Shown: positions 1-64,000 of the stretch, in pieces
Layout: each line of letters begins with the position of its first letter
Numbering within the stretch: position 1 is the first letter of the stretch
Source: Sphingobacteriaceae bacterium
GTDB taxonomy: Bacteria; Bacteroidota; Bacteroidia; Sphingobacteriales; Sphingobacteriaceae
Assembly (NCBI GenBank): GCA_029266635.1
Contig: JAQSWM010000001.1
Span: 434,001-498,000 of the forward strand
Length of the DNA: 64,000 nucleotides
Direction of reading: 5' to 3'
Made by a program: the position numbers and the translations under genes
Notes under the pieces: generated by a model
What the model saw: the letters and a program-made list of their open reading frames with translations, nothing else
Databases searched by the model: none
Told to the model about the DNA's origin: nothing

Positions 1-596
1 ATTACCGCTTCCCTGTTATCAACGCCTAACTTTAATGCTTCGTTAAACTCCTTTATAAAATCATCGGGCAAAGACCTATTAGCAGCCCAAACTGCAAATG
101 CAAAAGGCAAACCGGTAAATTTGATCCACTCTTCAGCAAGATCATAGACGTAAGGAAACTTCGTGGTTTTTCCAAAGGTGCGGTCGCCTATTTCTACAAA
201 GCCATCTGGTTCGGCGTCTTCTTCTACTATCTTAGGACTAAGTTCCCAGTAATTTTTGAGCAACACTTTCGCTAAATTGTTGGATGTACGCGATTGCGCA
301 TCAAGCCGCAGCGTCTTAAGCTCCTGAATGGGAACATTGCTGAAAATGAAAACGGAATTAACAGCCTGGGAAGCACCAATGCAGTAATCAGCAACAATAT
401 GATGATCAGGGATGTTGAGCAAAGCAGCCACGGGTACCAGGCCAATATCAGCCGTTCCGCTAATTAGTTTTTGCGCACAATCTGATGGAGTATCAAGGCT
501 TAATTCAATCTTTTCGAGAATGTCTGAATGTTGTAAACCGTATATGAAAGGCTTGGAATTGGTGTATGATACCGCAGAAATTTTAATCTTCTTCAC
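1..596 (-). CDS. mqnA: Chorismate dehydratase MqnA (partial, C-terminus outside window)
   Basis: About 198 residues are visible, reading leftwards from a GTG start whose codon ends at 596; the C-terminus lies beyond the window. The N-terminus (KISAVSYTNSKPFIYGL) and the segment around DIGLVPVAALL match the periplasmic-binding-protein-like fold of MqnA. MqnA converts chorismate to 3-[(1-carboxyvinyl)oxy]benzoate, the first step of futalosine-dependent menaquinone synthesis. No ATG lies in frame near the start, and the GTG sits 2 nt after the stop of the phosphatase gene. This suggests translational coupling in a mqnE-phosphatase-mqnA operon. The presence of mqnE two genes upstream strongly supports the assignment. 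Confidence 0.85.
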   Translation of the reverse strand, partial: MKKIKISAVSYTNSKPFIYGLQHSDILEKIELSLDTPSDCAQKLISGTADIGLVPVAALLNIPDHHIVADYCIGASQAVNSVFIFSNVPIQELKTLRLDAQSRTSNNLAKVLLKNYWELSPKIVEEDAEPDGFVEIGDRTFGKTTKFPYVYDLAEEWIKFTGLPFAFAVWAANRSLPDDFIKEFNEALKLGVDNREAV

Positions 597-598
597 GT

Positions 599-1249
599 TC
601 AGCTCAGCACGTATTTTAAATGATCGGTGTTATTAAAATCAATTATTTCAAACTTCTCTCCGTCGTAAGAAAGCTTGTACAAAGTAGTATTCAGATGCGG
701 GAACTTCTCCATCTCCACCAGGGGCAAATCCATTAAAACACACAAAAACAACCGCATTGCCCTGCCATGCATACATATCAGGATGTTTTCATCGCCATTC
801 TGCTCAATTAATTTTTCAAGCACTTCGAGTTGGCGCTCCCTGACTTCGAGCGGGCTTTCGCCGTTTTCGAACTTCAGATGAGTATCCCCTTTCTGCCAGC
901 TTTTCAACAAATCCTTAAAAGCAGCCCTGTTTTCCTGAGTGCTCTCCATGCCTTCGTAAACTCCCCAGGCAAGTTCGTCTAAACCGGCATATTGCACCCA
1001 AGGGATGCCATCGTCTATAAACTTCTGAACGGTTTGATGTGTCCGCTTAAGCGTGGAAGTATAGATTCTGTCGAACGGAATGTGCTTGTAAGCATTATAA
1101 AAAGCCTGGGCCTGCGTTCTACCGGTTTCGTTCAGGTCGGTGTCCATGCCACGCCCTTGCACAATTCCTTTTTTATTCAAGTCGGTTTCGCCGTGGCGGA
1201 TGATATAAATCGTTTTATTCTGAACAGCCGGTTGGGTGGGTTGATCCAT
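599..1249 (-). CDS. Histidine phosphatase family protein (phosphoglycerate mutase-like)
   Basis: 216 residues. The phosphohistidine motif RHGETDLN lies near residue 19 and a second conserved histidine is in ICMHGRAMR near residue 160, the layout of the branch-1 histidine phosphatase superfamily (cofactor-dependent mutase, CobC, broad-specificity phosphatases). The substrate cannot be read from the sequence. Only 3 nt separate it from mqnE upstream and 2 nt from mqnA downstream, so it is almost certainly co-transcribed with menaquinone genes. Whether it acts in that pathway or simply shares the operon is unknown. It is cytoplasmic: no signal peptide or membrane segment is visible. Confidence 0.85.
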   Translation of the reverse strand: MDQPTQPAVQNKTIYIIRHGETDLNKKGIVQGRGMDTDLNETGRTQAQAFYNAYKHIPFDRIYTSTLKRTHQTVQKFIDDGIPWVQYAGLDELAWGVYEGMESTQENRAAFKDLLKSWQKGDTHLKFENGESPLEVRERQLEVLEKLIEQNGDENILICMHGRAMRLFLCVLMDLPLVEMEKFPHLNTTLYKLSYDGEKFEIIDFNNTDHLKYVLS

Positions 1250-1252
1250 TTG

Positions 1253-2470
1253 TTAAGATAATTCACTTTCCGTTGCCTGATTTATCACCGGCAACTTGTA
1301 AAATTTAGGTTTTTCCTCTTCAGTAAACTGAAAATCTTTATAGTCAGTAATGATATTATAAAGCGTATTCCGTTCAATTGGATGCCTCCCCACCTGCTTG
1401 ATTAGTTCCACCAACTGCTGTGTGCTCATGGCCGGATTCTGCTCTTCGGCTCCAGCCATCGAGTAAATTTTAGTGGTATCGTCTAACGTGCCATCAATGT
1501 CATCCACACCAAAATTCAAAGACAGCTGAGCACTGCTGCGGCTGATCATCGCCCAATAAGCTTTAATGTGATCAAAGTTGTCAAGATAGATCCTGGAAAT
1601 TGCGTAGTTGCGCAAATCTTCAATAACTGAAACCTCAGGCACATGCGACATTTGGTTGCCCTGATTTCTGAATTTTAGTGGGATGAAGGTTTGAAATCCT
1701 CCTGTCCGATCCTGAAGCTGGCGCAATTGCTCCAGATGATCAACCCGATGCCAGAACTGTTCAATATGCCCATAGAGCATGGTTGCATTTGAGCGCATGC
1801 CGAGCTTGTGCCATTCCTCGTGGATAGCCAGCCACTGCTCGCCCGTACACTTATCTTTCGCTATTTGTTCCCGTATTTCGGGATGGAATATCTCAGCGCC
1901 CCCGCCGGGAATGGAATCCAGGCCGGCATCCTTCATCAGCTTCATCCCGGTAGCATAATCTATCTTTTCTTTCTTGAAAATGTAGTGATATTCTACAGGC
2001 GTTAAGGCTTTTACGTGCAAATCAGCACGGTGCTCGTGGATTTTAGTGAACAGTTCCGAATAGAATCTTAAATCGTATTGGGGCAATACGCCGCCAACAA
2101 TATGCACTTCCGTAACAGGCTCTCCATCATATTTTTTCACGATATCGAGCATATCCTGCATCGTATATTCCCAACCTTCAGAACGCTGCTTGATCAAACG
2201 GGAATACGAACAGAATTTGCAATCGTACACACATAAGTTTGTGGGTTCTATGTGGAAATTGCGGTTGAAGTAAGTTTTATGGCCATGGCGCTTTTCGCGG
2301 ATGTAATTCGCTAATATTCCGAGGTAGCCGAGTTCGCCTTTTTGATAAAGCAACACTCCTTCATCAAAAGAAATACGCTGGTTGTTCTTAACTTTTTGTG
2401 CGATGGATTTTAAATCGGGAGAAAGGTGTTGGGCGGTAAGAAGTATCTCAAGTTGTTGCTCGCTGTCCAT
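1253..2470 (-). CDS. mqnE: Aminofutalosine synthase MqnE (radical SAM)
   Basis: 405 residues from the ATG ending at 2470. An in-frame ATG 27 nt upstream would add nine residues, but the inner start is preceded by an AAGGA-like sequence and gives a normal N-terminus. The radical-SAM CxxxCxxC cluster is seen in NLCVYDCKFCSYSR near residue 85, followed by the VHIVGGVLPQYDL strand. MqnE joins the MqnA product to the 5'-deoxyadenosyl radical to make aminofutalosine. The HIEPTNLC context favours MqnE over the paralogue MqnC. First gene of the leftward menaquinone operon. Confidence 0.87.
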   Translation of the reverse strand: MDSEQQLEILLTAQHLSPDLKSIAQKVKNNQRISFDEGVLLYQKGELGYLGILANYIREKRHGHKTYFNRNFHIEPTNLCVYDCKFCSYSRLIKQRSEGWEYTMQDMLDIVKKYDGEPVTEVHIVGGVLPQYDLRFYSELFTKIHEHRADLHVKALTPVEYHYIFKKEKIDYATGMKLMKDAGLDSIPGGGAEIFHPEIREQIAKDKCTGEQWLAIHEEWHKLGMRSNATMLYGHIEQFWHRVDHLEQLRQLQDRTGGFQTFIPLKFRNQGNQMSHVPEVSVIEDLRNYAISRIYLDNFDHIKAYWAMISRSSAQLSLNFGVDDIDGTLDDTTKIYSMAGAEEQNPAMSTQQLVELIKQVGRHPIERNTLYNIITDYKDFQFTEEEKPKFYKLPVINQATESELS

Positions 2471-2486
2471 CAAAAAATCCTTTGCG

Positions 2487-2494
2487 CAAAAATA
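2487..2494 (-). promoter_or_regulatory. Possible -7 element for the mqnE operon
   Basis: On the minus strand this reads TATTTTTG, a perfect match to the Bacteroidota -7 consensus TAnnTTTG, 16 nt before the chosen mqnE start. No good -33 TTTG is visible at the expected spacing, so this is a half-match only. Confidence 0.35.
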
Positions 2495-2582
2495 CAATTA
2501 TGGGGCTACATCCACCATCATTTTGATGTAAGATTGAAGCTCTGAGCCTGATTGTGTATTTTAGCACACAAAGCCGATCATC

Positions 2583-3704
2583 ATGAAAATAGAAACCATT
2601 GCCATACACGCCGGAAACCTAACAGATCAAAATTCAAAAGCCGTAATCCAGCCCATCACGCTGTCTACAACCTTTGAACGTGGCGAAGACGGCGGCTATC
2701 CCGCAGGCTACATGTACACCCGTGCCGATAACCCGAACCGCAAATCGCTGGAGAACGTGCTGGCAGAATTGGAGGGCGGCGAGGATGCATGTTCGTTTTC
2801 TTCAGGGAATGCGGCAGGCGGAGCGGTTTTCCAGTCGCTTGAGCCGGGCAGCCACATCATTGCCCCCGATGATATGTACCACGGCCTGCGCACGCTGCTG
2901 AACCAGGTTTTCAAAGGAATTTTAGATGTTGATTATGTTGAGCTCGCGGATATTGAGGCAGTTAAACAAGCCCTTCGCCCGCAAACAAAGCTCATCTGGA
3001 TCGAAACGCCATCAAATCCGCTGTTAAAGATATCCGACATCAAAGCTCTTGTGCAATTGGCTCAGCAACGGAACATTATGGTTTGTTGCGACAACACGTT
3101 TGCCACGCCGGTGTTGCAAAGGCCGCTGGAGCTTGGCGCCGATCTGGTGATGCATTCTACCACTAAATACTTCGGCGGGCATAGCGATGTACTGGGCGGT
3201 GCGCTCATCACCCGGAAAAAAGATGCGGCATGGGAGAAAATCCGCAGCATACAATCGCTGGCTGGTGCTGTGCCCTCCCCTTTCGATTGCTATTTGACTG
3301 TTCGTGGAATTAAAACCTTGCCTTACCGGATGCGTGGGCATGTGGAGAATGCGGGCAAGCTGGCTAAGTTCCTTCAAAATCATCCAAAGGTTGAAGCCGT
3401 GTTTTATCCCGGACTGGCTTCGCACCCAAATCACAATATCGCCGCAGGGCAGATGAGCGGCTTTGGCGGGATGCTTTCGTTCCTCGTAAAAGGCGGTGCC
3501 GAAAGTGCCAGGAAGGTGGCGAACTCGGTACAAGTATTTACCCAGGCAACCAGCCTCGGAGGAGTGGAAAGTTTGGTTGAGCATCGTTTTTCTGTTGAAC
3601 CGCCAGATACCAAAACTCCCCAAAACCTGCTTCGGGTATCTGTAGGGCTGGAAAATATTGAAGATCTGATTGAGGATTTAAGCCAGGCGCTGGAGAAAGT
3701 TTGA
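2583..3704 (+). CDS. Cystathionine gamma-synthase-type PLP enzyme
   Basis: 373 residues, the usual length for the Cys/Met metabolism PLP family. The N-terminal phosphate-binding region (YTRADNPNRKSLE) and the Schiff-base lysine in MHSTTKYFGGHSD are intact, as is the C-terminal SLGGVESLVEHR segment. The family joins or cleaves sulfur amino acids: cystathionine gamma-synthase, cystathionine beta- or gamma-lyase, or O-acetylhomoserine sulfhydrylase. The neighbouring riboswitch-controlled metX, which makes O-acetylhomoserine, points to a synthase (MetB-like) role, but sequence alone does not separate the activities. It lies upstream of the riboswitch, so it is not under the visible SAM control. 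Confidence 0.85.
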   Translation: MKIETIAIHAGNLTDQNSKAVIQPITLSTTFERGEDGGYPAGYMYTRADNPNRKSLENVLAELEGGEDACSFSSGNAAGGAVFQSLEPGSHIIAPDDMYHGLRTLLNQVFKGILDVDYVELADIEAVKQALRPQTKLIWIETPSNPLLKISDIKALVQLAQQRNIMVCCDNTFATPVLQRPLELGADLVMHSTTKYFGGHSDVLGGALITRKKDAAWEKIRSIQSLAGAVPSPFDCYLTVRGIKTLPYRMRGHVENAGKLAKFLQNHPKVEAVFYPGLASHPNHNIAAGQMSGFGGMLSFLVKGGAESARKVANSVQVFTQATSLGGVESLVEHRFSVEPPDTKTPQNLLRVSVGLENIEDLIEDLSQALEKV

Positions 3705-3743
3705 TCAGCCGGAGCACCGGACGCATAAGAATTACAAATTAAA

Positions 3744-3776
3744 TTTGGTTTCTTTTCTTCATTCCTCCTATCTTTG
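3744..3776 (+). promoter_or_regulatory. Promoter of the metX transcript (TTTG-N21-TATCTTTG)
   Basis: TTTG at 3744-3747 and TATCTTTG at 3769-3776 are separated by 21 nt, an exact match to the Bacteroidota primary sigma consensus. Transcription would begin near 3782, about 45 nt before the SAM-I riboswitch, leaving a leader of about 340 nt before metX. Confidence 0.75.
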
Positions 3777-3823
3777 AAATATTATTTGGTAGCGATACCT
3801 CAGTCAATACCCTTCAACAAGGT

Positions 3824-3932
3824 TTGATTTATAAAGAAGTGGCGAGAGACAGGCTCAATGACCCACTGGCAACCTCCGAAAGGAAAGGTGCCAATTCCTG
3901 TCCCGAAAAACAGCCGGGAAAATATAAATGTT
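3824..3932 (+). ncRNA. SAM-I (S-box) riboswitch
   Basis: The core shows the S-box signatures: GGCGAGAGACAGGC, then CACTGGCAACC, a GAAA-capped P3 hairpin and GGTGCCAATTCC. A P1 helix closes it: ATTTATA at 3827-3833 pairs with TATAAAT at 3923-3929. A CCC...GGG P4 stem lies at about 3901-3918. SAM-I aptamers bind S-adenosylmethionine and lower expression of methionine genes. No Rho-independent terminator is visible between the aptamer and metX, so the output mechanism is not obvious from sequence. A small Met/Cys-rich ORF begins 8 nt after the aptamer. Confidence 0.9.
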
Positions 3933-3939
3933 TAAAACC

Positions 3940-4050
3940 ATGAGATTAAAAAACTTCCCTCAGCATGGCTCGGGTACGAGCCTTCTAAATCCAAGCAACA
4001 TCATTTGTAGCTCTGCATCTTTTTATATGTGCGGCTTCTGTATGTGCTAA
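3940..4050 (+). CDS. Putative 36-residue Met/Cys-rich leader peptide
   Basis: An ATG begins 8-11 nt after the riboswitch P1 helix and opens a 36-codon frame ending in TAA at 4048-4050. The product starts MRLKNFPQHGSG and ends ASFYMCGFCMC. Five of its last seven codons encode sulfur amino acids (ATG TGC, TGT ATG TGC), and a further Cys is at position 23. No signal peptide is evident. It fills the leader between the SAM-I aptamer and metX, which starts 73 nt later. Such clustering near the stop is what a ribosome-stalling or attenuation peptide sensing Met/Cys supply would show. That role is inference; no Shine-Dalgarno is present, which is normal in this phylum. Confidence 0.55.
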   Translation: MRLKNFPQHGSGTSLLNPSNIICSSASFYMCGFCMC

Positions 4051-4123
4051 TCAGCGGCGTTGTAATCGGCTTCGCCAAATTATCAATTCAAACATCCGGA
4101 ACTACAAACGACCATTGAACACC

Positions 4124-5185
4124 ATGAACACCCCACACATATACAAACACAAAAAACAGTTTAAATTAGAATGCGGCAAGAAGCTGAACAAGCTTGAAAT
4201 TGCTTATCACACTTACGGAACGCTGAACGAAAAGAAAGATAACATCGTTTGGGTCTGCCACGCGTTAACAGCTAACTCGGATGTTTTTGACTGGTGGAAA
4301 GGTTTTTTTGGAGAAAATAACCTGTTTAATCCGCAGGACCATTTTATCATTTGTGCCAACATCCTCGGCTCGCCGTACGGCACCACAAATCCGTTGAGCA
4401 TAAATCCGGCTACTTCACAGCCGTATTTTCTCTCCTTCCCGCAAATAACAGTCCGCGATCAGGCAGCAGCACATAAAATCCTCGCAGATCATCTTGGCTT
4501 TAACAGCATCGCAGTTTTGATGGGCGGTTCACTGGGCGGGCAACAGGCAATGGAGTGGGCGATTACAGAGCCGAACCGTTTTAAGAAGCTGATCCTGATG
4601 GCTACCAACGCCCAACACTCGCCGTGGGGAATTGCTTTCAATGAAAGCCAGCGCCTGGCCATCTCCAGCGACCGCACTTTCTACTCCAATTCTCCCGATG
4701 GCGGCAAAAAAGGGCTCAAAGCTGCACGGGCTATCGCTTTGCTATCCTATCGGGGATATGATACCTATGCAATTTCTCAGCAGGAAGTATCGGCAGATAA
4801 AGTCGATGGATTTAAATCATCATCCTACCAGAATTATCAGGGCGATAAACTGGTAAACCGCTATAACGCATACAGCTATTGGTATCTCACGAAAGTGATG
4901 GACAGCCATAATGTGGGGCGCAAACGCGGCTCGGCAGCAGAAGCGTTAAAGGCGATAAAAGCACAAACACTGGTAATCGGCATCAAATCGGATCTTCTTT
5001 TCCCGGTTGACGAACAGAAGTATTTGGCTGCTCACATTTGCAACGCCGAATACGTAGAAATCAGTTCGCTTTACGGGCACGATGGCTTTTTGGTTGAAAC
5101 GCAAATCTTAACAAGAGAAGTTGGCGCATTTCTGCGGAAACCGCTCGTGGAGAAAAATACAATTGCTTTGCATAAAATTGCATAG
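4124..5185 (+). CDS. metX: Homoserine O-acetyltransferase MetX
   Basis: 353 residues from ATG 4124; an in-frame TTG at 4115 would add only three residues and is less likely. This alpha/beta-hydrolase-fold enzyme transfers acetyl from acetyl-CoA to homoserine, committing it to methionine. The nucleophile elbow GGSLGGQQAMEW lies near residue 137, and the C-terminal Asp/His pair is seen in IKSDLLFP and YGHDGFLVE. Expression should be controlled by the SAM-I riboswitch and possibly by the small Met/Cys-rich ORF in the leader. The acetylated product fits the upstream gamma-synthase-type enzyme. Confidence 0.93.
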   Translation: MNTPHIYKHKKQFKLECGKKLNKLEIAYHTYGTLNEKKDNIVWVCHALTANSDVFDWWKGFFGENNLFNPQDHFIICANILGSPYGTTNPLSINPATSQPYFLSFPQITVRDQAAAHKILADHLGFNSIAVLMGGSLGGQQAMEWAITEPNRFKKLILMATNAQHSPWGIAFNESQRLAISSDRTFYSNSPDGGKKGLKAARAIALLSYRGYDTYAISQQEVSADKVDGFKSSSYQNYQGDKLVNRYNAYSYWYLTKVMDSHNVGRKRGSAAEALKAIKAQTLVIGIKSDLLFPVDEQKYLAAHICNAEYVEISSLYGHDGFLVETQILTREVGAFLRKPLVEKNTIALHKIA

Positions 5186-5219
5186 CAAACAAATTGTATT
5201 CATTTCCATTTCATAACAC

Positions 5220-5642
5220 ATGAGCGATACCCCAACGTATAGCAGGTTTACAACAGAATTGAGCGTTCGCCCGGACGATATAGACATGTTCAACCATGTG
5301 CACAACAGCAAGTATTTTGATTATGTGCAGGCCGCGAGGTATGAGCAGATGGAAACTGGCTACGGCATGTCGTGGGAGAAGTTTTCAGAAATGGGTTACG
5401 GCTGGGTGGTCAAAACCGCTCATGTAAAATACAAAAGGCCTTTAACGCTGGGTGAACGCTTTCAAGTTACAACAGGTGTTATTGAAATTGGTGACAAAAG
5501 CAGCAAAGTAATGTTCGAAATCGTGAGTAAAAAAACGGGGAAGCTCTGCTGCGATGGCTGGTTCGAATACGTGCTGATAGATATAAAAACCGGGCGCAGC
5601 GTGAAAGTGACAGAAGAGATGATGGAGAAGTACGGGATTTAA
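5220..5642 (+). CDS. Acyl-CoA thioesterase, hotdog fold (4HBT/YbgC-FadM type)
   Basis: 140 residues. The motif RPDDIDMFNHVHNSKYFDY near residue 17 is the 4HBT signature with the catalytic Asp followed by the N-H-V-x-N turn. The family hydrolyses acyl-CoA thioesters in the cytoplasm; chain preference cannot be told. It begins 34 nt after metX and may be read through from it. Its stop overlaps the stop of the convergent ddl by 4 bp (shared TTAA), leaving no space for a terminator. A second, distinct member of the family lies at 8975-9382. Confidence 0.85.
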   Translation: MSDTPTYSRFTTELSVRPDDIDMFNHVHNSKYFDYVQAARYEQMETGYGMSWEKFSEMGYGWVVKTAHVKYKRPLTLGERFQVTTGVIEIGDKSSKVMFEIVSKKTGKLCCDGWFEYVLIDIKTGRSVKVTEEMMEKYGI

Positions 5643-6640
5643 GCCTTTTCTCCAGCCAGCGCCTCCTCAATCAACATCCCATAAAACTCGCCCACATCCA
5701 TTCCCGCAGCTCTAACCTGTTGCGGGTAAATGCTTGCAGCGGATTGTCCGGGTGTGGTATTGATCTCGATAAAGTAGAACTTCGAAGTATTTTCTTGTAA
5801 GATAAAATCCACCCTCGCCATGCCTTTGCAATTCAGCAAATGGTAAACTTCGCTGACAATTTCCTGAATTTTGGTTAGTTGATCGGCAGGCAGATCTGCT
5901 GGCGTAACCTCTTCCGACATCCCGGGCGTGTATTTTGCTTCGTAATCAAAGAAATCTTTTGAGCTGATAATCTCGGTTGGCGGCAGCACTTTAATCTCTC
6001 CATCCAGCCGCACAATGCCAATGCTAAATTCCCGTCCTTGTATAAATTCCTCAATCAGCACCTGCGTATCCTCATCAAAAGCTTTGTCCAGCGCTCCTGA
6101 AAGCTCCTCTGGCTTGTTGATTTTCGACATCCCCACGCTGCTTCCACCATTGTTTGGCTTTATAAACAATGGATATTGCAGATGCCCTGACAGTTCTTGC
6201 GCCTGGCTACGGTTATGGCTAAAAAGCTGTACTGACTGGGCAACGTTCAGATTCGGCACATCTTTTACTACTGCTTTTGTATAAGCTTTGTTCATGGTGA
6301 GTGCAGACGTGGCAGCATCGCAGTTGTTGTAAGGGATGCCCAGCAAATCAAAATAGCCCTGAAGTTTTCCGTCTTCACCGGGCGTGCCATGGATGGTGAT
6401 AAATGCGGCATTGAAATGTATAGCCTCTTCGTTAAGATTCAGGCTGAAATCGTTCTTGTTAACTTCAGTTTTCTGCCCTTCCGGCGATTCATAATACCAG
6501 CTGTCACGCGTAACCAAAATGGTGTACACCTTGTATTTATCCTTGTTGAGACTGCTTGCGATATTGCGTGCGCTATTTATCGAAACCTCAAACTCTCCGG
6601 TAAAACCGCCGGCCATTAAAGCGATATTTTTTGTTGCCAT
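5639..6640 (-). CDS. ddl: D-alanine--D-alanine ligase
   Basis: 333 residues, typical of DdlA/B. ATP-grasp features are visible: FIKPNNGGSSVGMSKI near residue 157, VLIEEFIQGREFSIGIV near residue 194, and the Mg-binding ARVDFILQE and FIEINTTPGQS near the C-terminus. The enzyme joins two D-alanines for the peptidoglycan stem peptide. The start ATG ends at 6640 and lies only a few bases after the predicted transcription start, so the mRNA may be almost leaderless. It is convergent with the thioesterase and divergent from the PASTA protein. Confidence 0.95.
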   Translation of the reverse strand: MATKNIALMAGGFTGEFEVSINSARNIASSLNKDKYKVYTILVTRDSWYYESPEGQKTEVNKNDFSLNLNEEAIHFNAAFITIHGTPGEDGKLQGYFDLLGIPYNNCDAATSALTMNKAYTKAVVKDVPNLNVAQSVQLFSHNRSQAQELSGHLQYPLFIKPNNGGSSVGMSKINKPEELSGALDKAFDEDTQVLIEEFIQGREFSIGIVRLDGEIKVLPPTEIISSKDFFDYEAKYTPGMSEEVTPADLPADQLTKIQEIVSEVYHLLNCKGMARVDFILQENTSKFYFIEINTTPGQSAASIYPQQVRAAGMDVGEFYGMLIEEALAGEKA

Positions 6641-6644
6641 GTGC

Positions 6645-6674
6645 CAAAGATATTTGAAAACCGCCGATTAACAA
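6645..6674 (-). promoter_or_regulatory. Promoter of ddl (TTG-N19-TATCTTTG)
   Basis: Read on the minus strand: TTG at 6674-6672, 19 nt, then TATCTTTG at 6652-6645. Both elements and the spacing fit the Bacteroidota consensus. The -7 element ends 5 nt before the ddl start codon. Confidence 0.6.
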
Positions 6675-6777
6675 TCACCTCTAATTAAATGTCCTTAAAT
6701 AATATTTTTAGGTTAAGTTTGCGGTTAAAACACGTTATTTTTATGCCTCAGGGCATTGTGTACAACCCCGCAGCAGC

Positions 6778-7575
6778 ATGAGTAAGTTTTTTGCCTACCT
6801 GAGAACCAAGACATTCAGAAACAACGTTTTTCTCGCTTTTGCTTTTGTGATTGCATTCATGCTCCTTTCGTTTTTTAGCCTGCGGTTTTACACTCGCCAT
6901 GGCGAAGGGCTGCCGGTTCCAAAGCTTAAGGGATTATCAATTGGCCAGGCAATAGAACTTCTGGATGCTCAGGGATTCGAATATCAGATTGATTCTGTTT
7001 ACCTCGGTGATAAACCACCGGGACTGGTTGTAGAACAGGATCCCGAGCCAAATACCAACGTAAAAACGCACCGTACAATTTATTTGACCATAATTACCCG
7101 CAGTGCGCCGAACGTAGGCTTTCCCGATATCCTCAACAAAACCTTTTTAGAGGTGAGAGCAATTTTGGCGAATTATGGTTTGAAAGTTGGCGACACCACC
7201 TACGCCTCCGACATTGAACGTGACCGGGTGCTGAGTGCAACAGTTGGCGGGCAGCCCATCGCCACAGGCAAAGACATCCCGAAAGGATCTAAGATCAGTT
7301 TAGTTTTAGGAGATGGCCTGGGTGCCAGCGAAGTTGACCTACCAGATTTAACAGGACTTACCCTCAGCGATGCCGTTTTCGCTCTTCGCGGAGCATCCTT
7401 AAACTTAGGCCTTACAACTTTCGAGGGCGCTGTCACAGACTCGGCAAACGCTCGTATCATTCAGCAAACCCCGGCTCTCACCGATTCCCTGAACAAAGTG
7501 CCTATCGGAACTCATATAGATATCATTCTGTCTAACCAGCCGCCGCCACCCGGTCCGGTTCAGAAACCAAAATAG
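6778..7575 (+). CDS. PASTA-domain membrane protein
   Basis: 265 residues with one membrane segment near residues 17-37 (NVFLAFAFVIAFMLLSFFSL) and a cytoplasmic N-terminus. Three PASTA repeats follow, starting near residues 45, 115 and 188 (for example GEGLPVPKLKGLSIGQAIEL and VDLPDLTGLTLSDAV). PASTA domains bind uncrosslinked peptidoglycan or muropeptides. No kinase or transpeptidase domain is attached. The neighbours ddl and mltG also act on the cell wall, which supports an envelope role. The C-terminus is Pro-rich (QPPPPGPVQKPK). The rhodanese gene starts 4 nt later, implying an operon. Confidence 0.85.
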   Translation: MSKFFAYLRTKTFRNNVFLAFAFVIAFMLLSFFSLRFYTRHGEGLPVPKLKGLSIGQAIELLDAQGFEYQIDSVYLGDKPPGLVVEQDPEPNTNVKTHRTIYLTIITRSAPNVGFPDILNKTFLEVRAILANYGLKVGDTTYASDIERDRVLSATVGGQPIATGKDIPKGSKISLVLGDGLGASEVDLPDLTGLTLSDAVFALRGASLNLGLTTFEGAVTDSANARIIQQTPALTDSLNKVPIGTHIDIILSNQPPPPGPVQKPK

Positions 7576-7579
7576 CGAC

Positions 7580-7882
7580 ATGAACATATCCGTTGCTGCT
7601 TTAAAGCAAAAATTAAGTGAGCAGAAAGGCGTTCATTTAATTGATGTTCGGGAAGAACTGGAATATCACACCTTTAATATTGGCGGTGAAAACATTCCAC
7701 TTGGGCGTTTACCGGCAGGTATTGAGGACTTAGAGCTGGAGAGAACAGATGAGATCGTGGTGATCTGCCAGCGTGGGCTCCGCAGCGAAACTGCCCGCAG
7801 GATCCTTGCAGCAGCAGGATATTTAAATGTTAGAAATTTAGAAGGCGGGCTACTTGCCTACAGAAAGTTAGCCGAAACGTAA
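7580..7882 (+). CDS. Rhodanese-like domain protein
   Basis: 100 residues, a single rhodanese domain. The substrate strand LIDVREELEYHTFNI is near residue 20 and the active-site loop is CQRGLRSE with Cys near residue 62. Stand-alone domains of this type carry persulfide sulfur or act in redox and sulfur relay. The acceptor is unknown. It lies 4 nt after the PASTA gene and 43 nt before mltG, so the three are probably one transcript. Confidence 0.85.
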   Translation: MNISVAALKQKLSEQKGVHLIDVREELEYHTFNIGGENIPLGRLPAGIEDLELERTDEIVVICQRGLRSETARRILAAAGYLNVRNLEGGLLAYRKLAET

Positions 7883-7925
7883 AACCAGCAGGGGCTTGAT
7901 GTGTTCCCCGAATTAAATTATTGTC

Positions 7926-8975
7926 ATGGCTGAAAAGCAAACCAAAAAATCTAAACTCAAACCCGTCATCATTATAGCCGCTGTCATCGGCATTGGTGCG
8001 CTGGCGTTTTTATACAACTATTATCAAAAGTACTTCGCCCCGAACGTGACTGACACGCGTGAATACCTGTACATCCACACAGGCTCGGGTTTTAGCGCTG
8101 TGTTCGATAGCCTCAAAGCACAGGGCAGCTTGAAAAATCCCGAGACGTTCGAATGGGCAGCTGAAAAAATGAATTATACCAGCAAGGTTAAGCCCGGAAG
8201 GTACAGGTTGAAAAAAAACATGGCTAACCGTGCGCTCATCAATATGTTGAAGTCCGGAACGCAGGAGCCCGTTAAGCTCAAATTCCAGAATATCCGCTTA
8301 AAAGAAGATTTTGCAAAATACGTTTCCGCACAATTAGAACCCGATTCTTCAGCAATCATCAGCCTTTTGGATTCTTCAGCCTTCGTGAGCAAGTACGGCT
8401 TCACAACAGATAATGTGTACACCATGTTCATTCCCAATTCGTATGAAATGTACTGGAACACATCGGCAGAGAAATTCTTCACGCGGATGTACGATGAATA
8501 TCAGAAATTCTGGACGCCTGCACGCAAGAGCAAAGCCGAAGCCGTTAACCTCACGCCCTCCCAGGTAACTATTCTGGCTTCCATTGTAGATTCAGAAGCG
8601 CTACATAATGATGAGATGCCAACCATCGCCGGGCTCTACCTCAACCGTTATAAAAGAGGGATTAAACTGGAGGCGGATCCAACGGTGATCTTTGCTAACA
8701 ACGATTTCACCATCCGCCGGGTGTTGAACAGGCACCTTCGAAAAGAATCGCCATACAACACCTACATCCATACCGGCTTGCCGCCGGGGCCTATCATGAT
8801 GCCCAGCATCAGCGCAATTGATGCGGTGCTGAACCATAAAACTCACAACTACATCTACATGTGTGCAAAAGAAGATTTCTCAGGATATCACAACTTTGCG
8901 AGCAATCTGAGCGAGCACCTCGCAAATGCCCGCAGATTTCAGCAGGCGCTCAACAAACGCAACATCAAAAAGTAA
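7926..8975 (+). CDS. mltG: Endolytic murein transglycosylase MltG
   Basis: 349 residues. A single N-terminal membrane anchor (residues about 12-31, PVIIIAAVIGIGALAFLYNY) is followed by a LysM-like region and the YceG domain. The catalytic Glu is in LASIVDSEALHNDE near residue 223, followed by AGLYLNRYKRG and LEADPTVIFA, and the HTGLPPGPI segment near the end. MltG cleaves nascent glycan strands at the membrane, setting strand length. Its stop and the next start share one base (TAATG), indicating coupling with the thioesterase. Confidence 0.93.
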   Translation: MAEKQTKKSKLKPVIIIAAVIGIGALAFLYNYYQKYFAPNVTDTREYLYIHTGSGFSAVFDSLKAQGSLKNPETFEWAAEKMNYTSKVKPGRYRLKKNMANRALINMLKSGTQEPVKLKFQNIRLKEDFAKYVSAQLEPDSSAIISLLDSSAFVSKYGFTTDNVYTMFIPNSYEMYWNTSAEKFFTRMYDEYQKFWTPARKSKAEAVNLTPSQVTILASIVDSEALHNDEMPTIAGLYLNRYKRGIKLEADPTVIFANNDFTIRRVLNRHLRKESPYNTYIHTGLPPGPIMMPSISAIDAVLNHKTHNYIYMCAKEDFSGYHNFASNLSEHLANARRFQQALNKRNIKK

Positions 8976-9382
8976 TGTTCATTCACGAAACAAAGTTGAG
9001 GGTAAGGTATGGCGAGACCGATCAGATGGGCTACATGTACTACGGCAACTATGCAGAGTTTTATGAGGTTGGGCGTGTGGAAATGCTCCGAAGCATGGGG
9101 CTCACCTATCGGGGATTTGAGGAACAGGGAATCATAATGCCCGTCCTTGAGCTACGATGCAAATACATAAAACCTGCTTTATACGATGAGGAAATCACCT
9201 TAAAGGTGATACTTAAACAGATGCCCGCAGTACGTATTAAGTTCGATTACGAGTTGTATAATGAAACAGAAGAACTCATCAACATTGGCGAAACAACTCT
9301 TGTGTTTGTAAATGCCGCCAGCAAGAAGCCCTGTTTGCCACCTGCTGAGTTTTTACAAAAAGTAAAGGCGTATTTTAGCTGA
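8975..9382 (+). CDS. Acyl-CoA thioesterase, YbgC/4HBT family
   Basis: 135 residues. The start is ATG 8975, overlapping the last base of the mltG stop; a longer frame begins inside mltG but its first 38 codons are the mltG sequence in another frame. The YbgC motif is clear: RYGETDQMGYMYYGNYAEF near residue 11, with the catalytic Asp of ETDQMG. In proteobacteria YbgC sits in the tol-pal operon; here it follows mltG and precedes a YihY membrane protein by 3 nt. Substrate is not predictable. Confidence 0.87.
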   Translation: MFIHETKLRVRYGETDQMGYMYYGNYAEFYEVGRVEMLRSMGLTYRGFEEQGIIMPVLELRCKYIKPALYDEEITLKVILKQMPAVRIKFDYELYNETEELINIGETTLVFVNAASKKPCLPPAEFLQKVKAYFS

Positions 9383-9385
9383 AGC

Positions 9386-10378
9386 ATGAACCTGGTACAA
9401 CGCAGCTTGCTCAAACTAAAACCAGTCCAGGTCTTTATCGACTGGACTAAGACCACTGTGGTTCCAGCCTTCAGCCCGCTTCCTATTTACACCATTGCAA
9501 CTTTTTTCTTTAAAGAGATTTCTAAAGAGTCGTTGACCACAAAAGCCTCGGCACTGGCCTACAACTTCATGCTCGCCATATTTCCGGGCCTCATTTTCCT
9601 GTTAACACTCATCCCCTACATACACATCGGGAATTTCCAGGGAACATTAGAGGCACTTATTGCCCTGATACTACCCGAAAATGCTTACCTGGCGGTTGAA
9701 ACTACCCTGAAGGAAATTATCAATAAGCAGAATGGAAGTTTATTGTCTTTCGGGTTTATCACCGCCGTATTTTTTGCTACTAACGGCGTTTCGCGTTTAA
9801 TGGAGGCCTTCAACAAATCCTCTCTCAATGTTGAAACCCGTGGATGGTTTAAGTTGCGGGTAGTAGCATTGGTATTAACGGTTGTGATCGTCTTTGCTTT
9901 ATTGCTTGGGATTGGCATTATTACACTTGGCGAATATTTGTTTTCTGTTATCCAGACTGAGTTGCACTTCGAGAACCCTTTATGGCTGTACCTGGTAGAT
10001 ATGGGTCGTTGGCTAATCCTTATAGCTATTTACTTTATCACGTTATCTATTTTGTACAGATACGGACCGGCTCACACCAAAAAATGGCGGTTATTCAGCG
10101 CCGGTGCCTGGCTCGCCACAATCCTGGCAGTGTTCACTTTCTGGGGATTTTCGTTTTATATCAACAACTTCAGTTCCTATAACAAGATTTACGGTTCTAT
10201 CGGAACGCTTATAGTAATTATGATCTGGCTCTATCTCAACTCCCTGATAATCCTGATCGGCTTCGAGCTGAATGCAAGTATAGACTTGTCAAAACGCAGC
10301 ATCCGCGTGGTGAAACCACAATTCAATTCTTTTAAAGAGCCGGTGCAGGAAGTGCTTGAAAAAAAGCTTCTTCAATAA
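9386..10378 (+). CDS. YihY/BrkB-family inner-membrane protein
   Basis: 330 residues with about six membrane segments. Family landmarks are present: KASALAYNFMLAIFPGLIFL near residue 50, GFITAVFFATNGVSRLMEA near residue 130, and YGSIGTLIVIMIWLYLNSL near residue 270. The family was once misannotated as RNase BN. Its function is not settled; transport or envelope roles have been proposed. It follows the thioesterase by 3 nt and ends the rightward run that began at the PASTA gene. No clear terminator follows. Confidence 0.87.
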   Translation: MNLVQRSLLKLKPVQVFIDWTKTTVVPAFSPLPIYTIATFFFKEISKESLTTKASALAYNFMLAIFPGLIFLLTLIPYIHIGNFQGTLEALIALILPENAYLAVETTLKEIINKQNGSLLSFGFITAVFFATNGVSRLMEAFNKSSLNVETRGWFKLRVVALVLTVVIVFALLLGIGIITLGEYLFSVIQTELHFENPLWLYLVDMGRWLILIAIYFITLSILYRYGPAHTKKWRLFSAGAWLATILAVFTFWGFSFYINNFSSYNKIYGSIGTLIVIMIWLYLNSLIILIGFELNASIDLSKRSIRVVKPQFNSFKEPVQEVLEKKLLQ

Positions 10379-10446
10379 GCCAGGAGAGATTTTCGGCCTC
10401 AACCTAAGCCACTTAACGGCACCCGCTAAGTTTTTAATCTTCTGTA

Positions 10447-10477
10447 TTTGCAGATTTGGCCAGAGTTTGTACTTTTG
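10447..10477 (+). promoter_or_regulatory. Promoter of tRNA-Ser (TTTG-N19-TACTTTTG)
   Basis: TTTG at 10447-10450, 19 nt, then TACTTTTG at 10470-10477: both match the phylum consensus. The first tRNA base is at 10483, close to the expected start of transcription. Confidence 0.8.
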
Positions 10478-10482
10478 CCCCC

Positions 10483-10569
10483 GGAGAGCTGGCAGAGTGG
10501 TCGATTGCGGCAGTCTTGAAAACTGTTGAACTGTGAAAGGTTCCTGGGGTTCGAATCCCTAGCTCTCCG
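10483..10569 (+). tRNA. tRNA-Ser (anticodon UGA)
   Basis: 87 nt with a long variable arm, as in class II tRNAs. Acceptor GGAGAGC (10483-10489) pairs with GCTCTCC (10562-10568) and G is the discriminator. The anticodon loop CTTGAAA is flanked by GCAGT/ACTGT, giving anticodon TGA. The T arm GGTTCGAATCC is intact. The genome-encoded 3' end reads CCG, so the CCA tail appears to be added enzymatically. Confidence 0.95.
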
Positions 10570-10575
10570 CCGAAA

Positions 10576-10603
10576 GGGATGATTGAAAGATCATCCCTTT
10601 TTT
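10576..10603 (+). terminator. Rho-independent terminator after tRNA-Ser
   Basis: Perfect 8-bp stem GGGATGAT / ATCATCCC with loop TGAAAG, followed by six T residues. It begins 7 nt after the tRNA. Confidence 0.85.
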
Positions 10604-10729
10604 GTTGATCTCCGCGATGTGCTCCACTAGCCAAGCCAACAAACCTTTCCCGGCAGTTTTGAGGTTTCAGCAATTATTCCCATTCTTACTGTAAGTTCAG
10701 CGACTTTCGCTCTGCGGCAAGAAAAATTT

Positions 10730-13700
10730 ATGAAAAGACGTGCATTCCTGAAGACAGTTGGAGCCTCAGGCTTAGTGATGGTAGTTACTCCGAATGGGAT
10801 AATACAGGCCTTTACTCAAAATCCAAAAAACGATTTGTCCGATGGGTTCCTAAACCCACCCACATCGGCCAGGCCTCTCACCTACTGGTTTTGGATGAAT
10901 GGCAATGTAACTGCCGATGGCATTACCCGCGATCTGGAAGCCATGAAAAGAATAGGCGTAGCCGGCTTTCTTAACTTCAATTGCGGAGTAGCTATCCCAA
11001 AAGGACCTATCGTCTATCTCAGTCCCGAATGGATATCCCTGGTGGAGCACACTGTAAAAGAGTCCGACAGGCTTGGGCTGGAATTCGCCATGCATAATTC
11101 TCCGGGCTGGTCCTCCTCTGGCGGCCCGTGGATTGCCCCTGAACTGTCTATGCAGAAAGTTACCTGGAGCGAAAAGACTGTTAAGGGCGGAAGCCGCATC
11201 AAAACAACCTTGCCTCAGCCCGCAGCAACCCTAAACTATTACAGAGATACATACGTCATTGCCTTTCCGGCTTCTGCCGATGAAATAAGTTCCATAAACG
11301 CACAAACAAAGAAAGCAAACCCAGCCCTCCATAACAGGCTACATGACTGGGAGGTTAAGGCTGGCTATGACCGCCCCGCCGAGGCAAGGATGATGGAATT
11401 CGCCCCTTTCGCAGGATCAAAACCGAGAAGGCCTGCCAATAAGAGGCGTGCTACAGCTTATGAAGTACCTGCAGAATTCATCATCAAGTCTGATGCGATA
11501 GTTGATATCACCCAACACATGAATGCCAGCGGCGAGTTAACCTGGGACGCTCCTGAAGGCCACTGGACTATTTTGCGCATGGGGCATACCTCCACTGGCT
11601 CTACCAACAGGGCAGCGCCCGACACCGGTCACGGCCTAGAATGCGATAAATTGAGCAGCGAAGCATTTGACATGCACTTCAATTCGATGTTCCAACATCT
11701 CCTCCCATTTATGAAACCTTTGGCTGACAAAGGAAAAGTAGGAATAGAGATAGACAGCTACGAGGTTGGAATGCAGAATTGGACAACAAAGTTCCCGGAC
11801 AACTTTGCAAAGAGCCGTGGCTACAGTATCACCAGCTTTTTACCAGCAATGACCGGCAGAGTTGTAGATAGCGCCACAAGAACTGAAGATTTTTTATGGG
11901 ATGTACGCAGGGTAATTGCAGATATGATGGCCGAGAACTATTACGGCCGCTGCGCAGAGTTATGCAAAAAACATAATTTTTCTTTCTACGCTGAACCTTA
12001 CAAGGTTGGGCCCTTTGAAAATTTGCAGGCGGGATCAAAAGTGCAGTACGCCATGGGCGAGTTCTGGTCACGCGGCCAGCGCAATAAGCACACGGTAAAG
12101 CTTGCCTCATCTATTCAGCATACAAACGGGAGGAAGATAGTAGCAGCCGAATCGTTTACCGGCCAAGCCATGAATTCCAAATGGCAGCAGTTTCCATTTT
12201 CACTCAAAGCTCAGGGCGATTTTATGTTTACCAAAGGGCTAAACAGGATCGTATTTCACGTATTTGCCCACCAAGTCCATCCTACTGTAAAACCAGGAAT
12301 GACGATGGGGCAGTTTGGAACACATTTCGACCGAAATAACACCTGGTTTGACAAGGGAACTGCATGGATAGATTATTTGTCGAGGTGCCAGTTCATGTTG
12401 CAGCAGGGATTGTTTGTGGCAGATCTGCTTTACTATATGGGCGAGGATGCGCCGGGGGTTGAATTGGGGCTGCAGGAAAGCCCGGCACCGATGCCTCCTA
12501 CAGGTTATGATTACGATTTTGCAAACACTGAAATATTGAATCGGGCTAAAATAAAAAACACGCGGATCGTTCTGCCCGATAATATGAGCTATTCCCTTTT
12601 AATTTTACCGCAGAAACGCACCATGTCGGTTCCGGTTCTCCGGCACATCCGCGACATGGTGAAGCAGGGAATGTGCTTGATGGGACCGAAACCGGAAAGC
12701 GTAGCAGGTTTGTCCAACCGTGGCAACGATAAAGAGTTTCAGCAGTTGGTTTCAGAGCTTTGGGGGAACTCTGCCGGGAAAGCACAAGGTTTCAGAACGT
12801 TTGGCCTGGGTCGGGTATTTACTGAAAGTTCGATCAAGAAAGTGCTGGAGGAGATGCAGGTTAAACCCGATTTCGATTTTTCTTGCAAATCTTCTGATCC
12901 GGCGGTAAACTTTATTCATCGTGTAGATGGCGATACCGAAATCTACTTTTTAAATAACCGCAGGCGAAGAAGTGAACATCTTACGGCCTTGTTTAGAACC
13001 GATGACAAAAAGCCCGAGTTCTGGGACCCCGTTACCGGAGAGATAAGGGCAGTGCCAGTGTATAATGTGAGTAATGGCCAAACAAGAATCCCCATAGAGC
13101 TGGAAGAATCAGGATCTATCTTCGTGATATTCCGGGACAAGCTTCCGGCAAAAAGGTTAGTTGCTGTTAAAAAAGGAAATATCGAAGTAATGGGAATAAA
13201 ACCATTTCCCGCAACACTGCCGCTGCGTTACAAGAATATTTTCAACACGTTTACCATCAGCACGTGGATTAAGCCCGAGTGCGAGATTGCCGTTTCCGGA
13301 ATGGACTTCGCCCGAAGACTGGATATTTCAAGCTTTGTGTTATACCCTTCCCCCGGCGAAAAGCTATATGGAAAAGGCCACTCAATTTGTGGCTTGATTG
13401 CGGGGCGTAATGGCGTAGTTGTGTATGAACGGAAAGCTGAAGAAATAAATCCTGTTTTTGAGGTACTATCGCCGATATCCGGCTGGACACACCTAACACT
13501 TGTTTATGAGAATGGTGCTCCTTCGGTGTACCTGAACGGCGAACTGAAAGGAAAAGGAAAACCATCCGGCAGCATCGTGCATCCAAGTGTAGGAGAGGAA
13601 TTCCAGGATGTATATTCACTCTATTTTGAAGGCGACATGACGGCTCCACAAGTGGCAAGTACAGCGCTTACAAGTGACAAGATCAAAGGCCTGGCAGCAG

Positions 13701-14422
13701 AAAAACCAGCTATTGTTCCGAAATACCCTGCTGTGGAAGTTACCGGTTCTAAAAATGATCTTCTGTTTTGGGAGAATGGCAATTATTCCTTGTCTCATAA
13801 TGACGGTACAAGTACCCCGTTAACGCTTTCCGGGATTGATAATGGAACGAAATTAACAGGGTCATGGGAAATTAGTTTCCCTCCCAATCTGGGGGCACCT
13901 TCATCGGTTACACTTCCCGAACTGATTTCATTGCACAAACATCCTAATAACGGTGTTAAATATTTTTCCGGAACCGCTTCTTATCGCAAGAACTTCCAGG
14001 TCAATGAAGCTGACATCCGAAAAGGCAATCGCCTGTACCTTAACTTAGGACAGGTTGAAGTGCTCGCAGAGATAATTGTAAATGGAAAGAATCTCGGCAT
14101 CTTCTGGAAAAGGCCCTATCGTGCAGACATTACTGATGCTGTAAAGAGCGGAAATAACATGCTGGAAGTTAAGGTGACCAATGGTTGGCCAAACAGGTTG
14201 ATTGGCGATGAGCAGCTTCCGCAGGAGTATAGTTATGCAAATGAAGAGTCGGGCAGGATAAAGGAAATACCCGATTGGTTTATCAAGGGGGAGCCAAAAC
14301 CCGTAGGGAGCAGGATCACTTTTGCTACATGGAAACACTATCAGAGAGATTCGCCGTTGCTTGAGGCCGGGCTTATTGGCCCGGTTATATTGAGGAGAGC
14401 GTACTCTCATCTCCTCACCTAA
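10730..14422 (+). CDS. Exported GH106-like glycoside hydrolase with LamG-type domain
   Basis: 1230 residues. The N-terminus KRRAFLKTVGASG is a twin-arginine signal, followed by a hydrophobic stretch. The long catalytic part carries LTYWFWMNGNVTADGITRDL near residue 50 and HNSPGWSSSGGPW near residue 122, typical of glycosyl hydrolases related to alpha-L-rhamnosidase (GH106). Residues about 835-970 resemble a LamG/concanavalin-like jelly roll (FTISTWIKP, WTHLTLVYENG, VYLNGELKGKG). A galactose-binding-like beta domain occupies about 1080-1185 (LYLNLGQVEVLAEIIVNG). It presumably removes rhamnose or similar sugars from plant or microbial glycans. It stands alone, with no SusC/SusD pair or sugar regulator nearby. 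Exact linkage specificity is unknown. Confidence 0.8.
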   Translation: MKRRAFLKTVGASGLVMVVTPNGIIQAFTQNPKNDLSDGFLNPPTSARPLTYWFWMNGNVTADGITRDLEAMKRIGVAGFLNFNCGVAIPKGPIVYLSPEWISLVEHTVKESDRLGLEFAMHNSPGWSSSGGPWIAPELSMQKVTWSEKTVKGGSRIKTTLPQPAATLNYYRDTYVIAFPASADEISSINAQTKKANPALHNRLHDWEVKAGYDRPAEARMMEFAPFAGSKPRRPANKRRATAYEVPAEFIIKSDAIVDITQHMNASGELTWDAPEGHWTILRMGHTSTGSTNRAAPDTGHGLECDKLSSEAFDMHFNSMFQHLLPFMKPLADKGKVGIEIDSYEVGMQNWTTKFPDNFAKSRGYSITSFLPAMTGRVVDSATRTEDFLWDVRRVIADMMAENYYGRCAELCKKHNFSFYAEPYKVGPFENLQAGSKVQYAMGEFWSRGQRNKHTVKLASSIQHTNGRKIVAAESFTGQAMNSKWQQFPFSLKAQGDFMFTKGLNRIVFHVFAHQVHPTVKPGMTMGQFGTHFDRNNTWFDKGTAWIDYLSRCQFMLQQGLFVADLLYYMGEDAPGVELGLQESPAPMPPTGYDYDFANTEILNRAKIKNTRIVLPDNMSYSLLILPQKRTMSVPVLRHIRDMVKQGMCLMGPKPESVAGLSNRGNDKEFQQLVSELWGNSAGKAQGFRTFGLGRVFTESSIKKVLEEMQVKPDFDFSCKSSDPAVNFIHRVDGDTEIYFLNNRRRRSEHLTALFRTDDKKPEFWDPVTGEIRAVPVYNVSNGQTRIPIELEESGSIFVIFRDKLPAKRLVAVKKGNIEVMGIKPFPATLPLRYKNIFNTFTISTWIKPECEIAVSGMDFARRLDISSFVLYPSPGEKLYGKGHSICGLIAGRNGVVVYERKAEEINPVFEVLSPISGWTHLTLVYENGAPSVYLNGELKGKGKPSGSIVHPSVGEEFQDVYSLYFEGDMTAPQVASTALTSDKIKGLAAEKPAIVPKYPAVEVTGSKNDLLFWENGNYSLSHNDGTSTPLTLSGIDNGTKLTGSWEISFPPNLGAPSSVTLPELISLHKHPNNGVKYFSGTASYRKNFQVNEADIRKGNRLYLNLGQVEVLAEIIVNGKNLGIFWKRPYRADITDAVKSGNNMLEVKVTNGWPNRLIGDEQLPQEYSYANEESGRIKEIPDWFIKGEPKPVGSRITFATWKHYQRDSPLLEAGLIGPVILRRAYSHLLT

Positions 14423-14573
14423 ACACTTTCAAATTTCTCCTTTTGTGTAATTTGTACTTTATCACATACAAGAATGAATTGAAAACACTTCACATGGACT
14501 AAACGTAAGGACAGTCCAAAAACCGCTCTAACAACTTAAATAACAGAGCTATTAAGTAATAATTTATTTCTTT

Positions 14574-14588
14574 GGCAAGCTCCTTGCC
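14574..14588 (+). other. Small perfect hairpin in the leader of the barrel gene
   Basis: GGCAAG / CTTGCC with a three-base CTC loop, 38 nt before the next start codon. It has no T-run, so it is not a terminator; it could stabilise the mRNA or be chance. I see nothing else in the roughly 200 nt between the glycosidase and the barrel gene. Confidence 0.3.
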
Positions 14589-14625
14589 TATAGATGTCTG
14601 ATTAACTAAAATAGAAAACAGACAT

Positions 14626-15303
14626 ATGAAAAAATTATTCATACTAGCTATTGCCTCCGTGGTCGGAGGAACAGCATTCGCACAGACTAGTTCAACTGCT
14701 AAAGCCACGAGCTATGGCCTTAAAGTAGGTGTAAACTTGCCGAAATATCAATTCCAGAACGAAGGCGGCACAGACCCTGAAACTGAGACCACCACTAACT
14801 TCCACGTTACTGGATACATGGATGCTCCAATTGGCGGTGTATTCTCTATACAGCCTGGTATCTCGCTTCAGGGAAAAGGTGGTAAATTTTACGATAATGG
14901 AGGTACTGGAAACGCCAGAGTACGGAATGAACAAAATACACTTTGGGGAGAAATTCCGGTAAATATTGTGGCACACATTCCTATGGCAGGAGCCACTAAC
15001 TTCTACTTAGGTGGTGGACCATATGCAGCTTTAGGTATCAGCGGAGAAAACAAGATGACTAACGGAACCGTAGTAACTGAAAACAGCATCGGTTTTGGAA
15101 ACGACAGTTCCAATGGCAGAACTGCGGATTTGAAACGATTTGACCTTGGCGTAAACTTTCTTGCCGGAGTGCAATTAGGCAACGGATTTAATGTTGGAGC
15201 CGGTTATGGTTTAGGTTTGAATGACCTGCGCCCTTCTGGTAACGGTGGCAATGGAAAAATGACTAACCGCGTATTATCATTCTCAGTAGGATTTGGGTTC
15301 TAA
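14626..15303 (+). CDS. Outer-membrane beta-barrel protein (PorT/OmpW-like small porin fold)
   Basis: 225 residues. A Sec signal peptide (MKKLFILAIASVVGGTAFAQ) ends in an AFAQ cleavage site. The mature protein alternates polar and hydrophobic residues with many Gly/Asn turns (YGLKVGVNLPKYQF, FYLGGGPYAALGISG) and ends in RVLSFSVGFGF, an aromatic C-terminal strand typical of outer-membrane barrels. The 'outer membrane beta-barrel' family is abundant in Bacteroidota and its individual functions are mostly unknown. A strong terminator follows 22 nt after the stop, so it is probably monocistronic. Confidence 0.75.
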   Translation: MKKLFILAIASVVGGTAFAQTSSTAKATSYGLKVGVNLPKYQFQNEGGTDPETETTTNFHVTGYMDAPIGGVFSIQPGISLQGKGGKFYDNGGTGNARVRNEQNTLWGEIPVNIVAHIPMAGATNFYLGGGPYAALGISGENKMTNGTVVTENSIGFGNDSSNGRTADLKRFDLGVNFLAGVQLGNGFNVGAGYGLGLNDLRPSGNGGNGKMTNRVLSFSVGFGF

Positions 15304-15325
15304 CCTAAGTTCACACTAATACTGA

Positions 15326-15352
15326 AAGCCCCGCTCACGCGGGGCTTTTTTT
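15326..15352 (+). terminator. Rho-independent terminator after the barrel gene
   Basis: Perfect 9-bp stem AAGCCCCGC / GCGGGGCTT with TCAC loop, then a T-rich run to 15352. Confidence 0.92.
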
Positions 15353-15384
15353 GTTTAAAAACAGTATTTTTATGCGCCCCAGCG

Positions 15385-17697
15385 ATGAAAAAAGTACTGT
15401 TTACCTTTATCTTCTCGATCGTTCTTCTGCAGGCAGCAGCTCAAAAAGTTGGGCTGGTTTTCAGCGGCGGAGGATCAAAGGGGCTTGCGCACATCGGTGT
15501 GCTAAAAGCTCTCGAAGAAAACAACATCCCAATTGATTACGTGGTGGGCACTTCCATGGGCGGCGTTGTTGGAGCCATGTATGCCTCAGGCTATTCACCG
15601 CAGGAAATGGAGGCAATTGCCACGAGCCTGGATTTCCAGGATTGGGTAAGCGGCCGTTTTCACAGTGACTATCAATATTTCTTTCGGAAAAAACCGGCCA
15701 ATCCTTCGCTCATCACTGCCAAACTGCAGGTCGATACTGCTCTTAAAGTAAAACTAAAGTCCAACCTTATTAACGACATCCCATTGAACTTTGCACTTTT
15801 GGAGCTGCTGGCTAAGCGCTCGTCAAACGCACACGAAAACTTTGATAGCTTATTTGTTCCCTACCGCTGCGTGGTTGCCGACATCCTCTCACAGAAAATG
15901 ATACCCGTAAGCAAAGGAAGCCTGGTAGAAGCCGTCCGCGGAACCCTGACCGTCCCGCTTGTCTATCGCCCGATCAAAGTAGATGGCCAATATGTGTTTG
16001 ACGGAGGGCTTTACAACAACTTTCCGGTAGATGTGATGAAAAAAGATTTTAGCCCGGACATCATAATCGGCTCAAATGTATCATCGAAAGTATTCAACAA
16101 ATATCCCACCGAAAAGGACGAAAAGCTTATGAGCCGCTTTTTGGTTTACATGTTCCTTGCTAAAACAGATTCAACTTCCATCGGCAAGAGCGGAGTTTAC
16201 ATCCAGCCGGAAATGGGCGACTTTACCGTAACTAATTTTGCCCCGGTTGCGGAGATGATAAAACGAGGTTACGATGCTACCATGGCTGAGATGCCAACCA
16301 TCCTTGCCACCATAAAAAGACGAACCGCTACATCGGAGCTGGAGAAAAAACGGCAGGAGTTCGAGGAGCAAAACAGCGAATTCAAGTTTAACGCAATCCG
16401 TGTTACAGGGCTAAATTCAAAACAGACACGCTACGTTGAACGAGTATTTCAACAAAGCAAAAGCACACTTAGCCTGGCCGACATAAAAGAAGGCTATTAT
16501 CGTCTGGTGGCTGATGACAATTTTGAAAACGTTTATCCGCGGGCTATCTACAACCCGGAAACAAAGAAATACGGTTTCGAGCTGCAAGCCCGGCCACAGG
16601 ATAATTTTAAGATCGATCTGGGCGGAAATATATCCTCACGCCCGATAAGCAATGCGTACGTAGGACTTCAGTACACATACCTACACCGAAAGTCTTACAC
16701 CTTTGGAGCTAATTTTTATTTCGGGGGTTTTTATGAATCGGCGCAAGCCACCGCCCGTGTTGACGTGCCGACAAAAGTGCCGCTTTACTTAGAAGGAGAG
16801 TTCACATATAACCACTGGAACTACTACAGTACAAGCCAGATCCTGGTGGAAAATGTGAAACCGACCTATGTAGCACAGGGCGACAAGCGGGCCATCATCT
16901 CAGTTGGCATTCCGCTTTCTAAAAATGGAAAAATAGAAGCACGAGGTGGTTACATCAACTTCTCCGACACATACAGCCCGAACAACAGCTATCAGGCCGG
17001 TGATATATTGGATAACACGAGGTTCAACGGACTTACCGCAGGGTTAAGCATCGAAAAAAACACCCTAAACCGTCGGCAGTATGCCAGTAGCGGACATTTA
17101 TTCAAATTGAGCGGGAACTGTTACTCAGGGCGGGCAGCCTATCAACCGGGCAATATCTTCAGGGCAGAACCATTTTACCGCAGCATAACCGCAAATGAAG
17201 AAAACCGATCCTGGCTTCGAGCTAAGCTTACAGCCGAGCAGTATGTTCTATCTACGGATCGTTATAGCTTTGGATATTTGGTTGAAGCGGTTTTAAGCAA
17301 TAAGCCCGCATTCAGCAATTACATGTCTACCTTAACAAGCGCACCGGCCTTCTACCCCCTTCAGGATTCCCGCTCCCTGTTTCTAAAAAATTTCAGGGCT
17401 AAGACCTACGGAGCAGTTGGATTGAAAAATGTCTTTAAACTTGAAAGTCATTTGGATATTCGGCTTGAGGGCTATTTATTTTTACCTTTAGAAGCGTATA
17501 CATTTGCTTTTCCGCAATCTGTGAGCTATTCCGAACTTTTTACAACTAAACGTATTGCAGCTACAGCCGGGGTAGTGTATCATTCGCCGCTCGGACCTGT
17601 TTCTTTAAGCTTTAATCATTACGATGATGATCAAAAGCGCTATGGTGTACTGCTGCACATCGGCTATCTTATTTACAACAAACGATCTTTTGAATAA
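15385..17697 (+). CDS. Patatin-like phospholipase with C-terminal outer-membrane barrel (PlpD-like)
   Basis: 770 residues. After a signal peptide (cleavage near AAAQ, residue 20) comes a patatin domain. The oxyanion loop GGGSKGLAHIG is near residue 28, the nucleophile motif GTSMGG near residue 55, and the catalytic Asp in DGGLYNNFPVD near residue 207. About residues 330-410 resemble a POTRA-like link (FKFNAIRVTGLNSKQTRYVE). The rest is a BamA/TpsB-type 16-stranded barrel ending in LLHIGYLIYNKRSFE. This is the type Vd autotransporter-like layout. The lipase would face the surface or be released. The next gene starts 1 nt after the stop. Confidence 0.85.
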   Translation: MKKVLFTFIFSIVLLQAAAQKVGLVFSGGGSKGLAHIGVLKALEENNIPIDYVVGTSMGGVVGAMYASGYSPQEMEAIATSLDFQDWVSGRFHSDYQYFFRKKPANPSLITAKLQVDTALKVKLKSNLINDIPLNFALLELLAKRSSNAHENFDSLFVPYRCVVADILSQKMIPVSKGSLVEAVRGTLTVPLVYRPIKVDGQYVFDGGLYNNFPVDVMKKDFSPDIIIGSNVSSKVFNKYPTEKDEKLMSRFLVYMFLAKTDSTSIGKSGVYIQPEMGDFTVTNFAPVAEMIKRGYDATMAEMPTILATIKRRTATSELEKKRQEFEEQNSEFKFNAIRVTGLNSKQTRYVERVFQQSKSTLSLADIKEGYYRLVADDNFENVYPRAIYNPETKKYGFELQARPQDNFKIDLGGNISSRPISNAYVGLQYTYLHRKSYTFGANFYFGGFYESAQATARVDVPTKVPLYLEGEFTYNHWNYYSTSQILVENVKPTYVAQGDKRAIISVGIPLSKNGKIEARGGYINFSDTYSPNNSYQAGDILDNTRFNGLTAGLSIEKNTLNRRQYASSGHLFKLSGNCYSGRAAYQPGNIFRAEPFYRSITANEENRSWLRAKLTAEQYVLSTDRYSFGYLVEAVLSNKPAFSNYMSTLTSAPAFYPLQDSRSLFLKNFRAKTYGAVGLKNVFKLESHLDIRLEGYLFLPLEAYTFAFPQSVSYSELFTTKRIAATAGVVYHSPLGPVSLSFNHYDDDQKRYGVLLHIGYLIYNKRSFE

Positions 17698-17698
17698 T

Positions 17699-18250
17699 AT
17701 GAAAATCCTTAAATACCTTTTCGCAGCAATTTTGATCTTTTCTGTCACGATCCCGGCAAGCGCTCAGGCCCAGGCTCAGGAAGTTGTTATCAACAATTTT
17801 ATAGTAAAGGAAAACCTGTTAAAAAATGACAAACTGGCCATCATCTCAGCCAACGGAGATGAGAAGCCGATTGAAGGAGTAAATGGCACTTTTCTGTTCA
17901 GCATTAATGGTTTCAAACAAGAACTAAGGTTTAACGACGGTGTGGCGGTGGCTCCTGTGCAAATTGATAAATCTACTTTTGTTTACATCAAACACACCAA
18001 TGATGCAGGCACGCACGCCAAGCTCTACTACGTTGTAAAAAAGGATGATAATCTGAACCCCATCAAGATAAACTGGCTTGTGCTTTTGCTGGTGCCTCTC
18101 GCTTTGATCATCCTCACCATGATGTTCCGGAAGTTTTTGATAATTGCAGGTGTACTGATAATTGCCCTGCTGATTTTCAATCACAACCAGGGATTAGGGA
18201 TTTCTACCTTCTTTGAGACGGTTTTTGACGGATTGAAGTCGATGTTTTAG
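17699..18250 (+). CDS. Exported/membrane protein of unknown function
   Basis: 183 residues. The start chosen is ATG 17699, 1 nt after the patatin stop (TAATATG); a longer frame runs back into the patatin gene and is not needed. An N-terminal signal peptide ends near ASAQAQAQ (residue 23). A beta-rich soluble segment follows, then two adjacent hydrophobic segments near residues 122-160 (WLVLLLVPLALIILTMMF and FLIIAGVLIIALLIF). I do not recognise the family. Tight coupling suggests it works with, or is regulated with, the patatin-barrel protein. Its stop overlaps the stop of the convergent TamL-like gene by 4 bp. Confidence 0.7.
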   Translation: MKILKYLFAAILIFSVTIPASAQAQAQEVVINNFIVKENLLKNDKLAIISANGDEKPIEGVNGTFLFSINGFKQELRFNDGVAVAPVQIDKSTFVYIKHTNDAGTHAKLYYVVKKDDNLNPIKINWLVLLLVPLALIILTMMFRKFLIIAGVLIIALLIFNHNQGLGISTFFETVFDGLKSMF

Positions 18251-20595
18251 AAAGGTAGCCCGATGCCAAAATTATACTGCACAAAGCGATACAGGTCAGG
18301 ATTGTTAGTTATCTCGTACGCGTCTTTAAACTCCTTGCGGCCGTTAAACAGATATTTAACTACCCACTCGCTGCGGCCATATTGAGGATCAATAAACTGC
18401 GGGTCGTGTATTTTCACACCTGCATCCAGGCGAATGACAAAATAATCCAGATCATACCGCAGTCCCGCACCAGCTCCGATAGCTAATTGCCGGAGGAAAC
18501 TGCCTGGCCTAAAGATCCCGTTCTCGCCGTTTTCGTTTGTGTATCGCCTGCGCCAGATGTTACCAAAATCGGTGAAGGTGGCGCCATTGAGTTTACCGCC
18601 AAACAGATTATCCGACAAACGAAAACGATACTCAAGATTGCCTTCAAACTTAATCTCACCCAACTGGTCCAAATTGCGCAAGTTTCTACGTGTCAGGGTA
18701 TCAGGTATGCTCGCCCGGTTGTATTTGCCAGGGCCCAATGTACGAGCCTGCCACGCCCGCACGCCGCTTGATCCGCCTGCGTAAAAATTCTTTTCGAAAG
18801 GAAGAACGCCAAAGTTGCCGTAAGAATAAATAATCCCCGGGTTAATCCTACCCACCAGCACCTTGTTTAGTCCTAGCTGCTTATAGTATCTCAGATCGAA
18901 TTCTGTCTTTACATACTGAAGATAGTCCAGCCCGAAAACTTTTCGTTCGCCTTTGTGCTTCAAATTCCCCAGGAAGTTTCCCGCCAAGTCAGCACTTGCC
19001 TTCAAATACATGAAGTCGGCAATGGTGTCGAGCTTAACCGAGTTATACGTGTACGTGTAAAGAGAACCGAAATTTACGTACTCACGCTGGTTGGCTTCCA
19101 CATAAAGCTGATAGCCTTGAGCCAACAGCGAATCCCTGAACACCCGGTCCAGGTTCCCTTTTCTATATTCGAGGTTGAAAGGCGTAAAACTATGCAGTTT
19201 GTATCGGGTCTCAACCCAATCGTACGTCAGGGAGTTGATGAATATCCGATTTTTGAAAGCATTCGGTTGGTCAAACAGTTGAACACTGCTCGCCAGGGTG
19301 GTATGAGGGATGCCATTTTCGCTGCGAACTTTGGTGCTAAAGGGAACTAAAAGCCGGGGGAAAACAAGGCTCGCCCCCAGCTGTACATCCCGGTTAAATA
19401 TCCTGCTGAAAGTCCGATTGCTCTGCTGTGAATCAAACAAAATCCCATAACGGGCTTTTACGTTCAATTGCTCGGCGCCACCAAACAGATTACGATTGGT
19501 GTACGTGTTCCCGATATTAAACCCGTTACGCCCGGAATTGAAGGTGTATTCTGCTTCAATACGATTGCTCATTTTTTTAAGAGGAACAACCGTAATTTTT
19601 GGCTTTAACGTTGTACTGTCGCTGCCCTTCACATACTCCATCTTTATGTTCCTGAACACATTCAAATCATACAGTCGGTTAGAGGTTAGGCGTTCCGCGT
19701 CAACATTGTATAGGTCGCCTTTATTCAGAAAAATATAATTGCTTATCCGTTTGGCATTGAAACGTTTTGAATAGTCATAATACACATACTGCGAGTCAAC
19801 AACGCTCCTGGCCGAATCTCCCTTGATGGTACCATCGCTTTGGGTGATCGTAATAAATGTGCTGTCTAGTGTGTAAGCCTGGTGGTAACTTTTCCCGGGA
19901 GGGTTAAATATTTGTAGCCTGAGGTCAGCCTGGCTTGAGTTTAAGTTAGTGTCGGCCCACACGTGGGTGAATTGAGCAATGAAATCGTAGTAGCCATTAC
20001 GTTTCATCAAATTGTTGATGTTGTTCACCTCCGCCAGGATAGAGTCTGCATCGTATCGAGCTTTGGGATGAAGGTGTGTAAAAGACTCCCTGTTGGAAAG
20101 ATAAAGATCTTTAACTGCCGAATCGGGAATATCAAACGTGATGTTGCGCAGGCGGAACATGGGGCCGCGGTCGGCGGTGAAGGTGATGTATGCCTTCTTA
20201 TTTTCAACCTTAATGTCGCTCTCCACTTCAGCTTTGAAGAAGCCTTTGGTCTGCAGATATTTTTGTATTTGCACCCTCGAGATTTCAACAAGCGTGCTAT
20301 CCAGAATATTCGGCGCCTCTCCTATTTTCTTGATTTTGTCTGTACGATACTTGCCGTTGCGGGTGTTAAATGTGTTATACAGTGCAAGTTTGAAGCGTGA
20401 ATTTGGGCGGATATCTTTTTGAACATACGCATATACCCGCTCTTGGTATTGCTTATCTATTCCCTCTAAAGTTACCTTTTTAACGAGCGCCTGATTTTCG
20501 TTCAGATATCGCGTGGCATTACATCCCGAGAGAATAACGAGCAAAAGCAGTATAATTGCAAGGGCAGAATATTGAACATTAGAAGATGCTTTCAA
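18247..20595 (-). CDS. tamL: BamA/TamA-family outer-membrane lipoprotein (TamL-like)
   Basis: 782 residues. The signal sequence ends in lipobox LSGC with Cys25, as in Bacteroidota TamL. POTRA-like segments cover about residues 30-330 (VKKVTLEGIDKQYQERVYAY), and the rest is an Omp85 barrel. A GGSSGVRAWQARTLGPG loop (VRGF-type lid motif region) is near residue 605 and the protein ends FNFGIGLPF-like (QYNFGIGLPF). TamL works with TamB in outer-membrane assembly or lipid transport; no adjacent tamB is visible. The start is a TTG at 20595: the frame has no ATG between the upstream in-frame stop and the signal sequence. Its first 10 nt overlap the divergent methyltransferase gene. Confidence 0.8.
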   Translation of the reverse strand: MKASSNVQYSALAIILLLLVILSGCNATRYLNENQALVKKVTLEGIDKQYQERVYAYVQKDIRPNSRFKLALYNTFNTRNGKYRTDKIKKIGEAPNILDSTLVEISRVQIQKYLQTKGFFKAEVESDIKVENKKAYITFTADRGPMFRLRNITFDIPDSAVKDLYLSNRESFTHLHPKARYDADSILAEVNNINNLMKRNGYYDFIAQFTHVWADTNLNSSQADLRLQIFNPPGKSYHQAYTLDSTFITITQSDGTIKGDSARSVVDSQYVYYDYSKRFNAKRISNYIFLNKGDLYNVDAERLTSNRLYDLNVFRNIKMEYVKGSDSTTLKPKITVVPLKKMSNRIEAEYTFNSGRNGFNIGNTYTNRNLFGGAEQLNVKARYGILFDSQQSNRTFSRIFNRDVQLGASLVFPRLLVPFSTKVRSENGIPHTTLASSVQLFDQPNAFKNRIFINSLTYDWVETRYKLHSFTPFNLEYRKGNLDRVFRDSLLAQGYQLYVEANQREYVNFGSLYTYTYNSVKLDTIADFMYLKASADLAGNFLGNLKHKGERKVFGLDYLQYVKTEFDLRYYKQLGLNKVLVGRINPGIIYSYGNFGVLPFEKNFYAGGSSGVRAWQARTLGPGKYNRASIPDTLTRRNLRNLDQLGEIKFEGNLEYRFRLSDNLFGGKLNGATFTDFGNIWRRRYTNENGENGIFRPGSFLRQLAIGAGAGLRYDLDYFVIRLDAGVKIHDPQFIDPQYGRSEWVVKYLFNGRKEFKDAYEITNNPDLYRFVQYNFGIGLPF

Positions 20596-21332
20596 AATCT
20601 CAAATAAGTTTTGTTAGATCATTACAGCTTAAAAAATTCAGGAGAGAATATAACCTCTTTGTTGTTGAGGGGATTAAATCTGTAATTGAATTTATTCATT
20701 CTGATTACTTTATTGACGCTATTTTCTGCACTGCTGATGCCTTGCCAAAGTTGGGCAAATTATCGAATAAAATAAAGCTAATCGAAGCTGCTGTCCCAGA
20801 CCTCCACAAGCTTAGCTCCCTAACCAGCCCGCAAGAAGCTATTGCGCTTGTACAGATCCCTTTACAAACCGCCGCGAAGCCCGAAAGTTTTGCAGATGCA
20901 TTTACCCTCGTGCTCGATTCCATTCAGGACCCGGGCAACCTGGGCACTATCATCCGCACGGCCGACTGGTTTGGATTTACACAGCTTGTTTGTTCAAATA
21001 ACACTGTAGATGCGTACAATTCAAAAGTTGTACAAGCAAGTATGGGTTCGCTTTCGCGGATAGAAGTGTATTACACAGATCTGGAAAACTTTTTAAAGGA
21101 TTTTCAAGGCAAGGTTTACGGAGCACTTCTGGATGGAGAATCAATTTACGAAACAAAATTTGCTACACGCGGGCTGCTTGTACTGGGCAATGAAGGGAAC
21201 GGCATTAGCCCTGAAGTTCAGAAACTGATAACCCATGCTGTTACCATTCCCGCGTTTGGGAAGGCGGAATCATTGAACGTGGCTATAAGTGCCGCCATCT
21301 TCTGTTCAGAGCTTAAAAGAAACACAAAATAG
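20586..21332 (+). CDS. TrmH/SpoU-family RNA 2'-O-methyltransferase
   Basis: 248 residues. The N-terminal substrate-binding part (LQLKKFRREYNLFVVEG) precedes a SPOUT domain with motif 1 DSIQDPGNLGTIIRTADWFG near residue 115, motif 2 LVLGNEGNGIS near residue 198, and motif 3 SLNVAISAAIF near residue 230. These enzymes methylate ribose in 23S rRNA or tRNA using SAM; the target base is not predictable here. The gene overlaps the 5' end of the divergent TamL-like gene by 10 nt, so each promoter must lie inside the other coding region. A second family member is at 38243-38803. Confidence 0.87.
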   Translation: MLSKSQISFVRSLQLKKFRREYNLFVVEGIKSVIEFIHSDYFIDAIFCTADALPKLGKLSNKIKLIEAAVPDLHKLSSLTSPQEAIALVQIPLQTAAKPESFADAFTLVLDSIQDPGNLGTIIRTADWFGFTQLVCSNNTVDAYNSKVVQASMGSLSRIEVYYTDLENFLKDFQGKVYGALLDGESIYETKFATRGLLVLGNEGNGISPEVQKLITHAVTIPAFGKAESLNVAISAAIFCSELKRNTK

Positions 21333-21334
21333 CT

Positions 21335-21364
21335 ATTGCCTTAAGAATTAATTTGCTATTTTTG
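21335..21364 (+). promoter_or_regulatory. Promoter of tRNA-Cys (ATTG-N18-TATTTTTG)
   Basis: ATTG at 21335-21338, 18 nt, then a perfect -7 element TATTTTTG at 21357-21364. The tRNA begins at 21382, 17 nt after the -7 element. Confidence 0.65.
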
Positions 21365-21381
21365 CAATCCTTTAAATAAAG

Positions 21382-21452
21382 GGTCGGATGGCCGAGTGGC
21401 TAGGCAGAGGTCTGCAAAACCTCCTACAGCGGTTCGAATCCGCTTCCGACCT
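21382..21452 (+). tRNA. tRNA-Cys (anticodon GCA)
   Basis: 71 nt. Acceptor GGTCGGA pairs with TCCGACC; the discriminator is U, characteristic of tRNA-Cys. The anticodon loop CTGCAAA is held by GAGGT/ACCTC, giving anticodon GCA. The T loop GGTTCGAATCC is intact. The CCA end is not encoded. A small basic protein gene begins 28 nt later with no terminator between, so both may be one primary transcript. Confidence 0.95.
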
Positions 21453-21480
21453 CAGGTTAAACTTATTAAAATTAAAAGCC

Positions 21481-21657
21481 ATGGGCGTTACACGTTTAAA
21501 AAGAAAAGACAGGAAGAATAAAACTACTTCACGTTTAGAAGTACAATTTTTGAAGTTGGGCCGCAACATCGAAATCGGCAGCCGCTCACAAGAATCTAAA
21601 ACAAGCCAGATTGCTAAAAACAACGAAGTGCTTGCACAGATTGAAGGCAAAAAATAA
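21481..21657 (+). CDS. Conserved small basic protein of unknown function
   Basis: 58 residues from ATG 21481, which follows the tRNA-Cys by 28 nt; an upstream in-frame start would read through the tRNA and is rejected. The N-terminus MGVTRLKRKDRKNKTTSRLE is strongly basic, followed by FLKLGRNIEIGSRSQESKT. There is no signal peptide or membrane segment. The composition suggests nucleic-acid or ribosome binding, but that is inference. I recall similar short proteins in related Bacteroidota without an assigned function. A terminator follows 19 nt after the stop. Confidence 0.7.
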   Translation: MGVTRLKRKDRKNKTTSRLEVQFLKLGRNIEIGSRSQESKTSQIAKNNEVLAQIEGKK

Positions 21658-21676
21658 GAGATTTGTTCTGCAAAGG

Positions 21677-21709
21677 AAAGCCTGGTTATGCAAATAGCCA
21701 GGCTTTTTT
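21677..21709. terminator. Rho-independent terminator after the 58-residue gene
   Basis: Perfect 9-bp stem AAAGCCTGG (21677-21685) / CCAGGCTTT (21698-21706) with a 12-nt loop, followed by T residues on the plus strand. It touches the end of the convergent FMN reductase gene and has A residues before it, so it could serve both directions. Confidence 0.8.
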
Positions 21710-22256
21710 ATTGGTCCTTGCCATTTCGGATCAAATACTCAAAGGCAGTCAGCAGCTTTTCAATCTCATCCAGAGTTTTCATGTCTGTGATCTCGCCAGC
21801 GTCGCTGATCTTCGTTTTCACGAATGGCACTAAGAGATGAGTTTCGTCTGTGACCTTCGCCTCGATGACCTGCAACGTACCCGAGAGTGATTGATGAGCC
21901 ATGTTTCCCGAAAGCGAGGCGGTGATCAAAGCTGTGGGCTTCTTAGAAAACTCCATCGACGAGACCGTCCAGTCGATGGCATTCTTCAACGTGCCGGGCA
22001 CGCCCATTGCATATTCCGGCGTACAAATCAGCACTCCATCACTTTGTGATATCCGCTTCCGAAACTCCGCCACAGCGGGATGCAGGTTAGCAGTATCCAT
22101 ATCGGGATTAAAGTGCGGGAGATCCGACAAACCTTCGTAAATAGTTATTGTAAATGCTTCAGGCCGCAGGCCGGCGATAGCCTTTATCAGGTTCAGATTT
22201 GATGAAGAACTTCGCGTACTGCCGGAAATTGCCAGGATATTGGCTTTGTTGTCCAT
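21708..22256 (-). CDS. NADPH-dependent FMN reductase (flavodoxin-like)
   Basis: 182 residues from ATG 22256; an in-frame TTG two codons upstream is less likely. The FMN phosphate loop ILAISGSTRSSSSNLNL is at residues about 7-23 and the isoalloxazine-binding TPEYAMGVPGTLKNAIDW near residue 80. This is the NAD(P)H:FMN/quinone reductase or azoreductase (PF03358) family. It is cytoplasmic, and the physiological acceptor is not predictable. It is convergent with the small basic protein gene and divergent from the DUF1801 gene, so probably a single-gene transcript. Confidence 0.87.
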   Translation of the reverse strand: MDNKANILAISGSTRSSSSNLNLIKAIAGLRPEAFTITIYEGLSDLPHFNPDMDTANLHPAVAEFRKRISQSDGVLICTPEYAMGVPGTLKNAIDWTVSSMEFSKKPTALITASLSGNMAHQSLSGTLQVIEAKVTDETHLLVPFVKTKISDAGEITDMKTLDEIEKLLTAFEYLIRNGKDQ

Positions 22257-22290
22257 ACTCAATTCACTAATTTAAAGGCTAATTATAAAC

Positions 22291-22638
22291 ATGCCTAGCC
22301 CTCTTGAAACATATTATCTGAAGAAAGCAGAGCCATATCAAAGCTGCCTGTTGGCCCTTAAGCAACTGATCTTAGGCCTTCATCCGGAGATAGTACATGA
22401 ACGCAAGTTCCAGATACCGTTCTTCAGCTATAAAGGCAAAAAGTTGGGCTACCTATGGCTTAACGGCAAAAAGCTGATGCTAGGTTTCTGCACCGATAAG
22501 TCCCTGCTGGAGTTTGAACCGCATGCCAAACCTAAGGACAAATATGAATCCATCCGCATTGACCCCAATGCCGATCTGCCGGTGGAATTAATCATCAGCA
22601 AAATAAAACAACTTCTTACCAGGATAGACAAGGCTTAA
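22291..22638 (+). CDS. DUF1801 domain protein
   Basis: 115 residues. The pattern PYQSCLLALKQLILGLHPEI, IPFFSYKGKKLGYLWLNGK and LLEFEPHAKPKDK fits the DUF1801 (YdhG-like, SufE/iron-chaperone-like fold) family. Its function is undefined; frataxin-like structural similarity has been noted for the family. It lies tail to tail with a CDGSH iron-sulfur protein, their stops overlapping by 4 bp. Confidence 0.75.
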   Translation: MPSPLETYYLKKAEPYQSCLLALKQLILGLHPEIVHERKFQIPFFSYKGKKLGYLWLNGKKLMLGFCTDKSLLEFEPHAKPKDKYESIRIDPNADLPVELIISKIKQLLTRIDKA

Positions 22639-22859
22639 ACCTTCCGCGGAGGCAAATCGAATGCTTTTGCATCGTGTTCAAAATGCCCCTTGTGCGATCC
22701 GTCGCAAAAAGGCTTGTTCTGCGAAAGCCCACAACGGCACACAGACACAACAGTGCGCCCCTGCAACCCATAAACATTTCCATCTTTATCCACTATTTCG
22801 AAGTCGCCGTCTATTTTAACCGAACCGTTGCTGTTGATCGTAAGCTTTGTTGTTGCCAT
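22635..22859 (-). CDS. CDGSH iron-sulfur domain protein
   Basis: 74 residues from ATG 22859; an upstream in-frame start would add five residues. The 2Fe-2S ligands are in CRCGLSQNKPFCDGSHKGH: Cys, Cys, Cys and His of the CxCx2(S/T)x3PxCDGxH signature. Such mitoNEET-like proteins are redox or cluster-transfer proteins. The N-terminal part (KLTINSNGSVKIDGDFEIVD) is short and beta-like. A TAGCTTTG -7-like element lies on the minus strand at 22872-22879. Confidence 0.9.
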   Translation of the reverse strand: MATTKLTINSNGSVKIDGDFEIVDKDGNVYGLQGRTVVSVCRCGLSQNKPFCDGSHKGHFEHDAKAFDLPPRKV

Positions 22860-23037
22860 AATTCTTTGCGGCAAAGCTAGGGAAAATACACCTCTTCTTT
22901 CTCAGTGGCGAACGTTCTGAGTTTAAGCGTACATCAGTTAACGGGAGTGAAAGTAATCAATGAAGCATTGACTTGAAAAAGGCTGTTGAAATCAGTTCTT
23001 CAATAATAAATATTAACTTGCTTAAAATTGGAAAACA

Positions 23038-24477
23038 ATGAAATTAACGATTCGCGATTTCGGACCAATTAAAGAAATAACTTTCGATTTATCGAAAGGT
23101 TTTCACTTAATATATGGCGCAAACTCAATAGGTAAGTCCTATTCGACATATTGTTTGTATTGTGTTATGAAAAACGTAACGCGAAGAATCCTTCCCTACG
23201 GGCGCTATTATTATAGAGACGAAAAAGAATTTGAATCTCAAAAAAGCACATTAAAGCCTATCTTAAAAAACGTTAAAAGTGGTAAAACAACTGAACTTTT
23301 GATGGACTTTGCGGCTTCTTTTGTCGAAGACCGGCTTCAAAGATTGTTGATGCCTGGGATCACATCTTCGCTATCAAGCACTTTTTCGAATTTGAATTTA
23401 CTTAAAAACGCAAAATCTGATACCCCATATTCGATCAGATTAAAGTGGGATGGCGACGACTATATCGACATTTTATCGGACGAGTTTGGTCTCCCTTATT
23501 TAGACAAAGTGAGGATTGCAAATAACTGGCAATTTCTTGAAAAAAAGACTAAATCCAGCAGGTATAGTTTGTTGATTGACGGAAAAATGGCTATAGGAGC
23601 ACCAACTGAAGAAGCATTTATACAAGACTTCATAGTTAAAATGGGGGAGTATGTGAATACGATATTATTTCAAATCTCTTGTAATATTACCGATGTTTAT
23701 TATTTACCAGCGTCGCGGTCAGGTCTATATCAAGCTTTAAGTTCTTTCACGCCTATTTTGGCTGAACTAACACAAAATCGCTTTTTTTTAAATAGCAAAA
23801 AGATAGAATTACCTTCATTATCAGAGCCATTATCCGATTACTTTCTCGACATTTCTACGATAAATAGGAAAGAGGTGAACTCAAAATATGACGACATAAT
23901 TAAAAATATCGAAGACAACATATTAGAAGGTTCGGTTAGGTTCGATGAAGAGACTCAAAAAATAAAATTCAAGCCAAAAAACCTAAATTTTGAACTTGAT
24001 ATTTCGGAGGTGTCTTCGATGGTTGCTGAACTGTCTCCTATTGTTATATTCTTGAGACATATTTTACACCACAAATTTTCACAAAATAGAGGCAACTTCT
24101 ACGAAGGAAGGTATTTGCAGCAGCGATTTGGCTACGAAGATAATTCCTACCAAATAATATTTATTGAGGAACCGGAAGCTCACTTGCATCCTGAAGTTCA
24201 AGTAAAACTCATGGAGATCTTTGCGGAGTTAATTAAGCATAAAATTAAAATTGTTATGACTAGTCACAGTAATTATATGTTTAATAAAATCAATAATATT
24301 ATTTTAAAGGATGATTTGAAAACCGACGAAATTGCTGTATACCAACTAATCAAAACGCCTTCAGGTAGTGTTGTCAACAGCGAGATGGATGTATCTGAAC
24401 ATGGAATAAACGACGCTAATTTCACCGATGTTTCTAAAAGGTTATACGAAGAACGTGTTAATATCTTAGAAGATTAA
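23038..24477 (+). CDS. OLD/AAA_15-type ATPase of a putative defence cassette
   Basis: 479 residues. Walker A GANSIGKS is at residues 27-34 after the start KLTIRDFGPIKEITFDL. The conserved YYLPASRSGL strand is near residue 222. A signature-like VSSMVAELSPIV lies near residue 330, Walker B FIEEPEAHLHPE is at 375-386, and the switch His410 is in TSHSNYMF. No TOPRIM or other nuclease domain follows, unlike full OLD proteins. ATPases of this SMC/OLD class are the sensor or motor subunits of several anti-phage systems (Septu, PARIS, Gabija). The gene is clearly more AT-rich than its neighbours and starts one nt before a partner gene with a nuclease-like motif. Defence is inference. Confidence 0.8.
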   Translation: MKLTIRDFGPIKEITFDLSKGFHLIYGANSIGKSYSTYCLYCVMKNVTRRILPYGRYYYRDEKEFESQKSTLKPILKNVKSGKTTELLMDFAASFVEDRLQRLLMPGITSSLSSTFSNLNLLKNAKSDTPYSIRLKWDGDDYIDILSDEFGLPYLDKVRIANNWQFLEKKTKSSRYSLLIDGKMAIGAPTEEAFIQDFIVKMGEYVNTILFQISCNITDVYYLPASRSGLYQALSSFTPILAELTQNRFFLNSKKIELPSLSEPLSDYFLDISTINRKEVNSKYDDIIKNIEDNILEGSVRFDEETQKIKFKPKNLNFELDISEVSSMVAELSPIVIFLRHILHHKFSQNRGNFYEGRYLQQRFGYEDNSYQIIFIEEPEAHLHPEVQVKLMEIFAELIKHKIKIVMTSHSNYMFNKINNIILKDDLKTDEIAVYQLIKTPSGSVVNSEMDVSEHGINDANFTDVSKRLYEERVNILED

Positions 24478-24478
24478 T

Positions 24479-24982
24479 ATGTTCTTGAAGATACTCGCTG
24501 ATAGTACATTAAACCAATTTATAGAGGATTCTTGTTGCGAAAATGGCATCTGCGTTGATTTTGATGAGAGTATAAGTAAAGAAGATCGGTTAATAATCAA
24601 AGTAGACAAGTTTTATAATAGCTTAAAAACGAAGGTACCAGCATCGCCCGATTGCTTGATTATCGTAAAATGTAAGAACAGTGGCTATTCGTTACATATC
24701 ATCGAACTTAAAAACATTCATAGTTCACAAGGCTTTGAATTATTGAATGTTTTGGAGAAATATCAAACATGTTTAGATGATTTTGTCTCAGTTAGATTTA
24801 AAGAACTTTTAATGAAAGATTATAAAGCAGTTAAACTCTACTTTGTTTCAAATCTTGATATTTACAAAAGAGATTTAGGTTTAAAATATGAGTTGCTTAT
24901 TAACTATCGAGTATCTTACAAAGAGAAACAATACCTTATCCGACCAATGTTGCCGACGCCAGCAATCAAAATGTGTTATTAA
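24479..24982 (+). CDS. Small partner protein with D...ExK nuclease-like motif
   Basis: 167 residues, starting 1 nt after the ATPase stop (TAATATG), so the two are certainly co-translated. I do not recognise the family. Residues 56-78 contain SPD58 then, after a beta strand, HIIE76LK78. This D-x(17)-E-x-K spacing on adjacent strands is the hallmark of the PD-(D/E)xK nuclease core. The rest is hydrophilic with a C-terminal beta segment; no signal peptide. Base composition is AT-rich like the ATPase. It could be the nuclease effector, or a non-catalytic adaptor if the motif is coincidental. Confidence 0.65.
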   Translation: MFLKILADSTLNQFIEDSCCENGICVDFDESISKEDRLIIKVDKFYNSLKTKVPASPDCLIIVKCKNSGYSLHIIELKNIHSSQGFELLNVLEKYQTCLDDFVSVRFKELLMKDYKAVKLYFVSNLDIYKRDLGLKYELLINYRVSYKEKQYLIRPMLPTPAIKMCY

Positions 24983-25127
24983 CCTGCTCATCCAACCCAG
25001 TTAGAAGTAAATCCATACCATTGTTTTTTGTCCACCGAATACTCTTGGCCGTATTAGGACCGCAATCAAATAGAATACTTTGTTTAAAAAGTTTAAGTTA
25101 TAAACTATTGATGATGCTACGTGAGTT

Positions 25128-26330
25128 ATGGAAAAACTAACCCTCTTTTTCTCCAAAATAAAGGAAATCACCTTGTGGCAAAGGCTGTTCGGCTGGGGCA
25201 TTGTGCGCTCGTTGAGCTACGATGCATTCGAGGAATTTAGATCACTGGAAAATAACCTGCGACAGAAGCAGGAAGGATACGAAAACCTGAAAAACACCTA
25301 CACGAAGATCTTAACCGAAAGGGAAAATCTCGGAGAGCGTGTACAGGACCTTGAAAAGGCTGCCATCCGCAAAGAATCTCAAATCGAAGCACTATCTGCA
25401 AAAGCAGACGAGCTGAATGCCAGTGTTTCGGCTTTAAGCCGAAAGCTTTCAGCCTATGAATCAGTTGAGGAGCAAAAACAACATGCATACGAAAGCAAAA
25501 TCAGGCAGATTGAACAGGTCAAAGTCGATTTGGACGCTGAGCGAAAGCGCATTGCTGATGAACGCCTTCAGGAGCAGGAAAATGCTTTCCTGCGAATGAA
25601 AAAGCAGTGGCAAGAGCATGAAGCCGGTGTGGAGCAGGTCATGAAGAACATCTGTCAAAAGCACTTCATCACTTACGTGGAGAAAGTCCCTTTCAAAGGC
25701 AACCCGGACAATACTGTTGAAATCTGTGGTGAATACATCGTCTTTGATTCTAAATGCCCATCAAACAATGACCTTGTAAACTTTCCTAAATACATTCGTT
25801 CACAAACAGAACTGGTTAAGAAATACGTGAACCAGGAGAACGTGAAGAAAGACATCTTTCTGGTAATACCATCGAACACTGTTGACACAATCAGCCAGCT
25901 TGTTTACAATCTGGGCGATTACAATGTCTTTGTAATTACGAAGGACTCGCTTGAGCCGGTGCTGCTTGCCCTCAAAAAGCTGGAAGAATATGAGTTTGCC
26001 AACCAGCTAAGCCCCGACGAGCGGGACAATATTTGTCGGGTGCTCGGTAAATTCGCACATACAACTAAGAGAAAAATTCAGATCGATCAATATTTTGCTT
26101 CGCAGTTCATCAACCTCCTGGTGAAATGCAAAGATGACCTTCCGGCAGAGATCCTGGAGCAAGTTGTTGAATTTGAAAAAGCAGAGCGACTAAACCCGCC
26201 CACTGAGAAACGGGCAAAACAAATCCTAACAAAGGATTTGGCAGATACCCACGCCACGCTCAATGCCGAGGCTCAAATCAGGAAGATTGAAATACCGGGA
26301 AGTATTGAAGAATTCAGGTTGCTGGAGTAA
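25128..26330 (+). CDS. rmuC: DNA recombination protein RmuC
   Basis: 400 residues. A long coiled coil covers residues about 35-185 (LENNLRQKQEGYENL onwards). The RmuC domain follows, with YIVFDSKCPSNND near residue 205, then VIPSNTVDTISQL and LALKKLEEYEFANQL. RmuC limits inversion of repeats and is predicted to have an endonuclease-like fold. The N-terminus lacks the usual clear membrane anchor. It returns to the base composition of the chromosome after the AT-rich cassette, and 145 nt with no recognisable feature separate them. Confidence 0.87.
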   Translation: MEKLTLFFSKIKEITLWQRLFGWGIVRSLSYDAFEEFRSLENNLRQKQEGYENLKNTYTKILTERENLGERVQDLEKAAIRKESQIEALSAKADELNASVSALSRKLSAYESVEEQKQHAYESKIRQIEQVKVDLDAERKRIADERLQEQENAFLRMKKQWQEHEAGVEQVMKNICQKHFITYVEKVPFKGNPDNTVEICGEYIVFDSKCPSNNDLVNFPKYIRSQTELVKKYVNQENVKKDIFLVIPSNTVDTISQLVYNLGDYNVFVITKDSLEPVLLALKKLEEYEFANQLSPDERDNICRVLGKFAHTTKRKIQIDQYFASQFINLLVKCKDDLPAEILEQVVEFEKAERLNPPTEKRAKQILTKDLADTHATLNAEAQIRKIEIPGSIEEFRLLE

Positions 26331-26343
26331 CGTCTTTCCTGCG

Positions 26344-26424
26344 CCTGTCCCGCCGATAGGCAGGGGGAAGCAGGGCCTTAATAAAACCAGAATAGCGCTT
26401 TACGATCCTCCGCCAACTGGCGGA
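26344..26424. repeat. Pair of GC-rich palindromic (REP-like) elements
   Basis: Two imperfect palindromes between rmuC and xth: CCTGTCCCGCCGATAGGCAGG at 26344-26364, and TCCGCCAACTGGCGGA at 26409-26424 (7-bp arms). The first shares 13 of 16 bases with the gltD terminator at 40604-40619. The second lies inside the last codons of xth. They look like members of a dispersed repeat family used as bidirectional 3' ends. Confidence 0.6.
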
Positions 26425-27206
26425 CGGGATGACGAATCCCCCAACTCAATCCAAACCGGCGCATGGTCGCTTGTTTTCTCCCATCCACGCACTTCCCGAT
26501 CAACCCCACCTGCTTTCAAGCGAGGGCTCAGCTCGGGGCTCAGTAGAAAATGATCAATACGCAGCCCCGCGTTTCTGGCGTAAGCGTTTCTGAAATAATC
26601 AAAGAAGGTATAAACAACCTGGCCGGGATATAGCTTGCGTATCGCATCCGTCCAGCCCTGATCCACAAGATCTTTAAACGCAGCTCTTATTTCGGGACGG
26701 AAGAGCGCATCATCAACCCAGCGCTCAGGTTTATACACATCCAGTTCAGTGGGCATTACATTGAAGTCGCCGGTTAAGACAACAGGCTGTTTCAACTTCA
26801 GCAATCCTACAGCGTGTACCTGCAGGCGTTCAAACCAGTCAAGCTTGTAATCGAACTTCGGACCGGGCGCCGGATTGCCGTTGGGCAGATACAGGCAGGC
26901 AACGCGAATTCCATTTACATCTGCTTCAATGTACCGGCTTTGAAAGTCCTCATCATTGCCGGGCAGCCCGCGTTGGATTTCCTGCGGCTCGCCTACACGT
27001 GAGAGAATAGCAACACCGTTCCAGCTTTTCTGCCCGTGCCAGATTGCCTTGTATCCAGCATTGTTGATGGCTGCTATCGGGAACTTTTCTTCGGGTGCCT
27101 TGAGTTCCTGCAGGCAAGCAATATCCGGACGGCTTTGCTCAAGCCAGCGAAGCAAAACAGGCAAGCGCCCGTTGATGCCGTTCACGTTATAGGTAGCTAT
27201 CTTCAC
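26400..27206 (-). CDS. xth: Exodeoxyribonuclease III
   Basis: 268 residues with the EEP nuclease motifs: YNVNGINGRLP at the N-terminus, LQELKAPEEKFP (metal-binding Glu), LTGDFNVMP near residue 145, and the terminal KTSDHAPVWIEL. It repairs abasic sites and degrades one strand of duplex DNA. The start is GTG at 27206, whose codon overlaps the stop of the upstream M49-like gene (GTGA), so the two are coupled. The last 13 residues (GDSSSRPPVGGGS) go beyond the usual DHAPVWIEL end and are encoded by a REP-like palindrome. Confidence 0.93.
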   Translation of the reverse strand: MKIATYNVNGINGRLPVLLRWLEQSRPDIACLQELKAPEEKFPIAAINNAGYKAIWHGQKSWNGVAILSRVGEPQEIQRGLPGNDEDFQSRYIEADVNGIRVACLYLPNGNPAPGPKFDYKLDWFERLQVHAVGLLKLKQPVVLTGDFNVMPTELDVYKPERWVDDALFRPEIRAAFKDLVDQGWTDAIRKLYPGQVVYTFFDYFRNAYARNAGLRIDHFLLSPELSPRLKAGGVDREVRGWEKTSDHAPVWIELGDSSSRPPVGGGS

Positions 27207-28864
27207 TTCAAACCAAGCGCTTCTGTTCCCTGCTCAAATACCACATCCACCGGAATACCCTTTTTGCCAAGCCGCTCCAGATCTCCTTTCAGATTTCCGC
27301 TCACGATGGCTTTTTCCTTCTGCACTTTCTCAACCGCAGCCTTATCGCCGTTACCCTGAAGTGTAAGGATGTGGCGGCTCAGGTCATTCATAGCGGTAGC
27401 AAATTTTTCATAGTTTACTTTATACGTTCCATTGGATGTGCGCTCAAAAGCCCCCGCATCGCTGAAGAAATTAAACTCGAGCATATTGGCCCTACCATGC
27501 GCTTCTGTAGCGCCAAAACGCACCGAACGAAGTATACCGGCCATAAAAGTTGTATAATATTGCTTGATGTCGCCATCCAGCTCTCCTTTTTTCAGCAGGT
27601 TGGTAACCATATACAGGCCAAGAATATCTGCTTTGGCTTCTTCCAGCCAACCCGCCTGTTCCTGTAGCGCAGCCCGCACATAACCCTTCCCGTTTACCGT
27701 CTGCTTGATCCCCAAACCGTGCGCAACTTCATGGAACATCACATTAGAGAAGAATGCATTAAAGTCGAGATACTGTTGCTGATCTTTATCGATCAGCTCA
27801 TCAGCGATCGGAACCATTATCTTATCATATTTCGCCTGCATGGCATTTTTCAGCTGCGAACGGCGGGTGCCTTTCTTCTTCTGAATCTCTTCGTCGTTGG
27901 GCAGGTTCACTGCAATAGTTTTTGAACCGGCGTTGCAATCACCTGCATAATACACAACATCATAGGCGTTTAGCTCAGAATCCGTTCCGGGCTTTTCTTT
28001 TTTATAGGCTTCGTCCACCGGCAGTCCGCGTTGCAATTCCGGCAGCATGCTCACGTACCGGGCAAGCCGCTGGCTCCAAACCTTGTCTTTGATCAACACA
28101 TAGCACTCGAAAGCAGCACGTGCATTAAACAGCTTGTCTTCGTAGTTCTCTATTGGACCGATGATCACATCCAGCCCGTTGTTTTTCATGTCCATCCAGG
28201 CATAATCGCTTGCGGTATAATTGTCGGTAAGGAGCGCTTCCGCCCGCAGCGTTAAATATTTTTTCAAACCCGGATCTTCTGCCAGAGCTGCAGCCTGTTT
28301 TAAGAAGCCTGATGCTCTCTGAAGCTCATCTTTGTAGTAAACATGGTACGGCACCGACTCGAGTTTGCCTTGCGTATTTCTGCGGATGACAGAATATAGC
28401 CCCTTTTTATCCGCTACATCAGATTTCTCAAGTTCTTCTTTCGTCATTCCGACAGGATAAAAACCGGCACCTTCCGGACGCACGCCCACACCTGCAACAA
28501 AAGCCTTATCTCCATTCAACCTATCCCACGGACCGTAATTGATTCGTACATATTGTTTGGTATTTTCATCCTGGATGGCATTCATCAAACTATCGTGTTG
28601 CGGGTACGACTGTTTCCAGTAAAGTGTGTCCATCACCTTTGCAGCTTCTATCAGCAGCGGGATCATTTTGCGCTCGCCTTCTGTAAGGTTGCTCAGGTCG
28701 GCAGTAAGCTTAACTTTTGCATATCCCGCAAGGTGCTCATCCACGTAGTTCTTTAAGGAATCGTTGCTTTGAGCGGAGGATTCCGCCGGTTTGGTAGGCG
28801 TGCTGCAGGATGATATCGCGATTGATAATGCAAAAGCGGGAATGACTAACTGGTTTAGTTTCAT
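27203..28864 (-). CDS. M49-like zinc peptidase lipoprotein
   Basis: 553 residues. A lipoprotein signal peptide ends in SISSC (Cys20) followed by STPTKP. The metal site is MFHEVAHGLG near residue 380, and EEAKADILG about 40 residues later supplies the third ligand, like EEC(R/K)AE of family M49 (dipeptidyl-peptidase III). The zinc spacing here is HExxH rather than the classical HExxxH of eukaryotic DPP III. A membrane-anchored periplasmic or outer-membrane peptidase is the likely role; the substrate is not evident. It is coupled to xth downstream by a 4-nt overlap, an unexpected partner. Confidence 0.72.
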   Translation of the reverse strand: MKLNQLVIPAFALSIAISSCSTPTKPAESSAQSNDSLKNYVDEHLAGYAKVKLTADLSNLTEGERKMIPLLIEAAKVMDTLYWKQSYPQHDSLMNAIQDENTKQYVRINYGPWDRLNGDKAFVAGVGVRPEGAGFYPVGMTKEELEKSDVADKKGLYSVIRRNTQGKLESVPYHVYYKDELQRASGFLKQAAALAEDPGLKKYLTLRAEALLTDNYTASDYAWMDMKNNGLDVIIGPIENYEDKLFNARAAFECYVLIKDKVWSQRLARYVSMLPELQRGLPVDEAYKKEKPGTDSELNAYDVVYYAGDCNAGSKTIAVNLPNDEEIQKKKGTRRSQLKNAMQAKYDKIMVPIADELIDKDQQQYLDFNAFFSNVMFHEVAHGLGIKQTVNGKGYVRAALQEQAGWLEEAKADILGLYMVTNLLKKGELDGDIKQYYTTFMAGILRSVRFGATEAHGRANMLEFNFFSDAGAFERTSNGTYKVNYEKFATAMNDLSRHILTLQGNGDKAAVEKVQKEKAIVSGNLKGDLERLGKKGIPVDVVFEQGTEALGLK

Positions 28865-28918
28865 TTTGGGATGATTAGGATTGCTAAGTTAATGATTGTT
28901 GCCTTTTGAAAAAAGAAC

Positions 28919-29983
28919 CTACCGGGACAGCAATTTAGAGCAAATCCGCTTTACGATTCCCGGTCCCTCATAAATAAAGCCCGTGTAAACCTGCACCAGC
29001 GCTGCCCCGGCATTCAGTTTTTCAATTACATCTTCGGGCGAGTGAATACCGCCCACACCGATGATCGGAAAAGCCTTATTTGATTTTTCTGAAAGGTACG
29101 CGATCACTTCTGTGGATCGTTTGGCGAGAGGCTTTCCGCTCAGCCCGCCCGCTTGTCTAACAACGTTGTCAGCCTGAGCAGCCTGCCCGACCACTGGCGG
29201 GGAGTCGAAGGCCATTTTCAATCCCTCCCTCGAAATTGTTGTATTGGTAGCCACCACACCGGCTATTTTAGTCTCAAGCACAATCTCCACAATATCGTCT
29301 AATTGCTCATTTGTGAGATCAGGAGCAATTTTCAAAAGGATGGGGCGGGAAATGTCGTTCTTCTTGTTTCGGTTTTGCAGGGTTTGAAGGAGCTCCTTCA
29401 GCGGTTCTTTGTCTTGCAATTCCCGCAGTCCCGGCGTGTTGGGAGAACTCACGTTTACCACAAAATAGTCCACCACATCGAATAAGCGATCAAAGCATTT
29501 GATGTAATCGCTTGTGGCATCCTCGTTCGGCGTATTCTTATTCTTCCCGATGTTGCCGCCGATGATGAGGCCATTCCGCTTAAGATGCTTTAGTCTTTGC
29601 GCAGCTACGTCAACGCCCTGGTTGTTAAATCCCATCCGGTTGATCAGAGCTTCATCCGCCGGAAGGCGAAACATTCTTGGCTTTTCATTTCCGGGCTGTG
29701 GAAGCGGAGTAACGGTGCCAATTTCTATGAATCCGAAGCCAAAGTTTGCCAGCTCCTCCACCCACTCAGCGTTCTTGTCAAAACCCGCAGCCAAACCCAC
29801 CGGATTACTGAATTTCAAGCCAAAAACCTCGCGTTCAAGCCGGCTGTCTTTTACCGTGAAAGATGATTTTAGGAGTTTGGCAATCAGCTTAACGCGATGC
29901 GCCCTTTTTAGCCCGGATGTAACGGCATAATGAATCTTTTCGGGATCAAACTTAAACAGCAGAGGCTTGAGCAGGTTGTACAT
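28919..29983 (-). CDS. pyrD: Dihydroorotate dehydrogenase, quinone-dependent (class 2)
   Basis: 354 residues from ATG 29983; an in-frame ATG six codons upstream is possible. The N-terminal helical quinone-binding segment ([18 protein letters not shown]) marks class 2. FMN barrel motifs follow: [29 protein letters not shown] with the catalytic Ser, and [12 protein letters not shown]. It oxidises dihydroorotate to orotate with electrons passed to menaquinone, in line with the mqn genes in the window. The stretch between TTISREGLK and AGGLSGK (plus-strand 29150-29215) is longer than usual and contains a REP-like palindrome. Confidence 0.93.
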
Positions 29984-30031
29984 GCAGCGAAGATAAGGCA
30001 CAATTTCATTTTTCGCATAAGTCGGGCACTG

Positions 30032-32479
30032 CTACAAGTCTAGCTTCACCGCTGTGCCCGTTGTTTCTTCGTAGCCATCAGGCGCTCGTTTGCCAAGCTT
30101 AAACCTGACCTTTCCATCCTCGCCATCAATAGCCCGAAGGTTTATCACTATGCCTTTCAAATCCTCTTCAGACTTTTCTTTTTTTCTGATGCTACGCTCG
30201 TCTTTTTTCGGATTTCGGAGCGGAATCTTGATGGCAATATTAGTTCCCGTGGTGAGGCTGTAAACGCCGCCCAGAAAGATGTTTAATACTGTCGATTGAA
30301 TCTCCATTGGAGGAATTACAATCCTATTTCCATCAACATCCAGCTTATTGGTGAGGCTTAAAAACTGGATATTGTTGAAATCCCGGTTCGGAAACGCGAA
30401 CGAACCGATTTTTTGCATTGGCTCAAAATTCACCAATGAGCCATTCCTGATGTCGAAATCTACGCTTCCTTTAAAAGAACGCGGTACAATTTGACCATTA
30501 TCCCGGATAGAACCGTACACGTTTGTGCTACCAAAAAACTTCCCTCGCAGATTTGCCGACGTGATACCGCTCTGTCCGAAATTATCGAAGGCGTAAAAAA
30601 GCTTTTGCACGTCCACATTGGTGAGCTTTGATGAGATATGAAACTTGTTGATGGATGATGACTGGTCGATATTACCATTAATCTGCAAGCTGCCGCCGCC
30701 CTGATCCAGGCTCACATTATTGATTGAAATACCGGCTTTTTTCAGCACAATGTCTGACCGCACATTGGTAGCCGCGAACTTTTTATACATCACTTTATTT
30801 ACATCAAGCCTAAGCCTCATGTTCGCCTCGTCGAGCAACTGGTCCAGCTTTTTTGAAAATGTGGTACCCGATTTATTTTCCGCTTCTTTCCTCCTGCCCA
30901 GGAAAACCAGGAAGTCGCCGAGGTTAATCTGCGGGCTTTGAACCTGCCAGTCAACAAGCAGTTTGGCCGGATCCGTATAATACAAATTTGAAAAATCCAA
31001 CAGCGAAGCCTGCATCCGCAAAGATGTGTTTTGGGTGTTAACCCGCATATTCTCCAGGTATAAATCCCGCCCTTTAAAATCTAAAGTAGCGTTGGCGTTG
31101 TTGAAAGTAAGCCCTCTTGGTTTATAGGTCAACGAAGCGCCGCTCACATTCACTTTTCCATAAATGTACCGCTGGCCTTTAGCTGTTTGGTTGTATGGCG
31201 CTTTAAACAGGAGGTTTAGCGTCGCCTTTCCACTGTTAAAATGAAAGTTTTCGCCGAGCGCTTTGTTTAATTGGCTTAAGGCAAAATCTGATTTAAAGAG
31301 TCCGGTAAACACCGGATTTTTGAGGTTAAGTATCTGGATTGAATCAGACTTGAAAGGCACATCATACAGTTTTCCTTCGAGTCCCAGGAGGCTAATGGCA
31401 GAATTCGGGTCGCCGATGGGCACACTCCCGGCTACCTGGTTGGTGAACTTGCCGGAGAAACTGCAATCTTCAACCGTCTCTCCAGCCACCTTCAAAGTGT
31501 TATCTTTTGCAGAGATGCTTGCGTGCACATTAGGGTCGCCCTTCCGGCGCAACTCCCCGCGTATTGTAGCTTGTATGTCAACCGGCTTGGCAAGTTGATA
31601 CATATTGATCTTGCTTTGTATCCTTGGCGGCAGGAGAGCAGCAGCCTCCTTCAGTAAAATGTCCTGTGCCCCAAGGTTAAGCGTAAATACATCCGAAGGA
31701 CCGAAACCAAACTCAGCTTTAACTTTAAAATCATTGTTCCCAATGCTGAGTTCCTGCTCCGGTATTTGCAACTGGTGTTTATTATGATCATAGTGTAGGT
31801 CCAGATCAGCCTCAAAGCGCTTTCCCTTCATGAAACTACCTTTCTGAGTATTGAATTCAAAATTCTGTACCAGCGTGTTGATCTTAAGGTTTGCATCCCA
31901 CTCGTCGCCGGTATATTTGATATTACCCTCCAGATCATATACAGCAAACTTGAAAAGCTTGTGTTTAAATCGGTTGTCGATGGTCAGCTGGACATCCTCA
32001 AGGAAAACCTGATTGATTTTTTTGCCGAACGCACCACTATTCTTTGATGACTTAGCTCGTGGTTTTTTGAACATGTCTGTGTTACTTGCACCTGTACTGT
32101 CTGTAAACAAGTAAATACTGCCCTCATTTACAGTCAGATTGCGGATTCTTGTATTACCGGTTACTGCTGAAAAGACATCGATGGCAGCATAGACGTTCTT
32201 AGCATTAATCAAATCATGCTTATGCCTGCTCCACAAACTGTCGCGAAGAACTACATTCTTCAGCGACACTGAAATTCCGGGAAAACCCTTTAGTAAAGCG
32301 GGCTCCATGCTCTCAATTGTGAGCTTCCCGCTGATACCTTCATTCAGTTGCTTGGTGATGCTGTTGAGCAGTTGCTTCTTGTTGGAATATACGTAGGCAG
32401 CTAAAACAAGCCAAATCAAAAGCATCACACCTAAGATTACTGCAATTGAGCGGAGGGAAATCCTTAACCAACGGGGCAT
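30032..32479 (-). CDS. AsmA-family protein
   Basis: 815 residues from ATG 32479 (MPRWLRISLRS); the open frame extends 27 codons further but without a better start. One membrane anchor is near residues 10-32 (AVILGVMLLIWLVLAAYVY), followed by the AsmA N-terminal pattern GKLTIESMEPALLKGFPGISV. The rest is a long beta-rich body ending with RIVIPPMEIQSTVLNIFLGG near residue 760. AsmA and TamB-like proteins bridge inner and outer membranes and are thought to move phospholipids. Divergent from the ABC-F gene. Confidence 0.82.
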   Translation of the reverse strand: MPRWLRISLRSIAVILGVMLLIWLVLAAYVYSNKKQLLNSITKQLNEGISGKLTIESMEPALLKGFPGISVSLKNVVLRDSLWSRHKHDLINAKNVYAAIDVFSAVTGNTRIRNLTVNEGSIYLFTDSTGASNTDMFKKPRAKSSKNSGAFGKKINQVFLEDVQLTIDNRFKHKLFKFAVYDLEGNIKYTGDEWDANLKINTLVQNFEFNTQKGSFMKGKRFEADLDLHYDHNKHQLQIPEQELSIGNNDFKVKAEFGFGPSDVFTLNLGAQDILLKEAAALLPPRIQSKINMYQLAKPVDIQATIRGELRRKGDPNVHASISAKDNTLKVAGETVEDCSFSGKFTNQVAGSVPIGDPNSAISLLGLEGKLYDVPFKSDSIQILNLKNPVFTGLFKSDFALSQLNKALGENFHFNSGKATLNLLFKAPYNQTAKGQRYIYGKVNVSGASLTYKPRGLTFNNANATLDFKGRDLYLENMRVNTQNTSLRMQASLLDFSNLYYTDPAKLLVDWQVQSPQINLGDFLVFLGRRKEAENKSGTTFSKKLDQLLDEANMRLRLDVNKVMYKKFAATNVRSDIVLKKAGISINNVSLDQGGGSLQINGNIDQSSSINKFHISSKLTNVDVQKLFYAFDNFGQSGITSANLRGKFFGSTNVYGSIRDNGQIVPRSFKGSVDFDIRNGSLVNFEPMQKIGSFAFPNRDFNNIQFLSLTNKLDVDGNRIVIPPMEIQSTVLNIFLGGVYSLTTGTNIAIKIPLRNPKKDERSIRKKEKSEEDLKGIVINLRAIDGEDGKVRFKLGKRAPDGYEETTGTAVKLDL

Positions 32480-32619
32480 ATATAGCTGAACATTAGAAAC
32501 ATTTAAATTAAAGTGGGACGATTTTGTATCTGAATACTCTATAATCAAAATACAAGCCAAAGGTTTTGCTTATTGTTCCGATAAGTGCTAGGGAGGTCAA
32601 AAATGCGGGTCGGAATTCG

Positions 32620-32627
32620 TACTTTTG
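32620..32627 (+). promoter_or_regulatory. Possible -7 element of the ABC-F gene
   Basis: TACTTTTG, a perfect -7 match ending 7 nt before the ABC-F start codon; no good -33 element is visible at the proper distance. If used, the mRNA would be nearly leaderless. Confidence 0.4.
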
Positions 32628-32634
32628 CGGCCAA

Positions 32635-34548
32635 ATGATCGCAATAAACAACCTCACGTTCGAGATAGGTGCAAGGGCATTATACGACGAAGCGAACTGG
32701 CATATAAAACCCGGAGAAAAAATTGGCTTAATCGGCGCAAACGGAACCGGAAAAACCACTCTTTTAAAAATTATTGTTGGCCAGTACTCGCCCACCAGCG
32801 GTACCATTTCAATGGCCAAAGACATCAAGATTGGCTACCTGAACCAGGATCTTCTTTCTTATCAGTCTGATAAAAGCATCCTGCACGTGGCGATGGAAGC
32901 TTTCGAGCGCCAGAACCAACTACATACCGAAATTGAGGTGATTTTAAAAAAGCTTGAAACAGATTACACCGATGATCTGATTGAAAAGCTGAGCGATAAA
33001 CAACACGAGTTTGAAGCTCTGGACGGATACAACATTGAGTATCGTGCTCACGAGATTTTGGCAGGGCTGGGTTTCAGCGAGGAAGAGCAAAGCCGCCAGC
33101 TTTCCACCTTCTCGGGCGGATGGCGCATGCGTGTAATGCTTGCCCGTATCCTATTGCAAGCTCCTGATATCCTTTTGCTCGATGAGCCTACCAACCACTT
33201 GGACTTACCGTCTATTAAATGGCTGGAAACTTATTTACAGGCATTTGAAGGAGCAATTGTGATTGTTTCGCACGATAGGTACTTTCTGGACAGAGTTGTT
33301 AAAAAGATCGTTGAATCCCGAAAAGGAAAGCTTATTCCGTATGCTGGAAACTACAGCTTCTATCTGGAAGAAAAAGCTTTACGCGAAGAGATTCAAAGTG
33401 GGCAATACAAAAATCAACAGGCAAAGATCAGGCAGGAAGAGCGTTTGATTGAGCGCTTCCGAGCAAAAGCCAGCAAGGCCAAAATGGCACAGTCCCGCAT
33501 CAAAGCCCTCGACAAGATGGAGCGTGTGGATGATGTGGACGATGATAATCCAACCGTAAACTTTAGCTTTAAATTCAGCAAGCAGTCGGGCAGGCATGTG
33601 ATACGGATTGAAGATTTGAGCAAATCTTATCCCGGCGTGCCGATCCTCAACCATACCGAGGCGGTTATTGAAAAAGGCGATAAGATCGCCCTTATTGGTG
33701 CCAACGGAAAAGGTAAATCTACGCTGCTGCGGATTGTTGCCGGTGCGGATAAGGATTACGAGGGCATGTGCGAAACAGGGCATAATGTTACACAGACATT
33801 TTTCGCCCAGCACCAGTTGGAAGCCTTGCACCTTGAGAATGAAATTATCCGTGAACTTCAGGCTTTTGCGCCAAAGCATACAGAAACTGAGCTTCGTGGG
33901 ATATTAGGTTGCTTTTTATTTACCGGTGATGACGTGTTCAAAAAAATCAAAGTGCTTTCCGGAGGAGAAAAATCGCGGGTGGCTTTGGCAAAGGCTTTAA
34001 CCTCCGACGCCAACTTCCTGATCCTCGATGAACCAACCAACCACCTCGACATCCAGTCCGTTAACATCCTGATCCAATCTTTACAGCAGTTTGAAGGAAC
34101 ACTCATCGTGGTTTCCCACGACAGGTTCTTCCTCGACAATGTTGCTAACAAGATATGGTATATCGAAAACCAGCACATTAAAGAATATCCGGGAACTTAC
34201 GCCGAGTACGAGGAGTGGCAAAGCAAACGCCCGGCTCACGTAGCGAAACCCGCAGCTCCGGCTCCCAAAAAAGAAGAAAAGCCTCAGCAGAAAGCAAATC
34301 AGCAGCCTAATAATAACGCTGAACTGAAGAAGCTGAACCAAACTCTTCATAAACTGGAAGAGAAGATCATTGAGCTCAAGAAAGAGATTAAAGCTGCTGA
34401 GGCAGAACTGGCGAAGGAAGAAGTGTACACTGATCAGAAAAAACTGGCGGCAGTTAACCAGGGCTATGCTTCTACAAAAAAAGAACTGGAAAAAGTCCAG
34501 GCAGAATGGGAAACCCTTGCTGAAGAAATACTGGAAAAAGAAAGCTAA
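32635..34548 (+). CDS. ABC-F family ATPase (Uup/YdiF-like)
   Basis: 637 residues from ATG 32635; the open frame extends upstream but that part overlaps the promoter. Two ABC domains carry Walker A motifs GANGTGKTT near residue 37 and GANGKGKST near residue 355. Signatures are FSGGWRMRV and LSGGEKSRV, each followed by LLLDEPTNHLDL or LILDEPTNHLDI. A P-site linker lies between them (residues about 240-320). The Ala/Pro/Lys linker and C-terminal coiled coil (ELKKLNQTLHKLEEKI) are Uup-like. ABC-F proteins act on ribosomes, resolving stalls, or bind branched DNA (Uup). No membrane domains are present. Confidence 0.88.
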   Translation: MIAINNLTFEIGARALYDEANWHIKPGEKIGLIGANGTGKTTLLKIIVGQYSPTSGTISMAKDIKIGYLNQDLLSYQSDKSILHVAMEAFERQNQLHTEIEVILKKLETDYTDDLIEKLSDKQHEFEALDGYNIEYRAHEILAGLGFSEEEQSRQLSTFSGGWRMRVMLARILLQAPDILLLDEPTNHLDLPSIKWLETYLQAFEGAIVIVSHDRYFLDRVVKKIVESRKGKLIPYAGNYSFYLEEKALREEIQSGQYKNQQAKIRQEERLIERFRAKASKAKMAQSRIKALDKMERVDDVDDDNPTVNFSFKFSKQSGRHVIRIEDLSKSYPGVPILNHTEAVIEKGDKIALIGANGKGKSTLLRIVAGADKDYEGMCETGHNVTQTFFAQHQLEALHLENEIIRELQAFAPKHTETELRGILGCFLFTGDDVFKKIKVLSGGEKSRVALAKALTSDANFLILDEPTNHLDIQSVNILIQSLQQFEGTLIVVSHDRFFLDNVANKIWYIENQHIKEYPGTYAEYEEWQSKRPAHVAKPAAPAPKKEEKPQQKANQQPNNNAELKKLNQTLHKLEEKIIELKKEIKAAEAELAKEEVYTDQKKLAAVNQGYASTKKELEKVQAEWETLAEEILEKES

Positions 34549-34557
34549 ATTGGCTGT

Positions 34558-35385
34558 ATGAAGAAGATATTTTCGCTGTCGCTGTTTGTTCTGCTCACAG
34601 GGATTTGCGCTGCGCAACAGCCTGCCAGCACTTTTGTAACCTACAAGCAGCTTGACACCCTCGCTCTGAAGATGGAAGTAATCGGACCTGCCAAGCTGGA
34701 AAAGAACAAGGTTTATCCTGCAATTGTGTATTTCTACGGCGGCGGATGGAGCAGAGGGAGCACTGCTTCATTTAAACGGTATGCAGAATATTTTGCGTCT
34801 AAAGGATTTGTTAACTTTTTGGTTGACTACCGGGTAAAAAGCCGACAAGGAACTACGCCATTCGAGTCTTTGAAAGATGCAAAATCTGCGATGCGTTTTG
34901 TGCGGAAAAATGTCGCTCAATTCCACATTGATCCAAATACGATTATTGCTGCAGGCGGTTCGGCGGGAGGGCAGCTGGCAGCGGCGTGTGCGCTTGTTGA
35001 AAAGAACAACGAAGCTTCAGACGATCTGTCGGTAAGCCCCAAGCCAAACGCTCTCGTGTTATTCAATCCCGTTATCGACAATGGGCCCGGCGGTTATGGC
35101 TATGAACGTGTAAAAGATGATTATCTCAATTTTTCTCCAATGCACAACATTAAAAAAGGCACTCCGCCGACTCTTATCATGATTGGCGATAAAGATCACC
35201 TGATACCCGCAGCCACAATTCAGAAGTACAAAGCTGAGATGGAGAAGGTTGGCAGCAGGTGCGATCTGGTTTTTTACCCCGGACAAGAACACGGGTTCTA
35301 CAACAAGAAAGAGTTCTTTGAACCTACCAAAACAGAGATGGAGAAGTTCCTTGGGTCTTTGCCTTTTCTGACGCTTACAAACTAA
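34558..35385 (+). CDS. Exported alpha/beta-hydrolase (esterase/lipase, acetyl-esterase type)
   Basis: 275 residues. A signal peptide (MKKIFSLSLFVLLTGICAAQ) is followed by the hydrolase fold: oxyanion motif YFYGGGWSRG near residue 58, nucleophile GGSAGGQLAAA near residue 138, acid GDKDHLIPA near residue 212, and His in GQEHGFYN near residue 240. It resembles BD-FAE/carbohydrate acetyl-esterase-like enzymes. The substrate is unknown. It starts 9 nt after the ABC-F stop and may be co-transcribed, although the roles seem unrelated. Confidence 0.82.
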   Translation: MKKIFSLSLFVLLTGICAAQQPASTFVTYKQLDTLALKMEVIGPAKLEKNKVYPAIVYFYGGGWSRGSTASFKRYAEYFASKGFVNFLVDYRVKSRQGTTPFESLKDAKSAMRFVRKNVAQFHIDPNTIIAAGGSAGGQLAAACALVEKNNEASDDLSVSPKPNALVLFNPVIDNGPGGYGYERVKDDYLNFSPMHNIKKGTPPTLIMIGDKDHLIPAATIQKYKAEMEKVGSRCDLVFYPGQEHGFYNKKEFFEPTKTEMEKFLGSLPFLTLTN

Positions 35386-35493
35386 TCGGTGTTTTCTATA
35401 GTCAGAATCTCCTACTCAGCCCTTTTTCTCATCTGAGTTTGCATAACAAAATATCAGTATATTTACATGTCATGTGTATTAAAGTACCTTATC

Positions 35494-35883
35494 ATGAAAC
35501 CATTACTAGCCATTATTGCTTTATTTCTTTCTTGTATTAGTTGCAAAAAGAATAATGACACGATCTCATCAATTGATGGCATGTGGGTTGAATCAACTCA
35601 AAAGAAAGATACTTTATATTTTGACAGTAAGAACTCTATGTTCAACCTAGGGAGAGGAAAGGAATTAAAAGCTGGGAGTCTAATTCCTAAAACTTATTCC
35701 GGTATTTATTTTTACGAAACTAAAACTGATAGTATCTCCATACAATATTCATTCTCAAGCTTATACAAGCCTAAAAAATATATGTTTAAGCCAGACTTGG
35801 CTCAAGGCAAGATCACGATAGGAAACTTTTATGTAGATAGTTTAAGCCGAAACGTAACTCTAACCTTTTTAAAGCATCGTTGA
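35494..35883 (+). CDS. Small lipoprotein of unknown function
   Basis: 129 residues from ATG 35494, which gives a clean lipoprotein signal (MKPLLAIIALFLSCISC) with the lipidated Cys at 15 or 18; a frame start nine codons upstream would spoil it. The mature part has a short beta-strand pattern (DGMWVESTQKKDTLYFDS, YSGIYFYETKTDSISIQYS) suggestive of a small lipocalin-like or META-like barrel. I do not recognise the family. It is more AT-rich than its neighbours. Confidence 0.6.
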   Translation: MKPLLAIIALFLSCISCKKNNDTISSIDGMWVESTQKKDTLYFDSKNSMFNLGRGKELKAGSLIPKTYSGIYFYETKTDSISIQYSFSSLYKPKKYMFKPDLAQGKITIGNFYVDSLSRNVTLTFLKHR

Positions 35884-35902
35884 AGTCGTGTGAGCTTCCC
35901 AA

Positions 35903-36862
35903 CTAATCATTGTTTTCCAGAGCCGGATACCCGCCCACCCTTCCATTCTGCCGCTCCCATTTGATGTAATCGTTTGGTCCGAAAGGATGCCCGCCAAAGC
36001 CATTTCGCATCATGGCTATGGATTTAGCCCAAGTATTTTCTGCATCGCGGGAGGCAATTAACTGCATTACCGATTGAGCAATTACCGGAATAGGAACTTC
36101 CATGTGCATGGCATCTGTAACCAGCCAGTTCACTTCGCCGGTATCTTCAATGTACGAAGGCACATTGAAGCCCTCCTTTTCATCGTAGAGCTTTTTCATT
36201 AGCTCAATAAGCCAGGAACGAATTACTGAACCGTTGTTCCAGGTTAGCAGGATGTCGCTGATGTTTAACTCTTCGCGAAAATTGGCCAGGAGCGCCATGC
36301 CTTCACCGATGGCCTGCAGCATACCAAATTCAATTCCATTATGAACCAACTTGACAAAGTGTCCCGAGCCCGGTGCGCCCGTGTACGTATATCCGTTTGG
36401 AACAGCTAGGGACCTCAGAAATCCCTCAACTTGATCAACCGCTTCTTTCTCGCCGCCTACCATAAAGCATGCGCCATGCCTTGCGCCGTCCACGCCGCCG
36501 CTGGTGCCGCAATCAATCAGGAAAATCTCTTTTTCTTTTAGCTTCCCTGCTCTCCGGATACTGTCGCCCCAGTACGAATTGCCTCCATCGATGATGATGT
36601 CGCCGGGAGCGAGTAATGGCACCAGTTCATCAATCACATCGTCTACCGGCTTTCCTGCCGGAATGTAGAGGAATATTTTGCGTGGAGCAATTAACTGATC
36701 GACCAGGTGCTGCGGGCTGGCCGCAAGCGAAACATTTTTCTGATCAGGAACTTTGCTGGCGTACATATCGTAGCCCACAATTGAATAACCTGTCTCCGCT
36801 GCATGAATGGCAAGATTGCCGCCCATCTTTCCTAGGCCAATAATGCCGTAATTCTCTTCCAT
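35903..36862 (-). CDS. gnd: 6-phosphogluconate dehydrogenase, decarboxylating (short GndA/YqeC type)
   Basis: 319 residues, the short NAD-type form (about 300) rather than the 470-residue enzyme. The nucleotide-binding GLGKMGGNLAIHAAE is at the N-terminus, DGGNSYWGDS near residue 92, the substrate motif TSGGVDGARHGACFMVGG near residue 120, and the catalytic Lys in HFVKLVHNGIEFG near residue 170. It converts 6-phosphogluconate to ribulose-5-phosphate with CO2 release. No zwf or pgl gene is nearby. It stands alone on the minus strand. Confidence 0.88.
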   Translation of the reverse strand: MEENYGIIGLGKMGGNLAIHAAETGYSIVGYDMYASKVPDQKNVSLAASPQHLVDQLIAPRKIFLYIPAGKPVDDVIDELVPLLAPGDIIIDGGNSYWGDSIRRAGKLKEKEIFLIDCGTSGGVDGARHGACFMVGGEKEAVDQVEGFLRSLAVPNGYTYTGAPGSGHFVKLVHNGIEFGMLQAIGEGMALLANFREELNISDILLTWNNGSVIRSWLIELMKKLYDEKEGFNVPSYIEDTGEVNWLVTDAMHMEVPIPVIAQSVMQLIASRDAENTWAKSIAMMRNGFGGHPFGPNDYIKWERQNGRVGGYPALENND

Positions 36863-36946
36863 ACATGTTTAACATGAGAGGGCGGGAATCGTTTACGTCA
36901 CAAAACCTCTCTATCGAATATTTCTCCTTTGTTGGCCTATTGTTAC

Positions 36947-36977
36947 GCTCATCATTTTGAGTAAGCTCATCATTTTG
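36947..36977. repeat. Short tandem direct repeat GCTCATCATTTTG
   Basis: A 13-bp word occurs at 36947-36959 and again at 36965-36977, an 18-bp spacing, in the gap between gnd and galK. I see nothing else recognisable in this 227-nt divergent region. Confidence 0.45.
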
Positions 36978-37089
36978 CACCCGCTCAAGGTTTCATTCTT
37001 GAAAATGTCTTCACAAATCCTGCCAATCACCATACAAACAAGCCCAAAACAGCTGATTTTTATATCTTAGCGATTTATCTGCAAAACCA

Positions 37090-38241
37090 ATGACTGAACA
37101 ACTTCAAGAGCGTTTCCAAAGCCTTTTCGGACAGCAAAACCAGCACACTTTTTTTTCTCCGGGAAGGGTAAACCTGATTGGCGAACATATTGATTACAAT
37201 GGCGGGCTTGTTATGCCATGCGCCATTACCTTTGGCACTTATTTGCTTACCGCTCCAAACAAAGAGGGAAAATTTCGGTTCAGGAGTATCAATTTTGAGG
37301 AAGTACTTGATATTGGTGTTCAGCCATCCTATCAGAAGGTTGGAGAATATTGGTACAACTATCCCGTAGCTGTTATTCATCACTTCATCAAAGAAGGGAA
37401 ACAAGTCCAAGGAATGGACATGCTTTTCTACGGCAATGTACCGATTGGGTCTGGGCTTTCGTCTTCGGCTTCCATTGAAATTGCTACGGCTTATGCTTTA
37501 AACCAGCTTTGCAATGCGGGCTTCAGCAAGCTTGATCTTGTTAAGCTTTGTAAACGCGTAGAAAACGAGTTCATCGGAGTAAACAGCGGGATCATGGACC
37601 AGTTTGCCGTAACCTTTGGCGAAGCAAGCAAAGCCCTCAAACTTGATTGCGAAACGCTGGACTATGAAGCTGTAAATTGCTTTTTAGGTGATTATCTCTT
37701 AGCCATCATTAACACCAACAAGCCAAGGAAACTTGCAGAGTCTAAATACAACGAGCGTGTGGGCGAATGCCAGGCTGCGCTTGAAAGCCTCAAGTCGGAG
37801 CTGGATATAAACTATCTCTGTGATATTGATTCAGAGACATTCGATAAGCACAAAGATTCTATTGAAAGCGATGTTGTAAAGGACCGTGCAGAGCATGTTG
37901 TAAAAGAAAATGAGCGTGTAAACCATGCTGCCCGCGAACTGGCAGCACATAATCTCCATAAGTTCGGCGAACTGATGTATGCTTCGCATGAATCTCTGAA
38001 GAACCTGTACGAAGTTTCGGGCAAAGAGCTTGACACCATTGTTGAGTTTTGCTCCTTGCGGGATGACGTTGCCGGCGCACGTATGACAGGCGCAGGCTTT
38101 GGCGGCTGTGCGATAGCTTTGGTGAAGAAAGATTCTTTCCAGGATTTTGAAGATAAATTGATCCCATACTATACTGAGAAGATCGGCTATGCTCCTTCTG
38201 TGTACAGCTCGCTTATCGGCGATGGCGTGAAGGAAATTTAA
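37090..38241 (+). CDS. galK: Galactokinase
   Basis: 383 residues. The signature GRVNLIGEHIDYNGGLVMPCA is near residue 24 (galactose-binding), the GHMP ATP-binding motif NVPIGSGLSSSASIE near residue 117, and the GHMP C-terminal ARMTGAGFGGCAIAL near residue 335. It phosphorylates galactose at C1 for the Leloir pathway. No galT or galM is visible. The SpoU methyltransferase gene starts 1 nt after the stop. Confidence 0.95.
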   Translation: MTEQLQERFQSLFGQQNQHTFFSPGRVNLIGEHIDYNGGLVMPCAITFGTYLLTAPNKEGKFRFRSINFEEVLDIGVQPSYQKVGEYWYNYPVAVIHHFIKEGKQVQGMDMLFYGNVPIGSGLSSSASIEIATAYALNQLCNAGFSKLDLVKLCKRVENEFIGVNSGIMDQFAVTFGEASKALKLDCETLDYEAVNCFLGDYLLAIINTNKPRKLAESKYNERVGECQAALESLKSELDINYLCDIDSETFDKHKDSIESDVVKDRAEHVVKENERVNHAARELAAHNLHKFGELMYASHESLKNLYEVSGKELDTIVEFCSLRDDVAGARMTGAGFGGCAIALVKKDSFQDFEDKLIPYYTEKIGYAPSVYSSLIGDGVKEI

Positions 38242-38242
38242 G

Positions 38243-38803
38243 ATGCGCAAACTCAAGCTCGATGAATTAGGGCGCAGCAGTGTTGAGGAATACCGGCAGC
38301 AGAAGAAATTACCAATTACGGTGGTGCTGGATAGCGTTCGCAGCATGCACAATGTTGGCTCAATCTTCCGTACCTGCGACGGCTTTGCTGTTGAACAAAT
38401 TTTTTTATGTGGGATAACCGGACAGCCGCCGCACCGGGAAATTGAAAAAACAGCTTTGGGCGCTACAAATTCCGTGAACTGGAGATATTTTGAAGATATC
38501 AAAGAAGCCATTGCCGAACTGCACCAGCATAGCTATCAGGTAATCGCGGTGGAACAGGCAGAGGGCAGTACACAACTAAATACTTTTCAGCCGAAAGCTT
38601 CTGAGCGGTATGCGCTGATCTTCGGCAATGAAGTCAACGGTGTGTCGGATGAAGCTATGTCGCTTGTGGATGGATGCCTCGAGATCCCGCAGTTTGGGAC
38701 CAAGCACTCGTTCAACATTGTCGTGTCTGCCGGAATTGTGCTTTGGGATTTCTTCGCGAAGTTAAATCTTGGAGAAACTCACATCAGCCAGCCGTACCAT
38801 TAA
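38243..38803 (+). CDS. SpoU/TrmH-family RNA 2'-O-methyltransferase
   Basis: 186 residues, a SPOUT domain without the extra N-terminal domain. Motif 1 DSVRSMHNVGSIFRTCDGF is near residue 32, motif 2 LIFGNEVNGVS near residue 127, and motif 3 TKHSFNIVVSAGIVLWDF near residue 153. Most similar in layout to TrmH/TrmL-type tRNA methylases. It directly follows galK and overlaps the stop of the convergent DUF2809 gene by 4 bp. Confidence 0.87.
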   Translation: MRKLKLDELGRSSVEEYRQQKKLPITVVLDSVRSMHNVGSIFRTCDGFAVEQIFLCGITGQPPHREIEKTALGATNSVNWRYFEDIKEAIAELHQHSYQVIAVEQAEGSTQLNTFQPKASERYALIFGNEVNGVSDEAMSLVDGCLEIPQFGTKHSFNIVVSAGIVLWDFFAKLNLGETHISQPYH

Positions 38804-39174
38804 GCCCGGGCATTTCTAAACCTCTCAATTAACATAATTGCTATAGTCCCAAGTGTGTAGGCAACAATATCGCCCCACTGGAAAGTGGTGCCGATTACTG
38901 TTGTAGCAACCGCAGATCCACCCAGTCCGATGCGATGAACAATGTCAAAGTATTGAAGTATCTCGATCAGGTAAGCGAAAACGAGAACCCCTAAAGCTGT
39001 TGTGATAACCGGCAGGTTGACCACAGCTTTTACCGTGCAGTACAACAAAATAATCACCAGAAAATCTCCAAAGTAAGGCCGGATAAACTCATCATGAAAG
39101 TAAAGGGCAATTACAAGTTCAATAACAAAGAGCAGTATGGCGGCTATAGTGTAGCCTTTGTTGAGGGTGGGCAT
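38800..39174 (-). CDS. DUF2809 membrane protein
   Basis: 124 residues from ATG 39174 (MPTLNKGYTI). About four hydrophobic segments are seen: AAILLFVIELVIALYF, FLVIILLYCTVKAVV, TALGVLVFAYLIEILQYF and GDIVAYTLGTIAIMLIE. The motif FAYLIEILQYFDIV and FQWGDIVAYTLG fit DUF2809, a VanZ-related membrane family of unknown function. Confidence 0.78.
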   Translation of the reverse strand: MPTLNKGYTIAAILLFVIELVIALYFHDEFIRPYFGDFLVIILLYCTVKAVVNLPVITTALGVLVFAYLIEILQYFDIVHRIGLGGSAVATTVIGTTFQWGDIVAYTLGTIAIMLIERFRNARA

Positions 39175-39214
39175 ACGTAAACATAGCATATTATCTATAT
39201 TTGCTAAAGACGTT

Positions 39215-39424
39215 ATGAGTGAATTTCGGTTAGATAGGACAAAGTTTGTTGCCCATTCCGCCGGCGAGGCATCCGCTTCGCACGCTACTTACTATAAAAT
39301 GTTAACCTGGCGAGAGCGGATCAGGATTGCACACTATCTGAACAGCATTGCCTATAACTTCCCAATCGACTCGCCTCCCCGTTTAGACCGCACAAAGTTT
39401 AGCGCACGCTCAAGGAATGGGTAA
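39215..39424 (+). CDS. Small protein with two LDRTKF motifs (putative antitoxin-like partner)
   Basis: 69 residues from ATG 39215. LDRTKF occurs at residues 6-11 and again at 57-62, followed by SARSRNG at the end. Between them are a low-complexity SAGEASASHATYY stretch and a helical segment LTWRERIRIAHYLNSIAYNF. I know similar short proteins beside nucleotidyltransferases in other Bacteroidota but no assigned function. Its last 8 nt overlap the start of the nucleotidyltransferase gene (ATGGGTAA), so translation is coupled. The arrangement resembles antitoxin-toxin operons. Confidence 0.65.
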   Translation: MSEFRLDRTKFVAHSAGEASASHATYYKMLTWRERIRIAHYLNSIAYNFPIDSPPRLDRTKFSARSRNG

Positions 39425-39869
39425 TATCTTCAACGAAGATTTCAGAGATTCCCTAGACTGTTTTAACAGGCACGAGGTACGATATATCCTAATTGGCGGC
39501 TTCTCTGTAATCCTGCACGGTTATTCGAGAACTACCGGCGATATGGACATATGGGTGGATCGCACACCTGAAAACTACAAGAAAATACGAGCTGCCTTTC
39601 TGAAGTTTGGCATGCCGGTGTTCGGCATGACAGAAGAAAACTTTTTACATCACCAAAACTGGGATGTATTTACCTTCGGATTACCGCCTTCCGCAATTGA
39701 TGTGATGGTTAAAGTAAAGGGCCTTGAATTTGATACTGTTTATCAGAACTCGACAACTTTCACGGAAGACGGGCTGCTGATAAGAACGATTCATATTGAA
39801 GATCTAAAAGCAGTACAAAAAGCTTCTGCCCGCCCTAAAGATTTAGATGATCTAGAAAATCTATCATAG
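39417..39869 (+). CDS. Minimal nucleotidyltransferase (MNT/DUF6036-like)
   Basis: 150 residues. The polymerase-beta-type motif GGFSVILHG (27-34) is followed by D42xD44 in TTGDMDIWVD, and a third carboxylate is D95 in AIDVMVKV. The C-terminal IEDLKAVQKASARPKDLDD is typical of AbiEii/DUF6036-like nucleotidyltransferases. Such enzymes transfer NMP groups to proteins or tRNA and occur as toxins or as antitoxin enzymes acting on HEPN partners. No HEPN motif (RX4-6H) is evident in the 69-residue partner upstream. The next gene starts 2 nt after the stop. Confidence 0.8.
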   Translation: MGNIFNEDFRDSLDCFNRHEVRYILIGGFSVILHGYSRTTGDMDIWVDRTPENYKKIRAAFLKFGMPVFGMTEENFLHHQNWDVFTFGLPPSAIDVMVKVKGLEFDTVYQNSTTFTEDGLLIRTIHIEDLKAVQKASARPKDLDDLENLS

Positions 39870-39871
39870 CT

Positions 39872-40540
39872 ATGCCCTCTGCAAGTCCCCTCACAAAAAA
39901 ACTTCAGATAAAGCCCGGGCACAAAGTGCTTATCATTAATGCCCCGGCAAATTATTCTGATCTTTTGGAACCGCTTCCGGAAAAAGCTGAGCTGTCGCTA
40001 AGGGCAGCAGGTTCATACGACGTTGTGCTGTTATTCGTAAAAAGTAGCAGCGAATTAAACCGCGACCTCGAATGGCTTCAGGCTCATCTCCGGTCCGACA
40101 CCGTTTTGTGGACGATTTATCCCAAAAAGAGCTCGGGCATCAAGTCGGATCTGGAGATGATGAGCAGTTGGGATGAATTTAAAAAATATAATTACAGAGG
40201 TGTTGCAGCGGCGTCTATTGATCAAACCTGGACAGCCCTCCGCTTCCGGGCGATCGATCAGGTAAAAAAATCTGAAGCTAGGAATGAAGCAATCTCCCAA
40301 AACGAGTTTGGGAAATATATTGATCTGGCCAATCGCGTCGTCACTCCACCCGATGCTTTCAAAACAGCAATGGAACGCGAACCAGATGCTCTAGCTTTTT
40401 TCCAAACGCTCTCCTTCACAAACAAGAAAGAATATGTTAGCTGGTTAATTTCTGCCAAGCAGGAAAAAACCAGAATTGACAGGCTGGAAAAATCTGTTCA
40501 AAAGCTCTTAGAACGCAAGAAAAACCCGACAGCAAAATAA
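39872..40540 (+). CDS. DUF3052-like plus YdeI/OmpD-associated domain protein
   Basis: 222 residues. The N-terminal half (LQIKPGHKVLIINAPANY, ...TVLWTIYPKKSSGIKSDL...) looks like the DUF3052 family. The C-terminal part has TPPDAFKTAMEREPDALAFF and FTNKKEYVSWLISAKQEKTR, matching the bacteriocin-protection YdeI/OmpD-associated family. It is a two-domain fusion of unknown function. It starts 2 nt after the nucleotidyltransferase gene and may belong to the same transcript. Confidence 0.72.
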   Translation: MPSASPLTKKLQIKPGHKVLIINAPANYSDLLEPLPEKAELSLRAAGSYDVVLLFVKSSSELNRDLEWLQAHLRSDTVLWTIYPKKSSGIKSDLEMMSSWDEFKKYNYRGVAAASIDQTWTALRFRAIDQVKKSEARNEAISQNEFGKYIDLANRVVTPPDAFKTAMEREPDALAFFQTLSFTNKKEYVSWLISAKQEKTRIDRLEKSVQKLLERKKNPTAK

Positions 40541-40592
40541 CATTGATCAGATGAATCAGGCATAATTCAAAGATTCATCCGATTAATCGCTC

Positions 40593-40623
40593 AAACAAAA
40601 AATCCCACCCGTAGGCAGGATTT
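40593..40623 (-). terminator. Terminator of the gltB-gltD operon
   Basis: On the minus strand a stem AAATCCtgCC / GGtgGGATTT with TACG loop is followed by TTTTTGTTT. It lies 26 nt after the gltD stop. The stem shares most bases with the REP-like element at 26349-26364. Confidence 0.8.
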
Positions 40624-40648
40624 CATATTGACGAGGTTGGTAAAACTC

Positions 40649-42118
40649 TTATGCAAACATGCTCACAGCGTCTTTGCTTGCTAAGGCAGTGCTTCCGGTC
40701 AGGAATTCGTCCACTTTACGTGCGGCTTCCCTGCCTTCAGAAATTGCCCACACAACCAACGACTGCCCCCGGCGCATATCGCCTGCAGCAAACACCTTAT
40801 GCACGCTGCTCCGGTAAACCCCTTCTTTAGCTTTTACATTCCCACGCTCATCCAGCTCTACTCCCAGGCTCTGAAGCAAGCCTTCAAACTGCGGATGCAA
40901 AAAGCCCATGGCTAAAAATACCCGCTGGCATGGAATCTCTCTTTCCGACCCTTCCGACTCGACAAACTTTATCGGCCTTCCAAAAATGTCCTGCTCCCAA
41001 CTTACATCTGTAACGCGAATTGCACGCAGGTTTCCATTCTCATCGCCTAAGAACTCTTTGGTGTTTATTCCCCAATACCGCTCACAGCCTTCTTCATGAG
41101 AACTGGTTGTTTTCAAAATCATCGGGTAAGTCGGCCAAGGCATATTTTCCGTACGCTCTTTCGGCGGTTGGAACATCACTTCTAACTGAGTAACAGATTT
41201 TGCGCCCTGGCGGTTGGATGTGCCCACGCAGTCGGAACCGGTATCGCCCCCGCCAATTACAATTACGTCTTTGCCGGTTGCCCAGATATGTTCTTCTTCA
41301 AATTCAATGTCGCTAACCCGCTTGTTTTGCTGTTTTAAGAAGTCCATCGCAAAATATACTCCCTTTAGTTCCCTTCCGGGGATGTTTAGGTTACGTGGAA
41401 TAGTTGATCCTCCGGCCAAAACAATAGCGTCAAACTTCCGCGAAAGCTCGTCTGCCGAAATATCGACTCCAACATTGGTGTTGCATTTGAAGATGACGCC
41501 GCTTTCTTCCATAACCTTTATCCGACGCTCCACAACCCATTTTTCAAGTTTGAAATCCGGAATTCCGTAGCGCAACAAGCCGCCTGGATGATCGTCGCGT
41601 TCAAAAACGGTTACTAAATGGCCTGCTTTGTTCAACTGAGCCGCAGCAGCAAGCCCGGCCGGACCAGAACCCACAACAGCAATCGTTTTTCCTGAACGGA
41701 TAAGCGGAGCTTTCGCTTTTACAAAGCCTTTTGAATAGGCAACTTCAATGATGTGTTTTTCAATCTCCTCGATCGTAACCGGGGGTTTGTTGATTCCCAA
41801 CACACATGCCGATTCACATGGCGCAGGGCAAATCCTCCCGGTAAACTCAGGAAAGTTGTTGGTGGAAGAAAGAATAGTATAAGCCTCTTCCCAGTTCTGC
41901 TTGTAAACGGCATCGTTAAACTCGGGAATAACATTGCCGAGCGGACAGCCCGAATGGCAAAACGGAATGCCACAGTTCATGCAGCGGGCAGCCTGCTTGT
42001 TCAGTTTATCTTCTGAATATTTTCCTACGAATTCATTGTAATCTCTTACCCGCTCTTCCGGCGAAACTTTTGGTGGAAGCTCTCTGTCGAATTCTTTAAA
42101 ACCTGTTATCTTTCCCAT
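40649..42118 (-). CDS. gltD: Glutamate synthase small (beta) subunit
   Basis: 489 residues. The N-terminal Fe-S domain has AARCMNCGIPFCHSGCPLGN near residue 42 and GRICPAPCESACV near residue 94. FAD-binding VVGSGPAGLAAA is near residue 149 and the NADPH-binding motif VIGGGDTGSDCVG near residue 287. The subunit passes electrons from NAD(P)H to the large subunit. It starts 1 nt after the gltB stop and is followed by a good terminator. Confidence 0.95.
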   Translation of the reverse strand: MGKITGFKEFDRELPPKVSPEERVRDYNEFVGKYSEDKLNKQAARCMNCGIPFCHSGCPLGNVIPEFNDAVYKQNWEEAYTILSSTNNFPEFTGRICPAPCESACVLGINKPPVTIEEIEKHIIEVAYSKGFVKAKAPLIRSGKTIAVVGSGPAGLAAAAQLNKAGHLVTVFERDDHPGGLLRYGIPDFKLEKWVVERRIKVMEESGVIFKCNTNVGVDISADELSRKFDAIVLAGGSTIPRNLNIPGRELKGVYFAMDFLKQQNKRVSDIEFEEEHIWATGKDVIVIGGGDTGSDCVGTSNRQGAKSVTQLEVMFQPPKERTENMPWPTYPMILKTTSSHEEGCERYWGINTKEFLGDENGNLRAIRVTDVSWEQDIFGRPIKFVESEGSEREIPCQRVFLAMGFLHPQFEGLLQSLGVELDERGNVKAKEGVYRSSVHKVFAAGDMRRGQSLVVWAISEGREAARKVDEFLTGSTALASKDAVSMFA

Positions 42119-42119
42119 G

Positions 42120-45100
42120 TTAATTGCTAACCGATTGGTATTGTGAACGCTGTAAAACTTTTTTGTATTCGGTTGGGAATACCTTGATGAACTTGCCTGC
42201 TTCTTCTTCCCAGTTGCTCAAGAGATAAAGAGCCAGATGGCTTTGCGTGAGCTGCATGTGCTTGCGGAGAAGCGCCTGAATGCCTTCCTGATCTTCTTTT
42301 GTTAAAGGATCAAGTTCTACCATTTCTGTGTTGCAGTTTTCAGGGAACTCGCCTTCCGGATCATACACCCAGGCGATACCACCGCTCATCCCTGCCGCGA
42401 AATTCCGACCTGTTTTGCCGAGGATCAGCGCACGGCCACCGGTCATGTATTCGCAACCGTGATCGCCCACCCCTTCTACAACAGCCGTAGCACCTGAATT
42501 TCTTACGGCAAAACGCTCACCTGCCTGACCGCGAACATAGAGCTCGCCAGAGGTTGCCCCATAAAGCGCAACGTTTCCGATTATGATATTGTCTTCAGGT
42601 ACGAATGTGGCGTCTGCCGCCGGATAGATAGCGAGCTGTGCGCCCGATAAGCCTTTTCCGACGTAGTCATTCGCTTCGCCTTCCAACTCAAATGACAAGC
42701 CTTTTGCACAGAATGCGCCAAAGCTTTGTCCCGCAGAACCGCTGAACTTGAAATTGATTGTATTATCCGGCAAACCGGCAGATTGATAACGTTTTGAAAC
42801 TTCGTTCGATAGAAGTGTACCGATTGTACGATCTGTATTTTTCACGATGAAGGTTGCAAACACAGGGATTTTGCTCTCCAAAGCCTGTTGCGCATGACTC
42901 AACAATTTCCAGTCGAGAATATCGGCCATACCGTGATCCTGCGCTTCGCTGTTGTACATGGTAACTCCAGGCTTGGTGCTTATCGGGTGAAGCAAACCTG
43001 AAAGATCAAGAGTTTTTGCTTTCCAGTGATTCAAGCCTTCGCGGACTTTAAGGAACTGAGCCCTGCCAACCATATCGTTAATGGTGCGGAAGCCAAGATC
43101 AGCCATAATTTCCCGCAGCTCTTCCGCAAGGAAGCGAAACAGGTTTACGATATGCTCAGGCTTTCCGCTGAATAATTTTCTAAGTTCCGGATCTTGTGTA
43201 GCAACACCAACCGGACAGGTGTTCAAGTGGCATTTGCGCATCATGATACAGCCGCCGACCACAAGTGCCGCAGTAGCTACGCCCCATTCTTCAGCTCCGA
43301 GTAAAGCTGCAATCGCAAGGTCGCGGCCCGTTTTAAGTTGTCCGTCTGTTTGCAGAACCACACGGCTTCTTAGCTGGTTACGAACCAGTGTCTGGTGTGC
43401 TTCAGCCAAGCCAAGTTCCCAAGGCAAGCCAGCGTGTTTGATAGAGCTGATCGGCGATGCCCCTGTTCCGCCGTCGTAACCTGCAATGAGGATCACATCG
43501 GCATGTGCTTTGGCAACACCCGCAGCAATTGTACCTACGCCGGCTTTTGAAACAAGTTTAACATTGATCCTGGCTTCGCGATTGGCATTTTTTAGATCAA
43601 AGATCAGCTGAGCCAAATCCTCGATTGAATAAATATCGTGGTGCGGCGGCGGAGAAATTAAGCCTACGCCCGGAGTTGAGTGGCGCACACGTGCGATCCA
43701 GTCGTCCACTTTGTGCCCTGGTAGCTGGCCGCCTTCACCTGGCTTAGCGCCTTGAGCCATTTTGATCTGGAGTTCATCAGCATTGGTCAGGTAATTCGAG
43801 GTTACTCCGAAACGTGCTGATGCAATTTGCTTGATCGCCGAACGCATAGAATCGCCGTTTGGCAACTTCTCATAACGGATCTCATCTTCCCCGCCTTCGC
43901 CGGTATTGCTTTTTCCACCTATCCGGTTCATCGCGATAGCAATGGTGCTGTGCGCTTCGTGCGATATAGAGCCGAAGGACATGGCACCAGTAGCAAAACG
44001 CTTCATGATATTCTCAGCCGGTTCAACCTCATCAATTGAAATAGCTTCCCGGTGATGTGCAAAGTCGAGCAAGCCACGTATAGTAAACATTTTATCAGTC
44101 TGATCATTGATCAGCTTGGCATAACTCTTATAAACTTCGTAGTTGTTTGTGCGGGTTGCGTGCTGAAGCAAGTGAACGGTTTGCGGATTGAACAGGTGGG
44201 CTTCCCCCCGGCGTTTCCACTGGTAAATTCCGCCTTCAGGCAACATCTGTTGCTCTGGTTTGGATGAACCGAAGCCTTCGTAATGTTTGTAAAGGGTTTC
44301 TTTCGCGATTTCATCAAGTCCCAATCCACCGATCCGTGTTACCGCTCCTGTAAAATAACGGTCAACAACATCGCTGTTCAAACCTAAAATCTCGAACACC
44401 TGAGAACCGTGGTACGACTGAAGCGTAGAGATTCCCATCTTAGAGAATATCTTCAGCAAGCCATCGCAAACGGCTTTTATATAGTTTTTAGAAAGGTATT
44501 TCCACTCAAGCGATGTGTCGAGCCTGCCTTCCTGCTTCATTGTTTGGATTGTAGCAAGAGCGAGGTACGGGTTTATCGCGGTAGCACCAAATGCGAGAAG
44601 ACAAGCAAAATGGTGTACTTCCCAAACATCGCCAGCTTCAACAACCAGTCCGACAGAACCGCGATAACCTTTTTTAACCAAATGATGGTGAACCGCAGAA
44701 ACCGCAAGCAATGATGGGATCGGTGCATGCTCAGAATCCAATGCACGGTCGGTAAGAATCAATACTTCAAAGCCGTCGTTTACTGCATCTTCTGCATACC
44801 GACAAAGCCTTGCAAGCCCGTTTTCAAGTGAGCCCGGCAGCCCATCTGCTTTAAAATATGTTTGAAGAGTTTTTGCATGGAACAAACCAGTATCAATGCT
44901 TCGCAGCTTTTCAAGCTCGTAATTGTTGATGATTGGTTGCTGCAAAGCCACGCAATGGCAATGCATTTTATCTTCGTCGAGCAGGTTGCCGTTGTTACCG
45001 ATAAATGTTGCAAGGCTCATCACCAAGCGCTCGCGAATCGGATCGATTGGCGGATTTGTCACCTGTGCAAAAAACTGTTTGAAGTAGCTCGACAAATGTT

Positions 45101-46646
45101 GAGGGCGATCAGAAAGGACTGCAAGCGGCACATCCGTTCCCATTGAACCAATGGGCTCTTTGCCATCGAGTGCCATCGGCTTGATGATGCTTTCTATATC
45201 TTCCCGGCTGTAGCCGAAAACTTGCTGGTATTTAAAAACTGCTTCAGAAGCAAGATCCGAGAATGTAACCCGTGGTTCGGGAAGTTCTTCCATCCGGATT
45301 TTATAGTTCTCCAGCCACTGGCCGTAGGGCTGCTTTGAAGTGATAGATAGCTTAATTTCCTCGTCGGTGATAATCTTTCCCGCCTCGGTATCAACCAGGA
45401 ACATTTTCCCGGGCTGTAACCTGCCTTTTCTCAGAACCGTGCTTTCCTGAAGCGACAAAACTCCCGCTTCGGAAGCCACAATCACACGGCCGTCATTGGT
45501 GATTACGTAGCGTAATGGGCGTAAACCGTTCCGGTCGAGCATGGAGCCAATGATCTTTCCATCAGTAAAGGTCAGTGCTGCCGGGCCGTCCCACGGCTCC
45601 ATCAAGGTAGCATGAAACTCGTAAAAGGCTTTCTTAAGCGGATCCATCTGCTCGTTGCCATCCCAAGCTTCGGGCACCAGCATCATCATTACGTGCGGCA
45701 ATGAGCGGCCGCTATGCAACAGGACTTCAACTATATTATCAAGGCAGGCTGAATCCGACTGATCGGTATCAACCACCGGTAAAATCATTTCGATTTCTTC
45801 GCTGCTGAAGTACGAAGAAGCGTACGAACGAAGACCGGAATAAAACCAATTCAGGTTTCCGGTAAGGGTATTAATCTCGCCATTGTGCGCTATAAAGCGG
45901 AAAGGCTGAGCAAGCTTCCACGATGGGAATGTATTCGTGGAGAAACGGGAATGGATCATCCCAAAACCCGACTTAAAGCGTTCGTCGTTTAAATCTGTGT
46001 AATATTTGCGGACCTGATAAGTAGTAAGCTGTCCTTTGTAAACTATTACCTTACATGAGAAGGAAGTAAAATAGAAGTTGTCGTCAAGCTGCTTAACTTG
46101 TTCAGATATCGTTTTGCCGATTAATCTCCTTAAAACATATAGCTTCCGTTCGAAATCTTCGCAATTGTGAATAGATGAAGGTCGAGCAACAAACACCTGT
46201 TCTACTGAAGGTTCAGTAGACAAAGCAGTTTGGCCAATGCCGTCGCGGCTGATTGGAACTTTTCTGTAGCCTAATACCTGCAAACCCAATTTTGATGAAG
46301 CATTATTGATTACGTTGCGGCAAGCCTCCTTTACAGTTGACTCTTTCGGGAAGAACACCATCCCTACGCCGTAATAGCCCCGCTCGCCAAGGCGAATGTT
46401 AAGGTTTATACATTCTTCAATAAGAAATTCATGCGGAATTTGGACCATAATCCCCGCCCCATCGCCCGATTCCGGATCACAGCCACAAGCGCCACGGTGT
46501 TCCATGTTTTCAAGAATGGTAAGGGCATCGGCAACTATTTGATGCGAAGCGTGGCCGTTAATGTTTGTAATGAACCCGGTACCGCAGGAGTCGTGTTCAA
46601 ATTCAGACCTGTAAAGGCCCTGTTGGTCGTATTCAGTTTTACTCAT
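42120..46646 (-). CDS. gltB: Glutamate synthase large (alpha) subunit
   Basis: 1508 residues, the full family length. A short propeptide precedes Cys21 (HDSCGTGFI), the class-II amidotransferase nucleophile after processing. Then come the central domain, the FMN synthase barrel (MSFGSISHEAHSTIAIAMNR near 890, IAGYDGGTGASPISSIKHAG near 1060), the 3Fe-4S ligands in CIMMRKCHLNTCPVG near 1140, and the C-terminal GXGXG beta-helix (ARDGLSG-like GGRALILGKTG). It makes two glutamates from glutamine and 2-oxoglutarate. First gene of the gltBD operon. Confidence 0.97.
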   Translation of the reverse strand: MSKTEYDQQGLYRSEFEHDSCGTGFITNINGHASHQIVADALTILENMEHRGACGCDPESGDGAGIMVQIPHEFLIEECINLNIRLGERGYYGVGMVFFPKESTVKEACRNVINNASSKLGLQVLGYRKVPISRDGIGQTALSTEPSVEQVFVARPSSIHNCEDFERKLYVLRRLIGKTISEQVKQLDDNFYFTSFSCKVIVYKGQLTTYQVRKYYTDLNDERFKSGFGMIHSRFSTNTFPSWKLAQPFRFIAHNGEINTLTGNLNWFYSGLRSYASSYFSSEEIEMILPVVDTDQSDSACLDNIVEVLLHSGRSLPHVMMMLVPEAWDGNEQMDPLKKAFYEFHATLMEPWDGPAALTFTDGKIIGSMLDRNGLRPLRYVITNDGRVIVASEAGVLSLQESTVLRKGRLQPGKMFLVDTEAGKIITDEEIKLSITSKQPYGQWLENYKIRMEELPEPRVTFSDLASEAVFKYQQVFGYSREDIESIIKPMALDGKEPIGSMGTDVPLAVLSDRPQHLSSYFKQFFAQVTNPPIDPIRERLVMSLATFIGNNGNLLDEDKMHCHCVALQQPIINNYELEKLRSIDTGLFHAKTLQTYFKADGLPGSLENGLARLCRYAEDAVNDGFEVLILTDRALDSEHAPIPSLLAVSAVHHHLVKKGYRGSVGLVVEAGDVWEVHHFACLLAFGATAINPYLALATIQTMKQEGRLDTSLEWKYLSKNYIKAVCDGLLKIFSKMGISTLQSYHGSQVFEILGLNSDVVDRYFTGAVTRIGGLGLDEIAKETLYKHYEGFGSSKPEQQMLPEGGIYQWKRRGEAHLFNPQTVHLLQHATRTNNYEVYKSYAKLINDQTDKMFTIRGLLDFAHHREAISIDEVEPAENIMKRFATGAMSFGSISHEAHSTIAIAMNRIGGKSNTGEGGEDEIRYEKLPNGDSMRSAIKQIASARFGVTSNYLTNADELQIKMAQGAKPGEGGQLPGHKVDDWIARVRHSTPGVGLISPPPHHDIYSIEDLAQLIFDLKNANREARINVKLVSKAGVGTIAAGVAKAHADVILIAGYDGGTGASPISSIKHAGLPWELGLAEAHQTLVRNQLRSRVVLQTDGQLKTGRDLAIAALLGAEEWGVATAALVVGGCIMMRKCHLNTCPVGVATQDPELRKLFSGKPEHIVNLFRFLAEELREIMADLGFRTINDMVGRAQFLKVREGLNHWKAKTLDLSGLLHPISTKPGVTMYNSEAQDHGMADILDWKLLSHAQQALESKIPVFATFIVKNTDRTIGTLLSNEVSKRYQSAGLPDNTINFKFSGSAGQSFGAFCAKGLSFELEGEANDYVGKGLSGAQLAIYPAADATFVPEDNIIIGNVALYGATSGELYVRGQAGERFAVRNSGATAVVEGVGDHGCEYMTGGRALILGKTGRNFAAGMSGGIAWVYDPEGEFPENCNTEMVELDPLTKEDQEGIQALLRKHMQLTQSHLALYLLSNWEEEAGKFIKVFPTEYKKVLQRSQYQSVSN

Positions 46647-46863
46647 CAGACTAATTGGGTATTAAGTGGCGATTACGAAAATACTAAACCCATCCCTTAT
46701 TTGAGTAATTTTTAAAGATTTTTAATATTATCGCAATTCCGATCTATAAACTACCTGTTATTTTAACATTTTGATAATTTACCGGAAGTATATGGCTGCG
46801 AGCTACAAAATATGGCTGGCTATTGAAGCATTTAGGACACCCTTGAAAGATTTTTCTTTTCCT

Positions 46864-46894
46864 TATGGCGGTCTGCTGAAAATTTCTACTTTTG
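46864..46894 (+). promoter_or_regulatory. Likely promoter of the transaldolase gene
   Basis: TATG at 46864-46867, one mismatch to TTTG, then 19 nt and a perfect -7 TACTTTTG at 46887-46894. Transcription would start near 46900. Confidence 0.5.
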
Positions 46895-47007
46895 CCGCGG
46901 GTAAGTCTTTTACGACCAGCTCCCTTTGAACTCCCCCAGGGTGGGAACACAGCAAGGGTAGGAGGTTGTAGCGGTGCGATAAAAGGGGCTTGCCCATTTT
47001 TCACCCC

Positions 47008-47025
47008 TTCCCCCAAATGGGGGAA
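47008..47025 (+). other. Strong hairpin in the transaldolase leader
   Basis: TTCCCCC / GGGGGAA with an AAAT loop, a perfect 7-bp stem about 65 nt before the start codon. No T-run follows, so it is unlikely to be a terminator. It may be part of a dispersed repeat or affect mRNA stability. Confidence 0.45.
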
Positions 47026-47090
47026 TCGGGCGAAAAATCTACCCTCCGCTCTTTAACAGGGTTTTGAATTAGTCCCCATACCAATCAGAT

Positions 47091-47750
47091 ATGAAATTTT
47101 TTATTGATACAGCAAATCTTGCTCAAATTCAGGAAGCATATGATCTTGGCGTTCTAGACGGCGTAACCACCAACCCAAGCTTAATGGCTAAGGAAGGCAT
47201 CACCGGACACGACAATATAATCAAGCATTACCTGGCAATCTGCGATATTGTAGATGCTGATGTAAGTGCCGAAGTAATTGCTACCGATTACGATGGCATT
47301 ATCGAAGAAGGAACCAAATTAGCAGCCTTGAATGAAAAGATCGTTGTGAAAGTGCCCATGATCAAAGACGGTGTAAAGGCAATTAAATATTTCGCTTCAA
47401 AAGGAATTAAAACGAACTGTACTCTGGTTTTCTCGGCAGGACAAGCTTTGTTAGCGGCAAAAGCAGGCGCTACGTATGTTTCTCCGTTCGTTGGAAGATT
47501 AGATGATGTTTCTACCGATGGCATGCAGTTAATCGAAGATATCCGTCTGATTTTTGACAACTACGGATACGAGACACAAATCCTTGCTGCCTCTGTTCGC
47601 CACCCGATGCACATTATCCAGTGCGCCAAGATCGGTGCGGATGTGATCACTGCGCCGCTATCCGCAATAGCTGCATTGCTAAAACACCCTTTAACCGATA
47701 GCGGCCTGGCTCAGTTTTTAGCCGACCACGCGAAAGCTGCAGGAAAGTAA
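47091..47750 (+). CDS. Transaldolase / fructose-6-phosphate aldolase family
   Basis: 219 residues, the short TalC/FSA-type class. [34 protein letters not shown] and the Schiff-base lysine in [13 protein letters not shown] (near residue 85) are intact, as is [18 protein letters not shown]. It moves dihydroxyacetone units in the non-oxidative pentose phosphate pathway or cleaves fructose-6-phosphate; sequence does not separate these. A strong terminator follows. Confidence 0.92.
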
Positions 47751-47768
47751 TCCAACTTATAAATATTG

Positions 47769-47793
47769 AAGGCTCGCATTGCGGGCCTTTTTT
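47769..47793 (+). terminator. Rho-independent terminator after the transaldolase gene
   Basis: Stem AAGGCTCGC / GCGGGCCTT (with one G-T pair) with ATT loop, then a T-run. It begins 18 nt after the stop. Confidence 0.88.
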
Positions 47794-47838
47794 GTTTCAG
47801 CCGATTAAACAAATACCGGTTTACAATATTGAATACAG

Positions 47839-48813
47839 ATGCAGGAAAACTTTGACGTACTGATCATAGGCGGCGGGCCAATTGGGCTTGCGTGCGGAAT
47901 TGCAGCGCAAAAAGCCGGGCTGAGCTACGTGATAATCGAGAAGGGATGCCTTGTGAATTCACTCTACAACTATCCACAGACCATGACGTTCTTCTCTACT
48001 TCCGAGAAGCTGGAAATTGGCGGAATTCCATTTGTATCGAACAACCCAAAGCCGGTCCGGGCAGAAGCACTGGAATATTATCGCCGTGTAGCGGGATACT
48101 ATAAACTAAGAACAAAGCTTTTTGAAACTGTTGAAGAGGTAAAAAAATCCGGAGGTCGCTTTGAAGTAAAAACTTCAAAGGCACTCTACGAAGCGAAAAA
48201 CATCATTATTGCAACCGGCTTTTACGACATCCCTAAACTGATGGATATTCCCGGAGAGGATTTGCCGAAGGTTTCGCACTACTACAAGGATCCGCATTAT
48301 TATGCGATGCAGAATGTGGTTGTTGTGGGCTCAAGCAACTCCTCAGTGGATGCTGCGCTGGAAACATACCGCAAGGGTGCAAATGTTACGATGGTGATCC
48401 GCGGAAGCGAGATCGGGCAACGAGTGAAGTATTGGGTGCGTCCTGACATCCTAAACCGGATTGCAGAAGGAAGCATCAAAGCATATTTCAACTCGGAACT
48501 GATTGCAATCAGGGAACATGAAGTGGACATTAGAACGCCAAAAGGCTCAATCACCATCCCAAACGATTTTGTCCTTGCCCTCACCGGCTACCAACCCAAC
48601 TTCGACCTGCTCAGAAAATTTGGATTAAACCTTTCGGAAGATGAAAAACTCTACCCTGCTCACAATCCTGAAACGATGGAAACCAACCAGAAAGGTATCT
48701 ATTTAGCCGGTGTGGTTTGCGGAGGCATGGACACACATATTTGGTTCATCGAAAATTCACGGGAACATCCTGGAAGGATAATCACTCACATGATCGCCAA
48801 TCAGCGCACCTAA
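47839..48813 (+). CDS. ypdA: YpdA-type flavoprotein reductase (putative bacillithiol disulfide reductase)
   Basis: 324 residues. The FAD-binding VLIIGGGPIGLACGIAAQKAG is at the N-terminus, the NADPH-binding VVVVGSSNSSVDAALETY near residue 155, and the ALTGYQPNFDLLRKFG and GIYLAGVVCGG segments near the C-terminus. There is no CxxC redox pair, unlike thioredoxin reductase, which is typical of YpdA/Bdr. In Firmicutes YpdA reduces bacillithiol disulfide. The conserved MTFFSTSEKLEIGGIPF region supports this subfamily. Its stop overlaps the convergent lipoprotein gene by 4 bp. Confidence 0.85.
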   Translation: MQENFDVLIIGGGPIGLACGIAAQKAGLSYVIIEKGCLVNSLYNYPQTMTFFSTSEKLEIGGIPFVSNNPKPVRAEALEYYRRVAGYYKLRTKLFETVEEVKKSGGRFEVKTSKALYEAKNIIIATGFYDIPKLMDIPGEDLPKVSHYYKDPHYYAMQNVVVVGSSNSSVDAALETYRKGANVTMVIRGSEIGQRVKYWVRPDILNRIAEGSIKAYFNSELIAIREHEVDIRTPKGSITIPNDFVLALTGYQPNFDLLRKFGLNLSEDEKLYPAHNPETMETNQKGIYLAGVVCGGMDTHIWFIENSREHPGRIITHMIANQRT

Positions 48814-49502
48814 TCAATAAGCGGCCTGTTGTCGTCCTCCTCCTTTGCGCCAGTCCCGCTATCTTCCGACTTTTCCTTCTCGCGGTCTTCCGGCGAAATC
48901 TCATCTACATCAAAGGAATTTCCTTTAATCGTGTACACCACAATCTTCCTTCCCGATGGTTTCGTGTCGTCTTCATTGTCAAATAGCGGGAACTCACGAC
49001 GAAGTTTGTTATCCTTGATATAAACACTATCCTGTCCGCGGTATTTCTTCTTGGTTGCTGAAGTTAAATCAGGAAATTTCATCTCATTCGCATTCCCCGA
49101 TTCGCTGAATTCATATACAATCATCTTGAAATGAGAACCCTCGCCTTCCCCTTTCACCTGGATGTACAGTTCGGGGTTTCCATCCGAATCCATATCCATA
49201 TTCCACGAATCCTGGATTTTTCCGTCCAGCTCGCCCGAAGTGGTGCGGTATTTCAAGTGCGAGGAATCCGATCGCAAAACCAGGTAAGCTCCCACAGATT
49301 CCGACCCTCTGCCCCAGCCCAGCACATCCAGCGTAAGCCCCGGCTTTACTTCAATCGCCTTGTGATAGGTGAATGGCGGAGGCAACTTCGGAGTTACAGG
49401 CGCAACCGGCTTTTGAACTGCCACAGGCTTTTTATCCTCGGTACATGAAACCACCAGCATACTGAAGGCTACGGCAAAAAAATACAAGTTTGAAATTCGC
49501 AT
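48810..49502 (-). CDS. Lipoprotein of unknown function
   Basis: 230 residues from ATG 49502; the longer open frame runs back into the hexosaminidase gene. The signal peptide ends MLVVSC (Cys18) followed by TEDKKPVAV and a Pro/Val-rich linker. The mature part has a beta-propeller-blade-like NMDMDSDGNPELYIQVKG motif, reminiscent of FG-GAP/VCBS calcium sites, and an acidic tail (EKEKSEDSGTGAKEEDD). I do not recognise a named family. It starts 16 nt after the hexosaminidase stop and is probably co-transcribed. Confidence 0.65.
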   Translation of the reverse strand: MRISNLYFFAVAFSMLVVSCTEDKKPVAVQKPVAPVTPKLPPPFTYHKAIEVKPGLTLDVLGWGRGSESVGAYLVLRSDSSHLKYRTTSGELDGKIQDSWNMDMDSDGNPELYIQVKGEGEGSHFKMIVYEFSESGNANEMKFPDLTSATKKKYRGQDSVYIKDNKLRREFPLFDNEDDTKPSGRKIVVYTIKGNSFDVDEISPEDREKEKSEDSGTGAKEEDDNRPLID

Positions 49503-49518
49503 GGATGTAAGGTCTGGC

Positions 49519-51822
49519 TTAATTAAATAACATAGATTCCGTAATTTCCTGCTTAGCTTTCCCCGGTGCTGTAACGTAAGCCTTAAACTCGTTGCTACCG
49601 CCTGCCTGGAAATACCGCAGTTCAATTTTGTGGTACCCTTTTAACAGGTTTGCAACTCCGTTAGTTTCAAAATTAAAATGTTTGCCGTCGTTCTGCACCA
49701 CCAGTTTATTGTCTATCCACAGCTGCGAACCATCGTCGGAAGTTGTAGAAAAACTATAAACGCCATCCTTTTCGATGTTGATGTAGCCAGTAAACACTGT
49801 GCCGAATGTGCGTGCCTTACCGCGGAACTTAGCCGGGCTGACCGATGGCGCTGTGCCTTTTTCGGCTGCCTGCAAGGTATCCAACTGAGCAACACTGGTA
49901 AAATCACCGGGAAGGTAAAAGTATCGGAGCCCTTTGTTGCCTGGAGAGATGTTTAAGGCAGCCCCAGCGGAAGGCTCATTGACCAGTGTAGTTGTAGTAA
50001 CAGCACTCCTCTTTCCTGAAGGTGTTATCACGATGGTTTTTAAAGTACACTGCTCGCCTGCGGGGATTTTTATGTTGAAGTCTGCAGAATAGGTTTTGTC
50101 CGTCTCCCGTGGCGTATAGCCGTTGATGGTGTAATAAATCTTCGCTCCGGTAACAGATGGTTTCAACCTTACGGGATATTCAGCCGCAGCAATCACGGTG
50201 TCTTTTGCACCGATGGCAGTCGGCACCCGATAAACTGTATTGGTTTTATCAAGCTGGGCCAGGTGCTTTGGCACACGTTGCTCGGCAAAATTCATGTAGT
50301 TTTTATTCTCAAGAGATGTCCATGCAATTTCCGACAAGGCATACATGCGGGGGAAGATCATGTACTCAACATGCTGTGGAGTTGCGATATATTCCGTCCA
50401 GACGTTAGCCTGAACGCCTATAATGTGCTTTTGCTGTTCGGGTGTAAGTGTTGAAGGTGTTGGATCGTATGAATAAACCTCCTGCATAGGTGTGTAGCCA
50501 CCAATGGCTAATGGTTCCTGATCTGATTTTCCCTGCAAATGGTCGAAATACACGAAGTTGCCTGGAGTCATAATGGCATCGTGGTTTTGCTTTGCTGCCG
50601 CGATGCCGCCATTTACGCCTGTCCAGCTCATTACGGTTGCATTCGGCGCAAGCCCGCCCTGCAGAATCTCATCCCATCCGATGATCTGCCTTCCTTTTGA
50701 ATTCAGGAACTTTTCCATCCGGTGAATGAAATAGCTTTGGAGTTCTTCCTCGTTCTTAAGATTATTATCCGCAATTCGTTTCTGGCAATATTTACATTCT
50801 TTCCAGCGAGTTTTAGGGCACTCATCGCCGCCAATGTGAATGTATGTGCTTGGGAACAATGGCAAGATTTCAGTGAGAACATCCTGAAGGAAATTGAAAG
50901 TGCTTTCCTTTCCGGCGCAGTAGACATCTTCTTTTACGCCCCAGTTTTCGGCAGTTTTAAACGGACCTGGATTATCGCCACAGGCAAGCTCAGGATAAGC
51001 CGCAAGCGCAGCAACCGAATGGCCGGGCATTTCAATCTCCGGAATCACAGTAATGTACTTCGATGTAGCGTAGGCAACTATTTGCTTTACTTCATCTTGC
51101 GTATAAAATCCGCCGTATGGAGTATTGTCGAAAGCCTGTGGCATACGGTCGTGGTAATGGCCGATGAGGGTTTGGGCTCTGAAGCCGCCTACTTGGGTAA
51201 GCTTCAGATATTTCTTTATCTCGATGCGCCAGCCCTGATCTTCAGTTAAATGCCAGTGAAAGGTGTTGAGTTTGTATTGCGCAAGCACATCGATATATTT
51301 TTTGATGAACGGCAGCGGCATCATGTGACGGCCAACATCGAGGTGCATACCGCGATATTTGTAGCGAGGTTCATCATTGATCTCTGCACATGGGATTTTT
51401 GGCGCACCTTCCCGTACAACCGGCAAAATCTGCATCAGCGACTGCATAGCATAAAACAGCCCTGCGCCCTTGCCTGAAACATTTATCTGCTTCGGTCCGA
51501 TTGAAAGCGAATAACCTTCAGCGTTTTTGCCGGTGTATCCGGATGATGAAAATCGGATTACTCCGTTTGGTGCTTTGATGAAAGCCTTGGCTACGGGAAT
51601 ATCAAGGAAGTAGCTGTTCTTGAGGAAATCATGAAAAAGGCTGGCGATCTTATAATCTTCAGCGGTTTCGAATAAAATACCTGATTGTTTGGTGAACTGA
51701 AACTGCCCGGCTTTCAGCATAACGGATTTCGGTGCCGGGATGATGCCGAGGTTAGGGTCATTTTGTGCAAACGATGTAAGAGCGAAAAGGCAGCAGGTTA
51801 GAAGGGTTAAAATTTTTCTCAT
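49519..51822 (-). CDS. Exported beta-N-acetylhexosaminidase (GH20) with PA14-type domain
   Basis: 767 residues. Signal peptide MRKILTLLTCCLFALTSFAQ; a GH20b domain (LGIIPAPKSVMLKAGQF); then the catalytic barrel with YRGMHLDVGRHMMP near residue 160 and the Asp-Glu pair D333/E334 in IHIGGDECPKTRW. A C-terminal beta sandwich (about 540-610) resembles the chitobiase C-terminal domain. The last 140 residues (TVFTGYINIEKDGVYSF, DDGSQLWIDNKLVVQNDG) are a PA14-like carbohydrate-binding domain. It removes terminal GlcNAc/GalNAc from glycans, chitin or peptidoglycan fragments. On the minus strand a -7-like TAGATTTG is at 51847-51840. Confidence 0.92.
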   Translation of the reverse strand: MRKILTLLTCCLFALTSFAQNDPNLGIIPAPKSVMLKAGQFQFTKQSGILFETAEDYKIASLFHDFLKNSYFLDIPVAKAFIKAPNGVIRFSSSGYTGKNAEGYSLSIGPKQINVSGKGAGLFYAMQSLMQILPVVREGAPKIPCAEINDEPRYKYRGMHLDVGRHMMPLPFIKKYIDVLAQYKLNTFHWHLTEDQGWRIEIKKYLKLTQVGGFRAQTLIGHYHDRMPQAFDNTPYGGFYTQDEVKQIVAYATSKYITVIPEIEMPGHSVAALAAYPELACGDNPGPFKTAENWGVKEDVYCAGKESTFNFLQDVLTEILPLFPSTYIHIGGDECPKTRWKECKYCQKRIADNNLKNEEELQSYFIHRMEKFLNSKGRQIIGWDEILQGGLAPNATVMSWTGVNGGIAAAKQNHDAIMTPGNFVYFDHLQGKSDQEPLAIGGYTPMQEVYSYDPTPSTLTPEQQKHIIGVQANVWTEYIATPQHVEYMIFPRMYALSEIAWTSLENKNYMNFAEQRVPKHLAQLDKTNTVYRVPTAIGAKDTVIAAAEYPVRLKPSVTGAKIYYTINGYTPRETDKTYSADFNIKIPAGEQCTLKTIVITPSGKRSAVTTTTLVNEPSAGAALNISPGNKGLRYFYLPGDFTSVAQLDTLQAAEKGTAPSVSPAKFRGKARTFGTVFTGYINIEKDGVYSFSTTSDDGSQLWIDNKLVVQNDGKHFNFETNGVANLLKGYHKIELRYFQAGGSNEFKAYVTAPGKAKQEITESMLFN

Positions 51823-51928
51823 GTTTTGGATGTGGAATCCAAATCTAAAAAAAATTGTGGTTGCGGAAAGCTGTGGATGAGCAAGGGTTAAGTAACATTC
51901 CTAGAACGGTTATACAACATGAGAATCA

Positions 51929-52918
51929 TTAAGCACTAAACTGTGCTACAAACCCTTTCAGTACATGATTGGTCTCGTTTGAGAATTCTATCAAGCTCAG
52001 ATGCCCGCCATCAGCCGTAATAAATCGCGAGCCATCAATATTCTTTGCAATGCATCGCGGCGCTCGCGGCTGTATGATCCTGTCGTTATTTGCAGCGATG
52101 ACGAGCGCAGGCACAGAAATTTTCCGCATCGAACGCCCTGCTTCGTACTCAATACATTTCAACATGCCTTGAGCGGTAATTTCCGGTCGGCATAGAGCCG
52201 CGATCTTTGAAGTAAACAGCAATTGTGCAGCGGTTTGCTCTCCGGTATAGAACAGGTAACGGTAAAACAAAACGCTCAGACCATTCAAATAATTCAGCTT
52301 GCCCATGATTCTGAAAGGCTGCGGATGCTTGATCACGTAATTCAGGAAGGGCTCAATCACAGGCTTCTGAAGGAACCGCAACAACAATGAAAACTGCGCT
52401 GTTTTCAAGGCATTGGTGTAAGTAGAGTGCTGTAATATCAAGCCCTTTGCTGCGGGTTGAAGCTGCCTGCTGCAATACTCCATCGCAATCATCCCGCCCA
52501 TGCTATGCCCGTACAATATCGGGTTAGTTATATGCAGATGTTCAAGCACATCTTTTACGTCGTATGCTACAGTCGCGATTGTCAGATCAACCGGTTTAGG
52601 TGAGTTTCCGTGCCCGGGAAGATCAATGATCACCAGTCGGTATTTTCTCACGAAATGCTGGCGCTGATAATACCACTGGTCGCGGCTTGAGTTTAGCCCG
52701 TGCAACAACACGATAACCTGTGCACTTTCCGGCCCTTCCATTTCCACATACACCACATTCCCGCTCCGGCACCTGATGTACCTGCGCTCTTCAGCCTTCA
52801 ATGGCTCAGGAGCTGCCACTTTGCGCCTCGACGACAACAGCCATGAAACCGGATATCTCCCGAATGCCAGCAGCAATCCCGCTGAGGCATAAACCAATAT
52901 TTTCGCATTACGGTCCAT
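51929..52918 (-). CDS. Alpha/beta hydrolase
   Basis: 329 residues. A hydrophobic N-terminus (ILVYASAGLLLAFGRYPVSW) may anchor it in the membrane. The fold shows the oxyanion region VLLHGLNSSRDQW near residue 72, nucleophile GHSMGGMIAMEYC near residue 138, acid in IAANNDRIIQPR near residue 273, and His in TADGGHLSLIEF near residue 300. It resembles the broad hydrolase/lyase family (MhpC-like); the substrate is unknown. Single gene on the minus strand. Confidence 0.82.
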   Translation of the reverse strand: MDRNAKILVYASAGLLLAFGRYPVSWLLSSRRKVAAPEPLKAEERRYIRCRSGNVVYVEMEGPESAQVIVLLHGLNSSRDQWYYQRQHFVRKYRLVIIDLPGHGNSPKPVDLTIATVAYDVKDVLEHLHITNPILYGHSMGGMIAMEYCSRQLQPAAKGLILQHSTYTNALKTAQFSLLLRFLQKPVIEPFLNYVIKHPQPFRIMGKLNYLNGLSVLFYRYLFYTGEQTAAQLLFTSKIAALCRPEITAQGMLKCIEYEAGRSMRKISVPALVIAANNDRIIQPRAPRCIAKNIDGSRFITADGGHLSLIEFSNETNHVLKGFVAQFSA

Positions 52919-53019
52919 GTAAATGAAACATCTTAATGAAATAGCGGTTTCAGAAAAGCTGAATTAAGGAAGCCGGGGCAAACACTGAAATTTTCATTAG
53001 CTTTGATACACCTCTATTG

Positions 53020-55887
53020 ATGAAGAAAGCCTTTTTACTAATCCTTACAGTCCTTTGCTGCTGTGCTTATGCCCAAATTCCTGTAAAAAAGAAAACTTTC
53101 ACTTTGCCCAAAGGGGTTTCGCAAGCTGACTATCTTCCCGGTGTAGTAATTGTGAAATTCAAACCGGCAGCCCTGGCACAAGCCGGAAACACCACCAAGT
53201 CCAGCGCTTCCTCTGCCCCGATTCTTAAGCTAAAAACTGCGTCAGTTTCCTCGATAAAAAGCAAGTTCCCTTCTGATTCAAAAAGTTCTGATGGTACAAT
53301 TTCGCGGGAGCAGGTTATAGGGCTTGACCGCATCTACGAACTGCATTTCACAGCCGCTTCGCCCATTGAGGCAGTTATTAATGAGCTTTTGCAGAATGAA
53401 CAGGTGGAATACGCAGAGCCAAGCTACATTTATCATACCTACTACACACCTAACGATCCGCTTTATCCTGGCAACCAAAGCTACTTAAGCCAGGTGCGTG
53501 CGCCGCAAGCCTGGGACATCATCCGGAATGCATCGGGAATAATTATAGCGATTGTAGACTCGGGCTCTGAGCTGACGCACCAGGACCTTGTCCCAAACAT
53601 TTACTTCAATGCAGCAGATCCGATCAATGGAGTAGACGACGATCACGACGGCTATGTTGACAATTACCGGGGCTGGGATTTTGTTGGCGCATCCGCCAGC
53701 AATATTATCGAAGACAATGACCCAAATGCAAAAAGCGCAGCTGCCGATCACGGCATACATGTAAGCGGAATTGCCTCGGCTGCCACGGATAACAATTTAG
53801 GTATTGCCAGTATCGCGTTTAACGCAAAACTGATGATCATAAAGGCTGGAGCCGATGAGAATGGCGAAGCAATTTATCGCGGTTACGATGGTATAAAATA
53901 CGCCGCAGATCATGGCGCTCAGATTATCAACTGCTCCTGGGGAAGTGTGGCTGGCGGAGCATTCGGACAGGATGTGGTAAACTACGCAATCAGCAAAGGC
54001 TGCCTCATCACGGCTGCCGCCGGGAACTCTAACGTTTCAGTTCCTGAATATCCATCGGCTTATGCAGGCGTGATGGCTGTGGCGAACGTAGCCAGTGGCG
54101 ATGTTAAAAGCGGCTCCTCGAATTACGGTAGCTATGTTTCGGTATCGGCCCCGGGCACAAACATCCTAAGTACGGTTTTCAATAATTCGTACGGTATAAA
54201 ATCGGGCACCTCGATGGCAGCTCCCATGGTTGCGAGTGCGGCTGCATTGGTGAAATCTTTTTATCCCGCCTTGAACATGCAGCAAGTAGGCGAAAAGCTT
54301 CGGGCAACCGCCGATAACATTGATGCAGCAAATGGCTCGTACGCCGGGCAGCTGGGCAAAGGGCGGATTAATGTGTACAGAGCACTCACAGAAAATCCAC
54401 CATCCGTTCGTAAGCAGAAAATGACGATAGTGGATAATGGCAACGGCAGCCTTGCTCCCGGCGAAACTGTTGAGCTGTACTTCGACTTAAAAAATTTCCT
54501 GAGCCCTGTTACAAATCTTCAGGTAAGCCTGAGCAGCACAAATCCGAATGTGAGTATCATGGCGGGCAGCCAGACTGTGGCCAGCCTCGGCACAATGGAA
54601 ACCAAAACTGGTGTCGGACCATTTAAAGTCTTGATCAAACCGGGCACTCCCGACAATGAAGATGTCCTATTCAGGCTTGACTATTCGGCAAATAGCGGCT
54701 CCTACCAGGATTTCGAAACTTTCAACATCACTGTGGCACTGGATTATGTAAACATTGAAGTCAACAAAGTGGCTACCACGCTGACGAGCAACGGACGGGT
54801 CGGCTACAGCGAGAATAACGCGAGCGGGGGCATTGGCTTTTCTTATCTGAACCAGCCTTTGCTTTATGAAGCATCGCTGATAATCGGCACTTCAACAACA
54901 CGCATTTCAAACAATGCCCGCACACAAAACAGCAACAGCGATGAGGATTTTGTGAGGCAGGTGCGTGCAACCCGAGTTGCCAGTTCCATTGCCGCCTTCG
55001 AAGGACGATCTGAATTTGACGATAGCGGAAACACCACAAATCCGCTTAACGTGTACATCAAACATCGTCAAATTGCCTTTTCATCCGCTCCCGACGATAA
55101 ATACACCATCGCCGAATATCAGGTGATCAATAATAATACTGACACCCTTAAAAATGTCTATATAGGTATGTTTACCGACTGGGACATAGATGATGGCAGC
55201 AGTAATTTCACCAGGTACGACGAGCTAAACCGGATTGGATATGTGCAACGAAAGAGCGGTGGGGGACCAATAGGCGCTGTTAAGTTGCTAAACACCAATG
55301 TGGCGCCTGCTTATTATCCGCTAACCTATAATCTCTCATCAGATTTTCTTGGCGATGGTGATTTCTCGGATGCCGAAAAGTTTCAGGCGCTTTCGAGTGG
55401 GATAAAGAAGACTGGTTTGGGCGATTTGAGCACATCCGGGTACGATGTTTCGTTTGTGAGCGGATGTGGCCCGTTCACAATAGCTCCAAAAGGCTCTGTG
55501 ACAGTAGCCTTCGCATATATCGGCGGTGATGACCTTGCAGACATTCAAAAAAGTGGAGCCGCAGCGCAATCAAAGTACAATCTTGTTGTGAACCAAGGTG
55601 CGTCTTCGGCTTTCCTGGAATTAAAGCAAAACTACCCGAATCCCTTTCCCGCCGACCAATCTCAGAACACAACTATCCAGTACTCCATACCAGAAGACGG
55701 ACACGTAAACTTATCCTTGTACGATTTGCTGGGAAGACGAGTAAAAACGTATGTAGATACTGAAGCGAGTGCGGGCCTGCATGTGGTGGTAATTCCTGCT
55801 TACGATCTTGAGAACGGCATTTATGTGTATCGCCTGAGATTTAACAATCAGGAGAAGGCGCTGAAATTGAACGTTTTTAAACAGTAG
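53020..55887 (+). CDS. Secreted S8 subtilisin-like protease with T9SS C-terminal sorting domain
   Basis: 955 residues from ATG 53020; the open frame begins one codon earlier with TTG. After a signal peptide (cleavage near AYAQ) a propeptide ([13 protein letters not shown]) precedes the subtilase domain. The triad is Asp180 (IAIVDSGSE), His244 (DHGIHVSG) and Ser398 (SGTSMAAPM). A beta-rich middle region follows. The last about 89 residues, from [10 protein letters not shown] (near 868) to LKLNVFKQ, form a type-A T9SS sorting domain, so it is exported by the type IX system and cell-attached or released. No Gld/Spr/Por genes are in the window. A TAGCTTTG -7-like element lies at 52998-53005. Confidence 0.9.
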
Positions 55888-56464
55888 CCAAGCCCTCGTT
55901 GAAACAAACCCTGCAACGAGGCTCATAGCTTTCTTTTTCTCCTAACAGGATTTTCGCCTCGCTATTTACAGTGCGATAGGAATAGCTCGCGGGATTGCCG
56001 CAGCACACGCAGATCGCATGGACTTTTGTTACATCCTCTGCGATGGACATCAGCGCAGGCATCGGTCCGAAAGGTTTGCCCAGAAAGTCCATATCAAGCC
56101 CCGCGATCACCACGCGGATGCCCCGCTGCGCAAGCTTCACACACACGTCAGGCAACTCATCATCAAAAAACTGGGCTTCATCGATGCCCACTACTTCGGT
56201 ATTGGTGCCGAGCAGCAAAATTGATGAGGAATTTTCTACAGGAGTGGAGTGGATGGAGTTTTGGTCGTGCGATACCACAGCCGTATCGTCATAGCGGGTA
56301 TCAGTTTTGGGCTTAAATATTTCAACGTTTAGCTTCGCGATTTTGGCTCTGCGCAGCCGCCTGATCAGTTCCTCCGTTTTACCCGAAAACATCGATCCGC
56401 AAATCACTTCGATGCTCCCTACCGTTTCTATTTTACGCCTTAAGTTATGTTCGCTAAACAGCAT
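55877..56464 (-). CDS. tdk: Thymidine kinase
   Basis: 195 residues of the type II family. The P-loop [18 protein letters not shown] is near residue 21 and the catalytic [11 protein letters not shown] near residue 93. The zinc-binding cysteines are in [11 protein letters not shown] and the C-terminal CRVCF. It phosphorylates thymidine in the salvage pathway. Its 3' end overlaps the convergent subtilase gene by 11 bp. Confidence 0.95.
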
Positions 56465-56557
56465 TGATCCCCTTTGAACTGGCCAATATCAGAATTTAAT
56501 CCTATTTTTGGCCACCGAGTTACCAACATACAAGCGCTAATTCCGTTATTCTTTTAT

Positions 56558-57508
56558 ATGATGAACAAGAAAGAAATCTTCACTAAAATCGGTACGATCG
56601 TTAACGAAATTTACGAGCAATACAATTACCTTTCTGAACATCCGGATAACCTGAACGAACTTGAATTAGAGCTCTTCTTAGCCAACTCCAAATTCCTGGC
56701 GGGGCACATAGAAGTCTTTCAAAAATTAAACCGGGCGGTTCAGCCCGAGAAGCCAGCTGTGGAAGAGCCCCAGCGTGCAACCGCTCCTAAACCGAAGCCT
56801 GTTGAGTCTCAAGCTCCGGCAGAAAAACAGCCCGAAGCAGTATCTGAACCCGAGCCACAACAGCCGAAACCGGGACAAGAGGAGAATGTCACCAGGTTCG
56901 TTTTAGACGCAGAGCCTGTAGAAGATGAAGCTAGTGAGACTGAAGCTGAACCCGCACACGCACCCGAGCCACAGCCTGAACCTGAAAAAGAAGAGCCCGC
57001 CGCCCAGCAACCGCAAACTGCCATCGAAGAGCCGGTTGCGCCAGAACCTCAACCTGAACCTAAAAAGGAAGAGCCAGCTATTGCTGAGCCCACTGCACCA
57101 GAACCTGTCGCCGAACAAGCTCCAGTAGTTCAGGAAGTTGTGATTGAAGAGAAAACAATCGAGCTTCCAAAGAAAGAGGCAGAGCCCGAGCACGTGCCAA
57201 CTTTGAACGACGTAATTTCTGCTCAGTTCAATCCGCAGGGAACATTGGCCGGTCAGTTTACCGCACAGCCGGTTAAAGATTTGAAATCTATTATCAGCTT
57301 AAATGATAAACTCCTGTTCGTAAAAGACTTGTTTAATGGCTACAGCCTCGCCTACAGCGAAGCAATCGAACTGCTAAACCGTTTTGATAAATTTGAGGCT
57401 GCCGATACTTTCTTAAAAACAAATTACGCAACCAAGAACAACTGGGCAGCTAAGCAAAGCACCGTAGAACATTTTTATGAAATTCTGAGCAGAAGGTTTG
57501 GGAGATAG
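56558..57508 (+). CDS. Two-domain protein with Pro/Glu-rich repeat linker, unknown function
   Basis: 316 residues from the ATG at 56558; the open frame extends 28 codons upstream through a promoter-like region (TATTTTTG at 56503-56510). The N-terminal about 55 residues (KKEIFTKIGTIVNEIYEQYN) form a helical domain. A long Pro/Glu/Ala-rich linker follows (about residues 60-215) with near-copies of the word PEPQPEPxKEEPA. A conserved-looking C-terminal domain contains LKSIISLNDKLLFVKDLFNG and DTFLKTNYATKNNWAAK. No signal peptide. I recognise the C-terminal domain as common in Bacteroidota but know no function. Confidence 0.72.
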   Translation: MMNKKEIFTKIGTIVNEIYEQYNYLSEHPDNLNELELELFLANSKFLAGHIEVFQKLNRAVQPEKPAVEEPQRATAPKPKPVESQAPAEKQPEAVSEPEPQQPKPGQEENVTRFVLDAEPVEDEASETEAEPAHAPEPQPEPEKEEPAAQQPQTAIEEPVAPEPQPEPKKEEPAIAEPTAPEPVAEQAPVVQEVVIEEKTIELPKKEAEPEHVPTLNDVISAQFNPQGTLAGQFTAQPVKDLKSIISLNDKLLFVKDLFNGYSLAYSEAIELLNRFDKFEAADTFLKTNYATKNNWAAKQSTVEHFYEILSRRFGR

Positions 57509-57509
57509 C

Positions 57510-58718
57510 TCATTTGAACGTATAACCGACTGACGCACCTGCCCAAAGTAGGTAGAATCTCTTAGTATCAAACGCTGGAGCCCACGTCAGCCGGAAAAGT
57601 AAACCATCACGCAAAGGCTGAAAACGATATCCGACATTTAACACTCCGACCCCATCAATTAAAGACTGGTAAGGATCCTTGTCATACCTAACAATTGGGG
57701 TAATCCCAATTCCCGTTTCTAATGCATTTCTGCCGTTTCCGAGAAGATGGTTAATGGCCAACGGAAAGGATGCGGTCCCATCGCCTGCCCAACCAATCCC
57801 AACACGATAGCCCAAACCACCGTTCCTGTCGGTTTTGAACCTCCTGTCATAATTCAAAGATATGCCTGGGCCGTTGCCGGCGACCTCCCCGTATATCGAC
57901 TTCCTGCTATTGGTAAAAGTAGAGACTGAGTTATGTTTCGGCTCTGATTCTTTCTTTGGAAAACTGTATTTAAACGCTAAATCAATTCCTGTATAATTTG
58001 AGAATAAGTTATAGGAGCCTTTGTAAAGCTGGTTGTTCGCTCTAATTACTACGTCCCCAAAGTTTATGGGCTCCACGCCCCAATGTTTTCTTATCCCAAA
58101 TAGCAATCCGGTTCCTTCAGAAAATTGTCTTTCAATGCTTATACCGCTTGAAATATCATACTGAACCCGCCTATTCAACTGATCAAAATACATTTGCAGA
58201 TAGTCGTTTCCAATTGCTGACACCGGTGGGGCAAGTGAACCGGAGCCAGGACCTTTGGAATAGCTGGCAGAATTGTTGGTTGCGTCAATAAGTATGCTTG
58301 CCTGAGGATAGCGCCGAACACCGGGAGAAACGAACGCTCTAACGTTTAGGTTGCGGAACTTGAAGGAGTAGGAAGAATTAAGGGCCAACGTATTATATAA
58401 ATAGTTGGGTGCGAGATTTCCTTCTATGATTTTCACATTGTCGGGATTACGGAATTTGTACCCGAAGCTTATATAGCCCATATTAAAGCTTGCGCCTATT
58501 CCAAAGCCTGATTTGAATTTATAGCTGTAATCAATACCTCCTTCAAAAGCGGGCGTTGATTTATATTCCAGGCCGCCTGGAGAAGAATCTTGCACTTGTG
58601 CCCCCCCTGTAAGCACAGGGGTTCCCCTCAGAGACAAGGAGTGTTGGGCGGCTGCTGGTATCAGTTGCGATAGCTGGAAAAAAAATATAGATACTACTAT
58701 TCGTGAGATCCGGGCCAT
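57510..58718 (-). CDS. Putative outer-membrane beta-barrel protein
   Basis: 402 residues from ATG 58718, which gives a signal peptide (ARISRIVVSIFFFQLSQLIP, cleavage near AAAQ). The body alternates hydrophobic and polar residues with Gly/Asn/Tyr-rich strands (SYKFKSGFGIGASFNMGYIS, FGYKFRNPDN) and ends in LLWAGASVGYTFK, an aromatic last strand. I cannot assign a family. Its stop is 2 nt from the convergent Pro/Glu-rich gene, with no terminator between. Confidence 0.6.
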   Translation of the reverse strand: MARISRIVVSIFFFQLSQLIPAAAQHSLSLRGTPVLTGGAQVQDSSPGGLEYKSTPAFEGGIDYSYKFKSGFGIGASFNMGYISFGYKFRNPDNVKIIEGNLAPNYLYNTLALNSSYSFKFRNLNVRAFVSPGVRRYPQASILIDATNNSASYSKGPGSGSLAPPVSAIGNDYLQMYFDQLNRRVQYDISSGISIERQFSEGTGLLFGIRKHWGVEPINFGDVVIRANNQLYKGSYNLFSNYTGIDLAFKYSFPKKESEPKHNSVSTFTNSRKSIYGEVAGNGPGISLNYDRRFKTDRNGGLGYRVGIGWAGDGTASFPLAINHLLGNGRNALETGIGITPIVRYDKDPYQSLIDGVGVLNVGYRFQPLRDGLLFRLTWAPAFDTKRFYLLWAGASVGYTFK

Positions 58719-58800
58719 AACAACAATTGAACTGCAAGGTAGAAACGGTTGGATCAAGTAGTTGTTAAAATAAGTTAAATCGACCAGCCTATCAAGCAGC

Positions 58801-60060
58801 TTAGATCGCTCCCATCCGGTTCGAATCCTGTTTGATCAGGATAAAAAGTAGGATCGTAAAGCTCCACAACGATGATCCGCCGTAGCTGAGGAAAGGAAGA
58901 GGAATCCCGATCACGGGAATCAACCCAACCGTCATCCCGATGTTGATGAAGAAGTGGAAGAAAATTATTGAAGCCACTCCATAGCCGTAAATCCTGGTAA
59001 AAGAAGCTCTCTGCCTTTCGGCGATGAAAATAATCCGCAAAAGCAGGAACACATACAGCCCGATCACAACAAAGCATCCGGCAAAACCCCACTCCTCGCC
59101 TACGGTGCAAAAAATAAAGTCGGTGCTTTGCTCAGGAACGAAATCATATTTGGTCTGGGTGCCTTTTAAATATCCCTTACCCCACAACTGGCCAGAGCCG
59201 ATAGCAATTTTCGACTGGTTTAGATTATAGCCCTGACCCCGGGGATCGTGTATCTTTCCCAGAATAACGTCTATCCTGTTCTTTTGGTGGGGTTTGAGGA
59301 TGCTGTTATAAGCAAAGTCTACGCAGAAAATAAAGACCACAGACATCACGGCGCCTACTATGATTACTTTCAGTTGATTCCGATTGCGCCTCAGGCGATA
59401 CGAAAGAAGCCCCGCAAACGCCAGCACGCACAGCAACACCAGGTATTTATTGTACACAAGCGTAAGTACAAACAGCAAAATGGCGACACCCTCAATCACC
59501 AAAAAATATCCCGATAAGCCTTCCCGGTAAAGTGCGAAGATGAGCGAAGTAAAGGTGAGCGCTGAGCCTGCATCCGGCTGCAGCATGATCAGCATAACCG
59601 GGAAAATTATCATTGCAGCGCACACAATCTGGGTTTTGAAATCCTCCATTTTGGTGGTTGAGGAACTCAGATATCTGGCGAGCAGAAGACAGGTAGAAAA
59701 CTTAGCAAACTCTGATGGCTGAAGCCTGAAATCGCCGATAGGTATCCACGCCTGGTTTCCCCCTACATTCCTGCCGATAACCAACACCACAATCAGAAGC
59801 AGAATGCTTATCCCATAAAAAATAGGAGCAAAAGCATTGAAGAACTTGTTATCGAGCAGCAAAATCACTGTGCCCAATACCAGCGCAGATAGTATGAAGA
59901 CGAACTGCTTGCCATAATTTGTGCTGAGGTCCATGATACTGGGCTTCAATGGATTGTACACGGCAGCGTGGATATTAAACCAGCCGATTATACAAAGGGC
60001 GACATAAATCAGGATCAAAACCCAGTCTACATTATGAAAAAACCCTCTCTGATTGTTCAC
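58801..60060 (-). CDS. rodA: Rod-shape determining glycosyltransferase RodA
   Basis: 419 residues of the SEDS family with about ten membrane segments. Landmarks are VGGNQAWIPIGDFRLQPSEF near residue 110 and LLWSFTILLFIL near the end, with MTVGLIPVIGIPLPFLSYGGSS before it. RodA polymerises lipid II into glycan strands with its partner PBP2. The start is GTG at 60060, overlapping the mrdA stop by 4 nt (GTGA), so translation is coupled. Last gene of the mre cluster. Confidence 0.95.
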   Translation of the reverse strand: MNNQRGFFHNVDWVLILIYVALCIIGWFNIHAAVYNPLKPSIMDLSTNYGKQFVFILSALVLGTVILLLDNKFFNAFAPIFYGISILLLIVVLVIGRNVGGNQAWIPIGDFRLQPSEFAKFSTCLLLARYLSSSTTKMEDFKTQIVCAAMIIFPVMLIMLQPDAGSALTFTSLIFALYREGLSGYFLVIEGVAILLFVLTLVYNKYLVLLCVLAFAGLLSYRLRRNRNQLKVIIVGAVMSVVFIFCVDFAYNSILKPHQKNRIDVILGKIHDPRGQGYNLNQSKIAIGSGQLWGKGYLKGTQTKYDFVPEQSTDFIFCTVGEEWGFAGCFVVIGLYVFLLLRIIFIAERQRASFTRIYGYGVASIIFFHFFINIGMTVGLIPVIGIPLPFLSYGGSSLWSFTILLFILIKQDSNRMGAI

Positions 60061-62027
60061 CGTGCAGAAGAATTGAGGTAAACAACTTTGTTATTGGCAG
60101 GAGCCGTTACCTGGACTGATTTAGGTGCCGGCAAAGCTTTCTTCAAGCTATCTTTTTTTAAGCTATCGCGTTTAGCAGGCGATAGTTTAGGCTTAACTAC
60201 CTTCGGTTTCACCTCCGGCAGCAGGTTCAAATCCCGCATGTATTCAACCTCCGCTCTGGGCTTGCTGATGCTGTCTGTAAGGTATTTTTCTACGATATAG
60301 CTGGCAATTGGCGCAGCGAAAGAAGATCCGTACCCTGCATTTTCTACAACCACTGCAATCGCAATTTTCGGATTATCTCGTGGCGCAAACGCCACAAATA
60401 CCGAGTGGTTTTTCCCGTGCGGGTTTTGCACGGTACCCGTCTTCCCACACATTATAATCCCCTTTATGCGTGCATTGTAAGCAGTTCCGCTCTCAACCAC
60501 CTGCTGCATCCCATTGATAACGGGTTCAAAATGCTGGGGCGAAATACCCACATCATGTTTCATCTTAAACTCAGGCTTCACCACCTTCCGGTCACCGATT
60601 GCTTTTATAAGGTGTGGCGTATAGTAATAGCCTCTGTTTGCAATTATACATTCTATATTGGCTAATTGTAGCGGTGTGGCCAGAAGCTCGCCCTGACCTA
60701 TCGCCAGCGAAATAATGCTGCTGCTGCGCCACCTGCCTTTGCCAAAAATCTTATCGTAATGTGTATCTGTAGGTACGTTACCCTTCTTTTCGCTCGGAAG
60801 GTCGATACCGAGTTTTGTACCCAAACCGAAAGCAGTTACCCGCGAACGCCAATCGAGGAAAGCATTTCTTCTGTTCTGATATCCATCTTTATTGATCAAT
60901 TTATCAAAGGTGTAACAGAAGTAGGTGTTACATGACACTGCGATGCCTTTGGTCAGGTTTGTAGGGCCGTCAAAGTGCTCGCAAGCAACCCGGTGATTAC
61001 CTGCCTGGTAGTAGTGAGGGCAAAAGAAAGTGGTAGTTGGGGTGATTAAACCTTCCTGCAAAGCGATAAGCCCATCGACAGGCTTAAAGGAAGATCCAGG
61101 TGGATAGTAAGCCTGTATTGGCCTCACCAGGAATGGTTTGTACGGATCTTTGTACATGGCAACGGTGTTATTGCCACGCTGCTTGCCCACCATCAGGTTT
61201 GGATCATATGTGGGGCTGCTTACAAATGCCAATATCTCGCCCGTTGACGGCTCGATAGCCACAATGCTACCCACTTTGTTTTTCATCAACTTCTCCCCCA
61301 GTTTCTGAATGCGGATGTCGAGCGATGAAATTAGTTTTTCTCCCGCCACCGCGAGAGTATCATAGGCGCCTTCGGCAAAATGGCCTTTTGGCCGATTAAA
61401 TGCATCAACCAAGAGGTTTTTTACCCCGCGTTGCCCGCGAAGCAGATCTTCATAAGCCTTTTCAACTCCTGAAAACCCAATGTAATCGCCAGGGCGATAA
61501 TAGCCGCCGGTCTTTTTGATGATCTCGTCATTTACTTCGAGCGTATAGCCCAGGAAGTGGGCCGCCACCGAGTCGGGATAGATGCGGACCGTACGCTTTT
61601 GTTCAAAGAAGCCCGGGAACTCAGAAAGCTTCTCCTGAAGAGTTGCAAAAGCCACCGCCGAAAGTTGTTTCTCAAAAATTGATGCCGTGTACCGCGAGTG
61701 ATTTACTGCCTTTTTAAAGCGTTTATCAAAGCCAGCCTTATCAATCCCCAATAGCTTGCAAAACTCGAGTGTGTCAAATGGCTTTACCTCTTTGGGGATT
61801 ACCATGATATCGTACACAGGTTCGTTTTGGGCCAGAATTTTATTATTGCGATCCAGGATTGGCCCACGTGCGGGATAGAGGATTTGTCTGCGGAGCACGT
61901 TATTCTGAGCATCGAGAAAATAACTCTTATCAACTACCTGTATATAAAACAAGCGGACAAGCAGCACCAGGGCCATGACAATAATGATTCCCTGCACCAC
62001 ATATCTTCGTACAAAATACTTGTTCAT
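60057..62027 (-). CDS. mrdA: Penicillin-binding protein 2 (elongasome transpeptidase)
   Basis: 656 residues. One membrane segment near residues 10-28 is followed by the PBP dimerisation domain (LDRNNKILAQNEPVYDI). The transpeptidase domain has the catalytic Ser in PPGSSFKPVDGL near residue 315, SCN in GIAVSCNTYF, and KTG in MCGKTGTVQNPHG. The C-terminal tail is Lys/Pro-rich. It crosslinks peptidoglycan during cell elongation, together with RodA. It starts immediately after mreD. Confidence 0.95.
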   Translation of the reverse strand: MNKYFVRRYVVQGIIIVMALVLLVRLFYIQVVDKSYFLDAQNNVLRRQILYPARGPILDRNNKILAQNEPVYDIMVIPKEVKPFDTLEFCKLLGIDKAGFDKRFKKAVNHSRYTASIFEKQLSAVAFATLQEKLSEFPGFFEQKRTVRIYPDSVAAHFLGYTLEVNDEIIKKTGGYYRPGDYIGFSGVEKAYEDLLRGQRGVKNLLVDAFNRPKGHFAEGAYDTLAVAGEKLISSLDIRIQKLGEKLMKNKVGSIVAIEPSTGEILAFVSSPTYDPNLMVGKQRGNNTVAMYKDPYKPFLVRPIQAYYPPGSSFKPVDGLIALQEGLITPTTTFFCPHYYQAGNHRVACEHFDGPTNLTKGIAVSCNTYFCYTFDKLINKDGYQNRRNAFLDWRSRVTAFGLGTKLGIDLPSEKKGNVPTDTHYDKIFGKGRWRSSSIISLAIGQGELLATPLQLANIECIIANRGYYYTPHLIKAIGDRKVVKPEFKMKHDVGISPQHFEPVINGMQQVVESGTAYNARIKGIIMCGKTGTVQNPHGKNHSVFVAFAPRDNPKIAIAVVVENAGYGSSFAAPIASYIVEKYLTDSISKPRAEVEYMRDLNLLPEVKPKVVKPKLSPAKRDSLKKDSLKKALPAPKSVQVTAPANNKVVYLNSSAR

Positions 62028-62543
62028 CTACCGCAATTTCTTCTTGTAAAAGATAAACTCCGCTATCAATATTAAAAGTATAGTAAGCAACGAACTTAAT
62101 ACAACACGAACCAGCGTGTATTGTATTTCGGCAAAGTGGAAAGTTTCTAAGAGGAACAGGGTGATGTGATGAAAAAGGGTGGCAACGATGGCGTAAAATA
62201 AAAACCATCTGAACCCCATAATGCCAAGCCGCGGTTCGGGCTCGTTATCAAAACCGTCGCGATGTACGGTTACGTCTATAAATATTATCCTCACCAATGC
62301 CAAAACTGTACAAGCTGCTGCGTTTACCCCTGGCGTATCGTAAAAAACATCCACAGTTAAGCCGGCCAGAAAAGATAAGGCGAAAAGCAACAGGTTGGGA
62401 GTATTGAACGGCAACAACAGAATAAAGAGAATGTATAGAAACGGGGTTGCCAGGTTGTAATAACCCACGTTTTTAAGCAGGAAAACCTGAATGATGATCA
62501 GGAAAAAAAAGCGGACAAGATTTGCGAAGATAACCTTACTCAT
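62028..62543 (-). CDS. mreD: Rod-shape determining protein MreD
   Basis: 171 residues with about five hydrophobic segments (FFLIIIQVFLLKNVGYYNL, FLYILFILLLPFNTPN, LALSFLAGLTVDVFYDTPG). The segment LTVDVFYDTPGVNAAA is typical of MreD. It is an inner-membrane scaffold of the elongasome. Its start overlaps mreC by 8 nt and the mrdA start follows its stop directly. Confidence 0.88.
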   Translation of the reverse strand: MSKVIFANLVRFFFLIIIQVFLLKNVGYYNLATPFLYILFILLLPFNTPNLLLFALSFLAGLTVDVFYDTPGVNAAACTVLALVRIIFIDVTVHRDGFDNEPEPRLGIMGFRWFLFYAIVATLFHHITLFLLETFHFAEIQYTLVRVVLSSLLTILLILIAEFIFYKKKLR

Positions 62544-63375
62544 CCTTTTTGCTATTTGCCTCTAATTGCAACTGCTCTGCAGCCATGAGATTGTTTACTA
62601 CATAAACGTATCCAAGATTCGAAAAATCTACGCTTAATTTCACTTCGATGTCTAAAAAGCTCGAACCGCCTTTTTTATCTGTGGCTATGACGGTACCTAT
62701 CGGGATACCCGCCGGGAAAATTGCAGAATATGGCGTAGTAACCACCCTGGCGCCTCTTTTTACCTGCTTGTCGTTTGGAATATCCTGTAAAACAGCTTGC
62801 CGGTAGTCAAAATTTCCAATTCCCCAGATCAGTGATCCCGGCGCATTGCTTCCCACAATGGTAGCGCTTATCCGGGTATCGTTGTTAAGCACCGACTGCA
62901 CGGTTGAAAAGTTGTCTGATGCATCCGCTACAATCCCAACCACGCCACCCGTAGAAATTACTCCCATTCCCTTTACGATACCGTGTTTTTTTCCGCGATT
63001 AAGCGTGATGAAGTTATTTTTTTGATTTACCGAGTTATTAATAACCTTGGCAACGATGTAAGTATATTGCTGATGAGTAAGCGTATCGTTCACAGCCTTT
63101 TGAACAACGCTGTCATTTGACTTGGAAAGCTTCAGCATCCCGCGAAGCCGTGCATTTTCTGTAGCAAGGCTGTCGTTAACCCTGCCGAGATTTAAATAGC
63201 TTTCGAAATGGTTTACATTTTCAAAAGCTGTACCCACAACCTGATTTGATGAATTTAAAACGCTTGCTTTCTGATAGGAGTTGTATCGCAGCAGCAAAGT
63301 GAGCGAAGACACAAAAAAAATTACAAACAGGAAAAATGCATTGTACTTACTGATGAACAGCCAGAGGTTACGCAT
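62536..63375 (-). CDS. mreC: Rod-shape determining protein MreC
   Basis: 279 residues. An N-terminal membrane segment (FLFVIFFVSSLTLLLRY) is followed by a short coiled coil (SYLNLGRVNDSLATENARLRG) and the beta-barrel domain: FITLNRGKKHGIVKGMGVI, GVVGIVADASDNFSTVQS and VTTPYSAIFPAGIPIGTV. It binds PBP2 in the periplasm and activates elongation. Preceded by 153 nt from mreB containing repeats. Confidence 0.93.
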   Translation of the reverse strand: MRNLWLFISKYNAFFLFVIFFVSSLTLLLRYNSYQKASVLNSSNQVVGTAFENVNHFESYLNLGRVNDSLATENARLRGMLKLSKSNDSVVQKAVNDTLTHQQYTYIVAKVINNSVNQKNNFITLNRGKKHGIVKGMGVISTGGVVGIVADASDNFSTVQSVLNNDTRISATIVGSNAPGSLIWGIGNFDYRQAVLQDIPNDKQVKRGARVVTTPYSAIFPAGIPIGTVIATDKKGGSSFLDIEVKLSVDFSNLGYVYVVNNLMAAEQLQLEANSKKDE

Positions 63376-63380
63376 GTGTT

Positions 63381-63525
63381 AGATGTGAGATATCAGACCT
63401 GAGATTTGAGATTTTAGACTATCGTTGTAAAGTAAATTTTGCATTGCCTAATCTCTGTTATCTTAATCCATTTAAACTGTGTGATCCGTAAGCGATCTCA
63501 TGTCTCACATCTATTATCTCAAATC
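63381..63525. repeat. AGATNTGAGAT-type dispersed repeat between mreC and mreB
   Basis: AGATGTGAGA at 63381-63390 has its reverse complement at 63503-63512, and GATTTGAGAT at 63403-63412 has its reverse complement at 63516-63525. The arms occur in the order A-B-A'-B', so they do not form one nested hairpin. They look like two oppositely oriented copies of a degenerate TGAGAT-rich repeat flanking about 90 unique bases. No other feature is seen in this gap. Confidence 0.6.
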
Positions 63526-63528
63526 CAA

Positions 63529-64000
63529 TTATTGCATTAAAAACTTGAAGTTGCCTATGTTCTTCAGGGCGATGCCTGTTCCACGAACAACAGCCCTAAG
63601 CGGGTCTTCTGCAACGTGCACCGGCAGTTTGGTTTTTGCCGCAACACGTTTGTCAAGGCCACGAAGCAAGGCACCACCACCTGTCAAGTAAATACCGGTT
63701 TGGTAAATATCTGCCGAAAGCTCTGGCGGAGTGATCTCCAGGGCTTTTAAAATAGCTTCTTCAATTTTTGAGATGGATTTGTCGAGGCAGTGCGCAATTT
63801 CAGTGTACGAAACCGTGATTTGCTTAGGAACTCCTGTCATCAAATCCCGGCCTTGCACTGCAAAATCGGATGGGGGATCTGCAAGCTCCGGCAGGGCTGA
63901 ACCAACTTCAATTTTGATCTTCTCGGCTGTACGCTCACCGATCATGATGTTATGCTGGCGGCGGATATATTGAACGATATCGCTGTCGAAGTTATCTCCC
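63529..64000 (-). CDS. mreB: Rod-shape determining protein MreB (partial, N-terminus outside window)
   Basis: The last 156 codons are present, and the frame continues to the window edge on the upstream side (GDNFDSDIVQYIRRQHNIM precedes the first internal Met). Seen features: GERTAEKIKIEVGSA, the actin-fold GRDLMTGVPKQITV, and the ATP-site GIYLTGGGALLRGLDKR. MreB is the bacterial actin that directs the elongasome. First visible gene of the mreBCD-mrdA-rodA cluster. Confidence 0.95.
   Translation of the reverse strand, partial: GDNFDSDIVQYIRRQHNIMIGERTAEKIKIEVGSALPELADPPSDFAVQGRDLMTGVPKQITVSYTEIAHCLDKSISKIEEAILKALEITPPELSADIYQTGIYLTGGGALLRGLDKRVAAKTKLPVHVAEDPLRAVVRGTGIALKNIGNFKFLMQ

Follow-up and report, generated by a model that had tools for sequence, protein, structure and literature searches.

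Organization of the metX locus

The window, a stretch of 64,000 nucleotides from a Sphingobacteriaceae bacterium (contig JAQSWM010000001.1), carries metX, predicted to encode homoserine O-acetyltransferase, behind a leader region in which a SAM-I aptamer is closely followed by a small open reading frame ending in Met and Cys codons. The features, all on the forward strand, are as follows.

2583-3704, + strand: gene for a Cys/Met PLP enzyme, upstream of the promoter
3744-3776, + strand: predicted Bacteroidota-type promoter, TTTG-N21-TATCTTTG, from a pattern match; -33 element TTTG at 3744-3747, -7 element TATCTTTG at 3769-3776
3788-3799, + strand: 5' hairpin GGUA-GCGA-UACC with GNRA loop, GGUAGCGAUACC, from the sequence and its predicted fold
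3826-3930, + strand: SAM-I aptamer, Rfam RF00162, 81.2 bits (gathering score 44.4)
3826-3833 and 3923-3930, + strand: the P1 strands GATTTATA and TATAAATG, joined solely by A-U and G-U pairs
3940-4050, + strand: leader ORF of 36 codons plus stop, ATG at 3940 (9 nt past the aptamer), TAA at 4048-4050
4027-4047, + strand: terminal Met/Cys cluster ATG TGC GGC TTC TGT ATG TGC, the proposed stall site
4051-4123, + strand: untranslated spacer, C-rich and G-poor (21 C, 12 G), a candidate Rho-loading region
4056-4076, + strand: small hairpin GGCG...CGCC within the spacer
4124-5185, + strand: metX (TIGR01392), the putative regulated gene

The initial annotation had described a promoter, an S-box aptamer, a small ORF shortly after it and metX without a terminator in between; each of these was recovered here, and the final seven codons of the ORF agree with its description. 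No intrinsic terminator was found, with 0 terminator-like sites in 3700-4200. The identity of metX is supported by a match to TIGR01392 (E 2.9e-103, yet under the curated cut-off of that model); the start that agrees with homologues is ATG 4124, and the product shares 72% identity with MetX of locus L185, where the gene likewise lies behind this aptamer and leader. The promoter pattern is loose, with ~3 chance matches expected per 64 kb, and its -7 element is kept in relatives: among the matches listed, TANNTTTG lies within 110 nt 5' of the aptamer at 90 of 113 related loci, compared to 10 of 304 control stretches, and at these related loci its distance from the aptamer is mostly 54-62 nt. The hairpin at 3788-3799 sits just past the predicted transcript start, and a string resembling it is found again in the leaders of several relatives. 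It is followed by a second small hairpin directly 5' of the aptamer (3811-3822 in the window), as it likewise is in relatives.

The leader ORF translates as MRLKNFPQHGSGTSLLNPSNIICSSASFYMCGFCMC, with the C-terminus ...YMCGFCMC*. A second in-frame ATG at 3928 overlaps P1; relatives conserve the start at +6 to +11 instead. The window contains 481 ATG-initiated ORFs with a length of 15-60 codons, and this is the only one with at least four Cys or Met in its last eight codons. Elsewhere in the window, a Bacteroidales small SRP RNA was identified at 46892-46999 (104.8 bits).

Distribution and coding content of the leader

Three samples were used for comparison: every RF00162 match listed for 60 relatives, a pattern scan of GTDB genomes for the aptamer subtype of the window (at least 120 records), and 40 more SAM-I loci from across the phylum. 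The subtype is defined by GATTTATAAAGAAGTGGCGAGAGA, and the next element is an ORF that opens with ATG and runs for about 16-53 codons, its start mostly 6-11 nt past the aptamer among the matches listed. The 113 loci of this subtype among the matches listed include Pedobacter, Sphingobacterium, Olivibacter, Mucilaginibacter and Hymenobacter, as well as others, and the pairing of aptamer and leader occurs in at least about a hundred genome records. Typical leader ends are CCMCCCCC, CMCCCIQ, MCCCMC and RMCCCCVCCC, while Sphingobacterium-type leaders end in Arg-Met-Arg and have fewer Cys residues. The feature is real, is conserved through much of Sphingobacteriaceae and also occurs in Hymenobacteraceae.

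One might argue that the ORF arose by chance and that the aptamer alone controls metX through an unseen platform, and the ORF is indeed absent in some relatives. Among the matches listed, however, the aptamer-proximal ORF has at least three Cys or Met in its last eight codons at 75% of 113 loci and at least four at 58%, whereas for 7318 other small ORFs of the same loci the figures are 1.3% and 0.14%. Together with the frame-specific Cys and Met enrichment described below, this background rate of tails contradicts a chance ORF, which we find scarcely credible.

The spacing between aptamer and leader bears on how the two may be connected. The 3' strand of P1, TATAAATG, occupies -17 to -10 relative to the leader ATG of the window, and closure of P1 should thus hide the ribosome-loading site of the leader. 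In relatives among the matches listed, an abundance of A around the leader start and a second codon AAA are strong features of that start. In locus L025 the same aptamer is present but the leader is absent, and metY starts 10 nt past the aptamer, apparently a natural case of leader loss; since metY here starts at the leader's place, the aptamer may act on whichever start sits there. The tight spacing, mostly 6-11 nt, and L025 together support the earlier proposal of an aptamer that controls access to the leader ATG.

The leader is not universal. Conservation of the frame among relatives, which the initial annotation had put forward as a check, holds for the 19 of 29 metY/metX SAM-I loci of the window's family that have the leader; at the other 10 the ORF lacks the Cys/Met tail or is absent altogether, and for this reason we consider the partnership of aptamer and leader to be labile. 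A few leaders without the tail persist at the same position. No ORF of this kind goes with the second SAM-I aptamer of the window's genome, which precedes metH, and the genome's own metY, on another contig, has neither a Cys/Met leader within about 400 nt nor a SAM-I aptamer. At SAM-I loci of Flavobacteriaceae-like families (the family names being provisional) and several others the leader is mostly absent. The MetY of the window's genome falls among Pedobacter (Sphingobacteriaceae) sequences, without strong support; the MetY of locus L202, from a record titled Flavobacteriaceae bacterium PS02338, falls inside Pedobacter, and this record is probably misnamed.

The comparative alignment proposed in the initial annotation clearly favours a coding leader: the position of the ATG, an open frame and a Cys/Met-rich end are conserved, with synonymous exchange of TGT and TGC, and the tailed leader occurs solely ahead of metY and metX and, once, cysH. 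In 102 relatives among the matches listed, Cys and Met make up 46% of the last ten codons in the ORF frame, compared to 3% and 16% in the two remaining frames and 5.5% elsewhere in the leader ORF; codons 2 to 13 are almost free of both residues among the matches listed. Near pairs of leaders have an excess of third-position changes, and their pN/pS is 0.59 versus 0.90 and 0.67 when the frame is shifted, a modest difference from pooled, related and non-independent pairs. From one genus to another the N-terminal parts have diverged freely, as they should if nothing but the terminal codons and the openness of the frame matters, and seven leaders compared with NCBIfam and Pfam gave no real match to a peptide family (one matched weakly, with E 0.013 and 0.067). 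From the sequences compared, we conclude that the leader end is a coding signal.

A different reading of the same codons is that they are a by-product of constraint on the RNA, such as a UGY-rich hairpin or a protein site. In Pedobacter the terminal Met/Cys codons do lie within a conserved hairpin. Two more helices accompany it there: CTTCC/GGAAG, which is invariant, and another that covaries strongly (97% of cells paired versus 31-61% in slid controls). Pairing of Cys codons with bases past the stop is seen in Mucilaginibacter (L039, L061). Against this, Cys runs occur without unusual structure at many loci, for instance L035, L026, L031 and L090, and only one frame shows the enrichment. The tryptophan codon TGG is one base away from the Cys codons and introduces no stop; among the matches listed it is used 3 times in the leaders, compared to 316 TGY codons (TGT 175, TGC 141). 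We therefore judge a pure RNA constraint to be improbable, and retain the reading of the leader end as coding.

The region around and after the stop codon is nevertheless structured in several genera. Across loci its mean z is about -1.7 relative to shuffles, compared to -0.3 for the head of the leader. At 18 of 18 Sphingobacterium-type loci there is a helix whose 5' arm starts at the leader stop codon, pairing TAGTCGTY with RACGRC, and its closing C-G or T-A pair mostly changes together. At Sphingobacterium-type loci L133, L177 and L209 the leader end is a nearly invariant CGAATGCGNTAGTCGT, reading Arg-Met-Arg-stop with no Cys runs; its nucleotides, including the stop codon, seem to be constrained by the next helix. 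The structures after the leader differ between genera; conserved helices lie at or after its end in the Pedobacter and Sphingobacterium types, and a mutually exclusive pair of helices is a candidate at most. In Pedobacter, the 3' arm of the codon hairpin, once freed, might pair with a conserved GTACGC, but inspection by eye showed this pairing to be inconsistent. The leader region of the window is not more folded than shuffles (z -0.49), nor is its stretch around the stop significantly so, and we accordingly claim no structural model for it.

Regulated genes, terminators and the spacer

In relatives SAM-I aptamers precede metY, metX, metH, hom, metE and cysH, and in the window metX. In the family and phylum survey, Cys/Met-tailed leaders were found at 22 of 60 SAM-I loci before metY, metX or cysH (17, 4 and 1, respectively) and at 0 of 72 loci before other genes (Fisher p 2e-9, with related genomes pooled); these 72 leaderless loci, which also have SAM-I aptamers, precede metH, hom, metE, TonB or cysteine desulfurase-like genes. 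In several other families SAM-I lies ahead of the same genes without the leader. The cysH case, L229 of Bacteroidota family f27, has a SAM-I aptamer of similar subtype and a leader ending in seven Cys codons, and it raises the possibility that the device may serve sulfate assimilation too.

Terminators are distributed differently. Between aptamer and gene, 13 of 28 leaderless metY/metX SAM-I loci contain intrinsic terminators where about 2 are expected, while the number at leader loci is close to that expected by chance (7 of 22, 2.8 expected); in several of the latter matches, the tract of Cys codons itself serves as T-rich tail. The leader thus seems to have taken over the terminator's role as expression platform at metY and metX. 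Aptamer, ORF, codon bias, gene association and loss of the terminator are all borne out by the comparison of related sequences.

If an intrinsic terminator does not act at leader loci, the spacer may. It has more C than G at 98% of leader loci, with a median skew of 0.26, compared to 0.00 where SAM-I precedes other genes without a leader and 0.11 at leaderless metX/metY loci. This composition is only suggestive of Rho. The window's genome does encode Rho, and given the lack of a terminator and the C>G spacer we prefer Rho-dependent termination of untranslated leader RNA as the likely effector. The C-rich and G-poor spacer, the absence of a terminator and the gap of 73 nt between leader stop and metX point to Rho rather than to translation of metX as the output. 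Leader attenuation is little studied in Bacteroidota. Another candidate was noted in the window's own genome, in G000:C13 near 202100 (L265), where a 19-codon ORF with five His codons, MPLVFTHHMHFDHHPCGDR, starts 126 nt before hisG; this is a probable his leader peptide, so that leader attenuation is probably used in this organism.

Proposed mechanism and relation to known systems

We suggest that the locus is best described as a SAM-I riboswitch with a Met/Cys leader peptide as its expression platform, and we think it likely, with some reserve, that aptamer and leader together form a two-input cis-regulator of homocysteine and methionine synthesis; translation of the leader, stalling, the direction of the output and the part played by Rho are what we infer. 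With SAM bound, the A-U-rich P1 would close over -20 to -10 of the leader ORF and block ribosome loading, while at low SAM the leader would be translated. A shortage of charged Met- or Cys-tRNA would then stall ribosomes on the terminal Met/Cys codons, and a stalled ribosome would keep the RNA beyond the leader from folding or from binding Rho, so that transcription could reach metX (or, in most relatives, metY). When the leader is untranslated, or is translated to its stop and the ribosome released, the C-rich spacer, now exposed, would shut the gene off together with its hairpins. In the Sphingobacterium type, a ribosome stalled at the final Met codon would mask the 5' arm of the stop-codon helix. 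We take the untranslated state to be the off state on the metabolic ground that high SAM must lower metX. The more specific logic, in which metY and metX are on solely if SAM is low and aminoacyl-tRNA is short, Rho is the effector and the leader has replaced the SAM-I terminator in part of Bacteroidota, we favour only slightly.

A simpler scheme would be that the translated leader just couples SAM to transcription without sensing tRNA charging: translated RNA would be open, untranslated RNA would be terminated by Rho, and the Met and Cys codons would slow ribosomes generally or give a short-lived peptide. The tight spacing of P1 and ATG, the C>G spacer, the presence of Rho and the few tail-less leaders that remain in place would all fit such a scheme. 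It does not predict, however, that Cys/Met enrichment is limited to the last codons and to metY, metX and cysH, which is what sensing of tRNA would predict; we thus regard simple coupling as unlikely, though worth serious consideration, and prefer the two-input regulator.

SAM-I is among the best-studied riboswitches, and its output is regarded as either an intrinsic terminator or the masking of the structural gene's own start. In its score, well above gathering, and in the methionine-pathway genes downstream, the aptamer described here resembles other members of RF00162 (S-box), but its proximal start is that of the leader peptide and no terminator is next to it; a terminator is not obligatory for SAM-I. 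The leader resembles ribosome-mediated attenuators of trp, his and ilv operons, having a short ORF with the pathway's own codons before the stop, biosynthetic genes downstream and, in some genera, a hairpin over the codons; unlike in those, no intrinsic terminator or antiterminator was found, and translation apparently lies behind a metabolite aptamer. In mycobacteria, the poly-Cys uORF belongs to a leaderless transcript and begins right at its 5' end, whereas the ORF here starts ~160 nt downstream of the predicted promoter, beyond the aptamer. Actinobacterial leader peptides have a Cys-codon run near the stop, and for those of mycobacteria, which have no conserved terminator, the authors propose Rho (PMC1262725). 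These three traits are shared with the leaders described here; the Actinobacterial ones use Cys alone, have unrelated sequences and are described without a riboswitch in PMC1262725. The uORFC-8-2 of cysS in Rhodobacterales is a predicted attenuator of the ribosome-mediated kind (PMC8632094).

The nearest precedents are the uORFs of B12 riboswitches and the mgt leaders, as far as the accessible parts of the respective papers describe them. In M. tuberculosis, metE and ppe2 have B12 riboswitches with uORFs, and a translated leader alters downstream expression (accessible text of PMC11260477); a translated leader under riboswitch control is thus common to both, the leader here being putative. The ligand there is B12, and a run of codons for the pathway's amino acid is not described as a sensor in the accessible text of PMC11260477. 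The ppe2 uORF acts mainly by termination-reinitiation, its stop overlapping the gene start, while in the window the two are 73 nt apart (same text). By this precedent for a riboswitch-gated uORF, the leader could also act by translational coupling, bringing ribosomes to metX or metY by re-initiation. However, a distance of 73 nt, or mostly about 70-220 nt in relatives, is long for re-initiation, and the metX and metY genes have an A-rich start context of their own, which makes coupling rather improbable in our view. In Salmonella mgtA and mgtCBR, one leader RNA joins short ORFs with stem-loop attenuation and can read several signals; they belong to another pathway, and the accessible text describes no SAM-type aptamer over the ORF start (PMC3641672). 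Our literature search, subscription papers aside, found no system joining a SAM riboswitch to a leader peptide or uORF.

If the two-input regulator is correct, the output of the riboswitch would be permission to translate a second sensor, placing two classical RNA sensors in series, and it would provide a concrete case of riboswitch-uORF logic in Bacteroidota. The tuning of metY and metX apart from metH under the same ligand would also be explained. It would also imply that current annotations lack many short Met/Cys peptides, and the methionine-synthesis genes of these soil bacteria, relatives of Pedobacter, probably read both their end product and the supply of amino acid.
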